Source: Alphaproteobacteria bacterium
GTDB taxonomy: Bacteria > Pseudomonadota > Alphaproteobacteria > Caulobacterales > Hyphomonadaceae
Reading direction: 5' to 3'
Assembly: GCA_018222605.1 (NCBI GenBank)
Contig: JAAEZZ010000004.1
Span: 270,600-334,599 of the forward strand
Length of the DNA stretch: 64,000 nt
Each line of letters begins with the position of its first letter. The first letter of the stretch is position 1. Positions 1-64,000 of this stretch are shown one piece after another. The position numbers were made by a program, and so were the translations under genes. Under the pieces are notes generated by a model. That model was not told the DNA's origin. It worked only from the letters and a program-made list of their open reading frames with translations, and searched no databases.

Positions 1-2
1 AA

Positions 3-257
3 CTGAGGCCGTTGGGATACCCGGTTCGGCGACAGCATCCGATTGGCGGATACATTGTGGACTTTGCGATCATCAAGGCCCGGCTGGTAATCGAGATTGA
101 CGGCTCAATTCATGGCCGGGAGGCGACGCGTCTGCACGATGGCGCGCGTCAGGCAGAGCTGGAACGGCTGGGCTGGCGGGTGCTGCGCATCGACGCGCAA
201 GCTGCAATGAGCCGGGATCATGTATTTGGCGTTGTGACTGAGGCGCTCGGTTTGTGA
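3..257 (+). CDS. DUF559 / Vsr-like endonuclease-fold protein, 5' truncated by window edge
   Basis: Frame open to the window start; RRQHPIGGYIVDFAIIKARLVIEIDGSIH...LERLGWRVLRI matches the DUF559 pattern. Confidence 0.8.
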   Translation: MRPLGYPVRRQHPIGGYIVDFAIIKARLVIEIDGSIHGREATRLHDGARQAELERLGWRVLRIDAQAAMSRDHVFGVVTEALGL

Positions 258-280
258 GACAGCTTTTGAGGAACATGCGT

Positions 281-322
281 TTCCCCTCACCCCCGGCCCC
301 TCTCCCGAGGGAGAGGGATGAG
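281..322. repeat. Intergenic palindromic element (CCCTCTCCC-ga-GGGAGAGGG)
   Basis: 9-bp perfect inverted repeat at 298-317 preceded by CCCCTCACCCCCGGCC. Confidence 0.55.
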
Positions 323-364
323 TCTTCAATTGATAATCCCGGCGCATCCGCCTAAATGCTCCCC

Positions 365-2014
365 ATGAGCAAAAAGCTGAAAATTCTGGTCGCGCAATTC
401 AATCCCGTTGTTGGGGATATTGCGGGCAATCTGGGGCTGGCGCGGCAGGCGCTGGTGGAGGGCAAGGCGCGCGGGGCGGATCTGGTCGTCCTGTCAGAGC
501 TGTTCATTCTGGGCTATCCGGCGGAAGACCTGGTGCTGAAATCTGCCGCGGTGGAAGATTCCATGAAGGCCGTGGAGGCGCTGGCCGAGGATACGGCAGA
601 CGGCCCGGCCGTTCTGATCGGCAGCCCCTGGGCCGAACATGGCAAGCGGCACAACAGCGTCGTCTGGCTGGCCGGCGGCAAGATTACCGGGCGCTATGAC
701 AAGCGCGAACTGCCCAATTATGGCGTGTTCGACGAGAAGCGCATCTTCGATGCCGGCGAAGGCTCCCCGCCTTTGTTCGAGCTGAACGGCGTGACGCTGG
801 GCATCGCGATCTGTGAGGATATCTGGTATCCGCGCGTGCCGGGCCAGCTGGCCGAGGCGGGCGCGGAAATGCTGATCGTGCCGAATGGCAGCCCCTGGCG
901 GCGCACCGTGCAGGTGGAGCGCCACACCAGCTTTTCCGCCTGGCACAAGACGGGCGTGCCCTATCTGTTTGTCAATCAGGTGGGCGGGCAGGACGAACTG
1001 GTCTTCGATGGCAGTTCGTATGCGGTCGATCATGACGGGACGGAACATCAGCTGCTGGGCGATTTCGTCACCGGCACGGCGATGGTCACCTATGATGGCG
1101 AAACGCACCGCTTCGAGAGCGAGGCTCAAGCGAGCCTGACCGGCGGCTGGGAAGCGGAATATCGCGCGGCGACGCTGGCGCTGGGCGATTATGTCAACAA
1201 GAACAAATTTCCCGGCGTCGTGCTGGGCATGTCGGGCGGGATCGACTCGGCGCTGACGGCGGCGATTGCCGTGGATGCTCTGGGAGCGGATCGTGTCTGG
1301 TGCGTGATGATGCCGTCAAAATACACCTCCAGCGAAAGCCTGGAGGATGCGAAAGCCTGCGCCGAGGCGCTGGGCGTGCGCTATGACATCATCAATATCC
1401 GCCCCGGCGTGGGCGCGATGGACGAGATGCTATCGGGCGCCTTTGCCGAGACCCAGCCCGACACGACGGAAGAGAACATCCAATCCCGCCTGCGCGGGGT
1501 GACGCTGATGGCACTGTCGAACAAGTTCGGCCATATGGTGGTGACGACCGGCAACAAGAGCGAGATGGCCGTCGGCTATGCCACGCTGTATGGCGACATG
1601 TGCGGCGGCTATAATGCGCTGAAGGATTTCTACAAGACCGAAGTGTTCGAGCTGGCGAAGTGGCGGAATACGGCCGTGCCGAAGGGTGCGCTCGGCCCCG
1701 GCGGCGAAGTGATCCCGGAACGGATCATCACCAAACCGCCCTCGGCAGAGCTGCGCGAGGACCAGAAGGATGAAGACTCCCTGCCGCCCTATGACGTGCT
1801 GGATGACATTCTGCGCGGGCTGGTGGACCAGGAAGAGCCAATCGAGGCCATTCTGGCGCGCGGGCATGACCGGGCGCTGGTCAAACGGATCGAGCATCTG
1901 CTCTACATCGCGGAATACAAGCGCCGCCAGGCCCCGCCGGGCGTGAAAGTCGGCGGCAAGAATTTCGGCCGCGACCGGCGCTATCCGATCACGAACCGCT
2001 TCCGGGATGACTGA
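365..2014 (+). CDS. nadE: Glutamine-dependent NAD+ synthetase
   Basis: N-terminal nitrilase-type amidase domain (AICEDIWYP) and C-terminal synthetase with SGGIDSALTAAIAVDALG; start MSKKLKILVAQFNP. Confidence 0.95.
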   Translation: MSKKLKILVAQFNPVVGDIAGNLGLARQALVEGKARGADLVVLSELFILGYPAEDLVLKSAAVEDSMKAVEALAEDTADGPAVLIGSPWAEHGKRHNSVVWLAGGKITGRYDKRELPNYGVFDEKRIFDAGEGSPPLFELNGVTLGIAICEDIWYPRVPGQLAEAGAEMLIVPNGSPWRRTVQVERHTSFSAWHKTGVPYLFVNQVGGQDELVFDGSSYAVDHDGTEHQLLGDFVTGTAMVTYDGETHRFESEAQASLTGGWEAEYRAATLALGDYVNKNKFPGVVLGMSGGIDSALTAAIAVDALGADRVWCVMMPSKYTSSESLEDAKACAEALGVRYDIINIRPGVGAMDEMLSGAFAETQPDTTEENIQSRLRGVTLMALSNKFGHMVVTTGNKSEMAVGYATLYGDMCGGYNALKDFYKTEVFELAKWRNTAVPKGALGPGGEVIPERIITKPPSAELREDQKDEDSLPPYDVLDDILRGLVDQEEPIEAILARGHDRALVKRIEHLLYIAEYKRRQAPPGVKVGGKNFGRDRRYPITNRFRDD

Positions 2015-2058
2015 GGGCTGAGGCCCTGCTCCGGGTCAGGGCAGCTTAACGGCCGGCC

Positions 2059-2889
2059 CTATTCCTGGTCCGGCAGCGCGGCCTCGGGCTCGATCCCCTC
2101 ATAGGCTGCTGCCATGGCCGCTGCGCCGGCGCGCACCTCTGCCACATCATCGGGCGCGATGTCCGACGCCTCGCCATAGCCCATGATCGGAGACGCCACG
2201 ACGCCCGGCAGGTCTACCATGGTGGAATAGAGCAGCCAGGCGCGGCTGCCATCCTCGCAGGCGACATTGACCCATTGGTCTTCTGTCGGCGCTGGCAGGC
2301 TGGCGATATCGCTGATCTCGCGCAGCTCGGCCTCGTTGATGTCATACTCCTCGCCGCCGAAGGAGACGATGGTGAACCCCTCCCCCAGATAGCGCAGATA
2401 GGTCAGCTGGTCGCCGGCCTTCAGGTCCAGCGTCTTGATGCCGGTATCGGAGACATATTCGATGGACGCGTCCTGAGAGAGCGTCACCGGGAAGGTTTTC
2501 GTGGCGACGAAGAAATCGAGATTATCCTGCTCCACCCGGTCGCGGTTCCACAACTGGTAGTTGGCATATTGCGGCAGCGGACATTCAAGGTCTGCCGGCA
2601 CGCCGGAATTGGGCTGTGACCAGCCATTCACGACAACGCCGGGGTCCAGCACGGCGAATCCGGCGGGATATTCGCCCGGCCAGCCGGGGCTGACATACCA
2701 TCCTTCGCCATAGCCGGAGACGGCCTGATAATCCGTCTCGACATCGGATTTTGCAATTTCTGCAGGTGTTTCAATGGGTTCGGGGGCTTCCACCACCGTT
2801 GTTTCCGGTTCGACCGGCTCTTCAACCCGTTCCCCACAGGCCGCCAGCAGCGCCGCTGCAGCCAAAATCCAGCCCCGTCTCATCCACAT
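2059..2889 (-). CDS. Hypothetical lipoprotein
   Basis: Signal sequence with lipobox LLAAC and Glu/Pro-rich linker. Confidence 0.65.
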   Translation of the reverse strand: MWMRRGWILAAAALLAACGERVEEPVEPETTVVEAPEPIETPAEIAKSDVETDYQAVSGYGEGWYVSPGWPGEYPAGFAVLDPGVVVNGWSQPNSGVPADLECPLPQYANYQLWNRDRVEQDNLDFFVATKTFPVTLSQDASIEYVSDTGIKTLDLKAGDQLTYLRYLGEGFTIVSFGGEEYDINEAELREISDIASLPAPTEDQWVNVACEDGSRAWLLYSTMVDLPGVVASPIMGYGEASDIAPDDVAEVRAGAAAMAAAYEGIEPEAALPDQE

Positions 2890-3017
2890 CTCCTCGATGA
2901 CGACTCATCTGCCCGTCGCACATTATCATAAACAATAGCAACAATGTGGCATCCCTCCCTTGGCTTTTTCCGCAATTTGATGTCGAAAGCGCCTTAAGTG
3001 ACACAGGTTTTGCTCCA

Positions 3018-4358
3018 ATGACTGCACCGATCGTTCGTTTTGCCCCTTCGCCCACCGGCCGCCTGCATGTCGGCAATGTGCGCACCGCGCTGATCAACTG
3101 GCTGTTTGCCAAGGGCCAGCAGGGCAAGTTCATCCTGCGCATCGACGATACCGACGTGGAACGCTCCACCAAGGAACATGAAGACGCGCTGAAGGTGGAT
3201 CTGGAATGGCTGGGCCTTGTCTGGGCCGATACATTCAACCAATCCGACCGGTTTGGCGAATATGACGCCGCCGCCGACAAGCTGCGCGAGATGGGCCTGC
3301 TATATCCCTGCTTCGAGACGGCCGACGAGCTGGAGCGCAAGCGCAAGATCGCGCTGTCGCGTGGCCGCCCGCCGGTCTATGACCGCGCGGCGCTGGACCT
3401 CAGCGACGAGGAGAAAGCCAAGCTGGACGCCGAAGGCCGCAAACCGCACTGGCGCTTCAAACTCTCCGGCGAGCGCGTCGAGTGGAACGACCTTGTGCGC
3501 GGCCCGCAAAGCATCGACACGTCCAGCCTGTCCGACCCGATCCTGATCCGCGAGGATGGCTCTTACCTCTACACCCTCCCCTCCGTGGTGGATGATATCG
3601 AGGCCGGCATTACGCATGTTGTGCGCGGCGAGGACCATGTCACCAATTCCGGCGCGCAGATCGAGATCTTCAAGGCACTCGGCGGCACGGCGCCGGACAT
3701 GGCGCACACACCGCTGCTGATCGGCGCGGATGGCCAGGGCCTGTCGAAGCGGCTCGGCTCGCTGTCCATGGGCGAGCTGCGCGCGCAGGGCTATGAGCCG
3801 ATGGCGGTCTGCAGCCTGCTGGCAAAGATCGGCACATCCGACAATGTCGAAGCGCGCGAAAGCCTGGACCAGCTGGTCGAGGAATTCAGCTTTGACAAGA
3901 TCGGCCGCGCCCCGGCGCGTTTTGACGAGGCCGAGCTGCTGGCCGTCAACGCCACGCTGCTGCACGCCCTGCCCTTTGACGCGGTGAAGGATCGCCTCGC
4001 GGCGGCCGACCCGCGCGCCGCCGATGAGGCCTTCTGGACCGTGGTACGTGAGAACTGCTCTCTGCTGCCGGACGTTGCCGCATGGGTGGAGACCGTGTTC
4101 GGCACAATCACGCCGGTGATCGAGGATGAGGACAAGGACTTTGTCGCCACCGCCGCCACGCTGCTGCCGGAGGGCGAACTGACGGGCGAGACTTGGAGCC
4201 AGTGGGCTAATGCCGTGAAGGCAGAGACCGGCCGCAAGGGTCGCGGCCTGTTCATGACACTGCGCAAGGCGCTGACCGGCCAGGACCACGGCCCCGACAT
4301 GGGCGCCCTGCTGCCCCTGATCGGCCGCGAGCGGGCACTGGCGCGGCTGCAGGGCTAG
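3018..4358 (+). CDS. gltX: Glutamyl-tRNA synthetase
   Basis: VRFAPSPTGRLHVGNVRTALINWLFA (HIGH-type motif) and GLSKRLGS (KMSKS-type motif). Confidence 0.95.
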   Translation: MTAPIVRFAPSPTGRLHVGNVRTALINWLFAKGQQGKFILRIDDTDVERSTKEHEDALKVDLEWLGLVWADTFNQSDRFGEYDAAADKLREMGLLYPCFETADELERKRKIALSRGRPPVYDRAALDLSDEEKAKLDAEGRKPHWRFKLSGERVEWNDLVRGPQSIDTSSLSDPILIREDGSYLYTLPSVVDDIEAGITHVVRGEDHVTNSGAQIEIFKALGGTAPDMAHTPLLIGADGQGLSKRLGSLSMGELRAQGYEPMAVCSLLAKIGTSDNVEARESLDQLVEEFSFDKIGRAPARFDEAELLAVNATLLHALPFDAVKDRLAAADPRAADEAFWTVVRENCSLLPDVAAWVETVFGTITPVIEDEDKDFVATAATLLPEGELTGETWSQWANAVKAETGRKGRGLFMTLRKALTGQDHGPDMGALLPLIGRERALARLQG

Positions 4359-4371
4359 GTTGGCTTAGGGC

Positions 4372-4644
4372 ATGAAGCAGCTCTCCAAGACTCTTGGTAT
4401 AGTAGCTACATTAGCGCTCGCTGCTTACGGTCTGTCATTTTTTGGAAGTGGATTATTAAAGGAAAACATGATCGGCACCGCTCTGCTGATATACCTTTTC
4501 GTGACCCTTGCATGGCAACCCATCTATATAAGGGATCTCCCCTTTTCTGAGGCAGTTCATGCCACACCTCTCACAGCAATGATCCACATATTCATGCTCG
4601 TTTGCATAGGCGTGGCAGGGCTTCTTCTATGGGTGGCTTTTTAG
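4372..4644 (+). CDS. Small membrane protein, unknown function
   Basis: 90-aa ORF with about three hydrophobic segments in an unusually AT-rich stretch. Confidence 0.5.
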   Translation: MKQLSKTLGIVATLALAAYGLSFFGSGLLKENMIGTALLIYLFVTLAWQPIYIRDLPFSEAVHATPLTAMIHIFMLVCIGVAGLLLWVAF

Positions 4645-4700
4645 CGCCACTCCTGAGACTGACATAAATTGCTTGTAATAATTCACATTTTCAAAATTCA

Positions 4701-4715
4701 GAACAAAATCGGAAC
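4701..4715. promoter_or_regulatory. Candidate LexA (SOS) box GAAC-AAAATCG-GAAC
   Basis: Exact match to the GTTC-N7-GTTC / GAAC-N7-GAAC direct-repeat pattern described for alphaproteobacterial LexA. Confidence 0.45.
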
Positions 4716-4815
4716 TTTTTCCTTTCCAAAAGATGAATATTCTGCTTATGTTCTCTTATTGAAGAACACGCGGAACACGGGGGCCGCAGCCCCCGAAATC
4801 TTGAGGAGTTGCACA

Positions 4816-5148
4816 ATGGTACACTTGGTCATCAAGGGATGTGAGTTTGACCTGGCCCATGCGAAGGATGTTGTCTTTGGAGACGGTTTCCGCATGGAAC
4901 TGGACCAGGCCATTGATCTGGCCATGGGCGGCATTGAGTTCTGGGCCGCAGAAGCAGACGGCTCTGCCGCAAAAGTCAGTGTCGAGAAGAATGAATATGG
5001 CGAGTTGATCCTCAAGACCGAGCCGAGCGCCCGCGCCGCCAATCATTTCGGCGAAATCTGCGCCCCGCCCATCGTGCACCGCCGCTATCGTGCCGAAACC
5101 CATCGTACGCCGGTGCAGATCCATCACGGTTACGCTGTCGCAGCCTAG
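4816..5148 (+). CDS. Hypothetical 110-aa protein
   Basis: ATG preceded by a TTGAGGAG ribosome-binding site; MVHLVIKGCEFDLAHAKDVVFGDGF...; no family recognised. Confidence 0.55.
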   Translation: MVHLVIKGCEFDLAHAKDVVFGDGFRMELDQAIDLAMGGIEFWAAEADGSAAKVSVEKNEYGELILKTEPSARAANHFGEICAPPIVHRRYRAETHRTPVQIHHGYAVAA

Positions 5149-5347
5149 GTTACGCAGCGGCCCTCACCTTCCAGACGTTTCCTCCCCTGCGGTCACCACA
5201 CCCAAGCCATCGGCCGCAGACAGGATATGCCGCTCTCCAAACCGGCACATCCGGGATCACACCAGCCTCTGGAAGGTGGGGGTTACTCCGTCGGCCTTGC
5301 GCTTTCGCGCGCAGGACAGGCCCGTTTATCGTCCCTCCCTCACAACA

Positions 5348-5375
5348 CTCATGCTAAGCGAAGTCGAAGTATGAG
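5348..5375. repeat. Dispersed palindromic repeat, short copy (CTCATGCT-N12-AGTATGAG)
   Basis: Shares the core AGCGAAGTCGAAG with copies near 50622 and 63793. Confidence 0.5.
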
Positions 5376-5404
5376 CGACGACGAGGTATGGACGGAACGG
5401 AGAC

Positions 5405-7309
5405 TTACTCCGCCTCAAGCGTAACGAGGACATCGCCTTCGGCGACCTGATCGCCTGTGGCCGCCTCGACAGACTCCACGATGCCGTCGCGTGGGGCGGC
5501 GAGCGTGTGCTCCATCTTCATGGCTTCCATCACGGCCACCGGATCGCCCTTGGCCACGCTGTCGCCCGGCTTCACATTCACGGCCAGCAGCTTGCCCGGC
5601 ATCGGCGCGCTGACATTGTCACCGCCCAGAACCGCTTCAACATCGGCGTCATAATCCGGCACCTCGACCAGAACCGTATCGCCACCGGTCGTCACCGCAT
5701 AGCGGCGCGGGGAAAGATCCGTCACGAAGGGTAGCGGCGTTTCGGTCGGCAGATCATACGAGGTCGGATCAAGCCAGTCGGCATCGGCGCCTACGGCGAC
5801 GGCTACCTTGCGCACCGCATGGGCGTTGGCGCGGAAACCATCGCGAATGTCCCATGGCATGGCACCGCCTGCATCATCCAGCCGAATATCAGCAACCGCC
5901 AGAACCGAAGCGAGTTCATGGTCGCTTTCCGGCTGGGTCAGCGCCTCGTCCTGCTCGGCAATCCAGTTGACATGATGCGTGCCTGTCCGGAAGGCCTCCG
6001 ACAGGGCACACCGGCGCAGAAAGCCGGTATTCGACGGCACACCCGCAAGCTGTGTGTGCGACAGGGCCTCCGTCAACTGATCAACCGCGTCATCCCGATG
6101 ATCGCCATAGACAATCAGTTTGGCAATCATGGAATCGTAATTTGATGGCACACGGTCGCCCGTTTCAAAGCCGGCATCCCAGCGGATCGTCTCACCATCC
6201 ACGGGCTGCAGCAGGCCGAATTCCAGGATCAGGCCCGCGCCGGGGCGAAAGCCATCAGCCGGGTCTTCGGCGCAGATGCGCGCTTCAATGGCATGGCCCA
6301 TAAGCGGGATTTCCGTCTGGTTGAGCGGCAGCTCCCCGCCGCTCGCGACCAGCAATTGCCAGGCGACCAGGTCTTGCCCCGTAATCATTTCCGTCACCGG
6401 ATGTTCCACCTGAAGCCGGGTATTCATTTCAAGGAACCAGAACGTGTCGGTGGCGAGCGGTTTTGATCCGTCCACGATGAATTCCACTGTGCCTGCGCCC
6501 TCATAGCCGACCGCCTGGGCGAGGCGGACGGCCGCATCTGTCATCGCGTCGCGCACCTCTTCCGGCATGCCGGGCGCGGGTGCCTCCTCGATCACTTTCT
6601 GGCGGCGGCGCTGCAGCGAGCAGTCGCGCTCATACAGATGCACGACATTGCCATGGGAATCGCCAAACACCTGCACCTCGATATGACGCGGCTGCTGGAC
6701 CAGTTTTTCCAGCATCACCCGGCCATCGCCGAAGGCGCTTTCGGCCTCGCGCACAGCGCTTTCCAGTTCGGCCTTCAAGTCCGCGGCCTTGGAAACGAGG
6801 CGAATGCCGCGCCCCCCTCCCCCGGCCACGGCCTTGATCAGCAGTGGAAAGCCGATTTCCTTTGCAGCCTTGGTAAGAGTCTCGGCATCCTGCGCCTCGC
6901 CGCGATAGCCGGGCAGCACGGGCACACCGGCCTCCTCGGCAATGCGCTTGGCCTCATCCTTCGGGCCCATGGAGCGGATCGCTTTCGGGGATGGCCCGAC
7001 CCAGATCAGCCCGGCATTGCGCACATCCTCGGCAAAGTCGGCATTCTCGGACAGGAAGCCATAGCCCGGATGGATAGCATCGGCGCCAACCGCTTTGGCC
7101 GCCGCGATGATGGCATCGCCCTTCAGATAGCTCTCTGGCGCGGGCGCAGGCCCGATATGCACGGCCTCATCAGCTTCGCGCACATGTTTGGCGCGGGCAT
7201 CGGCATCGGAATAGACGGCGACAGTCCCGATGCCGAGCTCCCGGCAGGTTTCAAAGATGCGGCAGGCGATCTCGCCCCGGTTCGCGACGAGCAGCTTCTG
7301 GATCTTCAT
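5405..7309 (-). CDS. mccA: Methylcrotonoyl-CoA carboxylase biotin-containing (alpha) subunit
   Basis: Biotin carboxylase (KIQKLLVANRGEIACRI, AGGGGRGIRLV) and C-terminal biotinyl domain AMKMEH; neighbours mccB, enoyl-CoA hydratase and ivd. Confidence 0.88.
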   Translation of the reverse strand: MKIQKLLVANRGEIACRIFETCRELGIGTVAVYSDADARAKHVREADEAVHIGPAPAPESYLKGDAIIAAAKAVGADAIHPGYGFLSENADFAEDVRNAGLIWVGPSPKAIRSMGPKDEAKRIAEEAGVPVLPGYRGEAQDAETLTKAAKEIGFPLLIKAVAGGGGRGIRLVSKAADLKAELESAVREAESAFGDGRVMLEKLVQQPRHIEVQVFGDSHGNVVHLYERDCSLQRRRQKVIEEAPAPGMPEEVRDAMTDAAVRLAQAVGYEGAGTVEFIVDGSKPLATDTFWFLEMNTRLQVEHPVTEMITGQDLVAWQLLVASGGELPLNQTEIPLMGHAIEARICAEDPADGFRPGAGLILEFGLLQPVDGETIRWDAGFETGDRVPSNYDSMIAKLIVYGDHRDDAVDQLTEALSHTQLAGVPSNTGFLRRCALSEAFRTGTHHVNWIAEQDEALTQPESDHELASVLAVADIRLDDAGGAMPWDIRDGFRANAHAVRKVAVAVGADADWLDPTSYDLPTETPLPFVTDLSPRRYAVTTGGDTVLVEVPDYDADVEAVLGGDNVSAPMPGKLLAVNVKPGDSVAKGDPVAVMEAMKMEHTLAAPRDGIVESVEAATGDQVAEGDVLVTLEAE

Positions 7310-8234
7310 CTGAGGGCCCTCCCGGCACCCGGCGCGCGCCCTTATGAATGGCGGCGACCAGGACAAAACTTATGATCATCAGCAGATACCACGAACCGAG
7401 TTTTGATAAAGAGACCATTTGCCAGCCATGTTCTTGCCCGGGATAGGCCCACGCCCGGGCGAATGTTCCAAGATTTTCGGCAAACCAGATAAAAAGCGCC
7501 ACCAAAAGGAAGCCAACCACCAAGGGCATCGGGCGATGCGTCTCGTCTGCGCGAAACCAGACCAGGCAACGCCCATAGATCAATGCCGTCGCGATGAAGA
7601 GCGCGATCCGGATATCCGGCAGCCAGTGATGCGCAAAGAAATTCACATAGATCGCTGTCGCCAGCACGCCCTGCATCCAGAGCGGCGGGAAGCGGTCAAA
7701 CCGGAAATCGAAGATGCGCCACACCCGCGCCAGGTACGAGCCGACGGCAGCGTACATGAAGCCGGTAAACAGCGGCACCGCGCCTATGCGCAGCACGCTG
7801 TCTTCCGGATAGATCCAGCTACCATGGGCTGTCTTGAACAGTTCCATCACCGTGCCGACAATGTGGAAGACAAAGATGATCTTCGCCTCTTCCCAGGTCT
7901 CCAGCCCGGTCCACAGCATCATGATCTGGATGCTCACCGCGCCGAGAACGAGGGCGTCATAGCGCGACAGTGCCGCATTTTCCGGATACCAGAGGAATGT
8001 GCCCAGCAAGAGGCCCAGCATCAGGCCGCCAAACAGACAGGCCCAACCCTGCTTGATGCCGAAGGCAAGGAATTCGAACGCAGCCTGGCTCCATGGGCCC
8101 TTCACGCAGCGCGAATGCAGGGCGGCGCGGGCCGCATGAAGATAGGTCTGAGCTTGGGTGGGCGCGGCGCCTTCATCCGTCATGCCAACTCTATCGCCTC
8201 CCTTCACGGCGCAAATGCGGCCAGCTGCAGACAT
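7251..8234 (-). CDS. DUF817 family integral membrane protein
   Basis: Many TM segments with FEFLAFGIKQGWACLFGG and FKTAHGSWIYPE...PLFTGFMYAAVGSY. Confidence 0.75.
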   Translation of the reverse strand: MSAAGRICAVKGGDRVGMTDEGAAPTQAQTYLHAARAALHSRCVKGPWSQAAFEFLAFGIKQGWACLFGGLMLGLLLGTFLWYPENAALSRYDALVLGAVSIQIMMLWTGLETWEEAKIIFVFHIVGTVMELFKTAHGSWIYPEDSVLRIGAVPLFTGFMYAAVGSYLARVWRIFDFRFDRFPPLWMQGVLATAIYVNFFAHHWLPDIRIALFIATALIYGRCLVWFRADETHRPMPLVVGFLLVALFIWFAENLGTFARAWAYPGQEHGWQMVSLSKLGSWYLLMIISFVLVAAIHKGARRVPGGPSDEDPEAARREPGRDRLPHL

Positions 8235-8326
8235 GGCGAGGCATTTGAGAGGGACATTTTCCGGCTTTGCCCGGAGAGAACAAGTGTCGTAAGGGTTAAT
8301 GCAGAGAAACCAAGGGGAGTGATCTC

Positions 8327-8647
8327 ATGGCCTATGCTTCAGGTGTGCGACTCAGCAGTGTCGCAGGCATCGTAGGCGCCGTTGTCGGCGGATATATCGG
8401 TTACACGCAGGCACAGGATGTCAGCAATCTGGAGCCGGTGACAGCGGCCATCATTCTGGGTGCCATCGGCATGGTTGCCGGCAGCGCCGGAGCCTTCATC
8501 CTGAAGTCCCTGCTACAGTTTGCGATCTATATCATTCTGTTCGGCGTGGTCGCCTATGTGTTCCAGAACCAGATAGAATCGCTGACCGGCATCAATCCGG
8601 TGGACGCGACCATGGCCTTTCTGAGGGATATGGGCATTCCCGTTTAG
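8327..8647 (+). CDS. Small membrane protein
   Basis: 106-aa ORF, glycine-rich TM segments; preceded by GGGGAGTG ribosome-binding site. Confidence 0.5.
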   Translation: MAYASGVRLSSVAGIVGAVVGGYIGYTQAQDVSNLEPVTAAIILGAIGMVAGSAGAFILKSLLQFAIYIILFGVVAYVFQNQIESLTGINPVDATMAFLRDMGIPV

Positions 8648-8672
8648 GGAGCGCCCATCACCTGCCACGCGC

Positions 8673-9476
8673 CTAGCGATTCCAGTCCGGCTTGCGCTTT
8701 TCAAGGAAGGCCGTGATGCCTTCCTTGCCCTCATCTGAGGCCCGGCGCGACGCGATGCGGCGGGATGTTTCGTGGCTGACCTCACGGTCAATGAACACGC
8801 CGGCAACATCGCGCACCAATTCCTTGGCGTCGGCAATTGCGCCAGGTGCCGCAGAGAAAACGAGATTGGCGAGATGCTCTTCCATGGCGAGCATCGCCTT
8901 CTCATCCTCGACGACATACTGGATCAGGCCAATTTTCTCGGCATAGTCGGCATCGAATGTCTCGGCGGTCACGAACAGGGCGCGGGCCAGCCGCGGACCA
9001 ATCGCCTCAATCACGAAGGGGCTGATCGTGGCCGGGGTAAGGCCGAGACGCACTTCGGAGAAACGGAACTTCGTGTCCTTCATGGCCACTGCCACATCAC
9101 AGGCCGCCACCAGGCCAGCCCCGCCGCCCATCGCAGCCCCCCGAACCAAAGCGAGCGTCATTTGCGGCATTTCGTAAAGGGCGCGTAGCATTTCTGCCAA
9201 ATTCATGGCGTCGCGCTCATTGTCGCTCTGCGTATGGACTTCCGCGGCCAGCTTCATCCAGTTGAGGTCAGCGCCCGCCGAAAAGCTCTGGCCGTTGCCG
9301 CGCAGGATCATCATGCGGATGGTGCGTTGGTCGGCGATGGATTTGAAGGCGTCCGTCAGCTCAGCAATCAGCTCCGCATTGAAGGCGTTGTGCACATCCG
9401 GCCGGTTCAGCGTGACGACCGCGAGGCCTTCCTGCGTCATTTCAAGCTGGATCAGATCATATTCAGCGTCGCGCAT
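8673..9476 (-). CDS. Enoyl-CoA hydratase family (probable methylglutaconyl-CoA hydratase)
   Basis: Crotonase fold motifs (NGQSFSAGADLNWM, GAAMGGGAGLVAACDVAVA); located in the leucine-catabolism cluster. Confidence 0.85.
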   Translation of the reverse strand: MRDAEYDLIQLEMTQEGLAVVTLNRPDVHNAFNAELIAELTDAFKSIADQRTIRMMILRGNGQSFSAGADLNWMKLAAEVHTQSDNERDAMNLAEMLRALYEMPQMTLALVRGAAMGGGAGLVAACDVAVAMKDTKFRFSEVRLGLTPATISPFVIEAIGPRLARALFVTAETFDADYAEKIGLIQYVVEDEKAMLAMEEHLANLVFSAAPGAIADAKELVRDVAGVFIDREVSHETSRRIASRRASDEGKEGITAFLEKRKPDWNR

Positions 9477-9557
9477 GGGGTACTCCATTGGCTACAGGCT
9501 TCCTTCCTTACATCAGGGCAGACCAAAGGAAAGGGGCATCACCGCCTTGTGTGCAGC

Positions 9558-9788
9558 CTATTCGCCGCACCAGCGATAGAGGTGGCCACCATCCTGCTTT
9601 TCGCCCGTGTCCTCGACGCCGGGGAATTTGCCGGCATGCACAGCTTCAAGGAAGGCGCGGCCCTTGCGAACCTTGTCGCCAATATAGAGCTGGTCCCAGT
9701 CCGGGCCGTAGACATCCGGAAAGTGAAACGGGCCGGGCGGGCGCCGCGCGAGACGCTTTTGCAGGCGGGTAATCTCTTTATCGTCCAT
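9558..9788 (-). CDS. Small conserved-looking hypothetical (possibly DUF1413-like)
   Basis: MDDKEITRLQKRLARRPPGPFHFPDVYGPDWDQLYIGDKVRKGRAFLEAV; family call is tentative. Confidence 0.45.
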   Translation of the reverse strand: MDDKEITRLQKRLARRPPGPFHFPDVYGPDWDQLYIGDKVRKGRAFLEAVHAGKFPGVEDTGEKQDGGHLYRWCGE

Positions 9789-9835
9789 GCTTCTCAAGTT
9801 GAGGTATCCAGCGCAGCAATCAAGTCACGGCGCGT

Positions 9836-9867
9836 AAAAAGGGGGCTCGCAGGACCGGCGAGCCCCC
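9836..9867 (-). terminator. Rho-independent terminator
   Basis: GGGGGCTCGC / GCGAGCCCCC 10-bp perfect stem with A5 on + strand (U tract on minus), downstream of the EF-hand gene. Confidence 0.75.
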
Positions 9868-9889
9868 ATTCAGGAGACAGGCAGGCAGA

Positions 9890-10198
9890 CTACCAATCAG
9901 GCGTCGACACCCTGCTTTCCTCCTTCGGGTCAGACTGTCCCCGCCATGCGTCAAGGGCTTCAGCGAGTTCATCTTCAGAGACGGTCCCGTTCGAATTAAG
10001 ATCAAGCTTGGTGAACTTCGCTTTCGCTTCGGCCTCGCTGACCATGCCCGCGTTGGCTTTATAGCTCACAAACTCATCCTCCGTGATCAGACCATCATCA
10101 TCCAGGTCCAGCAACGAAAAGTCAGGCATTTCGCCTGCATGACCCATCAAAGCAGTCATCATGGCTGCAGTGACAAGAAAGCTGGTGCGTCTGATCAT
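9890..10198 (-). CDS. Secreted EF-hand domain protein
   Basis: Signal peptide and two EF-hand loops DLDDDGLITEDEF and DLNSNGTVSEDEL. Confidence 0.82.
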   Translation of the reverse strand: MIRRTSFLVTAAMMTALMGHAGEMPDFSLLDLDDDGLITEDEFVSYKANAGMVSEAEAKAKFTKLDLNSNGTVSEDELAEALDAWRGQSDPKEESRVSTPDW

Positions 10199-10314
10199 CT
10201 CCGAACTCCTTCCATATTTCCGACCGCTGACCAGAGCGGCCAGGATCAATTTACGACAGAAGGCCGGTAATGATGCGTGAAAAGGGGTTCACGAACGAAT
10301 TGTAATGAAGGCGC

Positions 10315-10896
10315 CTAAACCGCGTCTTCGCCAATCTCACGCATGAAGGCGAGCCAGGAATCCACCTTTGACTCTGTCAGTTCCCCTGCCCCACCAATGA
10401 TGGTGTGATGCAGCGGCTTGAAACCGGACAGGCCAAGCACGCCGCGCTCAAGACCTTTCGTGGCCGCCGCATCCATGCCGAAGCGGTAAACGAAATCTGG
10501 CATCCCCATCGTCACCACAACGCGGGCGGACTTTCCCTTCATCATCTGTTCCGGCCAGCCGGATGTCGATTGCTGGATGAAGAAATTTCCGCTGGCGGCC
10601 AGCTCCAGAAAGGATTTCAACTTGGCAGGCATCGCGCCCAGCCAGAGCGGAAACGCGATGAACAGATGATCGGCATCGGCGATCTTTTCGCGTTCTGTCA
10701 AAACAGGCTCCTCCGGCGGCGTATCGAATTCGGCCTGGGAGGTGAGATAGGGCAGGTCCAGCGCAGCGATATTAATCCGCTCTACGGCGTGGCGTCCTGC
10801 ATCTGCACCCTCGGAATAGGCATCGCAGAGGGCATGGATCAAATGGTCCGGCGCGGGGTCCGGATGGCCGTCAATGATACAGATTTTGCGAGCCAT
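10315..10896 (-). CDS. NAD(P)H dehydrogenase (quinone)/flavodoxin-fold oxidoreductase
   Basis: DGHPDP N-terminus and FAFPLWLGAMPAKLKSFLE-type flavodoxin-fold motif. Confidence 0.8.
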   Translation of the reverse strand: MARKICIIDGHPDPAPDHLIHALCDAYSEGADAGRHAVERINIAALDLPYLTSQAEFDTPPEEPVLTEREKIADADHLFIAFPLWLGAMPAKLKSFLELAASGNFFIQQSTSGWPEQMMKGKSARVVVTMGMPDFVYRFGMDAAATKGLERGVLGLSGFKPLHHTIIGGAGELTESKVDSWLAFMREIGEDAV

Positions 10897-10969
10897 GGAA
10901 GTTACCTCCTGCCTTGGGACAGAAGGCAGTCTACCATGCGTTCATGACGGTTGCGCTACGTAGGGCTCC

Positions 10970-12577
<1,608 letters not shown>

Positions 12578-12695
12578 GAAGCCTCCCACTGGAATTTTAA
12601 GCCTGCTTAACCGCCCGAACCGCATGTGTCACGCGCGCGTCACGTGAATTTGAAACAGAAGGGCTAAAGAGAAAGGCTATGAAAAGGATATCAGA

Positions 12696-14492
12696 ATGGG
12701 CATGTTCGGGGACATGGGCATAGATATCACTCCCCGTCTCAAGGCGATCTCCTTTCTGAAGGATGTGCCCGGCCGCGCCATGAAGGCGGCCGGTAAGGAA
12801 ACCATCTGGTTTTCCATTCCAGCAGGCAAGCCGCTCTATTTGGCTGGAGAGCCTGCGGACACGCTGTATTTCGTCATGTCCGGCACGTTGGGCATTTTCC
12901 GCCAAGGCCCGCACGGCAAGACGGAATTCATCGGCCATATCCGCTCCGGCGAACCTGCTGGGGAAATGTCTCTCTTTCAGGGCGGCATCGACCTGACAGG
13001 CGACGGCCTGCCGAATGATGCCCCGCATAACAGTTCCGTCTATGCCATCCGCGATACTGAAGTGGTCGGCGTCTCCCGCAAGGGCTGGGACCGGATGGTG
13101 CGCGCCGAGCCGGAATTGCTGGAGTCGATGATTCGCATCATCCTGACGCGTCTCGGCAAACCGATGGAGCGTGTGGCGAGCGCCGCGCCGAAAGTCTTCG
13201 CGCTGGTGGCTACCTCCCCCACGATTGATCTGTCGCTGCGGGCGCGCGCCCTGAAACAGGCCTGCGACCGGCTGGGCAAGAAATGCATCATCGTGACCGG
13301 GCGACAGGGCGATGAAAAACCAGCCGCCTATTTCGACGAGTTGGAGCAGACGCATGATGTCGTGATCCTGGTCTCCTCCATTGGTGACAATGCCTGGTAT
13401 CGCCTGGCGACACGGCAAGCAGACCGTATCTGGGTGGTGGGCCGCGCCGACGCCCACCCGTCCAATCCGCTGATGCCGGATGATGAGTCCCCGGCCCGCG
13501 CCCTGAAGTTGGTCGATGTCGTGCTGCTGCACCATGCCGAGGACCGCCCCGGCGCCCCGCCCAGTCGCTGGCTGTCTGCAGCGGGGGGTAGCCGCATCTT
13601 CCACTGGAGCGGCATGGAGGGCAAAGACTGCGACCGCCTGGCGCGTATCATGTGCGGGGTCTCCATCGGCCTGATCCTGTCCGGTGGTGGCGCGCGGGCC
13701 TATTCGCATATCGGCGTCGTAAAGGCGCTGAGGGAACTGGGTATACCGATCGACTTTGCCGGCGGGGCCTCCATGGGCTCGGTCGTCGCGGCCTGCGTCG
13801 CGATGGGGTGGAGCGATGAAGAAATCGAGCGCCGCATCCGCAAGGCCTTTGTCGATTCCAATCCGTTGGGGGACTATCACCTGCCCGTTGTCGGCATGGT
13901 GAAGGGCGCGCGCGTCAACAATCGTCTGAAAGAGCATTTCGGTGATGCGGACATCTGCGACCTGAAAGTGCCTTTCTTCTGCACCTCCACCAATCTGACC
14001 TCAGGCAGTTCACGCATTCACCGCACAGGACTACTGCGGGACGCGCTGCGGGCGACGATCTCCCTGCCTGGTATTCTGCCGCCGGTCGTGGACGGCAAGG
14101 ATGTGCTGGTGGATGGCGCCGTGCTGAACAATTTCCCGGCCGATGTGATGCGGGATTTGCATCGCGGACTGGTCATCGGCTCTGACGTGACCCGCCAGCC
14201 GGACAATATGGATGTCGAAGAATTCGCCAACCCACCCGGCTTTTTCCAATGGGTGTTCAAGAACGGCTTCTCCAGCGCACCGCCCATTGCCGGCCTGCTG
14301 ATGCGCGCGGCAACCATCCGTGCAGATACACAATTCGGCCACGACATGACCGATGTGCTTATCCTGCCCGACATGGCAGACGTGCAGCTGCGCGACTGGA
14401 AGATCTATGATGACGCCGTTCAGGCGGGCTATGACGCCACGATCAACGCCATGAAAGACAAGAACATCACAGCCATAAGCGGCGCAGCCTAG
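12696..14492 (+). CDS. Patatin-like phospholipase (NTE family) with N-terminal cyclic-nucleotide-binding domain
   Basis: cNMP-like domain at N-terminus; LILSGGGARAYSHIGVVKAL, GGASMGS nucleophile elbow, DGAVLNNFP. Confidence 0.9.
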   Translation: MGMFGDMGIDITPRLKAISFLKDVPGRAMKAAGKETIWFSIPAGKPLYLAGEPADTLYFVMSGTLGIFRQGPHGKTEFIGHIRSGEPAGEMSLFQGGIDLTGDGLPNDAPHNSSVYAIRDTEVVGVSRKGWDRMVRAEPELLESMIRIILTRLGKPMERVASAAPKVFALVATSPTIDLSLRARALKQACDRLGKKCIIVTGRQGDEKPAAYFDELEQTHDVVILVSSIGDNAWYRLATRQADRIWVVGRADAHPSNPLMPDDESPARALKLVDVVLLHHAEDRPGAPPSRWLSAAGGSRIFHWSGMEGKDCDRLARIMCGVSIGLILSGGGARAYSHIGVVKALRELGIPIDFAGGASMGSVVAACVAMGWSDEEIERRIRKAFVDSNPLGDYHLPVVGMVKGARVNNRLKEHFGDADICDLKVPFFCTSTNLTSGSSRIHRTGLLRDALRATISLPGILPPVVDGKDVLVDGAVLNNFPADVMRDLHRGLVIGSDVTRQPDNMDVEEFANPPGFFQWVFKNGFSSAPPIAGLLMRAATIRADTQFGHDMTDVLILPDMADVQLRDWKIYDDAVQAGYDATINAMKDKNITAISGAA

Positions 14493-14495
14493 ACG

Positions 14496-15668
14496 CTAGG
14501 CCGTTTCGCCAAACAGTTCCCGGCCGATCAGCCAGCGTCGGATTTCGGACGTCCCTGCCCCGATCTCATACAGCTTCGCATCGCGCAGAAGGCGCCCCGT
14601 CGGATATTCGTTGATATAGCCATTGCCGCCGAGGATCTGGATTGCGTCGAGTGCCAGTTTCGTCGCGGTTTCTGCCGCATACAGAATGGCACCGGCGGCA
14701 TCCTTGCGGGTCGTCTCGCCCCGGTCGCAGGATTTGGCGACGGCATAGACATAGGCCTTGGCCGCGTTCATCTGGACATACATGTCAGCGACCTTGCCTT
14801 GGATCAGCTGGAACTCGCCAATCGACTGGCCGAATTGTTTACGGTCATGGATGTAGGGGATCACGACATCCATACAGGCCTGCATGATGCCGGTCGGCCC
14901 AGCAGATAGAACGGCGCGCTCATAGTCGAGGCCGCTCATCAGCACGCGGGCCCCGCCATTCAGCGGCCCCATGATATTCTCTTCCGGCACTTCGCAATCT
15001 TGGAATACAAGTTCACCGGTTTCAGACCCGCGCATGCCCAGCTTGTCGAGCTTCTGCGCAACGGAGAAGCCCTTCATGTCCCGCTCGATCAGAAAGGCGG
15101 TGATGCCTTTTGATCCGGCGTCCGGCTCCGTCTTGGCATAGACAACCAGCGTGTCAGCGTCCGGCGCATTGGTGATCCACATCTTGGTGCCGTTCAGCAC
15201 ATAGCGGTCGCCTTTTTTCTCGGCGCGCAGCTTCATCGAGACGACGTCGGAGCCGGCCCCGCTCTCGCTCATGGCGAGTGAGCCGAGATGCTCTCCGCTC
15301 ATCAGTTTTGGCAGATAGCGGGCCTTCTGGTCATCACTGCCCCAGCGGCGAATCTGGTTCACGCAGAGGTTCGAATGCGCGCCATAGGACAAGCCGACAG
15401 ATGCAGACGCGCGAGAGATTTCCTCCATCGCCACGACATGCTCAAGATAGCCGAGGCCCGTGCCGCCCCATTCCTCTTCAACCGTAATGCCCAGCAGGCC
15501 CAGCTCACCCATCTTGGGCAGCAGGTCGCGCGGGAATGTATCTGTCCGATCGATTTCAGCGGCGCGCGGCGCAATTTCATTCTGGGCAAAACTTGCCACA
15601 GTTTCGCGGATCATGTCCGCTGTTTCACCGAGATCGAAGTTCAAAGTGGGATATGTGTTCGGAATCAT
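14496..15668 (-). CDS. ivd: Isovaleryl-CoA dehydrogenase
   Basis: Acyl-CoA dehydrogenase fold; [53 protein letters not shown]; cluster context. Confidence 0.92.
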
Positions 15669-15704
15669 GGCCCTGCCCTAGCAAGGCTTCTCCGCCCTGT
15701 CAGC

Positions 15705-16895
15705 CTATTCTTGTTCTGCCAGCATACGATAGAGGTAGTAGACGGACACGAAAAGCAGAAAGCCGCTGCCCAGGGCGATCAATGGCCCTGCATAGGATTG
15801 GTTCGCAGCCTGGCCCATCTGGTTTGCAGCTGTGCCGACAAACCGGCGCATCCCGTCATACAGGCCAATCATGCCGAGACCGGCCAGCAAGGCGAACGGC
15901 ACCCAGCGCAAATTGCCCTGCCCCTTGTCAAAGCCAAGCGGGCGATCATCCAGCGGTGGTTCGGCCTTGGCCGGGTCCACATAGATCGGGGCCAGATCAT
16001 CAATCAGGCGGCGGTCTGTTTCCGGCAGGCGCAGAGGTTCCAGGCTCAGCGAGGCATCGAACTCGGGTGTGGACTGGCGTGCCTGGCGGCGGCGCTCTGA
16101 CATGGAAGCAGGCGACGGCGCTTCATTCGTTCCTTCCGGATCAGCCAGCGCAGACACCGCGCGGGTAATCTCGTCCACAGTCGGATCACCGCTCTCCTGT
16201 GCCCCCTGCTCTCCTGAAGCGCGCGAGGCATTCTCCCCAAGGATACGCGTCAGGCGCTCTGCCACGGCGCGGGCTGCGGCTTGCGGCGCCGTCTCCCGAT
16301 CAACCGGACGCGCAGCACGAAGACGGTCTGCTTCAGTTCTTGCCTCGACAATGATGGGTGTTTCACGCGGAACAGCCGGGCCGGAATGCGGGTCACGCTC
16401 CGGACGTACCAGCGCGCCAGGAATGGCTACGGGGCCATTGGGCTGCGATAGGAAGAGCGCAATTTCAGCGGCCCTGCGACGTGCCAGCGCATCAATGATA
16501 CGCGGCTGGCCATCAACACGGCCGCGGCGCCAGCTCATCATGGCTTCGCTTGCCAGAATACGGTCGCCCGAATTCAGACAGGCCAGCACATCGGACGATT
16601 CGAAAGCTTCTGGCCCGATATTGAAGACAAAGGAGGCCAGCGCGTCGAATTCATTCTGGCTGAGCGGCGTGAACACGCAAGTGTACAGAACGTCTTCGAC
16701 CCTTTTGAGATCATGGAAGCGCAGGATCAGCTCGGCATCGAATGCCCCGACGGTCAGGCCGGCGCGTGCGGTTTCGGTATGGCCATACCCAATCAGCCAG
16801 CGTCCATCCGGCAGGCGGCTGGCACGCGCACGGAAGCCTTCGAAGCTCTTGATAAGCTCGACCCCCTTGTCTGATGTGCGCATTTGCCGGGCCAT
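15705..16895 (-). CDS. spmX: SpmX-like polar muramidase homologue (GH24 domain, linker, two C-terminal TM helices)
   Basis: N-terminal GH24 domain VELIKSFEGFRARASRLPDGRWLIGYGHT...TPLSQNEFDALASFVFNIG, long charged/Pro-containing linker, two terminal TM segments: the architecture of Caulobacter SpmX. Confidence 0.82.
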   Translation of the reverse strand: MARQMRTSDKGVELIKSFEGFRARASRLPDGRWLIGYGHTETARAGLTVGAFDAELILRFHDLKRVEDVLYTCVFTPLSQNEFDALASFVFNIGPEAFESSDVLACLNSGDRILASEAMMSWRRGRVDGQPRIIDALARRRAAEIALFLSQPNGPVAIPGALVRPERDPHSGPAVPRETPIIVEARTEADRLRAARPVDRETAPQAAARAVAERLTRILGENASRASGEQGAQESGDPTVDEITRAVSALADPEGTNEAPSPASMSERRRQARQSTPEFDASLSLEPLRLPETDRRLIDDLAPIYVDPAKAEPPLDDRPLGFDKGQGNLRWVPFALLAGLGMIGLYDGMRRFVGTAANQMGQAANQSYAGPLIALGSGFLLFVSVYYLYRMLAEQE

Positions 16896-17003
16896 GCAGC
16901 GGCATCCCATTTTGAAACACTTGGACTTTTAACTACCTGCCAGTGCTGCAAAACTCGCGCCCATTCACCCGAGGGGCGAGAAACAACGAAAAAATCCGTC
17001 TAT

Positions 17004-18386
17004 TTACAGCAGGACGATCGTGGCGAGTCCGAGAAAACTGAAGAAGGCCATCACATCTGTCAGCGTCAGCACGAAGACGGACGAGGCCACCGCAGGGTCT
17101 GCTCCAAGACGCTTCAGACCCAAGGGCACAAGAATGCCGGAGAAGCCCGCCCAGATGAATGTCGCGAGCATCGCCGCCCCCATCACAAGTGCCAGTTCAA
17201 TATCACGGAACCAGATCAGCGAGATCACCCCGACCCCCACCGCGAAGATCAGGCCATTTGCCAGCGCGCTCATCACTTCGCGCCAGACTGCGCGGCGGGC
17301 TGCGTCGCCATCCAACTGGCGCTCGGCAATCGCGCGCACGGCAACGGCCAAGCCCTGACTGCCGGCATTACCGCCCAGCGCAGCCACAACGGGCATCAGA
17401 ACAGCCAGTGCCACAATCTGGGCAATCGTCGCCTCAAACAGCGAAATGATGGCAGAAGAAATGAAGGCCGTGAACAGATTGACGCCCAGCCACGGGGCAC
17501 GAGCCTTCACCGTATCCCATACCGTGTCCGCGCCATCGGCCGAGTTCACGTTCAAAAGAGAGAGCAGGTCTTCCGCGTTCTCTTCCTGCATGACATCGAC
17601 CATGTCATCGACGGTGATCATACCGACAAGACGGCCGCCATCATCGGTCACCGGCGCGGAAGCCAGCGAGTATTTGCGGAACTGGAAGGCCACCTCTTCC
17701 TGGTCCATCTCTGGCTTCAGGGTGGAGAGCGGATCTTCCATGATGTCTGACAGCTGCACCTCACGTGGGGTGCGCAGCAAGGTGGCCAGCGAGACCGTTC
17801 CCAGCAGACGGTGACCCGGATCAGTCACATAGAGTTCGTAGAACACTTCCGGCAGCTCTTCGCCCAGCGCGCGGGCATGGTCGATAGCATGGCCTACGGT
17901 CCAGTATTCCGGCGCCGCGACGAATTCCGTCTGCATGAGACGGCCGGCCGTTTCCTCTTCATAGGACAGGCCGCGTTCCAGCTGGGCACGCTCAATCGGC
18001 GCCAGGTCTTCCAGAATGCGTTCGCGGCGTTCATCCTCAAGGTCTTCCAGGATGGTCGTCGCATCGTCTGAATCGAGTTCATCGAGCGCGCTGGCGACGG
18101 CCGCGTCTGGCAGAACTTCAACCGCTTCTTCCCGATAGGAATCACGCAGCTCGATCAGAATGTCGGCAGGCAGCTCTCCGCCAAGCAACTCCACAGCTTC
18201 GGAAAAGGTGTCAAAGGACAGCGCTTCCAGCAGGTCTGCAGCATCCGCCGGGTGCATGCGCTGAAGTGTGCGCGCCAGCCAGCGCGTATCACGCTCATCG
18301 ACCGCATCAATGAGATCATCCAGCAGAACCGGATCGACATTCGGCGTCTCGGCGGCCTGCGTCGGCTGGGTAGGCGTTTCAGTCAT
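17004..18386 (-). CDS. mgtE: Magnesium transporter MgtE
   Basis: MgtE N domain (LQRMHPADAADLLEAL), CBS pair, TM domain with ALGGNAGSQGLAVAVRAIA. Confidence 0.94.
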   Translation of the reverse strand: MTETPTQPTQAAETPNVDPVLLDDLIDAVDERDTRWLARTLQRMHPADAADLLEALSFDTFSEAVELLGGELPADILIELRDSYREEAVEVLPDAAVASALDELDSDDATTILEDLEDERRERILEDLAPIERAQLERGLSYEEETAGRLMQTEFVAAPEYWTVGHAIDHARALGEELPEVFYELYVTDPGHRLLGTVSLATLLRTPREVQLSDIMEDPLSTLKPEMDQEEVAFQFRKYSLASAPVTDDGGRLVGMITVDDMVDVMQEENAEDLLSLLNVNSADGADTVWDTVKARAPWLGVNLFTAFISSAIISLFEATIAQIVALAVLMPVVAALGGNAGSQGLAVAVRAIAERQLDGDAARRAVWREVMSALANGLIFAVGVGVISLIWFRDIELALVMGAAMLATFIWAGFSGILVPLGLKRLGADPAVASSVFVLTLTDVMAFFSFLGLATIVLL

Positions 18387-18529
18387 GGCGCTCTCTTGCC
18401 GGGCTACAGCCCTTGCGGCAAGGCCCGATTACCTTGACCTAGCAGGGATTCGCGCGAAATTCACAGGCTGCCCACAAGGCAAAGAGCATGGCGTGGAAAT
18501 TGGCCCCTCCCCAGCAGATAGAGACGGGC

Positions 18530-18958
18530 TCAAAGCAGGGCGCGCAAGCCCGCCTTCAAATGCCCCAGACCTTCTTCCCCCAGACGGGTCTCTGTACGAT
18601 TTTGCACGTCCTGCCAGAGCGGATAGGCCTCTTCCAGTCGGCGCACGCCCAGCGTGGTCAACAGCAGACGGCGGCGGCGGCCCTCGCTCTCCTCCCCGCG
18701 GAAAATGAGGCCAGCCTTCTCGAGAGGCTTCAGGTTTCGCGAGAGGGTCGTGCGGTCCAATGCCAGCAGGTCCGCCAGTTCCGAAATCGAGTCCGGCTCA
18801 TAACGGCCCACAGAATTGAGCAAACCAAACTGGGTGACGGTCAGGCCGACAGGGCGCAGCGCATCATCATATTCCCGGGTAATCCTGCGCGCAGCCCTCA
18901 GCAGGCGCCCGGCCGTGCACCGCCCTGTGACATCATCATGGATCGAAGAAGCGCTCAT
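18530..18958 (-). CDS. MarR family transcriptional regulator
   Basis: LTVTQFGLLNSV...ISELADLLALDRTTLSRNLKPLEKAGLI...EGRRRRLLLTTLG. Confidence 0.88.
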   Translation of the reverse strand: MSASSIHDDVTGRCTAGRLLRAARRITREYDDALRPVGLTVTQFGLLNSVGRYEPDSISELADLLALDRTTLSRNLKPLEKAGLIFRGEESEGRRRRLLLTTLGVRRLEEAYPLWQDVQNRTETRLGEEGLGHLKAGLRALL

Positions 18959-18962
18959 AACG

Positions 18963-18972
18963 TGTAGATACA
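18963..18972. promoter_or_regulatory. Candidate operator site TGTAGATACA
   Basis: TGTA-N2-TACA element just upstream of the MarR start. Confidence 0.4.
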
Positions 18973-19045
18973 TGCCCACAGGGAAACTTCAACATGTTCA
19001 GTATTTCTAATGGCAAGAATTCCATGCCCTATCTTGATGAGAACG

Positions 19046-19065
19046 TATAGTGCATATACACTATA
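19046..19065. promoter_or_regulatory. Candidate MarR operator TATAGTGCATATACACTATA
   Basis: 7-bp perfect inverted arms TATAGTG/CACTATA around CATATA in the divergent intergenic region. Confidence 0.55.
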
Positions 19066-19067
19066 AA

Positions 19068-19148
19068 TGTCGTCGCTTTCGTCACTCAGGCGGGTTTCCC
19101 GTAATGCGACGACATAACTACCCCGCCCGGAACCCCACACCGGGCGGG
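19068..19148 (+). ncRNA. Candidate structured leader / small RNA with terminator-like 3' hairpin
   Basis: TGTCGTCGC (19068-19076) pairs with GCGACGACA (19106-19114); CCCGCCCGG (19122-19130) pairs with CCGGGCGGG (19140-19148), then CCTTTTCC. Confidence 0.4.
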
Positions 19149-19181
19149 CCTTTTCCTCCCAATGCGGCAGATCTTTTGTCG

Positions 19182-19191
19182 TGTATATACA
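19182..19191. promoter_or_regulatory. Candidate operator site TGTATATACA
   Basis: Perfect 10-bp palindrome 15 bp upstream of the TPR gene start. Confidence 0.45.
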
Positions 19192-19206
19192 TCAATGGAG
19201 TTTCTC

Positions 19207-19809
19207 ATGCGATCCACCGTCCGCGTCTTCCTCCTCTCCAGCCTGTTCGGGCTGACCGCCACACCGGCCCTCGCCGGACCGGACATCTTCCGCGCTGGCA
19301 CCAGCCCCGCCAGTGAATGCGCCGACGAACTGGCGCGCACTGATGGGGCCTCCCTGCGTTTGCTGCACCTGTGCGACGAAGGCGTAGCCCAGCGAGACCT
19401 GACCGCCCAAGGCCGCGCCGCTGCCCTGGCCAATGCCGGGACGGTACGCCTGCGCCTCGGCAATCTGGAAGAGGCCGTCATCCATCTCTCCAAAGCGCAG
19501 GACCTTGGGGCGCCAAAGGATAGCGTCATCAGCCTGAGCGCCGCCCTGATCCGTCTGGATCGCCCGGACGAAGCCATTGAAGCCCTGTCAAACCTGAATG
19601 GCGTATCCCCCCAGTTGAAGCCGGTAGCCCTGTACAATCGCGCCATGGCACAGATGCAGCGCGACAATGCAAAGGCAGCCTATCTTGATTTGCTGGAAGC
19701 TACGCGGCTCGCACCGGACTACGCGCCCGCACAGGACTTGCTGACGCATTTCACGGTGACGCCTTATCCTGCCACGGCGGCTACTGGAGAAAGCGCCTCA
19801 AGATCCTGA
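19207..19809 (+). CDS. Exported TPR-repeat protein
   Basis: Signal peptide MRSTVRVFLLSSLFGLTATPALA; TPR-like repeats (ALANAGTVRLRLGNLEEAVIHLSKAQ, ALYNRAMAQMQRDNAKAAYLDLLEATRLAPDY). Confidence 0.72.
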   Translation: MRSTVRVFLLSSLFGLTATPALAGPDIFRAGTSPASECADELARTDGASLRLLHLCDEGVAQRDLTAQGRAAALANAGTVRLRLGNLEEAVIHLSKAQDLGAPKDSVISLSAALIRLDRPDEAIEALSNLNGVSPQLKPVALYNRAMAQMQRDNAKAAYLDLLEATRLAPDYAPAQDLLTHFTVTPYPATAATGESASRS

Positions 19810-19863
19810 AACTGGCATAAATGCGCCCTGAGTGGCGCATAGCTCTTCATGTCTGGAAATAAA

Positions 19864-19948
19864 TGGTGCGGTCGAGAGGACTCGAACCTCCACGGGTTGC
19901 CCCACAGCGACCTCAACGCTGCGCGTCTACCAATTCCGCCACGACCGC
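19864..19948 (-). tRNA. tRNA-Leu(GAG)
   Basis: Minus strand GCGGTCGTGGCGGAATTGGTAGACGCGCAGCGTTGAGGTCGCTG...GGTTCGAGTCC...CGACCGCACCA; anticodon loop TTGAGGT; CCA encoded. Confidence 0.95.
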
Positions 19949-20033
19949 ACATTTCTCATTCGAGGCAGACGGGCCGTATAAGGCGACACCAGCCCTTTGT
20001 GAAGCCCCGAATGTCGCCTATATGCCTCCCGTG

Positions 20034-20744
20034 ATGAAGAAATTTCCAGACACCGAATGGGCCGTCTCTGACAGCCAAGTCCCCTACGAAGCCGCCGTCC
20101 AGTTCATGGAGGCCCGCGCCCGCGCAATTCGTGAGGAGGGCGCGCCCGATCTGGTGTGGTTCCTGGAACATCCACCGCTCTACACGTCCGGCACATCCGC
20201 GAAGCCTGAAGACCTGCGCGATGCGACGCGGTTCCCGGTTTTTGATGCCGGACGTGGCGGCCAGTACACCTATCATGGCCCCGGCCAGCGGGTGGCCTAT
20301 GTGATGGTGGATGTCGCCCGGCGCGGGCGCGATGTCCGCGCTTTCGTGCAGAATCTGGAAGCCTGGATCATTGCTGCGCTGGGCGTCTTTAATGTCGAGT
20401 CAGGCCCCAGAGATGGCCGTGTGGGTGTCTGGGTAGACCGGACGCAGGCGGGCGGCCCGCTGCGCGAAGACAAGATCGCCGCCATCGGTGTGCGCCTGAA
20501 GAAATGGGTCAGCTTCCACGGCATTTCGCTGAATGTGGAACCAGAGCTGGAGCATTTCTCCGGCATCACCCCGTGCGGCATTGCAGACCCGCGCTATGGC
20601 GTGACCAGCCTTGTAGACCTTGGCATTCCCGCCACTCTGGCAGAGGTGGACATGGCCCTCAAGGCCGCGTTCGAGACGGTCTTTGAAAGCCGTCTCGTGC
20701 GAGTTCAGGCGCCGCTGGACGGCAAGGTTCAGGCCGTCGTCTGA
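20034..20744 (+). CDS. lipB: Octanoyltransferase (lipoyl(octanoyl) transferase)
   Basis: [61 protein letters not shown]. Confidence 0.94.
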
Positions 20745-21532
20745 TAGGGTTTCGGCGCAGTCGACAATTTGCGCTGCTCTTCCTGTGTCAGATCACTCCC
20801 GGTGCGGAACGGGCCGACGCCGCCATTGGGCAGGCGCGCGACATGCAGCAGGGTCCACAGCATGACCGGAAGTGCTGCCAAAGCCCACAAAGCCGTGGCC
20901 ATGCCCATACCCCCGCCCAGCGCCATTTGCTTCATGGTTGGCGGAGGACCGCGACGGTGTTGTGTCTGCCCTGACTCAGGCTTGGCTTTAGCCTTGTCCC
21001 CCGCCGGGGCCGCATCTGTGGCCGCGCCCTCTTCCTTCTCGACAGCCGCCTTGGCGGCTTGTGCTTTCTGAGCTTCATAACCGGCAACCCCTATCGTGAC
21101 CCCGCCCGCAAAGCCGAGCAGGCCAAGGGTCAGCGGGATGAGCACGATCATCGCCTTCAGGGTAGAGCGGTTGGCATCTGCAAAGCGGCGCATATGCGCA
21201 ACCCAGGAGGTGAAGGCCGTGACAATTGTGAAGATGAAAAATGGCACCAAGAGAGCCGGGATGGGCAGAGGGAAAAAGCTGAGCGGTTTCCAGGCTGCCG
21301 CAAGATTGGCCCCCGCCATGCTGGCGATAGAGGCGGCAAAGACCGGCACAATAAACAGCAGCACACGCCCCATGAACATGAAGGTCCAGGCCCGGCTGAA
21401 GTGCAGCTTCCCGGTCATGCCGAAGGGATTGAACAGGGTTTGCAGCCAGTCCATGCGCGCAGGATCATCCCGCTCATCACGGATCCAGGGCCGGTGGTGG
21501 TCAATCGGTTCAGCCAAATGATGAGACGACAT
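20729..21532 (-). CDS. DUF805-like membrane protein with Lys/Ala/Pro-rich insertion
   Basis: [20 protein letters not shown]...[18 protein letters not shown] resembles DUF805; divergent, adjacent to three clearer DUF805 genes. Confidence 0.6.
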
Positions 21533-21555
21533 GGTCTTGCAGTCCTTTCAGGAAC

Positions 21556-22092
21556 TCAGGAAAATGTTTGGCTCGCCCCGCCCCTGCCGGGAGGCGGACC
21601 ATAGCGATTGCTGTCAGGGTCAGAGGGCAGACGGCTGCCAATAAAGCCAAGTACGGCACTGCTTAGCAGGAAGCTGGCGATCAGCGTGGGCGACAGGGCA
21701 CGGGCCAGGACAAACTGGTTTTCCTGCATGAAATTTTCAGCACTGACGGAGTCTCCGTTCATCACATAGCCGAAGAATTCCATATACATTTCATAGGCAT
21801 TCGGCGTCAGCATGGGCAGTAGCACCATGAAGACGATGGTGTTCACGACAATATAGCCAACCAGGAACAACAGGTAGAGCCAGCCAGATTGCCCTGCATC
21901 ATGCAGACGTTTGGAAAAGACACACACATACATGTAGATGAAGCCCAGAGAGAGCAGGCCGAAGACCGGCGCGATGAAGATCTCGCCCAGCTGCATCAGC
22001 ATGTAACCGCCCGTCAGCAGGATGAAACCGCGCAGAAAGGTGCGCGGGCCAATACGGCCTTTCGGACTGAGCAGGACAGTTTGTACGTCCAT
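21556..22092 (-). CDS. DUF805 family membrane protein
   Basis: KGRIGPRTFLRGFILL...CVFSKRLHDAGQSGWLYLL...DSNRYGPPP. Confidence 0.8.
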   Translation of the reverse strand: MDVQTVLLSPKGRIGPRTFLRGFILLTGGYMLMQLGEIFIAPVFGLLSLGFIYMYVCVFSKRLHDAGQSGWLYLLFLVGYIVVNTIVFMVLLPMLTPNAYEMYMEFFGYVMNGDSVSAENFMQENQFVLARALSPTLIASFLLSSAVLGFIGSRLPSDPDSNRYGPPPGRGGASQTFS

Positions 22093-22142
22093 AGGGTGCA
22101 GGTCTCCTGAGGTATGTGCCCGGACAGGGTCATCCCCTCTCT

Positions 22143-22178
22143 ATGCATGCGTCTTATCAATAAACGATAAATGCATGC
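22143..22178. promoter_or_regulatory. Candidate regulatory palindrome array ATGCATGC-N3-TTATC-N7-GATAA-ATGCATGC
   Basis: Two copies of ATGCATGC flanking the inverted repeat TTATC/GATAA upstream of the 22092 minus-strand gene. Confidence 0.35.
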
Positions 22179-22181
22179 AAC

Positions 22182-22208
22182 AAAAAAAGCCGGGCACAGG
22201 GCCCGGCT
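22182..22208 (-). terminator. Rho-independent terminator
   Basis: AGCCGGGC-acagg-GCCCGGCT stem with A7 on + strand (U tract on minus). Confidence 0.75.
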
Positions 22209-22236
22209 CTGCAATCCTGTCGCTTTGGGATAGCTA

Positions 22237-22671
22237 TTAGACGAAGGTGTCTGCCGCCATGCCCGGGTTTTTCGGGTCCGGACCATACTTGTTCGGGCCA
22301 ACCGTACCGGGAATGAGACTGATTACAAAAACCGCAATACCGACCAAGCTGCCAATGATCGGAATGAGCGCGGCCAGCAAAATCCATCCTGTGATGTTTA
22401 CGTCATGCAGACGGCGCACTGTCAGCGCGATACCTGGAATGAGAACTGCCAAGGCGTAGAGAAAGAGGACAACAAAGACCAGATAGGCCAAAGGACCAGG
22501 TCCATCACTGGAGGCCCCGATTGAGCCCAGAATGCCTGCAAGCACCATGCCTACAGCCATCACAAGGAAATTGAACAATTGTACCCACCAATATTCAGAC
22601 CGGCGAGACCGTCCCTGAAAATCAGTATAGCGGGCAAAGAACATTTTTACTGCGTCTGGAAAACTGACCAT
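22237..22671 (-). CDS. DUF805 family membrane protein
   Basis: YTDFQGRSRRSEYWWVQLFNFLV...LTVRRLHDVNITGWILL...GPNKYGPDPKNP: canonical DUF805. Confidence 0.9.
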   Translation of the reverse strand: MVSFPDAVKMFFARYTDFQGRSRRSEYWWVQLFNFLVMAVGMVLAGILGSIGASSDGPGPLAYLVFVVLFLYALAVLIPGIALTVRRLHDVNITGWILLAALIPIIGSLVGIAVFVISLIPGTVGPNKYGPDPKNPGMAADTFV

Positions 22672-22688
22672 TCTTAAAGGTCCCCTTT

Positions 22689-22718
22689 AAAAAACGGGTA
22701 TGGCGCAGCGCCACACCC
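22689..22718 (-). terminator. Probable rho-independent terminator
   Basis: A6 then GGGT-a-TGGCG-cag-CGCCA-c-ACCC on + strand, downstream of the next DUF805 gene. Confidence 0.55.
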
Positions 22719-22745
22719 TGACCAATACTATTCAAAAAATTCTAC

Positions 22746-23258
22746 TCAGACTGTCGGCGGACCGTACTGATTCTCGTTCGGATCCGACTTGAACAGACCC
22801 ATGACAATTCCGACCACACCGACCGACAGGACGGAGGCAAGGATATTCGGAATGAGGCTCGCCTGCGCGATGCGGCGGGAATGCTCCATCGTGGCAGCCA
22901 TCATGGCAGCAGGATCATTGCTGGCGGCCATATCCTCCATGTCACGCTGCATCTCGGCCTGCATTCCAGCCATATCGACGCCAAAAATTGGTGGCAGGAT
23001 AAGTCCCGCTATCAAGGAAACGATGAATGCCAGAACCACCATGGCGACGGTCAGCCAGCCTGTTTTCCCGGCATCATGAAACCGCTTCACGTGAACAGCG
23101 ATCCAGGGCCAGATCAGCAATATGGATAGAAAGCCGATAAAAGGGGACGAATATGCCGACAGCACGGTCAAGACCACACTGATAACCAAAAGAATGATGA
23201 CGGCCTGCCAATAGGTTGGTTGGGCAATACGGCCATTCGGACTCAGGTAAAGTTTCAT
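22746..23258 (-). CDS. DUF805 family membrane protein
   Basis: NGRIAQPTYWQAVIILL...VHVKRFHDAGKTGWLTVA...DPNENQYGPP. Confidence 0.8.
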   Translation of the reverse strand: MKLYLSPNGRIAQPTYWQAVIILLVISVVLTVLSAYSSPFIGFLSILLIWPWIAVHVKRFHDAGKTGWLTVAMVVLAFIVSLIAGLILPPIFGVDMAGMQAEMQRDMEDMAASNDPAAMMAATMEHSRRIAQASLIPNILASVLSVGVVGIVMGLFKSDPNENQYGPPTV

Positions 23259-23408
23259 GTCGTCCCTCCTTTTCAAGCCGGTATTCTTAACACAAGTTTC
23301 GTTACCGGCCATGGATAACAGGGGACAAAACCGCGTTGTCCCCCGCCTTGAAGGAGAGAATACCGATCTAATTCGGTTAGCAGCGGGTTAATCTGCCTCT
23401 GAGGTGCC

Positions 23409-25412
23409 CTAGTCGAACTCGACCATGACCTCATCGGCCGCCACACTGTCACCGGCGGCAACATTGATGGCTTTGACCGTACCTGTGGTTTCGGCGCGGA
23501 TGATGTTCTGCATCTTCATCGCCTCCACAACACAGACAGCCTCCCCTTCCTGCACTTCCTGGCCGACTTCGACATCCATCGAAACGACCAGGCCAGGCAT
23601 CGGAGAGATGACCAGTTTCGACATGTCCGGCTTTTCCTTCTCAGGAAGGCGGGCATGCAGATCCGCCACCTGAGGCGTGCAGACCAGCGCACGCAAGGCC
23701 ACGCCGCGATGGCGGAACAGATAGCCTTCGGTACGATCTGCGAATTTCACGGCATAAGGCTCGCCATCCAGCAGGCCTTCGACAAGGTGCAGGCCCGGAT
23801 ACCAGCCGGTCACCAGCGTATGCGTCTTGCCGCCGTTGATGGTGATTTCCGCTTCGCCGACATCGCCCAGTTCCAGCGTCACTGGATAGTGCTTGTCACC
23901 CAGGATGACGACCCATTCCGTACGCGCCTCTTCTGGCGGGGCCATGCGGCCGGTCACATCGGCTGCGCGGCGTGACATGAAGCCATGCACATAGGCCGCC
24001 GAACAGATCAGCTGGGTCAGCTGGCTGTCAGTCGGCTCAACACCATTGAAGCCTTCCGGGAACTCGTCCTTGATATAGGCGGTCGTGATCTTGCCGGAGC
24101 GGAATCGCGCTTCATCCACAACAGCCGCGATGAAGGGCATGTTGTCCTGAATGCCTTCGATGTGGAAACGGTCCAGCGCCTCGCCATGCACGTCCAGCGC
24201 CGTGTCACGATCCTTGCCCCAGGTGATCAGCTTGGCGATCATTGGGTCATAGAACATGGAAATCTCGTCGCCTTCGCGGACACCGGAATCCATGCGCACT
24301 TCGCCATCTGCCAGCTTGCCTTCCGGGGGCGCCTTGAAGCGCTTCAAGCGGCCAATGGATGGCAGGAAGTTGCGATACGGATCTTCGGCATAGACGCGGC
24401 TTTCGACGGCCCAGCCATTGATGCCGATGTCGGACTGTTTGAGTTTCAGCGTCTCGCCATAGGCAACAAGCAGCATCTGCTCGACAAGGTCCACACCTGT
24501 GATCATTTCCGTCACCGGATGCTCAACCTGCAGACGGGTGTTCATTTCAAGGAAGTAGAAGCCCTTGTCCTTGCCGGACGCCACGAATTCCACTGTGCCG
24601 GCGCTGTCATAGTTCACCGCCTTGGCGAGGGCGACGGCCTGTTCGCCCATTTTCTTGCGGGTTTCCGGATCAAGCAGCGGGGAGGGAGCTTCCTCGATCA
24701 CCTTCTGGTTCCGGCGCTGAATGGAGCATTCGCGCTCGTTCAGATAGATGCAGTTACCATGCTTGTCGCCCAGCACCTGGATCTCGATGTGGCGCGGCTC
24801 AAGAATAAATTTCTCGATAAAGACGCGGTCGTCACCAAAAGAGGATTTTGCCTCGGCCTTCACGGCCGGGAAGCCCTCTTCGACTTCCTTGTCATTCTCG
24901 GCGATACGGATGCCCTTGCCGCCACCGCCGGCTGAGGCCTTGATCATGACCGGATAGCCGATCTCCCGGGAGATCTTCACCGCTTCCTTGGTGTCTTCGA
25001 TCAGGCCCATATGGCCCGGAACCGTGGACACGCCAGCTTCGGCAGCAAGTTTCTTGGAGCTGATCTTGTCACCCATCGCTTCGATGGCGTGCGCGTTAGG
25101 GCCAATCCAGCCGATGCCCTCTTCCTCAAGCCGCTTGGCGAAGGCCGGGTTTTCAGACAGAAAGCCAAAGCCCGGATGGATGGCTTCTGCGCCGGTTTCC
25201 TTGACCGCCGCGATGATCTTGTCGGCCACCAGATAGGATTCCGAGGCAGGCGCCGGGCCAATGTGCACGGCCTCATCCGCCATCTCTACGGCCATCGAGC
25301 TCGCATCAGCATCCGAATAGACCACGACCGTTTTGACGCCCAGACGACGACAGGTCTTGATTACCCGAACTGCGATTTCTCCCCGGTTGGCGATCAGAAT
25401 TTTCTTAAACAT
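23409..25412 (-). CDS. pccA: Propionyl-CoA carboxylase biotin-containing (alpha) subunit
   Basis: MFKKILIANRGEIAVRVIKTCRRLG, ASAGGGGKGIRIAEN, C-terminal biotinyl motif EAMKMQN. Confidence 0.9.
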   Translation of the reverse strand: MFKKILIANRGEIAVRVIKTCRRLGVKTVVVYSDADASSMAVEMADEAVHIGPAPASESYLVADKIIAAVKETGAEAIHPGFGFLSENPAFAKRLEEEGIGWIGPNAHAIEAMGDKISSKKLAAEAGVSTVPGHMGLIEDTKEAVKISREIGYPVMIKASAGGGGKGIRIAENDKEVEEGFPAVKAEAKSSFGDDRVFIEKFILEPRHIEIQVLGDKHGNCIYLNERECSIQRRNQKVIEEAPSPLLDPETRKKMGEQAVALAKAVNYDSAGTVEFVASGKDKGFYFLEMNTRLQVEHPVTEMITGVDLVEQMLLVAYGETLKLKQSDIGINGWAVESRVYAEDPYRNFLPSIGRLKRFKAPPEGKLADGEVRMDSGVREGDEISMFYDPMIAKLITWGKDRDTALDVHGEALDRFHIEGIQDNMPFIAAVVDEARFRSGKITTAYIKDEFPEGFNGVEPTDSQLTQLICSAAYVHGFMSRRAADVTGRMAPPEEARTEWVVILGDKHYPVTLELGDVGEAEITINGGKTHTLVTGWYPGLHLVEGLLDGEPYAVKFADRTEGYLFRHRGVALRALVCTPQVADLHARLPEKEKPDMSKLVISPMPGLVVSMDVEVGQEVQEGEAVCVVEAMKMQNIIRAETTGTVKAINVAAGDSVAADEVMVEFD

Positions 25413-25556
25413 ACTGTCTCTAGCCCACTGCAAACTCTTTCGGACATTGCAGTAAGCCGCTCTTTTCCTGATGTCCACATTTGCCATCGAGGAAACCGTC
25501 TTGCCAATACGCCGCACCTATGTTAGTAAGCGCTCACTATGTTAAGGATTGAGAGC

Positions 25557-26543
25557 ATGAGCCGCATCACCCTGGACCTTGAGAAGCTGGTTGCCGACGG
25601 ACACATTGACCAAACAGAAGCAGAGCGCCTGTCGGGCTTTGCGCTGCCCGACCAGCGCAATACGCTGCTCATCAATCTGCTCCTGATTTTCGGCGCCATC
25701 TCGGTTGCCGGGGGTACGATCGCGCTGGTTCCGAACGCTATCACGGGACTTGTCCTGGCCATCCTGTCCCTCATCGGAGCAGAAATTCTGCGCCGCAGCG
25801 CCAAGGGTCATTCGTTGAAAACTCTTTCAATGGCGCTCGTCCTGATGGGAACACTCGGCGTGGCAGGCTGGATCGGGTGGCAGTTTAAGGATGTCAAAGA
25901 CGGCACCCTGCCGACAGTGCTAATTGCAGTCATCATGACGGCTTCGGCCATCTGGTTCCGATCGGCCCTGCTGGGGGCTTTCGCAGTCCTCTCGCTCGGC
26001 GCGGTTCTGGGCTCTGGCACAGGCTACTGGCACGCCAGCTATGCCCTATTTGTCGAAGAACCCACGATCACCATTGCAGTCTTCGGGCTGCTGGCTGCTG
26101 GCCTCTATAAGACGCGTGACGTTCTGGCGGATGCCTGGCAGAACCTGCTAACAGTCTCTGCGCGCACGGCGATCTTCATGATGAATTTCGGTTTCTGGGT
26201 CGGCTCACTCTGGGGAGACCGTATCGGCGAGCACTGGTTTGCGCCTGACCGCTGGTCGGAGCGGTCTGAGTGGCGTGAAACGGCCCTCACCATTCCTGAT
26301 TACATCTTCACGCTGGGCTGGGCCGGCGCACTGGTTGCAACCATAATCATGGCCCGCCGCAACAGCTTCCTGTCGATCACCTCCATCGTGTTTCTCGCGA
26401 TCCATGGCTACACCCAGTATTTCGAATATCTGGGCGCCAATCCGGAAACCCTGGTGATTGGCGGACTGGTTCTGGTTGGGCTGGCCGTGGCCGCCGCGCG
26501 CTTCCTGCTGCGTCCGGCGGAAGAGGAAGCTAGCGAGGACTAG
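25557..26543 (+). CDS. DUF2157 family membrane protein
   Basis: N-terminal soluble segment LEKLVADGHIDQTEAERLSGF followed by many TM helices. Confidence 0.75.
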   Translation: MSRITLDLEKLVADGHIDQTEAERLSGFALPDQRNTLLINLLLIFGAISVAGGTIALVPNAITGLVLAILSLIGAEILRRSAKGHSLKTLSMALVLMGTLGVAGWIGWQFKDVKDGTLPTVLIAVIMTASAIWFRSALLGAFAVLSLGAVLGSGTGYWHASYALFVEEPTITIAVFGLLAAGLYKTRDVLADAWQNLLTVSARTAIFMMNFGFWVGSLWGDRIGEHWFAPDRWSERSEWRETALTIPDYIFTLGWAGALVATIIMARRNSFLSITSIVFLAIHGYTQYFEYLGANPETLVIGGLVLVGLAVAAARFLLRPAEEEASED

Positions 26544-27004
26544 CGGCGATCTCCGGGCTCTTCTTCCAGCTCTTCAATACGTGCCTCCAGCACACGCACC
26601 TTGGCCGTGATGGAGACAAGGAAGGCAGTCGACCAGCCAATCAGCAGGAAGCCATTCATGGATTCCGCGGCGCCCAGCATCCGCCAATCCTTGCCGATCA
26701 CGACATCACCGAACCCCACCGTCGTGAAGGCAGAGGTCGAATAATACACCGCCGTGCCGACATCCGGAAAAATGCCAAGCAATCTGTAGACAAAGGTGTA
26801 GACCCAGATCTCCACCGAATGCAGGGCAAACAGGCTGAACACGATGAACAGGATGGCCGCGCCCTGCCCCGCCACGGTCGTTATATTCACATGGTGGACA
26901 TGCCGGTTACGGATCAGCGCTGACAAACTCACGAGGCCAATGAAGTGTATGAGGAAAGTGACAAAGACCAAAACCGCGGCCACGGCGAGATTCAGAAACA
27001 GCAT
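26540..27004 (-). CDS. Two-TM ion channel family protein
   Basis: Pore-like AVYYSTSAFTTVGFGDVVIG between hydrophobic helices. Confidence 0.8.
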   Translation of the reverse strand: MLFLNLAVAAVLVFVTFLIHFIGLVSLSALIRNRHVHHVNITTVAGQGAAILFIVFSLFALHSVEIWVYTFVYRLLGIFPDVGTAVYYSTSAFTTVGFGDVVIGKDWRMLGAAESMNGFLLIGWSTAFLVSITAKVRVLEARIEELEEEPGDRR

Positions 27005-27019
27005 TGGCCTCTCCCGTGA

Positions 27020-27964
27020 CTATCCCGTTGCTACGACCAGACCGGTCGTCAGACCCGGAGCTTCCTGATTGAGGAAGTCGACCAGAGCCCGGTCTGCCTC
27101 ACCTGTCTTCTCCCAGCCGAGCCTTCGGCGCAACCAGTTGCGTTTCTGGGTCTGGGCCACAGCCTGATCATTGGCGGCTTCGCTGGCCATTTGGCGGGCA
27201 AGGCTGGCCTGCTCGGGAGACAGGCTGAGGCCATCAAACCAGCGGCCCTTGTTAAAGCCAAGTGCCAGACATCCAATATACTGACCGGGCCGACTGTCGG
27301 CTGCCCCTATCCAGTTCTGGCGGGCCAGGGCCTGCCGGTCACTCTCCGGATTGGGATGCGCGCGCGCCATCAGGTAATTGCCAATTCCGCGTGCGAACAC
27401 GCGGCCCCAGGCCGGATCATCGCCGGCATGGCCCAGCCGGTCATTCGTGCGCAGCAAGAGGGCAGCCTCAGCATGGCTTACCCAGGGCGTACCGCCCTTG
27501 TCTCCCATCGCCAGCACCGCTCCAATGCGCTCCACAATGTCGCCATCCACCTTTCCGGCGGCAATCAGCCACTCGCACAGGGCTTCCAGCACAAACACGC
27601 CATAACCATCGGTGACAGCGTCGGCCTGCTTGTACAGCATGATCAGAAGGTCCAGCTCGCTCTTCGTGCGGACGCGGCCTTGCGGGGCAACATTTTCCTT
27701 CAACCAGACGAGATTGTCCGACGATACTTCGCCCTCGGGCTCAGTACGTAGCAGCAGATAGTCTCTTAGCGCGCGGGTGAACCGCTTGGGCCAGTCCCCT
27801 TCCAGCCGGTCCAGCCGGGCATGGCACTGCAGTACCGCCTCGGCCTCGGGTGCCGTCCGGATACCATCTGCGCACATTTCGGTCGCGAGACGCCACATGT
27901 CTGCCTCGGAAAGCCGCGCGGCAGACTGAATGCGTTGCACAAGATCACTGGACTTCAAGTCCAT
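27020..27964 (-). CDS. Hypothetical alpha-helical protein (tentatively TerB-like)
   Basis: 315-aa product from MDLKSSDLVQRIQSAARLSEADMW; coding frame clean, family not recognised. Confidence 0.6.
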   Translation of the reverse strand: MDLKSSDLVQRIQSAARLSEADMWRLATEMCADGIRTAPEAEAVLQCHARLDRLEGDWPKRFTRALRDYLLLRTEPEGEVSSDNLVWLKENVAPQGRVRTKSELDLLIMLYKQADAVTDGYGVFVLEALCEWLIAAGKVDGDIVERIGAVLAMGDKGGTPWVSHAEAALLLRTNDRLGHAGDDPAWGRVFARGIGNYLMARAHPNPESDRQALARQNWIGAADSRPGQYIGCLALGFNKGRWFDGLSLSPEQASLARQMASEAANDQAVAQTQKRNWLRRRLGWEKTGEADRALVDFLNQEAPGLTTGLVVATG

Positions 27965-28104
27965 CAAAGGGTCTCCATGATACTGCAGAGACCTATCAAT
28001 CAGGTCTTTCCGCTTCCTTGATGAAACCATGAAACCTGTTGACGGCATTAGCCTGTTCCCCGCAGGTACGGACGGAAAATAATCATGCAAAGGGAGCCAT
28101 CATC

Positions 28105-28920
28105 ATGTCAGACCAGAAAGACCTTGCAGGCCGCAAAGCCCTCGTCACCGGCTCGGCCACAGGCCTGGGACGGGAAATTGCCCTGCGGCTGGCGCGGCGC
28201 GGCGCAGATGTGATCATCAATTGCAGCCGTTCGGTCGAAGATGGTGAGGCGACCGTCGCAGACTGTCAGGCAGAAGGCGCGCAAGCCCGGCTGATACAGG
28301 CCGATGTTTCCGCAGAGGAAGGTTGCCGCAAGCTGGCCGACGCCGCCGCCCAGTTCGGACGGCTCGATATCTTGGTGAATAATGCAGGCACCACCAAGCA
28401 CGCCCGTGATCATGCAGACCTCGACGCCTTGAATCGCGAAGACTTTCTGCATCTCTATGCGGTCAATGTCGTCGGCCCATATCTGATGATGCAGGCCTGC
28501 AAGTCCCTTCTGATTGCAAGTCATGAGCAGACAGGGCGCGCGGCGGCCGTCCTGAACACGTCTTCCATTGCAGGCGTTACAGGCATAGGGTCTTCCGTTG
28601 CCTATGCGGCAACGAAGGGTGCCCTCAACACGATGACGTTGTCGCTAGCCCGCGCACTGGCCCCGGCGATCCGTGTGAATGCAATCTGCCCAGGCTTTAT
28701 CGGCACACGCTGGTTCAAGGATCAGATGGACGAGGAACAGTATCGCAAAATGGAGGCAAATGTCGCTGCCTCCGTGCCGCTGAATGTCGCCAGTGGCCCC
28801 GAAGACATTGCGGATTCGGCCCTGTTCTTCCTGACAGATGCTTCACGCCACGTTACCGGGGAAACCCTGATCGTGGATGCCGGAATGCATTTGGGATACG
28901 CCCCTGCCAAGGCACGCTGA
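28105..28920 (+). CDS. Short-chain dehydrogenase/reductase
   Basis: ALVTGSATGLGREIA, NNAG, YAATKGAL, NAICPGFIGT. Confidence 0.92.
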   Translation: MSDQKDLAGRKALVTGSATGLGREIALRLARRGADVIINCSRSVEDGEATVADCQAEGAQARLIQADVSAEEGCRKLADAAAQFGRLDILVNNAGTTKHARDHADLDALNREDFLHLYAVNVVGPYLMMQACKSLLIASHEQTGRAAAVLNTSSIAGVTGIGSSVAYAATKGALNTMTLSLARALAPAIRVNAICPGFIGTRWFKDQMDEEQYRKMEANVAASVPLNVASGPEDIADSALFFLTDASRHVTGETLIVDAGMHLGYAPAKAR

Positions 28921-29092
28921 CCGGCAGGCACGCGCACAAAGCTAAGGCATTGCCGCGGCCTGCTGCACAATTCTTCGGCGTTCCGAAACGCCCCGCTAAA
29001 ACGTTATAAATTTGTTTCCGATCCCGGATGAAGCCGCGCAATTCTGTGTGTGGCGCTGGCAACAGCGCGTTTTAAACAACGGGGTAATAAAA

Positions 29093-29770
29093 ATGAAAAA
29101 GCAGCTTTATCGCGCGGGCGTTGCACTGGCAGCCATGCTGGCTGTTGCTGGTACAGCAGCAGCTGAGGGAGAATGGTCAGGCAACGTTGCGCTTGGCACG
29201 GATTATGTCTGGCGTGGGGTCTCCCAGTCCAATGAGGACATGGCAATTTCCGGCGGCTTCGACTACGCAAACGGCATCTTCTATGCGGGAACATGGGCAT
29301 CGAATGTCGACTTCGAAGACGGCGCAGACGACACCAATGTCGAGTTGGATTTCTATGCAGGCCTGGCCAGCGAATTCGCCAATGGCGTGACCTGGGATGT
29401 GGGCGTGATCTATTACGCCTATCCGGATGCAGACGATTCCGACTATGACTTTGTCGAGATCAAGGGCGCCCTCGGCTATGAGTTTGCCAGCGGTCTGGGC
29501 GTCGGCGGCGAAGTCTACTGGGACCCTGATAATGAGAACATCTATTATCAAGCCACTGCAGGCTATTCCTTCACGGACAGCTTCTCCATGGACGGCAGCG
29601 TCGGCAATTATGACTATGATGGTGGCGGTGACTACACGAACTGGTCGCTCGGCGGTACCTATTCCACGCCGGTCGGTATCGATATCGACGTGCGCTACTG
29701 GGATACCGACATCGACAATACCGGCATCGCAGACGAGCGGGTCGTGCTGACCTTCTCCAAAAGCCTCTAG
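29093..29770 (+). CDS. TorF family putative porin
   Basis: Signal peptide then WSGNVALGTDYVWRGVSQSNEDMAISGGFDYANGIFYAGTWASNVDF, beta-rich repeats. Confidence 0.85.
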   Translation: MKKQLYRAGVALAAMLAVAGTAAAEGEWSGNVALGTDYVWRGVSQSNEDMAISGGFDYANGIFYAGTWASNVDFEDGADDTNVELDFYAGLASEFANGVTWDVGVIYYAYPDADDSDYDFVEIKGALGYEFASGLGVGGEVYWDPDNENIYYQATAGYSFTDSFSMDGSVGNYDYDGGGDYTNWSLGGTYSTPVGIDIDVRYWDTDIDNTGIADERVVLTFSKSL

Positions 29771-29792
29771 TCAGGTCTAACATCTTCCCAAA

Positions 29793-29826
29793 CTGCACAC
29801 GGACATTTGCCCTCCTTCGTGTGCAG
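29793..29826. other. 9-bp perfect inverted repeat (CTGCACACG / CGTGTGCAG)
   Basis: Hairpin immediately upstream of the terminator at 29836. Confidence 0.55.
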
Positions 29827-29835
29827 CCAGGTGAA

Positions 29836-29876
29836 GGCCGCTGGTTCCCTCAAGAGCCAGCGGCCTTTGTTTTTCC
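29836..29876 (+). terminator. Rho-independent terminator of the TorF gene
   Basis: GGCCGCTGG / CCAGCGGCC stem followed by TTTGTTTTT. Confidence 0.82.
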
Positions 29877-29930
29877 GTAATAAGCCCTTACCTTATACAG
29901 GATCATACAAATCCGGAGCCCTTTCCCAAT

Positions 29931-31757
29931 ATGGCAGCTGAACTCAGTCCCGCAGAAGCCGTTGACGCCCTTGTGCCGGCAATCACCCTGCTGGGCTTTG
30001 GCGCGGCAGCGGCCCTGGTCTCGCGCGCGCTGAGCCTCAGCCCCATTGTCGGCTATCTTCTGGCGGGCATTCTGATCGGCCCGCACATGCTAGGCCTGAT
30101 CCAGGAGAGCGGCGGCACCCATTTGCTGGCAGAGCTGGGCGTGGTGTTCCTGCTGTTCGATATCGGGATGCATGTCTCGTTACGGGAATTGAAGGAAAGC
30201 CGGGGCGACCTTCTGGGCCTTGCGCCGATGCATTTGGCATTGACCGGCCTGTTGAGTGCCGGGGCGCTTTACATGCTGGGCATCTCCTGGCCCATCGCGA
30301 TTGCCGTAGGCCTGAGCCTTGGTCTCTCCTCAACGGCTGTCGTCGCGCGCATCCTGACTGAGCGGGAGCAAAACTCCTGCCCCATTGGCCGCACGGCAAC
30401 GCACGTGCTGATCTTTCAGGATATTGTCGCCATCTTCCTGATGATCTTCGCCACATCCCTCGGCAAGGAAGAAACTGGTGCGACAGGCCTGGCTGGCCTT
30501 GTCTCGGAGCATCTGATGGGTGGGGCCGCCGTGCCGCTGGTTCTGGCCCTGTTGCTGGCCGTGATTCAGGCCGTGATTGCCTTTGGCGCGGCCATGATGT
30601 TTTCGCGGTACCTGCTGAACCCCGTCTTCCGCACGCTGGCCGCAACCCGCAATGATGAAGCGTTTACGGCCTTCACCCTACTTCTGGTCCTCGCCGCAGC
30701 CTGCGCCACCGCCGTGATCGGCTTATCGCTGACGCTGGGCGCGTTCCTGGCAGGACTTGCGGTTTCCGGCACACGTTTTCGCCATCAGGTACAGACCGAG
30801 ATGGGGCCCTTCCGCGGGCTGCTGCTGTCTTTCTTCTTCATCAGCGTTGGCCTGGCGATCGATCTGCCCAGCCTGATCCGTAATTTGCCGCTGGTCATCC
30901 TGGGCTCTGTGGCGATCCTCGTCCTGAAGACCGGGCTTGGCTATATCGCTGCGCGCGCCAACAAATGGAGCGTACCCGGCGCGGTACAGCTCGCCACGCT
31001 GCTGGCCCAGGGCTCTGAATTCACGCTGGTAATCCTGTCCCTGTCCTCGATCATGGCGGGTATGCCCCCTGCCCTGATGGGCAGCCTGATCGCCGCGATC
31101 GCCCTGTCCCTGGCGCTCGCGCCCAGTTGGGCCATCCTCGGCGGCAAGCTGTCCCGTGAACTTGCCCGCCGCAAGCAGGTGACGATGGAAACAGCCAATA
31201 CGCCCACAGTGGGTCGCCCGGTCATCGTGATCAGCATGACTTCTGCCGGGCGTCTCGCCATCGACGCCCTGATCGATTTCGGCATTCCCTATATCGCTAT
31301 CGATAATGAGCCGGACCGTTTCCTCGCCGCCGTGGCAGATGGCTACAATGTCTCCTTTGGCGATGCGACCAACATGAAACTGATCGAGGCCATCGGCGGC
31401 AACAATGCCCGTGCGCTGGTGCTGGGCCAGGCGCGCTATGAGGTGTCTGCTGAAGTGACGCCTACCATCCGCCGCCAGTATCCGGACCTGATCCGCTTTG
31501 TGGCCGTCGACAATCATCATGATCTCGACCGCTATCTGGAGCTGAATGTCCGCGCGCACCTGCTCGGCGGGGACTCCAAAGGCATCGAGATGGTGGCTGA
31601 CATGCTGCGCATTCTGGGCGTACCGGATGACGGCCTGAAAGACTGGCTGAGCCGCGAAGCTGACCTCTTCACCATCGGGGACGGCTCAGACCGCCACAGC
31701 CGCGCGGATGAAGATGACGATGAAGACGTCGAAGATACGGTCGAGGAAGCGGCCTGA
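29931..31757 (+). CDS. CPA2-family cation:proton antiporter (KefC-like) with C-terminal RCK-like domain
   Basis: GYLLAGILIGPHMLGL, LGLSSTAVVARIL, TLGAFLAGLAVS; C-terminal Rossmann-like domain and acidic tail. Confidence 0.9.
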   Translation: MAAELSPAEAVDALVPAITLLGFGAAAALVSRALSLSPIVGYLLAGILIGPHMLGLIQESGGTHLLAELGVVFLLFDIGMHVSLRELKESRGDLLGLAPMHLALTGLLSAGALYMLGISWPIAIAVGLSLGLSSTAVVARILTEREQNSCPIGRTATHVLIFQDIVAIFLMIFATSLGKEETGATGLAGLVSEHLMGGAAVPLVLALLLAVIQAVIAFGAAMMFSRYLLNPVFRTLAATRNDEAFTAFTLLLVLAAACATAVIGLSLTLGAFLAGLAVSGTRFRHQVQTEMGPFRGLLLSFFFISVGLAIDLPSLIRNLPLVILGSVAILVLKTGLGYIAARANKWSVPGAVQLATLLAQGSEFTLVILSLSSIMAGMPPALMGSLIAAIALSLALAPSWAILGGKLSRELARRKQVTMETANTPTVGRPVIVISMTSAGRLAIDALIDFGIPYIAIDNEPDRFLAAVADGYNVSFGDATNMKLIEAIGGNNARALVLGQARYEVSAEVTPTIRRQYPDLIRFVAVDNHHDLDRYLELNVRAHLLGGDSKGIEMVADMLRILGVPDDGLKDWLSREADLFTIGDGSDRHSRADEDDDEDVEDTVEEAA

Positions 31758-31867
31758 TCCCTTCCGTGTCGCCCTTCAGGGGTGACGGGGAATTGAAATT
31801 TGTGTCATCTGTTTCCCATGAAACCAATGGTGAGGTGCGGGGGCGCCACACTCAGGGAAGGGATAGG

Positions 31868-34768
31868 ATGAAACCGTTCAAATACATGCTGATGGCTGGC
31901 GCAGCTGCAGGCCTGCTGGCCGCCTGCGCGACACCGGAAACCGAACTCACAGAGACGGTCACTGTGGAGCGCGACACCCCGGAAACCGCACCTGATGAGA
32001 CCGAGGAAACCGAAAGCGGCGAGTTCAAGCTGGACTATGAAAAGTTCACCCTGGACAACGGACTGGAAGTTGTCCTGAACGTTGACCGGTCAGATCCCAT
32101 CGTCGCCTTCTCAACCGTGGTGCACGTCGGTTCCAACCGCGAAAAGCCGGGCCGCACAGGCTTTGCCCACTTCTTTGAGCACATGTCCTTCAATGATTCC
32201 GAAAACGTGCCACGCGGCTGGAACCGCAAGGCCATTCCGGAATGGGGTGGCCAGCGCAATGGCGGCACCTGGAGCGACGGCACGATCTATTACGAAGTCG
32301 TACCCACGGACGCTTTCGACAAGATCCTCTGGATCGACTCTGACCGCCTTGGCTACATGATCAATACAGTCACCCAGGAAGCACTTGAGCGCGAAAAGCA
32401 GGTCGTCAAGAACGAGAAGCGCGAGCGCGTTGACAATGCACCCTATGGCTATACGCAGGAAGTGATCCGTAAAGCGCTGTATCCGGAAGGCCACCCCTAT
32501 AGCTGGACCGTGATCGGCGCGCTGCCGGACCTGCAGGCCGCCACGCTTGAGGATGTGCAAGGCTTCTATGATGAGTATTACGGCGCAGCGAATGCCACGC
32601 TGGTCATCTCAGGCGATATCGACATTGAGGAGACTAAGGAGAAGGTGAAGCGCTGGTTCGGCGAGATCCGCTCTGGCGGTGATGTCGAGGCCCTGCCCCC
32701 GATGCCGGTGACGCTGGAGGAAACAAAGTCCCTCTACTTTGAGGACAACTTCGCAACCCTCCCGGAACTGAGGATCACCTTCCCCACCGTTGAGGCCTAC
32801 AGCAAGGACGAACAGGCACTGAACGTTCTGGCGCAGCTTCTGGCGGGCAGCAAGAATTCGCCGCTATATCGCACTGTCGTCGAGAAAGAAAAACTCGCAC
32901 CGGATGTCAGGGGTTATAATAACAGTATGGAACTTGCGGGCGAATTCGTCCTGAGCGTCCGCGCAAATGCCGGTACGGATCTGGACGATGTGTATACCGC
33001 CATCCAACAGGGCCTTGCTGAGTTTGAGGCAACCGGCGTAAACGAGACAGACCTTGCCCGCATCAAGGCGGAGCAGGAAACCATTTTGTACTCAAACCTG
33101 TCGACCGTCATGGGCAAGGCAATCCAGATGTCACAGGACAATGAGTTCGCGGGCGACCCGGCCTATGCCATCAAGTCCGCTGAATTGCTGCGGGACGTGA
33201 CGGCAGAAGACGTGATGGCCGCCTATGAAACCTACCTCAAAGCCAAACCCTCTGTAATCACCAGCTTCGTGCCGGAAGGCGAAGTTGAGCTCGCTCTGGA
33301 AGGCGCTGAACTGGCGACCGTCTGGATCGAGGAAGTGCGCAATGATGTGGCCGCTGAAGAGGTCAGTCAGGGCGAGGAAGCCGAGTATGAGCGCACGCCC
33401 TCCACGCATGACCGCTCTGAGCCGCCCTTCGGAGACCTGCCGCTGTTCGAGATGCCGTACATCTGGCATGCCACCCTGCCAAAGGATGTGGACCTGCTGG
33501 GCATTGAAAGCGACGAAATCCCGCTCGTCACGTTCGAAATCAGTTTTGATGGCGGCGCCTGGCTGGATCCGGCCGACAAGAAAGGCACGGCCAATTTGCT
33601 GGCCGAACTGATGAATGAAGGCACAGCCACGCGCACCCCGGCGGAGATGGAACAGGCGATCGGCCTGATCGGTTCCGGCATCACGGTCAGCGCGGATACG
33701 GATGGAATCACGATCAGCGCAACCGCCCTGGCCCGTAATTTCGAGGACACGGTGGATCTCGTGGAAGAAATCCTCGCAGCTCCGCGCTTCAAGTCTGAAG
33801 ACTTTGAGCGGATAAAAACCGCCACCCTGACAGAAATCCGCGACCGGGATGCCAACCCGACCGCGATTGCGTCACTGGCCTTCAACCGCCTGATCTATGG
33901 CGATGCGCATCCGCTCGGTACGTCCAGAAGCGGCACATTGGAAACAGTCGAAGACATCACCCTGGCAGACCTGCAGGCCGCCTATTCCACCCTGCTGAAC
34001 AGTCACGCCACCGTACATGTCGTGGGGGATGTCTCCCCTGCCCGCGCCGAAGCGGCCTTCACCGGACTTGCAGACATCGTGCAAACCCAAGATGTCGACT
34101 TGCCGGAATACGCCATCCCCGCGCAAAATAATGCGGGCAAAGTGTTCTTCATTGATGTTCCAGACAGCAAACAAAGCGTCATCTTCGTCGGCAAGCTGAC
34201 CGTTGCCTCAGACGAAGAGGACGCGCCGCGTGTCAGCTTCCTGAATGAAAAGCTTGGCGGCGGCATCAGCGGAGACCTTGCCCAGACACTCCGTATCGAG
34301 AAAGGCTACACTTATGGCGCCTATTCCTATATCTCTGACGGACATGTGAAACAGCCTTGGCGCGCCTATACCAGCGTGCGAGCCAATGCGACGCAGCCAT
34401 CGCTGGAAATCATCCGTGAAATGATCAGGGACTATGGACTGACCTTTGACCAGGCCGCCGTCGACCTGACACAGAACAAGGTGTTGAAAGACAATACCCG
34501 CGCCTATGAAAGTCTCAGCGCCAAGCTAGGCATGCTCCGCATGATCAGCAAGTATGGCTTTGGGGATGACTATCTGGAAACAGAGCAGCAGGAATTGCTG
34601 TCCATGGAAGCAGACGATTTCAAATCACTGGCTGCCGAATATCTCAGCGAGCCGGAGATGGTATATGTCATCGTCGGAGACAAGGCGACCCAGTTCGACG
34701 CCGTGAAGGCCTTTGCGGGCGGAACGCTCACCGAGCTGGATATATATGGCGAAAAGATCGCCGAATAA
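31868..34768 (+). CDS. M16 family zinc metalloprotease, two fused M16 halves, lipoprotein
   Basis: Lipobox LLAAC; GFAHFFEHMSFND (HxxEH) with downstream LEREKQVVKNEKRERVDN; second M16-like half from about residue 550. Confidence 0.92.
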   Translation: MKPFKYMLMAGAAAGLLAACATPETELTETVTVERDTPETAPDETEETESGEFKLDYEKFTLDNGLEVVLNVDRSDPIVAFSTVVHVGSNREKPGRTGFAHFFEHMSFNDSENVPRGWNRKAIPEWGGQRNGGTWSDGTIYYEVVPTDAFDKILWIDSDRLGYMINTVTQEALEREKQVVKNEKRERVDNAPYGYTQEVIRKALYPEGHPYSWTVIGALPDLQAATLEDVQGFYDEYYGAANATLVISGDIDIEETKEKVKRWFGEIRSGGDVEALPPMPVTLEETKSLYFEDNFATLPELRITFPTVEAYSKDEQALNVLAQLLAGSKNSPLYRTVVEKEKLAPDVRGYNNSMELAGEFVLSVRANAGTDLDDVYTAIQQGLAEFEATGVNETDLARIKAEQETILYSNLSTVMGKAIQMSQDNEFAGDPAYAIKSAELLRDVTAEDVMAAYETYLKAKPSVITSFVPEGEVELALEGAELATVWIEEVRNDVAAEEVSQGEEAEYERTPSTHDRSEPPFGDLPLFEMPYIWHATLPKDVDLLGIESDEIPLVTFEISFDGGAWLDPADKKGTANLLAELMNEGTATRTPAEMEQAIGLIGSGITVSADTDGITISATALARNFEDTVDLVEEILAAPRFKSEDFERIKTATLTEIRDRDANPTAIASLAFNRLIYGDAHPLGTSRSGTLETVEDITLADLQAAYSTLLNSHATVHVVGDVSPARAEAAFTGLADIVQTQDVDLPEYAIPAQNNAGKVFFIDVPDSKQSVIFVGKLTVASDEEDAPRVSFLNEKLGGGISGDLAQTLRIEKGYTYGAYSYISDGHVKQPWRAYTSVRANATQPSLEIIREMIRDYGLTFDQAAVDLTQNKVLKDNTRAYESLSAKLGMLRMISKYGFGDDYLETEQQELLSMEADDFKSLAAEYLSEPEMVYVIVGDKATQFDAVKAFAGGTLTELDIYGEKIAE

Positions 34769-34773
34769 AATCG

Positions 34774-34807
34774 AAAGGGCGGGCGGCCATTCTGCCGCTC
34801 GCCCTTT
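34774..34807. terminator. Bidirectional terminator-like hairpin between convergent genes
   Basis: AAAGGGCGGGCGGC-cattct-GCCGCTCGCCCTTT. Confidence 0.7.
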
Positions 34808-34835
34808 CTAGCCCTTCAGGTGCCCCTGAAGCGTA

Positions 34836-35372
34836 TCAGGACTTCAGGGCCTTGATGGCGTCATCAATGGTCGCGTGCGGACGGTCCATGATGGCGGCAA
34901 TCTGGGCGCGCTGTTCAATGGCCAGCCACAGGCCGGCAACCTCAACATCCACCACGCGCCAGTCGTTATCTTTCTTGATCACGCGCCAGCGAACGGTTTC
35001 CGGATCTTCACCCGGACGGTCCACACGGGTTTCCACGATGGAGTCATCATCACCGCGATCCTTGGATCCCAGGATGGTGACTTTCGCGTCGCGGAACTGC
35101 TCACCATGCCCTTCCAGACTATCTAGCAGATAGTTCTCGAAAGCCTCGACAAAGCGAGCCCGCTCTTCCTCAGAGACGCGGCGCGCATGTTTGCCAAGCG
35201 TGAAATTCGCAACCGTGTCAATGTCGACAGACTGGCGGATAGCCTCGCGGCTTTTTACGGGATCGCCAATCTGGCTGGCGGCTCCTTCAATGACGGCTTC
35301 AGCCTCTGGACCGGCGGCGGCCGGCAAAGCCATCAGGGCCAAGGCAGTTGATGCAACAAGCGCACGAAACAT
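34836..35372 (-). CDS. MlaC/Ttg2D-family phospholipid-binding protein
   Basis: Signal peptide; FTLGKHARRVSEEERARFVEAFENYLLDS, WRVVDVEVAGLWLAIEQRAQIAAI. Confidence 0.82.
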   Translation of the reverse strand: MFRALVASTALALMALPAAAGPEAEAVIEGAASQIGDPVKSREAIRQSVDIDTVANFTLGKHARRVSEEERARFVEAFENYLLDSLEGHGEQFRDAKVTILGSKDRGDDDSIVETRVDRPGEDPETVRWRVIKKDNDWRVVDVEVAGLWLAIEQRAQIAAIMDRPHATIDDAIKALKS

Positions 35373-35407
35373 GAGAACAATCCTTCTGCATTATCTCTTA
35401 TCGTGCC

Positions 35408-35566
35408 CTATCTATGTTCGACCTTGCCCTTTTGTTCCCCGGCAATCAGGATAGTGCTTATGCGCGATGAGCATGAAACCGGCATCTGGCGGCCGATCAG
35501 CAGCTCACCGTTAAGACGGATAACCTTATAGGCCGGGGCCCGGCAGGACAGGATGGCTGGGTACAT
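35408..35566 (-). CDS. Possible small protein (52 aa) upstream of the mlaC-like gene
   Basis: ATG preceded by AGAGGAGAAG; MYPAILSCRAPAYKVIRLNGELLIGRQMPVSCSS... Confidence 0.35.
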   Translation of the reverse strand: MYPAILSCRAPAYKVIRLNGELLIGRQMPVSCSSRISTILIAGEQKGKVEHR

Positions 35567-35718
35567 GAAACTTCTCCTCTGAACCGAGAAGTGCAAACCC
35601 CATACCACGCGCCACAGAGCGCGAATCTGCCATGAATACAGGCGAACAAGCGCGCCATGTGAGGGGGCTGGCTACCTCAGCGGCCCCATGAAACCCGGTT
35701 TTGGCACAGTCCGGAAGG

Positions 35719-35805
35719 TGGTGCGGGCGGCCGGGATTGAACCGGCAAGGCCTTGCGGCCGACGGATTTTAAGTCCGTTGCGTTTACCAATTTCGCCACG
35801 CCCGC
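35719..35805 (-). tRNA. tRNA-Leu(TAA)
   Basis: Minus strand GCGGGCGTGGCGAAATTGGTAAACGCAACGGACTTAAAATCCGTCGGC...GGTTCAATCCCGGCCGCCCGCACCA; anticodon loop CTTAAAA; CCA encoded. Confidence 0.95.
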
Positions 35806-35887
35806 GCAGCAAAAACTGGACATAACGGGTTTTGCCCGGGGATGCTATGTGTCATCGAACAAACTTGCAGGTAGAGGGTTATTCGAG

Positions 35888-36334
35888 ATGAAAATTGCAC
35901 TTCCCGCAATCTGGTTTGTCTTGGGGGCACTGGTCTTTGTGGCCGCTATCGGCATCTCCGGCGTGGCCGTTCCACAGGAAACCATCCCCAGCATGCTGGC
36001 CATGAACATGCCAGTCGCTGTGTTGACCCTCACACTCTGCATAGGCGTTGGCCTTGCCTATATGCTGGCCCTCAAAATACGCCCCTCGACACCTCTGATC
36101 GTGTTTGGCGTCCTGCACCTTGTCGCAATGTCACTCAGTCAGGTGTCTGTCACGATGGGCAGTTTCGTGCGCCAGAAGCTGATGTATGAGTCCATGTCCA
36201 TGCCGGACGGCACACAATTGATGAGCGTCTATTACTCCGGGGCCTCTCTGCTGGCCTTTCTCGGGTGGATCTTCTTCATTGTCGCGATGATCATCGCGCT
36301 GAATACCAAGCCACCCGTGCAAGACACCTTTTAG
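35888..36334 (+). CDS. Small integral membrane protein (4 TM)
   Basis: 148-aa hydrophobic product, start MKIALPAIWFVLGALVFVAA. Confidence 0.6.
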   Translation: MKIALPAIWFVLGALVFVAAIGISGVAVPQETIPSMLAMNMPVAVLTLTLCIGVGLAYMLALKIRPSTPLIVFGVLHLVAMSLSQVSVTMGSFVRQKLMYESMSMPDGTQLMSVYYSGASLLAFLGWIFFIVAMIIALNTKPPVQDTF

Positions 36335-37542
36335 CTCACCCGTTCAAACACGGCTGCAAGCCCCTGCCCGCCGCCAATACACATCGTCTCCAGACCATAC
36401 CGCGCCTCGCGGCGTTCCATCTCGCGCAGCAGAGTCGTCAGGATGCGCACGCCCGTACAGCCGACCGGATGGCCGAGCGAAATGCCGGAGCCATTGACGT
36501 TCAGCCGCTCCATGTCGCTGTCAGTCATCTCCAGAGCTTTGATGCAGGCGAGCACCTGCGCGGCGAAGGCCTCGTTCAGCTCAATCAGATCAATGTCCTT
36601 CATTTCAAGGCCCGCTGTTTTCAGCGCCTTCTGAGAGGACGGAACCGGGCCAATGCCCATGACTTCCGGCCCAACCCCGGCCACAGACCATGAGACGAGC
36701 CGGCCCAGCGGCTTCAGCCCGTATTTATCGGCGACTTCCCGCGTGCAGACAATGCAGGCGGCCGCGCCATCATTCTGGCCAGAGGCATTGCCCGCTGTAA
36801 CGGTCGCCTGATCATCCACCCTGCCCCGAATGGCACGCAGCGTGGAAAGCTTCTCCAGCGAGGAATCCGGACGGATATGCTCATCCGAATCTACCAGCGT
36901 GTCAGCCTTGCGGCCTTTCACTGTGTACGGAATGATCTCCTCGGCAAACTTGCCAGCCTTCTGCGCCGCTGCTGCTTTCATGTGGGAGTGATAGGCGAAT
37001 TCGTCCTGCGCCTCGCGCGCGATCTGATATTCCTTACGCAGGTTTTCTGCCGTCTCGATCATGCCGCCCGGCACGGGATGGTGCTTGCCGCCAGCGGTAT
37101 AGCGCCCGCGTGACAGGCCATCATGCAGCATCAGGCCATCACCCTTCAGGCCCCAGCGCATGTCGATGGAGAAGAAAGGCGCATTGGACATGCTCTCTGC
37201 TCCGCCAGCGATCACGACATCATTGGCACCGGTCGCAACTTGCATGATGGCATTGATCACCGCCTGCAGGCCGGAGCCACAACGCCGGTCAATCTGATAG
37301 CCTCCCGTCGATGTCGTCAGCCCGGCGTCCAGAGCGATCATGCGCCCAAAGGCCGGGGCCTCCATCGTCGGATAACATTGCGCGAAGATGCAGTCTTCCA
37401 CCAGCTCGGCTGGCAGCTTCGTCCGCGTCATCAGCTCACTGACAACATGCGCCGCCAGTTCGTGGGCGTGGACTGTCTTGAAGCTGCCCCCGAAACCACC
37501 GACCGCCGTGCGGACCGGCTCACAGATTACAACGTCTCTCAT
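36331..37542 (-). CDS. Acetyl-CoA acetyltransferase / thiolase family
   Basis: DRRCGSGLQAVINA, VIAGGAESMSNAPF, NVNGSGISLGHPVGCTGVRIL, CIGGGQGLAAVFE. Confidence 0.93.
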   Translation of the reverse strand: MRDVVICEPVRTAVGGFGGSFKTVHAHELAAHVVSELMTRTKLPAELVEDCIFAQCYPTMEAPAFGRMIALDAGLTTSTGGYQIDRRCGSGLQAVINAIMQVATGANDVVIAGGAESMSNAPFFSIDMRWGLKGDGLMLHDGLSRGRYTAGGKHHPVPGGMIETAENLRKEYQIAREAQDEFAYHSHMKAAAAQKAGKFAEEIIPYTVKGRKADTLVDSDEHIRPDSSLEKLSTLRAIRGRVDDQATVTAGNASGQNDGAAACIVCTREVADKYGLKPLGRLVSWSVAGVGPEVMGIGPVPSSQKALKTAGLEMKDIDLIELNEAFAAQVLACIKALEMTDSDMERLNVNGSGISLGHPVGCTGVRILTTLLREMERREARYGLETMCIGGGQGLAAVFERVS

Positions 37543-37557
37543 GGCACCTATCTCCTA

Positions 37558-38340
37558 TCAGCCCTGCTGGCCGCGGCCGCGTTCAGTTACCTGCTTGCGG
37601 GCCTCTTCAACCGCATCCGCAGTCACGGATTCCGAGTGCGCAATCGACCGGCGCAGCTCTTCCTTCATGCCCTCGGCGAAGGACATGCCAAAGCCGTCAT
37701 CTATCAGGGCCTTGTACTGCTTCAGCAGATCCGGCTGTGTACTGCACATATCATGCGCCAGTTTCATGGCGTGCGGGATCAGTTCGTCAGACGGATAGAC
37801 GCGGTTCACCAGGCCCCAGCGCTCTGCCGTGTGGGCGTCCAGGAAGTTGCCGCTGAACGACAATTCCTTGGCGCGGCTGATGCCGATCAGACGGGACAGT
37901 TTCTGCGACAGGCCCCAGCCCGGCACGATGCCGACGCGGGCATGGGTGTCGGCAAACTTTGCATGTTCGGAGGCCAGCAGCACATCGCACATCAGCGCCA
38001 GCTCAAACCCGCCAGTAATCGCAAAGCCATTGATCGCGCCGATGATCGGCCATGGATACTCTTTCAGCGCGCGGGCCATATCGATGGATTTGGAATCCTC
38101 ATCTGCACCGAGGGCAAAGCCGGTCTGGCCCGCTTCCTTGAGGTCGATCCCCGCCGTGAAGGCGCGGCCAGAGCCGGTCAGCACAACGGCGCGCACATCT
38201 TCATCATCCTTCAGCTCTGTGAACACGCGGACAATCTCGGCGCGCAGGGCGCGGCTCAGGGCATTCAGCGCATCGGGACGGTTCAGCGTGACCAGAGCCA
38301 CCGGGCCATCGCGCTCAACGAGTACTATTTCTTCTGACAT
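37558..38340 (-). CDS. Enoyl-CoA hydratase/isomerase (crotonase family)
   Basis: VTLNRPDALNALSRALR, GSGRAFTAGIDLKE, INGFAITGGFELALMCDVLLAS. Confidence 0.92.
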   Translation of the reverse strand: MSEEIVLVERDGPVALVTLNRPDALNALSRALRAEIVRVFTELKDDEDVRAVVLTGSGRAFTAGIDLKEAGQTGFALGADEDSKSIDMARALKEYPWPIIGAINGFAITGGFELALMCDVLLASEHAKFADTHARVGIVPGWGLSQKLSRLIGISRAKELSFSGNFLDAHTAERWGLVNRVYPSDELIPHAMKLAHDMCSTQPDLLKQYKALIDDGFGMSFAEGMKEELRRSIAHSESVTADAVEEARKQVTERGRGQQG

Positions 38341-38412
38341 GCAATTTCCTCCTGCTACCTCTTTCTATTAGGGGCCAGAGCGAACTGACGCCATGCCTGA
38401 CGTTGCGGCGTA

Positions 38413-38901
38413 TTATCCGGACTTTCTGCGACGGACCCAGTTCACAATGGCAATCAGCAGCGCCACAAGAGCAATCCCTGCGGCCAGAAAGAACAAGCCA
38501 AACTTCAAAGGCGTCAGCCAGTCCTTGGCATCCAGCGCATCTGCTGCGCCGGACAGGGCCAGCGCCTGCACCATGTTCTCCGTCAGATCGACCACCACAA
38601 CGGCCAGCGCTGGCAAGGCGGCCAGCCTGCCATAGCGCCCGAGAAAACGCAGCGCCAAACCGGCAAACAGCGCGCCATAAGCCAGCGGGTAAGCGGTATC
38701 CAGCAGAACCGTCACCCAGAAATGCGCGCTGCGCTGGGCGTCCGTCATACTGGCGATCAAAGCGCGGGAGGCCTCACCGCCATCCAGCGTATCAAGATAC
38801 GCGCCCCCAATAGCGCCGCTGAAGATGCCAAATCCAACACCGATCAGAAGGAACAGAATGAAACTGCTCCATAGAACCGGGGTGCGGGTCAGGAATGCCA
38901 T
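38413..38901 (-). CDS. Integral membrane protein, unknown
   Basis: 162-aa, 4 TM; stop/start overlap with upstream 38901 gene. Confidence 0.6.
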   Translation of the reverse strand: MAFLTRTPVLWSSFILFLLIGVGFGIFSGAIGGAYLDTLDGGEASRALIASMTDAQRSAHFWVTVLLDTAYPLAYGALFAGLALRFLGRYGRLAALPALAVVVVDLTENMVQALALSGAADALDAKDWLTPLKFGLFFLAAGIALVALLIAIVNWVRRRKSG

Positions 38902-39671
38902 CAGCCGGTCTCCTCCAGCCGCTCGGCCTGCACGCCGCAGGCTTTGACGATCTCTTCCAACCCGTCCGCCGCCACTTTCAGCAACGCCTCATCTGTCGCG
39001 CGGGCCACCAGATGGACACCGCTATCTGTCATGCTGACAAACCAGGGATAGGAGCCGAGCGAAACCTCCGGCATTTCCTTTGCCAGCGCGCCCAGCGGCT
39101 CGGCAATGTCGCCTTCTCGCAGGCCCCTGCCCCGAATCGTTACCTTGTGGACCACCGCGCCCGTCTCAAGCCGCGGGCCAATATCTTCCAGCATCGCCCG
39201 GGCGACGGAAGGCACGCCGGCCAAGGTAAAGACATTCCCGGTCTGAAATCCCGGTGCACCGGAGACGGGGTTCTCCACAATGCTCGCCCCATGCGGCACG
39301 CGCGCCATGCGGCGACGGGCGGGCGTGTATTCCGTGCCCATCTCGCGGTAACGCTCAGCCAGCATGGCCGTCACTTCAGGATGCTCTGAAATGCCGACGC
39401 CGAACGCCTTTGCAATTGCGTCTGCCGTGATGTCATCATGGGTTGGGCCTATGCCGCCGGTCGTGAAGACATAGGTATATTTCGCCCGCAGCGCGTTCAC
39501 CGCATCGACGATTTCGTCCTCAATATCCGGCACAATCCGCGTTTCGCGTACTGGAATCCCGAGCGGTGCCAGATAGCTGGCAATCTGTTGCAGATTGATG
39601 TCGCGCGTGCGGCCCGACAGCAATTCATCGCCAATCAGAAGGACGGCGGCAGTGGGGGCTGATTTGGTCAT
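38901..39671 (-). CDS. CinA N-domain / molybdopterin-binding (MoCF) family protein
   Basis: LLIGDELLSGRTRDINLQQIA, FTTGGIGPTHDDITADAIAKAFG. Confidence 0.9.
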   Translation of the reverse strand: MTKSAPTAAVLLIGDELLSGRTRDINLQQIASYLAPLGIPVRETRIVPDIEDEIVDAVNALRAKYTYVFTTGGIGPTHDDITADAIAKAFGVGISEHPEVTAMLAERYREMGTEYTPARRRMARVPHGASIVENPVSGAPGFQTGNVFTLAGVPSVARAMLEDIGPRLETGAVVHKVTIRGRGLREGDIAEPLGALAKEMPEVSLGSYPWFVSMTDSGVHLVARATDEALLKVAADGLEEIVKACGVQAERLEETG

Positions 39672-39694
39672 CCCGCCACTTTGCCCAGACTGGC

Positions 39695-41038
39695 CTATTC
39701 TTCAAGCGCCTCATAGACCAGCCGCATCGATTCCGCGCGGAAATCGGCGGTCTCGCTGGGTAAAGCGCCGAAGCGCTGAATCATGCCAATGAAGAAAAGA
39801 TCATTCTCCGGGTCGATCCAGAACCATGTCCCTGCGGCGCCGCCCCAATAATAAGTCCCCTTCCCTGCAGGAGACTTCATCGCGACTGGGTCGGTGATGA
39901 TTCCGAAATCCAGCCCGAATTTGTGCTGCTGCATGCTCTCCGGCCCGGCCAATGTGCCGTCAATGCCAATGCCGAGCCCCTCGGGCAACTGGTCAGACCG
40001 CATCATCAGGACGGTTTCCGGCTTCAGCACGCGGTGCCCGCTCAGTGTGCCGCCATTCAGCATCATCTGGCAAAAGCGGGCATAGTCATCCATCGAGGAA
40101 ATCAGGCCGCCTCCGCCGGATTCGAACGGGATCGTCTCTTTCCTGAACTTCAAATTCTCGCTGTAGAGCGGGATGAATTTCCCATCCTCAGGCGAATAGA
40201 ACATCACATCTGCCAGGCGGTCATATTCGGCCTCCGGCACATAAAAGCCGGTATCGTCCATGTTCAGAGACGTGAAGATATTGGCCTTCAGATAGTCTCC
40301 GAAAGACATTCCGGAGAATTTCTCGACCAGATAGCCCTGCACATCCACAGCGGCGGAATAATACCATTTCGTGCCTGGCTCATAGAGCAGCGGAATGCCC
40401 GCCACCTTGTCGATGAAGGTCTCCAGGTCCGGCGCTCTCAGAACCTCCTGCACGCGGAATTGCTCATTGGCATAATCGTCTCCACCCAACCCATAGGCAA
40501 AGCCGGCCGTGTGGCTCATCAGTTCGCGCATCGTGGCCGGACGCTGCAAGTCTTTCAGCTTCGGCGTCCCGTCTTCATTCATCCCGTCCAGAACTTTCAG
40601 CTTCTCGAACTCGGGAATGTACTTCGTAATCGGATCATCCAGGGAGAACTTGCCCTGCTCATACAGCTGCATCAGGGCGACGCCGGTGATCGGCTTCGAC
40701 ATGGAATAGATGCGATACAGCGTATCGGGCTTCACCGGCGCGCCGGTTTCCACATCGCGCACACCATAGCCGCCATATTGCACGACCTGTCCGTCCTTCA
40801 CGAGCAGGGTCTGCATGCCGATCACGCTGCCCTCATCGACAAAGGCCTGCATCCGGTCAGCCAGCGCCTGCAGGCCTGCGGCATCAAAATCATCCGCTGG
40901 CTGGACAGCGGCCAGGGTCGGCCAGCTCTCCGGCAGGGAAGTTTCCTGCGCCGTCGGGGCGCTTGAACACGCTCCCAGCAGAACCATCGCGGCGCTGCAC
41001 GCCAGCAGGCGTCTCCGGCAGGACTGGATTATGGACAT
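39695..41038 (-). CDS. Serine hydrolase (beta-lactamase/transpeptidase-like) lipoprotein
   Basis: Lipobox LLGAC; YRIYSMSKPITGVALMQL (SxxK), YYSAAVDVQGYL (YxA), C-terminal KGTYYWGGAAGT. Confidence 0.88.
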   Translation of the reverse strand: MSIIQSCRRRLLACSAAMVLLGACSSAPTAQETSLPESWPTLAAVQPADDFDAAGLQALADRMQAFVDEGSVIGMQTLLVKDGQVVQYGGYGVRDVETGAPVKPDTLYRIYSMSKPITGVALMQLYEQGKFSLDDPITKYIPEFEKLKVLDGMNEDGTPKLKDLQRPATMRELMSHTAGFAYGLGGDDYANEQFRVQEVLRAPDLETFIDKVAGIPLLYEPGTKWYYSAAVDVQGYLVEKFSGMSFGDYLKANIFTSLNMDDTGFYVPEAEYDRLADVMFYSPEDGKFIPLYSENLKFRKETIPFESGGGGLISSMDDYARFCQMMLNGGTLSGHRVLKPETVLMMRSDQLPEGLGIGIDGTLAGPESMQQHKFGLDFGIITDPVAMKSPAGKGTYYWGGAAGTWFWIDPENDLFFIGMIQRFGALPSETADFRAESMRLVYEALEE

Positions 41039-41237
41039 CGGCATTTCCCCATGAGTTTCTATGATAACAACCACACCCTTATTTTGGCGCTCAACTTCGG
41101 CAAGCACTATTTCAATCTGCTCCTTCCGATGCAGCAGACATGGCCCCTGCCCGGAACGTTGCGCCATGGCGCGCATTGATTCCACGAAACCCTGCCTAGC
41201 GCAGATTTGTGAAACCTGTTTATCGAAAGGACACGCC

Positions 41238-41678
41238 ATGAAACGCCATGCGACCGCCCAATGGAAAGGCAATCTCAAAGAAGGCGCCGGATCTCTCGAC
41301 ACCCAAAGCGGCGCGCTGATGGATCACGGCTATTCCTTCAAGGCCCGCTTTGAGGATGAGAACGGCAAATCCGGCACCAATCCGGAAGAATTGCTGGCCG
41401 CGGCCCATGCTGGCTGCTTCACTATGCAGCTGTCCCACCTGCTGGCCGAGAACGGGACACCGGCTGAAAGCCTGGTCACGAAGTCCGAAGTCACGGTCGA
41501 GCCCAAGGATGGCGGCGGCTTTGAAATCAAGAGCAGCGCGCTGACCCTGAAGGCCAATGTGCCGGGCATCGAGAAAGAGGTTTTCGAATCCATTGCTGGC
41601 AAGGCGAAGACGGGATGTCCGGTTTCGGTCGCCCTTGGCGCCATCGATATCAGCCTCGACGCGCAGCTGGAATACTGA
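41238..41678 (+). CDS. OsmC family peroxiredoxin
   Basis: NPEELLAAAHAGCFTMQLSHLLAE and GCPVSVALG with both conserved Cys. Confidence 0.9.
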   Translation: MKRHATAQWKGNLKEGAGSLDTQSGALMDHGYSFKARFEDENGKSGTNPEELLAAAHAGCFTMQLSHLLAENGTPAESLVTKSEVTVEPKDGGGFEIKSSALTLKANVPGIEKEVFESIAGKAKTGCPVSVALGAIDISLDAQLEY

Positions 41679-41687
41679 CGCAGACTG

Positions 41688-41727
41688 GAAATTCCCGGCC
41701 ATAACTGCCACATTGGCCGGGAATTTC
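41688..41727. other. 13-bp perfect inverted repeat (GAAATTCCCGGCC / GGCCGGGAATTTC)
   Basis: Arms 41688-41700 and 41715-41727 between osmC-like gene and map. Confidence 0.65.
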
Positions 41728-41740
41728 ACCGGAAAGCCGA

Positions 41741-42565
41741 ATGATGAACGATACAGCCCTCCTCCTGCCCATGCGTACGGGCGAAATCCGTATTCACGAT
41801 GCCGAAGGTTTCGAAGGCATGCGCAAGGCTGGCCGCCTTGTCGCAGAATGCATGGACATGCTGGTGCCGGAAGTAAAACCGGGCGTCACGACAGAGCATC
41901 TGGACACTCTGGTCCGCGAATATGTTCTGGACCATGGCGCACAGTCAGCGACGATCGGCTATCGCGGTTACCGCCACGCCACCTGTATTTCGGTAAACCA
42001 TGTCATCTGCCATGGCATTCCCAGCCCGAAACCGCTGAAGGAAGGCGACATTGCCAATATCGACATCACGGTCATCATTGATGGCTGGCATGGCGACCAT
42101 TCCCGCATGTTTGCGGCCGGCGAACTGAAGCGCAAGGCCGAACGCTTGGTGGACGTGACTTATGAGGCCATGATGGCCGGGATCGCGCAAATCCGCCCCG
42201 GCCGCCGCTTTGGCGACATTGGCGGCGCGATCAGCGAGATTGCCCACAAGAACCGGATGTCCGTCGTGGAGGATTTCTGCGGCCACGGGCTTGGAAAGCT
42301 GTTCCATGACGAGCCGAACGTCGTGCACTCAGCCGCCTACAATACCGGACCGGAACTGAAGCCCGGCATGTTCTTCACCGTGGAGCCGATGCTGAACCTT
42401 GGCCGCAAGGATGCGAATATCCTGCCCGATGGCTGGACCGCCGTAACGCGCGACCGCCAGCTATCGGCCCAGTATGAACATTCCGTCGGCGTGACAGAGG
42501 ATGGCGTGGAAATCTTCACCACCTCTCCCAAAGGCTGGCACCAGCCCCACAAGGTGAAGCTCTAA
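41741..42565 (+). CDS. map: Methionine aminopeptidase type I
   Basis: GFEGMRKAGRLVAECMDML, ADIDITVIIDGWHGDHSRMF-like metal site, FCGHGLGKLFHDEPNV, FTVEPML. Confidence 0.94.
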   Translation: MMNDTALLLPMRTGEIRIHDAEGFEGMRKAGRLVAECMDMLVPEVKPGVTTEHLDTLVREYVLDHGAQSATIGYRGYRHATCISVNHVICHGIPSPKPLKEGDIANIDITVIIDGWHGDHSRMFAAGELKRKAERLVDVTYEAMMAGIAQIRPGRRFGDIGGAISEIAHKNRMSVVEDFCGHGLGKLFHDEPNVVHSAAYNTGPELKPGMFFTVEPMLNLGRKDANILPDGWTAVTRDRQLSAQYEHSVGVTEDGVEIFTTSPKGWHQPHKVKL

Positions 42566-42569
42566 CCCT

Positions 42570-43268
42570 ATGCCAGGGGGCGGCGAGTCTTCGGAAAAAC
42601 CCCACTGGCAAGGCCATCGTGAACGCCTGCGCGGCAAGCTGTTGAAGCGCGGCGCGACGGCGCTTGATGATTATGAAGTGCTGGAAGTTTTGCTGATGGC
42701 CTTCATTCCGCGCCGGGATGTAAAGCCCATCGCCAAGGCCCTGCAGGCACGTTTCGGCAGCCTGTCCGCCATCCTCGCAGCCCCATCTGGGGACCTTGTG
42801 AAAGTGGACGGCGTGGGCGAAACCGTGGCGGCCTATCTGAAAGCCATAGCCGAACTAAATGCCCGTGCATCCCGCGAGACCATTCAGCAAAAGACGGCCA
42901 TCTCATCCTGGTCTCAACTGATCGAGTATGTCCGCATCGAACTGCAGCATGAAAAGCGCGAGCAATTCCGCATCCTGTTCCTGGATCGCAAGAACCAGCT
43001 GATCGCCGACGAGATCATGGGCCATGGCACTGTGGACCATGCGCCGGTCTATACCCGCGAAGTGGCCCGGCGCGCACTGGAGCTGCAGGCCTCCGCGCTG
43101 ATCCTGATCCACAACCATCCTTCAGGCGACACGACGCCGTCGCGCGCCGACATAGACATCACGCGAGAGATCATCGACGCGCTCGATCCGTTCGACATCA
43201 CGGTGCATGATCACCTGATTGCCGGAACCGGCGGTGTGACCAGCCTGAGATCTGCCGGCCTGATCTAG
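42570..43268 (+). CDS. radC: RadC family JAB-domain protein
   Basis: HxH...D metalloprotease-like motif LILIHNHPSGDTTPSRADIDIT; HhH-like N-terminus. Confidence 0.93.
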   Translation: MPGGGESSEKPHWQGHRERLRGKLLKRGATALDDYEVLEVLLMAFIPRRDVKPIAKALQARFGSLSAILAAPSGDLVKVDGVGETVAAYLKAIAELNARASRETIQQKTAISSWSQLIEYVRIELQHEKREQFRILFLDRKNQLIADEIMGHGTVDHAPVYTREVARRALELQASALILIHNHPSGDTTPSRADIDITREIIDALDPFDITVHDHLIAGTGGVTSLRSAGLI

Positions 43269-43942
43269 CTCTGCCCGAACTGGCGCAGCAGGTTCGAGAT
43301 CGTCTTTGACAGCACCAGCAGCTCGGGCGATTGCAGATCCATCTTCTTGGCCATGCCGGACCGCAGATTTTCCAGATCAAACAGCACTTCTCGTATCGCC
43401 TCATCGCGCACGGAACTCTCGATCCAGCCGATGCAGACCAAACGCGCCCCGGATGTGACAGGGGCAACGCGGTGCAGGCTGGTCGATGGATAGAGCACCA
43501 TGTCACCAGCCGGCAGTTTGACCGATTGCGTCATGCCTGCCAGTTCGACCTGCAGCTCGCCGCCTTCATACGTGTCCGGCTCTGACAGGAACAATGTGTA
43601 GGACATGTCCGTGCGAATGCGGGTGTCCCCTGCCCCCATAAAAGCATTGTCGACATGGAAGCCATAGCCCCCGCCCGCTTCCGTCTTGCTGATCATCTGT
43701 TTTGAGAAACGCCGGGGCTGGGTCGCGGCCCGCAAGACGGGATGGCGCTCGATCTTTTCCTTCAGATCTTCGCGCAGCTGTTTGCCGGTGCGGGATGTCA
43801 GATCGGCCTGTTGGTTGCGTTTGACCGCGCGCGCCATGCCGCCTGCCGTTTCGGCGCCGTCGCGCCAGCCCAGCGTGGCGATGAGATCGCGGGTTTCTGC
43901 CAGATCAGAGGCATTGAGAATGCCGGTAAGCGTAAGAAGCAT
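43265..43942 (-). CDS. PKHD-type Fe(II)/2OG hydroxylase (PiuC/YbiX family)
   Basis: GYGFHVDNAFMG, DMSYTLFLSEPDTYEGGELQVE, LYPSTSLHRVAPVTSGARLVCIGWIES. Confidence 0.92.
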   Translation of the reverse strand: MLLTLTGILNASDLAETRDLIATLGWRDGAETAGGMARAVKRNQQADLTSRTGKQLREDLKEKIERHPVLRAATQPRRFSKQMISKTEAGGGYGFHVDNAFMGAGDTRIRTDMSYTLFLSEPDTYEGGELQVELAGMTQSVKLPAGDMVLYPSTSLHRVAPVTSGARLVCIGWIESSVRDEAIREVLFDLENLRSGMAKKMDLQSPELLVLSKTISNLLRQFGQS

Positions 43943-44017
43943 GTCCGTCCCACTTGCGAATAAGTTGCATTTGCGTCATTGAGGCTACACTACCCCGCTA
44001 CCAAGAGGAAAGTCACC

Positions 44018-44902
44018 GTGACATTCGAGACCAAACTGAAACAATGGACCACACTCGGCCTCGGGACGGTCCTGATGACCGGCGCCCTCGCAGGCTGCAG
44101 TGAATCTGCCACACCTTCCAATGAGACGCCCGCCGAAGTGGCGCAGCCCGATAGTGCTGAAACGCCTGACACCTCAGCTGCAGAGCCCGCCGCAGTCGCT
44201 GGCGAAGGCGAATCCGGCATGGGCGGCGAAGGTGAAGGGGGCGAAGGTGAAGGGGGCGTTTCGATTGAAGCGGCCTATACCGACCCGGTCGTCTACAAAT
44301 CCGCTGTTGCCGTGGCCATGGCCCATGTGCTCGCCGCGCGCGACGCCTTTGCAGAGGGTGAGAAAGAGGCTGCCGCCGAAATGTATGCTCACCCGGTCTC
44401 CGAAGTCCTGTTCGACATGGAACCCGTCTTCCAGGCCCAAGGCGTCGCTGACTTCACGGATCTTTTCACAGATACATCTGCGGCCGTGTTTGCAGACGAA
44501 TCGCAGGACCAGATCAATGCGCGTACAGATGCCATTCTGAAAGCGCTTGATGCCGCTGCCGCCAAGGCACCGGCAACAGACAAGAGCGAAGGCTATGTCA
44601 GCGCGCGCGTTGTCGCAGACCAGATTAACCGCGCCAGCGCCATGTACCGCGCCGCGCTGGAGACAGACCGCTACGAGCCTTATCTGGACGGCTATGGCTT
44701 CTACCAGACGGCCGAGAAAAAGTTCACTGAGAATGAAGCCGCCATCAAGGCTGATAATGCCGATGGGGCCGCAGCGATTCGCAAGGCCCTGACCGCCCTG
44801 TCTTCCGCCTATCCAACGGCGCTGCGCCCGGATTCGATGACGGGTGACACTTCTGCCATCAGCGTTGCAAACTCAGAAGTGCTGCTAAGCCTCAGCGAAT
44901 AA
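44018..44902 (+). CDS. Hypothetical lipoprotein with Gly/Glu repeat linker; GTG start
   Basis: AAGAGGAAAG ribosome-binding site, GTG start, lipobox LAGC, GMGGEGEGGEGEGG linker, helical C-domain. Confidence 0.7.
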   Translation: MTFETKLKQWTTLGLGTVLMTGALAGCSESATPSNETPAEVAQPDSAETPDTSAAEPAAVAGEGESGMGGEGEGGEGEGGVSIEAAYTDPVVYKSAVAVAMAHVLAARDAFAEGEKEAAAEMYAHPVSEVLFDMEPVFQAQGVADFTDLFTDTSAAVFADESQDQINARTDAILKALDAAAAKAPATDKSEGYVSARVVADQINRASAMYRAALETDRYEPYLDGYGFYQTAEKKFTENEAAIKADNADGAAAIRKALTALSSAYPTALRPDSMTGDTSAISVANSEVLLSLSE

Positions 44903-45049
44903 GCCCTCTCCACATGACTGCCGCCGGCGCGCAAACTGTCCTGACTTAGAGTAAGGGCTTGCGTGTCGGCGGAACCAGTTTACCGTAGGGGCCACAACAG
45001 AGAGGCGCCGCCAGATGCGCCCGCTTAAACACGGGAGGAGCATCGGCGT

Positions 45050-46567
45050 ATGACCGACACCACAGCCGGCCAATCTAACACGGGCGGACACATCACAGGT
45101 TTCGGATCCAAGGGGTATCGCACCTATGTGCTGATCGCCCTGATGCTGGTCTACACGCTGAACTTTATCGACCGGACTTTGATCTCGGTTGTCGCACAGC
45201 CGATCATCAACACCTTCCAGCTGAATGACACCCAATGGGGCCTGCTCTCAGGCCCTCCCTTTGCGCTGTTTTATGCCGCCATGGGTATCCCGATTGCGAT
45301 GTGGGCTGACCGTGCCAATCGCGTGATGATCATCGCGCTCTGCATTATCATCTGGTCCGTGATGACCGCGCTGTGTGGCATGGCAACGGCCTTCATCTGG
45401 CTGCTCGTCTTCCGTGTTGGCGTGGCCATTGGTGAGGCTGGCTGTACGCCGCCTGCCAACTCGCTGATCACCGATTACTATCCGCCCAAAAGCCGTGCTG
45501 GCGCGCTGGGCATCTATTCCATGGGCGTCACGCTGGGCGCTGTTCTGGCCCAGCTGTTCGGCGGCTCCATCGCCGGCATCAAGGGCGAGGATTTCGGCAA
45601 CTGGATCGGCTCTCTGGGCCTTGGCGGACTTTTCTCCGGCATCGACTGGTCAACTGTCGAAGGCTGGCGCATCGCCTTTGTCGTCGTGGGCGCACCGGGC
45701 GTCATCATTGCCCTGATCCTGATGTTCACGATCAAGGAACCGCCACGCGGTTATTCCGACCCGCCCTCTGCCAATAGCGGCAAGAAGGCCCCCTTCTTTG
45801 ATGCCTTCCGCGAATTTGCCTCCAAGCCGACCTTCTGGTGGCTGTCCCTGGGCGCGGCGCTGGTGGCCTTTGTCGGCTATGGCCTGATCAGCTTCCAGGC
45901 CCCTTTCCTTCAGCGGGTGCACGGCATCGGCGTGCGCGACGCAGCCGTGCTGTATGGCGCGCCGCTGGCGGCTGTCTCCGCCGTGGGCACCTTCCTGGGT
46001 GGCTATATTTCCGAAAAGCTCGAAGGCCGCTTCCCGACTATTGCCGCCTGGCTACCGGGCGCGGGTCTGATGATCGCCGTGCCGGCCTATATCGCGGCCT
46101 TCTTCGCGCCGAGCCTACAAGTTGCCTTCGGCCTCTGGGTCATCGCAGGCATCGCGCATTATCTTTATCTCAGCGGCCAGTACATGGTGGGCACCGCCAT
46201 TGTCAGCCCGCAATCCCGCGCCACCACAATCGCCGTGATGCTGCTAATCATCAGCCTCATCGGTAATGGCATCGGGCCGCTCTTTGTCGGCGCAATGAGC
46301 GACTTTTTCATGGGCCAGGAAATTTCCAAAGCTGGCCTCTCCGCCCTTGCGGACACGTTCAATCCACGCCTGTGCGGGACAGACCCCGCCGCACTTGGCG
46401 CAGACGGCCCGGAACTTTGCCGCGCCTATGCGAATGGCCTGCGCTATTCCATGGCCGCAACGGTTCTGTTCTTTGTCGTCGCAGCGGGCTGTTACTTCAT
46501 GGCGTCCCGCTCATTTGCCCGCGACAGGTATAATCCGGACATGCCTGCCAGCGGTATGGGGACATAA
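45050..46567 (+). CDS. MFS transporter, spinster-like
   Basis: 12-TM pattern; NFIDRTLISVVAQPI, FRVGVAIGEAGCTPPANSLITDYY. Confidence 0.9.
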   Translation: MTDTTAGQSNTGGHITGFGSKGYRTYVLIALMLVYTLNFIDRTLISVVAQPIINTFQLNDTQWGLLSGPPFALFYAAMGIPIAMWADRANRVMIIALCIIIWSVMTALCGMATAFIWLLVFRVGVAIGEAGCTPPANSLITDYYPPKSRAGALGIYSMGVTLGAVLAQLFGGSIAGIKGEDFGNWIGSLGLGGLFSGIDWSTVEGWRIAFVVVGAPGVIIALILMFTIKEPPRGYSDPPSANSGKKAPFFDAFREFASKPTFWWLSLGAALVAFVGYGLISFQAPFLQRVHGIGVRDAAVLYGAPLAAVSAVGTFLGGYISEKLEGRFPTIAAWLPGAGLMIAVPAYIAAFFAPSLQVAFGLWVIAGIAHYLYLSGQYMVGTAIVSPQSRATTIAVMLLIISLIGNGIGPLFVGAMSDFFMGQEISKAGLSALADTFNPRLCGTDPAALGADGPELCRAYANGLRYSMAATVLFFVVAAGCYFMASRSFARDRYNPDMPASGMGT

Positions 46568-46606
46568 AAAAACAAAAAACAAAGCCGGACTTAGAGGAGA
46601 CGCCCA

Positions 46607-48085
46607 ATGAGTGACGCCGCCACGGAAGCCCGCCCGGGATACGAGACCGGTTACAGGACCAAGGGATATCGGGCCTATGTGCTCGCCTCACTTCTGATGG
46701 TCTATATCTTCAATTTCATCGACCGCTCGATCTTCGGCATTCTGACCGATCCCATCCGTGACAGCCTGAAACTGGAAGACTGGCAGATGGGTCTGTTGGG
46801 CGGTCTGGCCTTTGCGATGTTCTACACGACGCTGGGCATTCCAATTGCGCGCGTCTCCGAACGACACAGCCGGATGATGATAATTGTTGGCTCGCTTACC
46901 ATCTGGAGCCTGATGACTGTTCTGTGCGGCTTCGCTGTCGGCTTTGCCAGCATGTTCCTGTTCCGGCTTCTGGTAGGCGTGGGCGAAGCAGGCTGCACCC
47001 CCCCGGCGCAATCCGTGCTCGCCGATTATTTCAAGCCCGGCAGCCGCGCGACTGCAGCCTCCATTTATGCGCTTGGCGTTCCGCTGGGCGGCATGTTTGC
47101 CGGCCTGGCTGCCGGGCCGATCAATGATTTTGTCACCGGCGAAAACGTCCACAACATGTTTGAGAATTTGGGCTGGAGCTGGGCAACGGGCCTGATTGAC
47201 TGGAAAAGCCTTGAGGGCTGGCGCATTGCCTTCATCGCCGTCGGCCTACCCGGCCTGTTGTTTGCGGTCATTATCGGCCTGACCGTCAAGGAACCGCCGC
47301 GCGGGTATACTGATCCCCCGAATGCCACAAAGCCCGAGGCGGAAAGCTTTCTCGTTGCCCTGAAAAAGCTCGCCCGCAAGCCCACCTATGTGCACGTTGT
47401 GACAGGCGCCGCGATTGCCTCCTTTGCTGGCTATGGTGTGGCGGCCTTCTCAACCTCGTTCCTATTGCGCGTGCATGAGCTGACGCTGACACAAGCCGCC
47501 CTGATCTTCTCTCTTGTGCTTGGCCTGATGGCCGCCATTGGCGTGTTCCTGTCAGGTTTTCTGGCAGACCGTCTGTCTGTCCGGCATCCAACAGCCCTGT
47601 CATGGATGCCCGCACTCGGCATGGGCTTGTCCGTGCCGCTCTACTGGCTCGGCTATCTCAGCCCATCGGTTGCCCTGATGCTGCCGCCGCTGATGGCCGC
47701 CGCGACACTCCATTACTTCTATCTTGGGCCGATGTATGCCGTCTCGGCCGGTGTGGTGGATGCCCGCACACGCGCAACAGCGGTGTCGATCACCCTGTTC
47801 GCCGTGAATCTGATCGGACTCGGTCTCGGCCCAACGCTGATCGGTTTACTGTCGACCACGCTGAAGTCCATGATGCTGTCAGGCGCCAATCTCGGCTTGA
47901 CCCTGGATGTCTGCAAGGACACGGCCCTGCTGAGCGCCGAGCAGATCGCGGCCTGTTCCAACGCCGATGCGCGCGGCCTGCAATGGTCAATTCTTGTCTT
48001 CGCAACCCTCTATGCCTGGGCAGCCATTCATTATCTGCTGGCCGGCAAGACACTACAGCGTGACATGGTGGCCAAGACCGCTTAA
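46607..48085 (+). CDS. MFS transporter, spinster-like (tandem paralogue)
   Basis: NFIDRSIFGILTDPI, GVGEAGCTPPAQSVLADYF; colinear similarity with 45050-46567. Confidence 0.9.
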   Translation: MSDAATEARPGYETGYRTKGYRAYVLASLLMVYIFNFIDRSIFGILTDPIRDSLKLEDWQMGLLGGLAFAMFYTTLGIPIARVSERHSRMMIIVGSLTIWSLMTVLCGFAVGFASMFLFRLLVGVGEAGCTPPAQSVLADYFKPGSRATAASIYALGVPLGGMFAGLAAGPINDFVTGENVHNMFENLGWSWATGLIDWKSLEGWRIAFIAVGLPGLLFAVIIGLTVKEPPRGYTDPPNATKPEAESFLVALKKLARKPTYVHVVTGAAIASFAGYGVAAFSTSFLLRVHELTLTQAALIFSLVLGLMAAIGVFLSGFLADRLSVRHPTALSWMPALGMGLSVPLYWLGYLSPSVALMLPPLMAAATLHYFYLGPMYAVSAGVVDARTRATAVSITLFAVNLIGLGLGPTLIGLLSTTLKSMMLSGANLGLTLDVCKDTALLSAEQIAACSNADARGLQWSILVFATLYAWAAIHYLLAGKTLQRDMVAKTA

Positions 48086-48095
48086 TCGGTCCCGT

Positions 48096-49076
48096 ATGGC
48101 TGTTTATACTCAAGTTTCCGACGATGCGCTGGCGGCGTATCTCGATGAATATGATCTCGGCAAGGCCCTGTCTTTCAAGGGCATCGCCGAGGGTGTGGAG
48201 AATTCCAACTATTATCTGGAGACCACAAAAGGTCGCTATATTCTCACCTTGTTCGAGAAACGCGTGAATGCGGATGACCTCCCCTATTTCATCGGTCTGA
48301 AACAGCATCTGGCGGCGGGCGGCTTCCCCTGCCCTGAGCCGATCATGGCAAAGGATGGCAAGGCGCTGCGCACGCTGGAAGGCCGCCCGGCCGTGATCGT
48401 CTCCTTCGTGGACGGCCTGTCGCCCAGAAGCCCAAATCCGGCTCAGTGCCGAGGCATTGGCGAAGGTCTCGCGCGCATGCACGTCGCCCTGTCCGATTAT
48501 GAAAAGACGCGCGAGAACAGTCTCGGCCCTGCCGCCTGGCCGCGCCTCTGGAAAGGCCAGTCGGAACAGGCCGACGCCCTGCACCCAGGCCTCTCCGGTC
48601 TGATTGACGAGGCCCTCACCGACATTGCCGAGGCCAAGCCCCAAAGCCTCAGCCTTCCACGCGGCACAATCCATGCCGATCTCTTCCCGGACAATGCCTT
48701 TTTCCTGGGGGATGACTTCTCCGGCATCATCGATTTCTATTTCGCCTGCACCGACGCGCTCGCCTATGATCTTGCCATCTGCCTGAACGCCTGGGCGTTT
48801 GAGGATGGCGACGGACGGATGTCAATCGACTACAATTTCTCCAAAGGCGCCGCCCTGATTGCCGGCTATGAAAACGTCCGCCCGCTGGAGCCTGCGGAGC
48901 GCGAGGCCCTGCCCCTGCTCGCCCGCGGCGCAGCCTTGCGCTTTTTCCTGACGCGGATGGTCGACTGGACCACCACACCCGAAGGCGCCCTCGTAAAGCC
49001 CAAGAATCCCCTCGAATATGCCGCCCGCCTCGCTTTCCATAGAAAGGTGACCACGGCAGAAGGATATGGTGCTTGA
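48096..49076 (+). CDS. thrB: Homoserine kinase
   Basis: KGIAEGVENSNYYLETTKGRYILTLFEKRV, IHADLFPDNAFFLGDDFSGIIDFYFACTD. Confidence 0.92.
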   Translation: MAVYTQVSDDALAAYLDEYDLGKALSFKGIAEGVENSNYYLETTKGRYILTLFEKRVNADDLPYFIGLKQHLAAGGFPCPEPIMAKDGKALRTLEGRPAVIVSFVDGLSPRSPNPAQCRGIGEGLARMHVALSDYEKTRENSLGPAAWPRLWKGQSEQADALHPGLSGLIDEALTDIAEAKPQSLSLPRGTIHADLFPDNAFFLGDDFSGIIDFYFACTDALAYDLAICLNAWAFEDGDGRMSIDYNFSKGAALIAGYENVRPLEPAEREALPLLARGAALRFFLTRMVDWTTTPEGALVKPKNPLEYAARLAFHRKVTTAEGYGA

Positions 49077-49564
49077 AAGAGGTATGGCGGAGATGGAAGG
49101 CGTTGATTGCGGCCAGTCTGGTTGCCCCGATCCTCGCGGCCACCCTGTCCGCCACTCTGCTCGCTATGCTGGTCTTCCCGGAACTGATCTTTCAGGTTGA
49201 GGTCAGCTCAGGCGTCTATCGCGACGCCAGCATTCACGAGATCGCCACCAGCCTGGTCGGGTTTGCCCTTATGGGCCTGGCGTTCGGCGTGATACTCGGC
49301 TGGCCCGCCATGATCATTGGCGGCGTGCCCGTGCATGCCTTTCTCGTCCGTATCCGCCGGACAGATTTTCTCGTCTACGCTCTGAGCGGCGCCCTCCTCG
49401 GCACGCTCGTCATGCTGGTCTACTTTGTCGGCACAAGCGGGTTTCGCGATCCGGTCAGCGTGCTGACAAGCGGGCCGATCCTGCTGTCCGGCCCCCTCAC
49501 CGGCCTGCTGACGGCCGCGCAATTCTGGCTAATTCGCCGTCCAGACCGGATCCTGATGTCATGA
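49073..49564 (+). CDS. Integral membrane protein, unknown
   Basis: 163-aa, TM rich; TTG start overlaps thrB stop (TTGA). Confidence 0.6.
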   Translation: MKEVWRRWKALIAASLVAPILAATLSATLLAMLVFPELIFQVEVSSGVYRDASIHEIATSLVGFALMGLAFGVILGWPAMIIGGVPVHAFLVRIRRTDFLVYALSGALLGTLVMLVYFVGTSGFRDPVSVLTSGPILLSGPLTGLLTAAQFWLIRRPDRILMS

Positions 49565-50100
49565 CAACTCCCCCCGCCTATGCCAGCCCACAAACGCCGC
49601 GAAAGATCCAGCGCGTGAAGCTGGGGCTTTTGCTCTCGTCTCTTGCAGCCTGTCTCATGGTCAGCCTGCTGGCAATCATTATCGCTTTTGTCCTGAATAT
49701 GCTTGGCTTGCTGGGGGACGGTTTGATGCTGGGGTCGCAGCAAGGCTTCTTTAATGGCCTGCACTTCGGCCTGATCATGTGCCTTTACAATTTCGTGCTG
49801 TTTTTCATCACCGTGCCAGCGGCATGGATCGCACTTGGCTTTTCCATTGGGCGCATGCCCCACAGACGTATCGCCAAACGCAGCCCCTATGTGCGCTGGG
49901 CCGCGATCTGGGGTACCATTCTGGTGGGCGGCACAACACTGGTTTTCGGCGCCATGGCCGATGGTCTGATGGGCGGCCTCGGTGCAACGATCATCGGGTG
50001 CAGCATTGGCGCAATTGCCGGGGCCCTGTGCGGCCTGCTTTTCTACGCCATCGTCAAACCCGCAGACCAGTTGCACGATACAGACATCAGCGTCTTCTGA
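49561..50100 (+). CDS. Integral membrane protein, unknown
   Basis: 179-aa, TM rich; ATGA overlap with preceding gene. Confidence 0.65.
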
Positions 50101-50138
50101 CGCTTGACGGTTTCGGCAAAGCCCCTCACCTGAAACGC

Positions 50139-50582
50139 ATGACTGACTTGATCGAAATCTGGACGGATGGCGCCTGCAGCGGCAATCCCGGTCCTGGCGG
50201 CTGGGGCGCTCTGCTCGTCGCGGGTGACAAGCGCAAGGAACTCTGGGGCGGCGATAAGGCTACCACCAATAACCGGATGGAAATGCAGGCCGTGATCGAG
50301 GCGCTGAATGCGCTGAAGAAGCCGTCCAAAATCACTCTGCACGTTGATTCCACCTATGTGAAAGACGGCCTGACCAAATGGATCCATGGCTGGAAGCGCA
50401 ATGGCTGGAAAACCGCCGCCAAAAAACCCGTGAAGAACCAGGATCTCTGGATGGCCATGGACGAAGCCTGCCAGCGCCACGACATCACCTGGAAATGGGT
50501 GAAGGGCCATGACGGAGACCCCGGCAACGAAAAGGCCGACGAACTCGCCCGTCGCGGCACGGACGAAGCCCGCGGGCGCTGA
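50139..50582 (+). CDS. rnhA: Ribonuclease HI
   Basis: [63 protein letters not shown]. Confidence 0.96.
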
Positions 50583-50621
50583 GTTTCCTGAGGCAGGCCC
50601 AAACGTAAGCGCCGCGTTTCC

Positions 50622-50716
50622 GCTCTCTGCCACTTCATCCTTCGACTTCGCTCAGGATGAGTCCGCACGATAGAAGCGCTCATGGCTCGAGCGAAGTCGA
50701 AGCACGAGCGCGGGCT
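50622..50716. repeat. Bipartite dispersed palindromic repeat (REP/BIME-like), copy B
   Basis: TCATCCTTCGACTTCGCTCAGGATGA plus GCGCTCATGGCTCGAGCGAAGTCGAAGCACGAGCGC; reverse-complement copy at 63793-63898. Confidence 0.75.
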
Positions 50717-50729
50717 CATAAAACGGGCT

Positions 50730-51779
50730 TCACAGATCGAGCACATCCTGCGCCGCTCTCGTCAGGCTTTCTTCCGACAAATCGCCCAGTTCCTGCACCC
50801 TCACCTGATCATCCTGCCGTCGCTTGCGGCTGCGGGCATAGAGCGGATCATAATGGCGCTCCATCAACTCCCGCGCCAGGGCGTGATACGCGCCATCATT
50901 TGCCAGCGCCTGCCACGCGGCCAGCGTCTCCTTTGACTGTAGGCCTTTCAGCTTTTCCAGCGCCCCGGCAAGACGGGCCTCATCGCGGATAATGTCTGCA
51001 TAGGCATCAACCAGATAGTCCGCCCTCACCGCCGCCGGCACGCGCACCTCGATACGCGGCGCGGCCAGCATGGACTGCCACAAGCGGCGTGGCACGCGGC
51101 GACGGCCAACAAGTGCAGACTCCGCCTCGACAAAGACCGGCCTGTCCGGATCCATCTGGCGCAGGCCATCCCAGATCAGGCTCTCGAACAGGCGCTGGGC
51201 GGGCTGCATGCCCTCCCCGAAATCGCCAAAGGCAGAGCCGCGATGATTGGCAAGGCCTTCCAGATCCACCACCTGCCCGCCCGCCGCCTTGATGGCCTGC
51301 AGCAGAGCCGTCTTGCCACTGCCTGTCTGCCCGTCGATCAGGCGCACCGGCAACAGCGCCTCTTCATGCTCCAGCCCGGCCACGACGTCCCGCCGCCAGG
51401 TCTTGTAGCCGCCCTTCACCACACCGCTCGGCCAGCCCACGGAGGACAGGATCGTCGCCATCGCATTGGACCGCATTCCGCCCCGCCAGCAATAGACGAG
51501 CGGACGCCAGCTTTTCGGCTTGTCCGCCAGCGCCGTTTCCAGATGATGCGCAATATTGCGCGCCACGATTGCCCCGCCGACGCGATTGGCGCGGAACGGG
51601 CTTTCCTGCTTGTAGATCGTGCCGACCTTTGCCCGCTCGTCATTCGACAGAACCGGCAGGCTGATCGCGCCCGGCAGATGGTCATCCTCGAACTCAGCCG
51701 GAGAGCGCACATCAATGATCGCGTCATAGCGCGACAGGTTTTGCGGGCTGATATCCGTAACGGTCTCAAGATAAGGCAT
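50730..51779 (-). CDS. mnmH: tRNA 2-selenouridine synthase (rhodanese + P-loop)
   Basis: Rhodanese motif CWRGGMRSNAM and P-loop DGQTGSGKTALLQAI; LEGLANHRGSAFG. Confidence 0.93.
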   Translation of the reverse strand: MPYLETVTDISPQNLSRYDAIIDVRSPAEFEDDHLPGAISLPVLSNDERAKVGTIYKQESPFRANRVGGAIVARNIAHHLETALADKPKSWRPLVYCWRGGMRSNAMATILSSVGWPSGVVKGGYKTWRRDVVAGLEHEEALLPVRLIDGQTGSGKTALLQAIKAAGGQVVDLEGLANHRGSAFGDFGEGMQPAQRLFESLIWDGLRQMDPDRPVFVEAESALVGRRRVPRRLWQSMLAAPRIEVRVPAAVRADYLVDAYADIIRDEARLAGALEKLKGLQSKETLAAWQALANDGAYHALARELMERHYDPLYARSRKRRQDDQVRVQELGDLSEESLTRAAQDVLDL

Positions 51780-51845
51780 CCGGAAAAGACCTATCAGGTT
51801 TTACGCGCCGCGCCAGAGCGCTAGACTAGCCGCGAACCAGGAGAC

Positions 51846-52898
51846 ATGCCCATGGCCGACCCCCTTCCCGATCCACGCCTCACCTCCCTTGCCCATGGCG
51901 GAGGCTGCGGCTGCAAGCTGGCGCCGAATGTCCTGGCGGATATTCTCAGCGATATGCCGCTGGCGCTTGGCCATGCTGACCTGCTGGTCGATGCAGGCAA
52001 GAGTGATGATGCTGCCGTCTACCGCGTGAATGAGACGACCGCCCTGGTCGCCACGACAGACTTCTTCACGCCAATTGTGGATGATCCGCACACTTTCGGG
52101 CGCATCGCGGCCACCAATGCCCTGTCGGATGTGTTTGCCATGGGGGCAAAGCCGATTTTCTGTCTCGCCATTGTCGGCATGCCGATCGGCAAAATTTCCA
52201 ATGAAACCATCCGCGCCATCCTCGCGGGGGGCCGCAGCGTGGCGGAAGCGGCGGGTGCGCCGATTGCTGGCGGACACTCGATTGACGCGGCCGAGCCGAT
52301 TTATGGCCTCGTGGCGCTCGGCATCGGCCATCCGGACAAATTGCTGCTGAACTCAAACGCGCAGGCGGGTGATGTTCTGATCCTGGGCAAGCCGCTTGGC
52401 ATCGGCATCTATTCTGCCGCGCTGAAGCGGGAAATCCTCTCCCCTGCCGAGTATGAAGAAATGGTCGCCTCGACCACGCGGCTAAATACGCCGGGAACGG
52501 ATCTTTCCGGAATGGAGGGTGTCCATGCAGCAACCGATGTGACGGGCTTCGGCCTGCTCGGTCATGCCAGCGAGATGGCGCGCGGTGCAGGCGTCAGTAT
52601 TGTCATTGAGAAAGCCGCCGTCCCGGTCTTTGAGGGCGCACGGGCCCATGCCGAAAAGGGCGTAAAAACCGGGGCTTCCGGGCGGAACTGGGAGTCCGTC
52701 TCACATATGGTGAGCGGAGCGCTGACAGAGATGGAAAAAGATATACTTTGCGATCCGCAGACCAGCGGAGGCCTGCTGGTATCATGCCGCCCTGAGAGCG
52801 CGGAAGCGGTTCTGGACGTGTTTGCACGGCACGGCCATGCAGGCGCGAAAATCATCGGGCGCGTCGTTTCCGGCGCGCCCGAAGTCAAGGTCAAATAG
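51846..52898 (+). CDS. selD: Selenide, water dikinase
   Basis: HGGGCGCKLAPNVL, DDAAVYRVNETTALVATTDFFTPIVDDP, DPQTSGGLLVSC. Confidence 0.95.
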   Translation: MPMADPLPDPRLTSLAHGGGCGCKLAPNVLADILSDMPLALGHADLLVDAGKSDDAAVYRVNETTALVATTDFFTPIVDDPHTFGRIAATNALSDVFAMGAKPIFCLAIVGMPIGKISNETIRAILAGGRSVAEAAGAPIAGGHSIDAAEPIYGLVALGIGHPDKLLLNSNAQAGDVLILGKPLGIGIYSAALKREILSPAEYEEMVASTTRLNTPGTDLSGMEGVHAATDVTGFGLLGHASEMARGAGVSIVIEKAAVPVFEGARAHAEKGVKTGASGRNWESVSHMVSGALTEMEKDILCDPQTSGGLLVSCRPESAEAVLDVFARHGHAGAKIIGRVVSGAPEVKVK

Positions 52899-52899
52899 A

Positions 52900-53328
52900 T
52901 CAGCCTGCGGAGTGGCAGGCACCGTCTTCACGGGTCAGTGCACGGCGCACGGTGTCGACATAGCGGCCAGTGGTTTCGAACTCCGTCGCAGTCACACCGT
53001 AGGCAGAGCTGTTGCCAGACGCATCGAAATCATCATCAACGCGGCCCGCAGCCTCTTCCAGGCCGAGATTGTTCTCTTCCCGGATATCGGCAATCACGCG
53101 GGATACTTTCAGGATCGTCTCCTGATTGGCCTCGGGCTCGTCTGCCAGCAGCTGGCTGTAGCAGCCGCAATATGCCTCAACCGTGTCGCCATCCTCGGCG
53201 AGGTCCTCCTGAATTTCCGGATCACCACCCAGCATGGCGGTGCAGGTCGCTGCAGTCTTATCGGCTTTTGACGCGCCACAGGCGGCAACAGCCAGGCAGG
53301 CAGTGGCCAGAATGGATACTCGGATCAT
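52900..53328 (-). CDS. Hypothetical small lipoprotein
   Basis: Lipobox AVAAC; several conserved-looking Cys (CTAML..YCGCY..C). Confidence 0.6.
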   Translation of the reverse strand: MIRVSILATACLAVAACGASKADKTAATCTAMLGGDPEIQEDLAEDGDTVEAYCGCYSQLLADEPEANQETILKVSRVIADIREENNLGLEEAAGRVDDDFDASGNSSAYGVTATEFETTGRYVDTVRRALTREDGACHSAG

Positions 53329-53360
53329 CAGGAGTCCTCTTCAAGGATAGGGCTGTCAGG

Positions 53361-54350
53361 TCAGGCCGGAACCTTGCCAGCCAGCATGCCTGCCAGACGG
53401 TTGGAAATGATATCTTCCGCTTCTTTCATGATTCGGTCGATCAGTTCCTTACAGGTCGGGATGTCATGAATCAAACCGGCGACCATGCCGCAGGACCATG
53501 CCCCGGCATCCATTTCGCCTTCTTTCATGATGCGCGGATAAACCCCGGCAACTTCCTCGATGATGTCTTCGAACTTGATGTCAGAGCCCAGTTTGCGCTC
53601 TTTCTCCAGAAGACGCTCAACGGCCGCATTGGTCATCACGCGCTCTGTATTGCGCAGCGGACGCATGACAAGGCGCGTGTCCAGCTCGGACGCGGCCACG
53701 ATGGCATCCTTCACGTTCTGGTGCACGGGCGCTTCTTTTGTTGCGATGAAGCGCGTGCCCATATTCATGCCGGAGGCACCCATGGCGAGCGATGCCACCA
53801 GGCTGCGGCCATCGGCCTGGCCACCGGAAGACACGAACGGAATTTCAAGTTCATCAGCCGCGCGTGGCAGAAGGATCATGTTCGGCACATCATCCTCGCC
53901 CGGGTGGCCACCACATTCGAAGCCATCCACGGAGACCGCATCACAGCCAATCGACTGCGCTTTCAGCGCGTGGCGCACGGCGGTACATTTGTGGATCACC
54001 TTGATGCCGGCATCTTTCAGCACAGGCAGAACCTGAACCGGATTGTTCCCGGCGGTTTCAACGACGGTCACGCCGCCCTCAATGATCGCTTTCACATAGC
54101 CCGGATAGTCCGGCGCGTTGACCACAGGCAGGAATGTCAAATTCACGCCGATCGGCTTGTCCGTCATATCCTTGCAGCGGGCGATCTCGTTTGCCAGATC
54201 TGCAGGGGTTTTCTGCGTCAGGGCTGTAATAATGCCCAGGCCGCCTGCATTTGAAACGGCCGCAGCCATTTCTGCAAAACCGACATAGTGCATCCCGCCC
54301 TGAATGATCGGATGTTCAATGCCGAACATCTCGGTGATGGCTGTCTTCAT
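53361..54350 (-). CDS. Nitronate monooxygenase / 2-nitropropane dioxygenase family
   Basis: PIIQGGMHYVGFAEMAAAVSNAGGLGII, GFECGGHPGEDD, VSSGGQADGRSLVASLAMGASGMNMGTRFIATKE. Confidence 0.92.
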   Translation of the reverse strand: MKTAITEMFGIEHPIIQGGMHYVGFAEMAAAVSNAGGLGIITALTQKTPADLANEIARCKDMTDKPIGVNLTFLPVVNAPDYPGYVKAIIEGGVTVVETAGNNPVQVLPVLKDAGIKVIHKCTAVRHALKAQSIGCDAVSVDGFECGGHPGEDDVPNMILLPRAADELEIPFVSSGGQADGRSLVASLAMGASGMNMGTRFIATKEAPVHQNVKDAIVAASELDTRLVMRPLRNTERVMTNAAVERLLEKERKLGSDIKFEDIIEEVAGVYPRIMKEGEMDAGAWSCGMVAGLIHDIPTCKELIDRIMKEAEDIISNRLAGMLAGKVPA

Positions 54351-54425
54351 GGCATATCCTCCTTGTTCCGGGCCTATCCATGGCGGAAGGCAGGCCCGGA
54401 AACAAGGCTGACATTGGGGAAAGTG

Positions 54426-55838
54426 CTAGCTGACCGGAGACCAGCTCTTTTTCGGCTTGCTACGGCGCTTCTGGCCATTGGCATTTGCCTGGGCGGAGCG
54501 CTGGCCATTGCTTTCACCGCGCGAGGAAGCGGCGGCTGGTTTGCCCGGTCCCTTGCGGGGGCCTTTGCCAGCCCCACCAGAGCGGCTGCGGCTATGGGTC
54601 TGGCCACGGGGCTGCTGGCCTTGGCGACGTCCGCCGCCCTGCCCTCTTCCACGGCTCTGCTTGGAGTGCGGGCCCGGCTCTTCCGGCAGGGACAGGTCCA
54701 GCGCCATGCTCTCATCCGGCGTGTCCAGCGTGTCGATCTTGCGTTTGATCAGCTTTTCGATGTCGCGCAGATAGGCGCGCTCATCATTGCCAACAAAAGA
54801 CAGGGCGATGCCGCTGCGTCCCGCGCGGGCCGTGCGGCCGATGCGGTGCACATAGGATTCCGGCAGGTTCGGCATGTCGAAGTTCACAACATGGCTGACG
54901 CCGTCAACATCAATGCCGCGCGCCGCAATGTCTGTCGCCACAAGGATCGGCGCCTTGCCGCTCTTGAAGGCCTCCAGGGCGCGGATGCGCTGGTTCTGGC
55001 TCTTATTGCCGTGAATGGCCTCGGCATAGAGGCCTTCATTCGCCAGATAGCGAACCACCTTGTCAGCGCCATGCTTGGTACGCGTGAACACGATAGCGCG
55101 GTCCATGTCATCACCCGACAGAACCTCTGCCAGAAGGCGCGGCTTGGAATCGCCCTTCACGAAGTAGACAGCCTGGTCAATGCGCTCGGCAGGCTTGGAC
55201 ACCGGCGTGACAGAGACTTCAGCCGGCTCATGCAGGAAGTCACTGGCCAGGGCGCGGATTTCCTTCGGCATGGTGGCCGAGAACAGCAGCGTCTGACGGC
55301 GTGTCGGCAGCGCTTTCATCACTTTCCGGATCGCCGGCAGGAAGCCCATATCCATCATCTGGTCGGCCTCATCCAGCACAACGGCTTCAGTGGTTCTCAG
55401 CGTCACCGCGCCAGTATCCATATGGTCCAGCAGGCGGCCCGGCGTTGCGACCAGAACGTCCACGCCGCGCGCCAGGGCGCGCACTTGTCCGCCCGGCTTC
55501 ACGCCGCCCACCACAGTCGTCGTCGTCAGTTTCATCTGGCTGCCATAGACGCGCACGCTTTCGGCGATCTGGGCGGCCAGCTCACGCGTCGGCGCAAGGA
55601 TCAGGATACGGGCACTTTTCTTCTCGGGGCGGCCTGGATTGGCCGCAAGGCGGCTCAGCAGCGGCAGCACAAAGGCCGCCGTCTTGCCTGTACCGGTCTG
55701 GGCGATGCCCACCAGGTCGCGGCCAGTCAGCAGCGTCGGGATGGCTTCAGCCTGGATCGGCGTTGGTTTGGTATAGCCCTCGGCCTTGATGGCGCGGAGG
55801 ATCGGCTCGGCAAGGCCGAGATCAGTAAACTGTGTCAA
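54426..55838 (-). CDS. DEAD-box RNA helicase (RhlE-like), probable TTG start
   Basis: AQTGTGKTAAF, DEAD box VLDEADQMMDMGF, SAT, HRIGRTARAG; basic Gly/Arg tail; N-terminus TQFTDLGLAEPILRAI. Confidence 0.92.
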   Translation of the reverse strand: MTQFTDLGLAEPILRAIKAEGYTKPTPIQAEAIPTLLTGRDLVGIAQTGTGKTAAFVLPLLSRLAANPGRPEKKSARILILAPTRELAAQIAESVRVYGSQMKLTTTTVVGGVKPGGQVRALARGVDVLVATPGRLLDHMDTGAVTLRTTEAVVLDEADQMMDMGFLPAIRKVMKALPTRRQTLLFSATMPKEIRALASDFLHEPAEVSVTPVSKPAERIDQAVYFVKGDSKPRLLAEVLSGDDMDRAIVFTRTKHGADKVVRYLANEGLYAEAIHGNKSQNQRIRALEAFKSGKAPILVATDIAARGIDVDGVSHVVNFDMPNLPESYVHRIGRTARAGRSGIALSFVGNDERAYLRDIEKLIKRKIDTLDTPDESMALDLSLPEEPGPHSKQSRGRGQGGGRRQGQQPRGQTHSRSRSGGAGKGPRKGPGKPAAASSRGESNGQRSAQANANGQKRRSKPKKSWSPVS

Positions 55839-56067
55839 TTCAATACTTTCTATGCGAGCGCAGGGCGGTCTTCGAAAGACCGCGCGCCCTGTTAGGCTTT
55901 TGTTTTCTTTGGGAAGCCTGTGTTTGATCGGCATCCCGGTTCTGGCGCGCACTCGACGCGGAACCGGTACGGCTACGATCAATGCGAGAGCAGCAGCTTT
56001 TCGCCCTGCTGAAGCGGCATATGGCACGCTTCACTGCATTGTACAAATGATTATGACCGCGGCTTCG

Positions 56068-56790
56068 TTAACGCCGCCAGCGCGCCCCGGCGGGTTTGTC
56101 GGCGACAAGGCTCTTGTTCGAGACCATGAAAACCCGCTCCTGGCCCAGCGCGAAGGCCATCACGCCTTCCGGGAAAATCGGCGCAAACGCCGCGTCCAGC
56201 ACGTTCAGACCGCCGGTAAATGCGCCCATGGCCGGCATCACAAGCCGTGCACCATCGCTGGCAAAACAGCGCCGACGAACAGACCGCCCGCGCCCGATGA
56301 TCTTCGCGGCCGGGTGGAGGTGGCCGGCCACCTCCCCCGCTTCGCCCGTCGGCTCATGCCGGAAGACCAGCGGGCCGACCCGCAGCGTCTTCGTGGCCCG
56401 TCCGCCCAGATGCTGCGGCGGGTCCGGGTCGTGGTTGCCTTCCACCCAGACCCAGTCATGCGCGGCCGTCAGTGCCTGAATCCGCCGTGCATAGGCCTCC
56501 GGCAGCCGCAGTTCTGCTGCGCGATCATGAAAGCTGTCACCCAGGGAGATAATTGTCGTCGGCCGCAGACTGGCGCACAGGCGCTCGACCACGGACAGTG
56601 TCGCCGCCGTATCATAGGGCGGCAGCATCTGCCCGCGCGCCGCAAAGGCGCTGCCCTTTTCGAAGTGCAGGTCCGACACCACCAGCACCCGCTCGCGCGC
56701 CCACCACAACGCCCCCTCCGGCAGCGGCGTCAGCAGCTCCCCGGCAAGATGCAGATGCGTCTCAGATGGCTTTGCAACAGCGGCAGTCAT
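56068..56790 (-). CDS. pdeM: Ligase-associated DNA-damage-response metallophosphatase (PdeM)
   Basis: VLVVSDLHFEKGSAFA, SLGDSFHD, VEGNHDP, AGHLHPAAKI. Confidence 0.9.
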   Translation of the reverse strand: MTAAVAKPSETHLHLAGELLTPLPEGALWWARERVLVVSDLHFEKGSAFAARGQMLPPYDTAATLSVVERLCASLRPTTIISLGDSFHDRAAELRLPEAYARRIQALTAAHDWVWVEGNHDPDPPQHLGGRATKTLRVGPLVFRHEPTGEAGEVAGHLHPAAKIIGRGRSVRRRCFASDGARLVMPAMGAFTGGLNVLDAAFAPIFPEGVMAFALGQERVFMVSNKSLVADKPAGARWRR

Positions 56791-56839
56791 GTAAAGGAAT
56801 CTGGCCTGCAAAACCGTAAGGGTCAATCACGGCGTTCAC

Positions 56840-59332
56840 CTACCCCATCGCGTCGCGCACGAGGTCTGCTTCGACTTCACCCAGAATTGCGTCCTGTACG
56901 GAGGCGCCGGAGACCGGCTCCTTGCCGATTTCCAGCATGACCGGCACGGCAAACGGGCTGATCTTTTCCAGCGCCTGATGGTCTATCTTGCCGCGAATAC
57001 GCACCAGCGCGTCAGACAGGCGCCGCACATCCAACAGGCCCGTCGCCGCATCCTGCCGGGCGGCCTGCAGCAATATATGGTCTGGCTCATGACTGCGCAG
57101 CACATCATAGATAAGGTCTGCCGAGAAGCTTACCTGCCGTGAGTTTTTCTCCTTGCCCGGAAGATTGCGATGGATCAGGCCGGATATCTGCGCGCACTGG
57201 CCGAAGGTGCGTTTCATCAGGGCGCTCTCGTCAAGCCAGCTTTCCAGATCGTCGCCCATCATGTCCGGATGGAACAGCGTGTCCATGTCCACTTCGCCCA
57301 GATCCTCCATACCCCAGACGGCCAGCGCATATTCACTCGCCACAAAGCCTGTCGGCTTGGCGCTCATCCGCTCCAGCCGCCGTGTCAGCAGCATGCCCAG
57401 CGTCTGGTGCGCAAGCCGCCCTTCAAACGGGTAACAGACGAGATAATTCCGGTCCCCTCTCGGGAAAGTCTCAACCAGCAAATGATCCGGTGGCGGAATA
57501 GAGGATTTCTTTTTCTGGATCTCGAACCATTCGCGCACAGGCGCGGGCAGCCCTGTCCATTGCGCGGGGTCATGAATCATCCTCCGCACGCGGTCTGCCA
57601 GAAAGGTCGTCAGCGGAAACTTCCCACCATTGTAAGACGAGATCGCCGGCTTTTCAGCCACCGCCCGAACCACCAGCGCATCCGTGCCCTCAATGCCAAC
57701 CAGGCGCAGCACTTCCCCGGCGAACAGGAATGTGTCGCCCGGCGTCAGCATGGACAGGAAATACTCTTCCATCTCGCCCAGCTTCAGGCCCGGGCGCACA
57801 CTGCGTTTCTCACCCGGCTTTGGTTTTCCCATAAACTGCGCCAGCCGCACCGCCAGCATGGGCGATTCCACAATCGCGCCGACATTCATGCGGTGCGCCT
57901 GCGCATCCCGCGCCGTGCGCGCCACCCACAGCCCGTCCGGACGCCGCACAATGCGGTGAAACCGGTCATAGGTTTTCAGCGCATAGCCGCCGCTCGCGAC
58001 GAAATCGACAATGCGCTCATACGTTTCCCAGTCGAGCCAGGCATAAGGCGCGGCGCGGATAATTTCCTCATACAGCGCATCCAGCCGGAAGCCGTCCCCA
58101 CAGGCCCGCCCCATGATATGCTGGGCCAGTACATCCAGCGCACCCTGCCGAATACCCTCGCCATCAATTTCGCCCGCCTTGACGGCGGCCTCTGCCGCAC
58201 GGCATTCCAGCACCTCAAACCGGTTCGTCGGAACAAGGACGGCTCGGCTGGCCTCATCCATCCGGTGATTGGCCCGGCCAATGCGCTGGATCAGACGGGC
58301 GGCCCCCTTTGGCGCGCCCATCTGGATCACAAGGTCCACCTCGCCCCAGTCAATGCCAAGGTCCAGCGTGGAGGTGCAGACAACCGCCTTCAATACGCCT
58401 GCGGCCATCGCCGCCTCAACCTTCGTTCGCTGCTCTCGCGCGAGGGAACCGTGGTGCAGCGCAATCGGCAGGCCGTCCTCATTGGCGTGCCACAGTTCCT
58501 GAAACATCAGTTCGGCCTGGCTGCGCGTATTGACGAAGACCAGCGTCATCGTCGCCCGCTTGATGGCCTCATACACTTCCGGCACGGCGAAGCGCCCGGA
58601 ATGCCCCGACCACGGAATACGCTCGCGGGAAATCAGAATGTCCACATCTGCGGACACGCCGCCCTCTGCCCGCAGCACCTTCGCCTCAGGCGCCAGCCAT
58701 CTTGCCAGCCCCTCCGGCTCGCGCACCGTGGCAGACAGGCCAATGAACCGGCAGGCCGGGGCCCAGCTCGCCAGCGTGGCCAGCCCCAGAGACAACAGGT
58801 CTCCGCGCTTTGACGCGGCAATCGCATGCGCCTCATCCACGATCACGCATTTCAGGTCCGCAAAGAATTCCTTCGCATGGTCAGAGGCGATGAACAGGGC
58901 CAGCTGTTCCGGTGTGGTCAGCAGAATGTCCGGCGGGGTCCGGCGCTGGCGCTGGCGCACATGGCTCGGCGTGTCGCCGGTGCGGCTCTCGATGCGAATG
59001 CCAAGGCCCATTTCCTCAACCGGGCCCATCAGATTGCGCTGAACATCCGTCGCCAGCGCTTTCAGGGGAGAGATATACAGCGTGTGAAGTGCGGGACGGT
59101 CGGAGTTCGCTGCTCGCTTGCGCTCGCGCAGCTCGATCAGACTGCCCAGAAAGCCGGCCAGCGTCTTGCCGCCGCCGGTCGGCGCTATCAGCAGCGCGCT
59201 CTCGCCCTTCAGGCTCGCTTCGGCCAGCGCCAATTGGTGCGGCCGGACCCGCCAGCCACGGCCAGCAAACCAGTCCTCGAAAGACTGCGGCAACATAAAG
59301 GAAGAAAGATCGCTATCGGCCATGTCTGCCAT
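56840..59332 (-). CDS. Ligase-associated DNA-damage-response DEXH helicase (Lhr family)
   Basis: IAPTGGGKTLAGFL, VIVDEAHAIAASKRGD, CTSTLDLGIDWGEVDLVIQMGAPKGAARLIQRIGRANH. Confidence 0.93.
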   Translation of the reverse strand: MADMADSDLSSFMLPQSFEDWFAGRGWRVRPHQLALAEASLKGESALLIAPTGGGKTLAGFLGSLIELRERKRAANSDRPALHTLYISPLKALATDVQRNLMGPVEEMGLGIRIESRTGDTPSHVRQRQRRTPPDILLTTPEQLALFIASDHAKEFFADLKCVIVDEAHAIAASKRGDLLSLGLATLASWAPACRFIGLSATVREPEGLARWLAPEAKVLRAEGGVSADVDILISRERIPWSGHSGRFAVPEVYEAIKRATMTLVFVNTRSQAELMFQELWHANEDGLPIALHHGSLAREQRTKVEAAMAAGVLKAVVCTSTLDLGIDWGEVDLVIQMGAPKGAARLIQRIGRANHRMDEASRAVLVPTNRFEVLECRAAEAAVKAGEIDGEGIRQGALDVLAQHIMGRACGDGFRLDALYEEIIRAAPYAWLDWETYERIVDFVASGGYALKTYDRFHRIVRRPDGLWVARTARDAQAHRMNVGAIVESPMLAVRLAQFMGKPKPGEKRSVRPGLKLGEMEEYFLSMLTPGDTFLFAGEVLRLVGIEGTDALVVRAVAEKPAISSYNGGKFPLTTFLADRVRRMIHDPAQWTGLPAPVREWFEIQKKKSSIPPPDHLLVETFPRGDRNYLVCYPFEGRLAHQTLGMLLTRRLERMSAKPTGFVASEYALAVWGMEDLGEVDMDTLFHPDMMGDDLESWLDESALMKRTFGQCAQISGLIHRNLPGKEKNSRQVSFSADLIYDVLRSHEPDHILLQAARQDAATGLLDVRRLSDALVRIRGKIDHQALEKISPFAVPVMLEIGKEPVSGASVQDAILGEVEADLVRDAMG

Positions 59333-59423
59333 TAAACTATCGCAAGAAATTCCTGTTGCCTCTTTTTTTCACTCAGGGTTCAGGCAAACATTGATGAAAC
59401 CGCGCCTGCCTCACAAGGAAGAC

Positions 59424-60113
59424 ATGCCGATGCCCCGCTTTCTCGCCGCTCTTGCGCTGACCGCCCTTGCTCCTATGCCTGCCCTCGCAGATCCGCTTCA
59501 GGATGCCTTGGCCGCCAGCCAGGATGGGCCGCTCTACACATTCAATCTCACTTATCGCGACAGCGACGTCGAGGCACTGATACAAGTGGACCCCTCGCGC
59601 CCGGAAGGAGAGCGCCTGACGGTTCTGTCTCCGGACAAGTCCGAATGGAGCGAGGGTCTGGCCAAACGGGTTGAAGACATGCAGGCCGATACCGATGGCG
59701 ACATCTGGTGCCATAATCTGTCAAAGCACATTCCGGATGATGCCCGCCTTGTTTCCGAAACGGACAAGACCGCCACCTATAGTTTCACGCCTTTGCCGGG
59801 CGACGATGCCGACAAGAACGAAAAGAAGGTCATCAAACATCTTACCGGCTCGGTTGTGGTCGACAAAACCAACCCCGCCATTCTCAGCTTCCGCATGGCC
59901 TCGGACAAACCGTTCAAGCCCATGGCCGTCGCCAAGATTGATGATTTCGACATGCAGATCGCCTGTGCCCGCGCACCGGATGGCCGCACCCATATCGCCC
60001 GCATGGACATGTCGCTCAGCGGCTCTGCCATGATGCAGGCGTTCAGCCAGTCAGACCATCAGGCCATCTCAAACCTGCAGCCCATTCCGGATTCCGGAAC
60101 AGGCTCCAAATAG
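59424..60113 (+). CDS. Hypothetical exported protein
   Basis: Signal peptide MPMPRFLAALALTALAPMPALADP; 229 aa. Confidence 0.7.
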   Translation: MPMPRFLAALALTALAPMPALADPLQDALAASQDGPLYTFNLTYRDSDVEALIQVDPSRPEGERLTVLSPDKSEWSEGLAKRVEDMQADTDGDIWCHNLSKHIPDDARLVSETDKTATYSFTPLPGDDADKNEKKVIKHLTGSVVVDKTNPAILSFRMASDKPFKPMAVAKIDDFDMQIACARAPDGRTHIARMDMSLSGSAMMQAFSQSDHQAISNLQPIPDSGTGSK

Positions 60114-60119
60114 ACGTCC

Positions 60120-61676
60120 CTATTCCTCCAGGCCGTATTTCTTCAGGACTTCCTCGCGGATCGCATTCCTGGCGCGGTCCGTACGGGCCCGGCGCGCTTC
60201 GATGGTCGCTTCGATCTCTGCCTCGATCTGCTCGCGCTCGGCCGCCTCGGCTGCGCGGGCATCTTCAGCCGCCTGCAGCCCCAGCAGCACGTCGCGCGTG
60301 AAGGAATTGATGTCAAAGCGCGCTCCGCCGATCACGTCAAAGCCGCGGCGAACGATCACCGCATCCATGCTTGGCACGATGACGACATACTGGCCGCGAT
60401 TGCCGGCCATGTAATACGTGCCCTGCGGAATGCCCGGCGCATTATTCATCAACCAGAACTGCGCGCCATAGCCTGCAACACCACCGCCCGGCTGAGCGGG
60501 CCCCGGTGTCGAGACGAATTGTGCCCAGCCTTCCGGCAGCAAGCGTTCATTGCCCCAGACACCATCCTGCAGGTAGAGCTGGCCAATCCGTGCCAGATCC
60601 CGCGCCGTGGACCAGACCTGGCTGGACGAGACAAAATCGCCGTTCCAGTCGACTTCCATCGTGGTGTGAACCGCGCCGATCTTGTGCAGCAGCTTTTCAT
60701 ACGGGAAGCGGTGATAGGAATCATCCGCCCCAAGAGATTCCCGGAAAGACCGCATCGCGATCAGCGTGTCATTATTGGCGTATTTGAAGCGCGTGCCCGG
60801 CTCTGCCTCCAGCACATTCTTCGCCGCCTGATCGACCACGCGGCCACCACCGAAATAGATCCGGTCCGTGCGCGATCCCTGCTCGCCGCTGTCCAGACCG
60901 CTCGCCATCTGCAGCAGGTCGCGCAAAGTGATCTCGCGGCGCGGGTCTGCGCCATTATTCCAGTCTTCGATGACCGCCGGATAATCCAGATCAATATGCC
61001 CGTTGCGCCGCGCCGCGCCCAGCACGGTGGCGGTTATGGATTTCGCAACAGACCAGGTACGCTGCGGTGTCTCATGATCAATACCGCGCGCATAACGCTC
61101 AGCCACAACCTGGCCATCCTTCACGACGACGACGGCACTGGTGCGCGTGCCATTGCCATAGGTACGCTCGTCAAAAGCGAAGGAGACCGGCGCCTCCAGA
61201 CGCTCAGCCTCGCCAATCCGCAATTGCACTTTCACATTAGATCCGATGGCGCTGCCCCGGTCTTCGCCGGTGAATTCCGGCCAGGCCGCAAAGCGCGGCA
61301 GGAAGTTCAGCGCGCCCTCATCCGCCCCAATCGGCAGCTGCGTACAGCCAAAACCAGGACGATAGGCAGCCATGCGCGGCGGCATCGTATCGGAATAGGA
61401 AACAGACACCGTCTTCTTGCGCGGATCGATCACGGCATTCGGCAGTCGGTCATAGGCCCGCTGATAATCCTGATAGATGCCGGACAGCTCATTGGCCTCA
61501 ATTTTGTCCACCGACTGGCCCGCTACGAACAGGCCGGAACACAGGAAGCCCGCCTTGTAGCCCGCCGCCAGTGCGGCATCCAGCTCAGCCGTACTTCCGC
61601 CCTCCTGCGCGGCAGCCGGCAGGGCTGCCACCGATAGAACGGCAAGCGATGCAAGGACGGTTCTCAAGGGACGCAT
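60120..61676 (-). CDS. Serine hydrolase (beta-lactamase family), exported
   Basis: Signal peptide; RTWSVAKSITATVLG (SxxK), FKYANNDTLIAM (YxN). Confidence 0.88.
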   Translation of the reverse strand: MRPLRTVLASLAVLSVAALPAAAQEGGSTAELDAALAAGYKAGFLCSGLFVAGQSVDKIEANELSGIYQDYQRAYDRLPNAVIDPRKKTVSVSYSDTMPPRMAAYRPGFGCTQLPIGADEGALNFLPRFAAWPEFTGEDRGSAIGSNVKVQLRIGEAERLEAPVSFAFDERTYGNGTRTSAVVVVKDGQVVAERYARGIDHETPQRTWSVAKSITATVLGAARRNGHIDLDYPAVIEDWNNGADPRREITLRDLLQMASGLDSGEQGSRTDRIYFGGGRVVDQAAKNVLEAEPGTRFKYANNDTLIAMRSFRESLGADDSYHRFPYEKLLHKIGAVHTTMEVDWNGDFVSSSQVWSTARDLARIGQLYLQDGVWGNERLLPEGWAQFVSTPGPAQPGGGVAGYGAQFWLMNNAPGIPQGTYYMAGNRGQYVVIVPSMDAVIVRRGFDVIGGARFDINSFTRDVLLGLQAAEDARAAEAAEREQIEAEIEATIEARRARTDRARNAIREEVLKKYGLEE

Positions 61677-61814
61677 GGGCAAAACTCTCCTGTTACAGAT
61701 GCAACTCTATGCACATGATTTCATGTCGCAAGTAAGACCTTCATCATCGCTGACCCTTTTTGCCGACATCCGGCGCCTATCAATGCAGGCAACAAACCCG
61801 GAGGGACGTGCGCG

Positions 61815-62612
61815 ATGAGACTGACACACAAACACGCAAGTGCGGCAATATTTGGAAGCCTGCTGATACTGGCCGCCTGCGATTCAAACGCCCCGGAACG
61901 GGCCGATGTTCCCGCTGATCCGGTTTTGATGGATCACCCCGCAGAGACGGACGCAGAGCTGACGGATTTCCAGAAGGAAGTCCTCTCCGCCATGCAGCAG
62001 GCTGCCGATTCCGGCCAGACCGATTCTGCCTTCATACTGGCAGTTTTCGAGGCCCGCGAAGATGCCCGCGACCTGTTCCTCGACACCGCCGAGACCGCCT
62101 ACACAGATGGCAAGACGCCCTATGAGGCCGGACGGGCCGGCGGCGAGGCCATCCGCCCCATCATCATTGAGGAAAGCAATCGCGCCGTCACCCGCGCAAC
62201 GGACCAACAAGCGGCAGACCTGATCACCATAACCGGAAAGGAATTCCGCGAATTCCAGACCTCCGCCCCGCAGGATTGCGCTCGCGCGGCCGCCGGTCTC
62301 AGCCCGCGAACGGACTCGCCGCGTATGAAACAGCTGCGCCAGGAGGAAAGCGCCGTGACGCTCGCCATCCTGCAGGCGCCCGGTCAGACCGGCGGGACAG
62401 TCACCCCGATGGATGACATCCTTACCTGGATGGGTGCGGTCTTTACCGATCAGCCAGACGCCGCGACCGGGGCAGCCTATATCGGCACCCCCAACCCAAC
62501 CGACGAGCAGGCTCGCCAAGTCTGCCACACCATGATCGTCATCTATGACGAACTCGGCAAGCTGCCCCTTGCCCAGCGCGCCGCCTATATGCGCGGCCTG
62601 TCAGCCGGATAA
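61815..62612 (+). CDS. Hypothetical lipoprotein
   Basis: Lipobox ILAAC; acidic N-terminus. Confidence 0.68.
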   Translation: MRLTHKHASAAIFGSLLILAACDSNAPERADVPADPVLMDHPAETDAELTDFQKEVLSAMQQAADSGQTDSAFILAVFEAREDARDLFLDTAETAYTDGKTPYEAGRAGGEAIRPIIIEESNRAVTRATDQQAADLITITGKEFREFQTSAPQDCARAAAGLSPRTDSPRMKQLRQEESAVTLAILQAPGQTGGTVTPMDDILTWMGAVFTDQPDAATGAAYIGTPNPTDEQARQVCHTMIVIYDELGKLPLAQRAAYMRGLSAG

Positions 62613-62657
62613 GCCCCCGCCCTTCCCCGCGGGCGCAGACCCTCTACATTAGACTGC

Positions 62658-63686
62658 ATGCTGCGCCCGGACCTTCTTCTCTGCCCCACGCCCAAGGGGC
62701 TCTATTGCCCGCCCGGAGATTTCTATCTCGATCCCGTGCGCGGCGCGGTGGACCGGGCGGTCATCAGCCATGGCCATTCGGACCATGCGCGCGGCGGGCA
62801 TGGCAAAGTCCTCGCCCATCCGCACACGCTCGCCATCATGGCCGCGCGCTATGGGGAGAGTTTTGCAAAATCGACCCAGGCCGTCGAATATGGCGAAGCG
62901 ATCGAGATCAATGGCGTTACCGTCTGGCTGTCGCCGGCCGGCCACATATTGGGCTCGTCGCAGATCGTGGTGGAGTTCAAAGGCCTGCGCATGGTGTTCA
63001 CCGGAGACTACAAACGCCGCTGGGACCCGACCTGCGCGCCCTTCGAGCTGGTCGAGAACACGCATGTCTTCATCACGGAGGCGACCTTCGGCCTGCCCGT
63101 CTTCCGCCATCCGCCCACGGAACAGGAAATCGACAAGCTGGTCCGCTCTGTCGCTGACAATCCGGACCGCACGCACTGCATCGGCGCCTACTCGCTCGGC
63201 AAGGCTCAGCGCGTGATCAAGCATCTGCGCCTCGCCGGGCATGACCGGCCCATCTACATTCATGGCAGCCTGGAAAAGCTTTGCGAGGTTTATGAAGCCG
63301 CCGGTGTGGAGCTGGGGGAACTGCGCCCCGCCACGCTGGAAGACCGTTCAAAATCCGTACGCGAAGCCTTCCGTGGAGAGATCGTCATCGCCCCGCCCGG
63401 TGCCTTTGAAGGCAAATGGGCCCAGCGCTTCCCCGATCCCGTCATCGGCTTTGCCTCCGGCTGGATGAGCGTGAAACAGCGCGCCAAACAACGCGGCGTC
63501 GAACTGCCGCTCGTCATCTCGGACCATGCCGACTGGGACGAACTGACCGACACAATCCGAGACGTGAACCCGCAAGACCTCTGGATCACCTATGGCCGCG
63601 AAGATGCCCTCGTCCGCTGGGCCGAACTCGAAGGCCGCCGCGCCAAGCCGCTCAGACTTGTAGGCTATGAGGAAGAAATGGGGTGA
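62658..63686 (+). CDS. Ligase-associated DNA-damage-response exonuclease (MBL / beta-CASP-like)
   Basis: DLLLCPTPKGLYCPPGDFYLDP, VISHGHSDHARGGHGKVLAHPHT, YSLGKAQRVIKHL, VISDHADWDELTDTI. Confidence 0.92.
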   Translation: MLRPDLLLCPTPKGLYCPPGDFYLDPVRGAVDRAVISHGHSDHARGGHGKVLAHPHTLAIMAARYGESFAKSTQAVEYGEAIEINGVTVWLSPAGHILGSSQIVVEFKGLRMVFTGDYKRRWDPTCAPFELVENTHVFITEATFGLPVFRHPPTEQEIDKLVRSVADNPDRTHCIGAYSLGKAQRVIKHLRLAGHDRPIYIHGSLEKLCEVYEAAGVELGELRPATLEDRSKSVREAFRGEIVIAPPGAFEGKWAQRFPDPVIGFASGWMSVKQRAKQRGVELPLVISDHADWDELTDTIRDVNPQDLWITYGREDALVRWAELEGRRAKPLRLVGYEEEMG

Positions 63687-63723
63687 TACGCCCCACGAAC
63701 ATCCCCTTCCTCTCTTCCGCTCA

Positions 63724-63741
63724 CCCCGGCGCAGGCCGGGG
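63724..63741. repeat. Palindromic repeat CCCCGGC-gcag-GCCGGGG
   Basis: 7-bp perfect stem in CTCACCCCGGCGCAGGCCGGGGTCCAG. Confidence 0.6.
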
Positions 63742-63792
63742 TCCAGGGCGGCAGGGACGGAAGTTTGTGGGATAGAGAGCGGCGCAATCCCC

Positions 63793-63898
63793 CAGCCCGC
63801 GCTCGTGCTTCGACTTCGCTCGAGCCAAGAGCGCTTCTCTTCTTCCCCCACGCACCAAACTCATCCTGAGCGACGTCGAAGGATGAAGCGGCAGAGAG
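63793..63898. repeat. Bipartite dispersed palindromic repeat (REP/BIME-like), copy C, inverted relative to copy B
   Basis: Reverse complement of 63793-63898 aligns to 50622-50716 over both half-elements. Confidence 0.75.
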
Positions 63899-64000
63899 CC
63901 AACACCCCCAATCCGTCTGAAACCCGCCCGCCCCATACTTCAGGCCTGCTCACACGGGGGCCGGATCAGGTACCGTTCTGGTCGTGGGGGCAGGGTCAGG

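Follow-up and report, generated by a model that had tools for sequence, protein, structure and literature searches.

The window, by which the whole stretch of 64,000 nucleotides that was analysed is meant, comes from the genome of a Hyphomonas (G000), whose named relatives are H. beringensis, H. pacifica, H. chukchiensis and H. jannaschiana. At the locus under study, a gene for a MarR-type regulator and a TPR gene lie on opposite strands, and the control region between them holds three putative operators, predicted promoters and a compact element that is predicted to be transcribed as a small RNA. The features are the following:

18530-18958, minus strand: marR gene, 142 aa, MarR family winged-helix protein (Pfam MarR_2, PF12802, 47.4 bits against a curated cut-off of 27), orthologues aligned
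18962-18972, unstranded: putative operator 1, GTGTAGATACA, overlapping the −10 box of the marR promoter; repeat family D1; kept in 18 genomes
18992-18965, minus strand: predicted marR promoter, −35 TTGAAG (18992-18987) and −10 TATCTA (18970-18965), 16-bp spacer
19034-19060, plus strand: predicted promoter P2 of the RNA, −35 TTGATG (19034-19039) and −10 TATACA (19055-19060), 15-bp spacer; position conserved
19046-19065, unstranded: putative operator 2, TATAGTGCATATACACTATA, overlapping the −10 box of P2
19067-19155, plus strand: small RNA of about 88 nt, predicted 5' end at about 19066-19069 and 3' end at about 19152-19156
19067-19115, plus strand: hairpin 1, ten pairs (19067-19076 with 19106-19115); 8 of the 9 modelled pairs with double-sided changes
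19095-19104, plus strand: conserved loop motif UUUCCCGUAA, probably the pairing region, with complementarity to Shine-Dalgarno-like ACGGRR
19122-19156, plus strand: terminator-like hairpin 2 (19122-19130 with 19140-19148) with short U-run; pairing in 98.8% of cells, double-sided changes in 3 pairs
19181-19191, unstranded: putative operator 3, GTGTATATACA, 16 bp ahead of the TPR start codon, without a conserved −35 box upstream
19207-19809, plus strand: TPR gene, 200 aa, signal-peptide-like N-terminus, Shine-Dalgarno GGAG at 19197-19200 (Pfam TPR_2, 34.6 bits; TPR_1, 29.2 bits)

All sequences and coordinates that the original prediction had given for 19046-19206 were recovered, including the palindrome that now constitutes operator 2; the operator cores at 18962-18972 and 19181-19191 go beyond it. 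Directly past the TPR gene lie a tRNA-Leu (gag; 19864-19948, minus strand) and then lipB, and a tRNA is found near the TPR gene in related loci as well. Elsewhere in the window, positions 15705-16910 encode a protein that combines a phage-lysozyme domain (PF00959) with a long C-terminal portion and a hydrophobic end, in otherwise ordinary chromosomal surroundings.

Operators, promoters and the MarR regulator

Operators 1 and 2 are each placed over a promoter-like −35/−10 pair, and their spacing amounts to 88–90 bp in all 18 genomes that possess both, Henriciella included. The −35 boxes are kept at nearly fixed distances; that of the marR promoter reads TTGAAG or TTGGAC, and that of P2 is TTGAY in 9 of 19 genomes and TGGAAA or TGGATA in 10 of 19. 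Operators 2 and 3 are 103–150 bp apart, and given this variation, looping between them at a fixed phase was rejected. As operator 3 lacks a conserved −35 box, the TPR gene would either have a weak promoter there or rely on read-through past hairpin 2; since the U-tract of this hairpin is short, such read-through into TPR is possible. The marR start codon is located a few bases past operator 1 (18958-18972) in all species, so that the marR mRNA probably has no leader or next to none.

Judging by placement and co-inheritance, MarR would bind all three operators. A wider operator regulon in the genome was rejected: GTGYATATRCAC occurs in exact form only at operator 2, and allowing for up to one mismatch yields 10 sites, compared with 6 in the reversed control. 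The closest solved relative of the regulator is the oxidation-sensing MarR protein MosR (Rv1049; PDB 4fx0/4fx4; profile E 1.5e-21). Cys14, which is invariant in the orthologue alignment, aligns with the first cysteine of the MosR ECAC motif, whereas Ala16, equally invariant, takes the place of the second redox cysteine. A MosR-type sensor has a Cys-X-Cys pair where helix 1 begins; the locus MarR contains only the first of these cysteines, so that the Cys10–Cys12 switch of MosR cannot form.

Conservation of the layout and of the RNA fold

The layout of MarR gene, two-hairpin RNA, TPR gene and three TGYATATRCA operators is present in 16 of 42 Hyphomonas genomes (the query counted) and in part in two more. 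All 16 carry operator 1, operator 2, both hairpins and operator 3, with the MarR and TPR orthologues side by side. In one genome (G002; locus L021), operator 2, the RNA, operator 3 and TPR are present without an adjoining MarR gene; a MarR encoded at a second site of the same genome (L055), 54% identical to that of the query and accompanied by a similar operator, might take over. Outside the genus, Henriciella mobilis (L084) has the complete layout with a 51% identical MarR and a very different RNA sequence, and its control region was found in none of 60 further Henriciella relatives. In H. pacifica (G009; L008, L054 and L081), a deletion has removed the entire control region together with both gene starts, and MarR is frameshifted; the loss of the RNA in this genome accompanies the loss of both neighbours. 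MarR relatives elsewhere adjoin a gene resembling either an MMPL transporter (L053) or a TonB receptor (L134), names read off the translations alone, and these share the same operator motif but have no such RNA. It follows for the genomes compared that the operator travels with MarR, the RNA being its partner only in Hyphomonas and Henriciella.

The plus strand of 19046-19206 folds at −58.4 kcal/mol, compared with −38.4 ± 3.75 kcal/mol for 200 dinucleotide shuffles, none of which was as low (z = −5.3). An RNA on the minus strand was rejected on the basis of a weaker fold (z = −3.2) and of the lack of a U-run following hairpin 2 in that direction. A covariance model (R1), built from 12 species, locates the RNA once per genome and at this locus in 18 genomes, among them five divergent species outside the model set. 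The query RNA scores 80.0 bits (E 9.6e-18) and is the sole strong match in its genome, where further copies were sought with the same model and only weak matches of about 20–23 bits were obtained, which were taken as chance.

In the 18-sequence alignment, standard pairs make up 91.5% of cells, compared with 80.2% after shuffling and 35–53% when the partner strand is slid; double-sided changes affect 11 of 18 pairs (5.4 in shuffled alignments), and the covariation score is 0.361 (shuffled, 0.170). The alignment, which was fitted to the model, leans towards the structure, and given also the relatedness of the species, the covariation figures are not to be read as probabilities. Hairpin 1 contributes the bulk of the covariation, exemplified by G-C, C-G and U-A at columns 6/51. 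Folded singly, nearly all sequences form these two hairpins as well, and when mapped onto the MarR tree, the pair types fall into at least three separate clades. RNA length varies between about 75 and 105 nt, and the U-run after hairpin 2 comprises only 3–5 U across species, compared with longer U-runs at other hairpins of the window. In most informative genome pairs, the RNA is better conserved than its flanks (e.g., 0.84 versus 0.53 for G005/G002); in the close pairs G041/G035, G041/G036 and G004/G006 it is conserved no better than these.

As the original prediction had proposed, the two stems were traced through related genomes, where they proved to be both conserved and covarying, which favours structure, and other species show the whole layout, covarying stems included. 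The 9-bp stem TGTCGTCGC/GCGACGACA (19068-19076 with 19106-19114) is perfect as described but extends to 10 bp, with A19067 pairing T19115; the second stem, CCCGCCCGG/CCGGGCGGG (19122-19130 with 19140-19148), followed by CCTTTTCC, is present as given. On comparative grounds, the hairpins at the locus are real and conserved.

A particular case is provided by the metagenome-assembled genome G028, in which TPR is a 46-codon remnant (189 aa in the sister genome G005) and operator 3 is degraded, while the MarR reading frame is open and operators 1 and 2 as well as the RNA are intact. Between these two genomes the RNA is 90% identical and the flanking spacers are 78% and 67% identical; within hairpin 2, a C-G pair has become U-A by changes on both sides. 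The retention of the RNA despite decay of TPR and operator 3 favours a role of its own for the RNA, for which this case, although a single assembled genome, is the best evidence.

The mini-ORF and the loop motif

According to the original prediction, the element might constitute an attenuator for TPR, of the leader-peptide type or controlled by a ligand, with translation of a 16-codon ORF (MSSLSSLRRVSRNATT, 19067-19117) selecting an antiterminator or a terminator fold. The codon string from ATG to TAA does exist in the query, but it does not by itself attest a gene. In H. beringensis (G013) the ORF starts with TTG and has no stop, in G036, G007 and G006 there is no ATG at this position, and between the sisters G003 and G037 a one-base loop insertion shifts the frame. 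With start and stop lost and a frameshift between sisters, the mini-ORF was rejected as a gene; no coding potential was found in the RNA at all, the ORFs differing, shifting frame or vanishing from species to species. A ribosome-binding site is also lacking, because the predicted transcript begins at the ATG. Likewise, GGCGGG (19089-19094) and CCCGCC (19122-19127) are indeed complementary, but such antiterminator pairing occurs only in G000 and its closest relative, G013. The best fold without hairpin 2 is 8.8–16.8 kcal/mol worse in all 19 genomes, the mean pairing probability of this hairpin being 0.97–1.0, and mutually exclusive folds were found in none of them; a switch of this kind was therefore rejected. 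What favours attenuation, the ORF and the complementary segments, is thus confined to the query sequence, and with the ORF unconserved even between sisters, the antiterminator segment lost and the terminator form favoured, the leader-peptide attenuator can be considered refuted for the genus and is given next to no weight. The second possibility raised at the outset, a MarR-controlled sRNA, has gained support from conservation, covariation, the placement of operators over promoters and an RNA that outlasts a decayed TPR.

In the loop of hairpin 1, CCUCCGUAUG, CCUCCGUUU, UUUCCCGUAA or, in Henriciella, CUCCCGUAUG is kept as the stem letters change. This CUCCGU/UUCCCGU motif is complementary to Shine-Dalgarno sequences; in G000 it is partly paired in the best fold. 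Three tests for targets were negative. With the TPR leaders, no excess of duplex energy over shuffled leaders was seen, and the TPR mRNA was accordingly rejected as a target. Exact loop complements, ATACGGAGGTG (nine genomes) and TTACGGGAAA (two genomes), yielded no common match at a gene start. Matches over longer stretches (L158, L165 and L167) were rejected since they are located in repeat-like DNA, and the one at L165 could not pair in any case, its sRNA-like sequence having the same sense as the neighbouring ORF. Near this repeat-like DNA in G006 and G036, the repeat ATATACATCCGGATACGGAGGTGTCGGAT matches the sRNA loop region over 12–13 bases.

Interpretation, alternatives and known systems

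By comparison, what is conserved is a single-copy predicted RNA with a covarying 5' hairpin bearing a C/U-rich loop, followed by a covarying GC hairpin and a short U-run. Very probably, this is a regulatory RNA that is new and absent from the catalogues, apparently under MarR control, and not a leader peptide. Transcription of the RNA, binding of MarR and the existence of targets are inferred. The interpretation that we prefer, with reasonable though by no means full confidence, is that of a gene for a small RNA controlled by the adjacent MarR-type regulator, with the loop of the RNA most likely pairing with mRNAs elsewhere. In such a scheme, MarR would bind the three operators and repress its own promoter and P2, where the operators lie over the −10 boxes, and would also obstruct transcription immediately ahead of TPR. 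Upon release from DNA, either by a ligand or by oxidation of Cys14, both hypothetical, P2 would produce the RNA, ending at hairpin 2, and some read-through may supply TPR mRNA. The loop would most likely pair with Shine-Dalgarno-like sites of mRNAs encoded elsewhere and change their translation.

Alternatively, the element could be the leader of the TPR mRNA, acting in cis: transcription would start at P2, hairpin 2 would be a partial terminator, the hairpins would set the amount or stability of the mRNA, and the short RNA would be a by-product. The missing −35 box of operator 3, which may leave TPR without a strong promoter of its own, the U-run that is shorter than those of other hairpins in the window, and the position of TPR behind the RNA in all species except G028 speak for this. 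However, the RNA is kept in G028 despite the decay of TPR, neither a competing antiterminator nor a conserved ORF exists in the genomes, and a passive leader needs no conserved unpaired loop motif, which together make a cis-acting leader rather unlikely. That the hairpins serve at the DNA level only, for operator spacing or as a simple terminator, is barely credible; hairpin 2, taken by itself, might be a plain terminator, but hairpin 1 shows double-sided changes along with a kept loop motif, and there is no upstream gene on the same strand for a terminator to end.

A sponge or decoy for another sRNA or a protein, acting without mRNA pairing, would suit the outcome of the target searches and has a precedent in CrfA of Caulobacter, which was once thought to act on mRNA and proved to be a sponge of the aR8 sRNAs (PMC12559287). 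The CrfA site is G/A-rich, though, whereas the loop found here is rich in C and U, as is the side with which known alphaproteobacterial sRNAs bind mRNA, and a sponge therefore seems distinctly improbable. The aR8 sRNAs themselves (SisA-D of Caulobacter; PMC12559287) and anti-Shine-Dalgarno sRNAs such as AbcR share with the locus RNA an unpaired C/U-rich stretch complementary to Shine-Dalgarno sequences. The C/U-rich seed of SisA pairs with G-rich mRNA sites (PMC12559287), but its core, UUUCCUCCCU, is situated outside a strong hairpin loop, in contrast to the motif within hairpin 1. GsrN, the exposed C-rich loop of which pairs with G-rich mRNA sites (PMC5869019), and related alphaproteobacterial sRNAs also have a 5' hairpin with an exposed loop, followed by a terminator hairpin where the locus RNA has its terminator-like hairpin 2, and belong to a related order. 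Nothing beyond C/U-richness is shared with GsrN in sequence, and while GsrN is part of the general stress response governed by sigma-EcfG, P2 lies under a MarR-type operator and the sigma-EcfG promoter GGAAC-N16/17-CGTT is absent from the aligned P2 regions.

The gene arrangement resembles SgrR-SgrS-setA of enteric bacteria (PMC4021124), where a regulator adjoins an sRNA with an intrinsic terminator, a gene of the same regulon follows directly downstream, and the intergenic region between regulator and sRNA is conserved. SgrR, however, belongs to a different family and acts as an activator, the protein SgrT is encoded by SgrS, in contrast to the lack of a conserved ORF here, and the sequences are unrelated. 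Rfam 15 returned no plausible match in the window at E values up to 10 and only tRNA in seven related loci, and a full-text literature search found essentially no sRNA work on Hyphomonas. We file the RNA as a new sRNA family, which may well work like a base-pairing sRNA.

The locus thereby contributes an RNA family from a marine genus that no catalogue contains, and a natural case in which a MarR repressor is coupled to an RNA output. Tentatively, regulator and RNA may together make up the working module, a MarR switch with non-coding RNA as its principal product and with TPR dispensable, by which the signal of the regulator would be converted into translational control of unlinked genes. With operators, promoters, stems and loop mapped, both the signal of the regulator and the targets of the RNA are directly testable.
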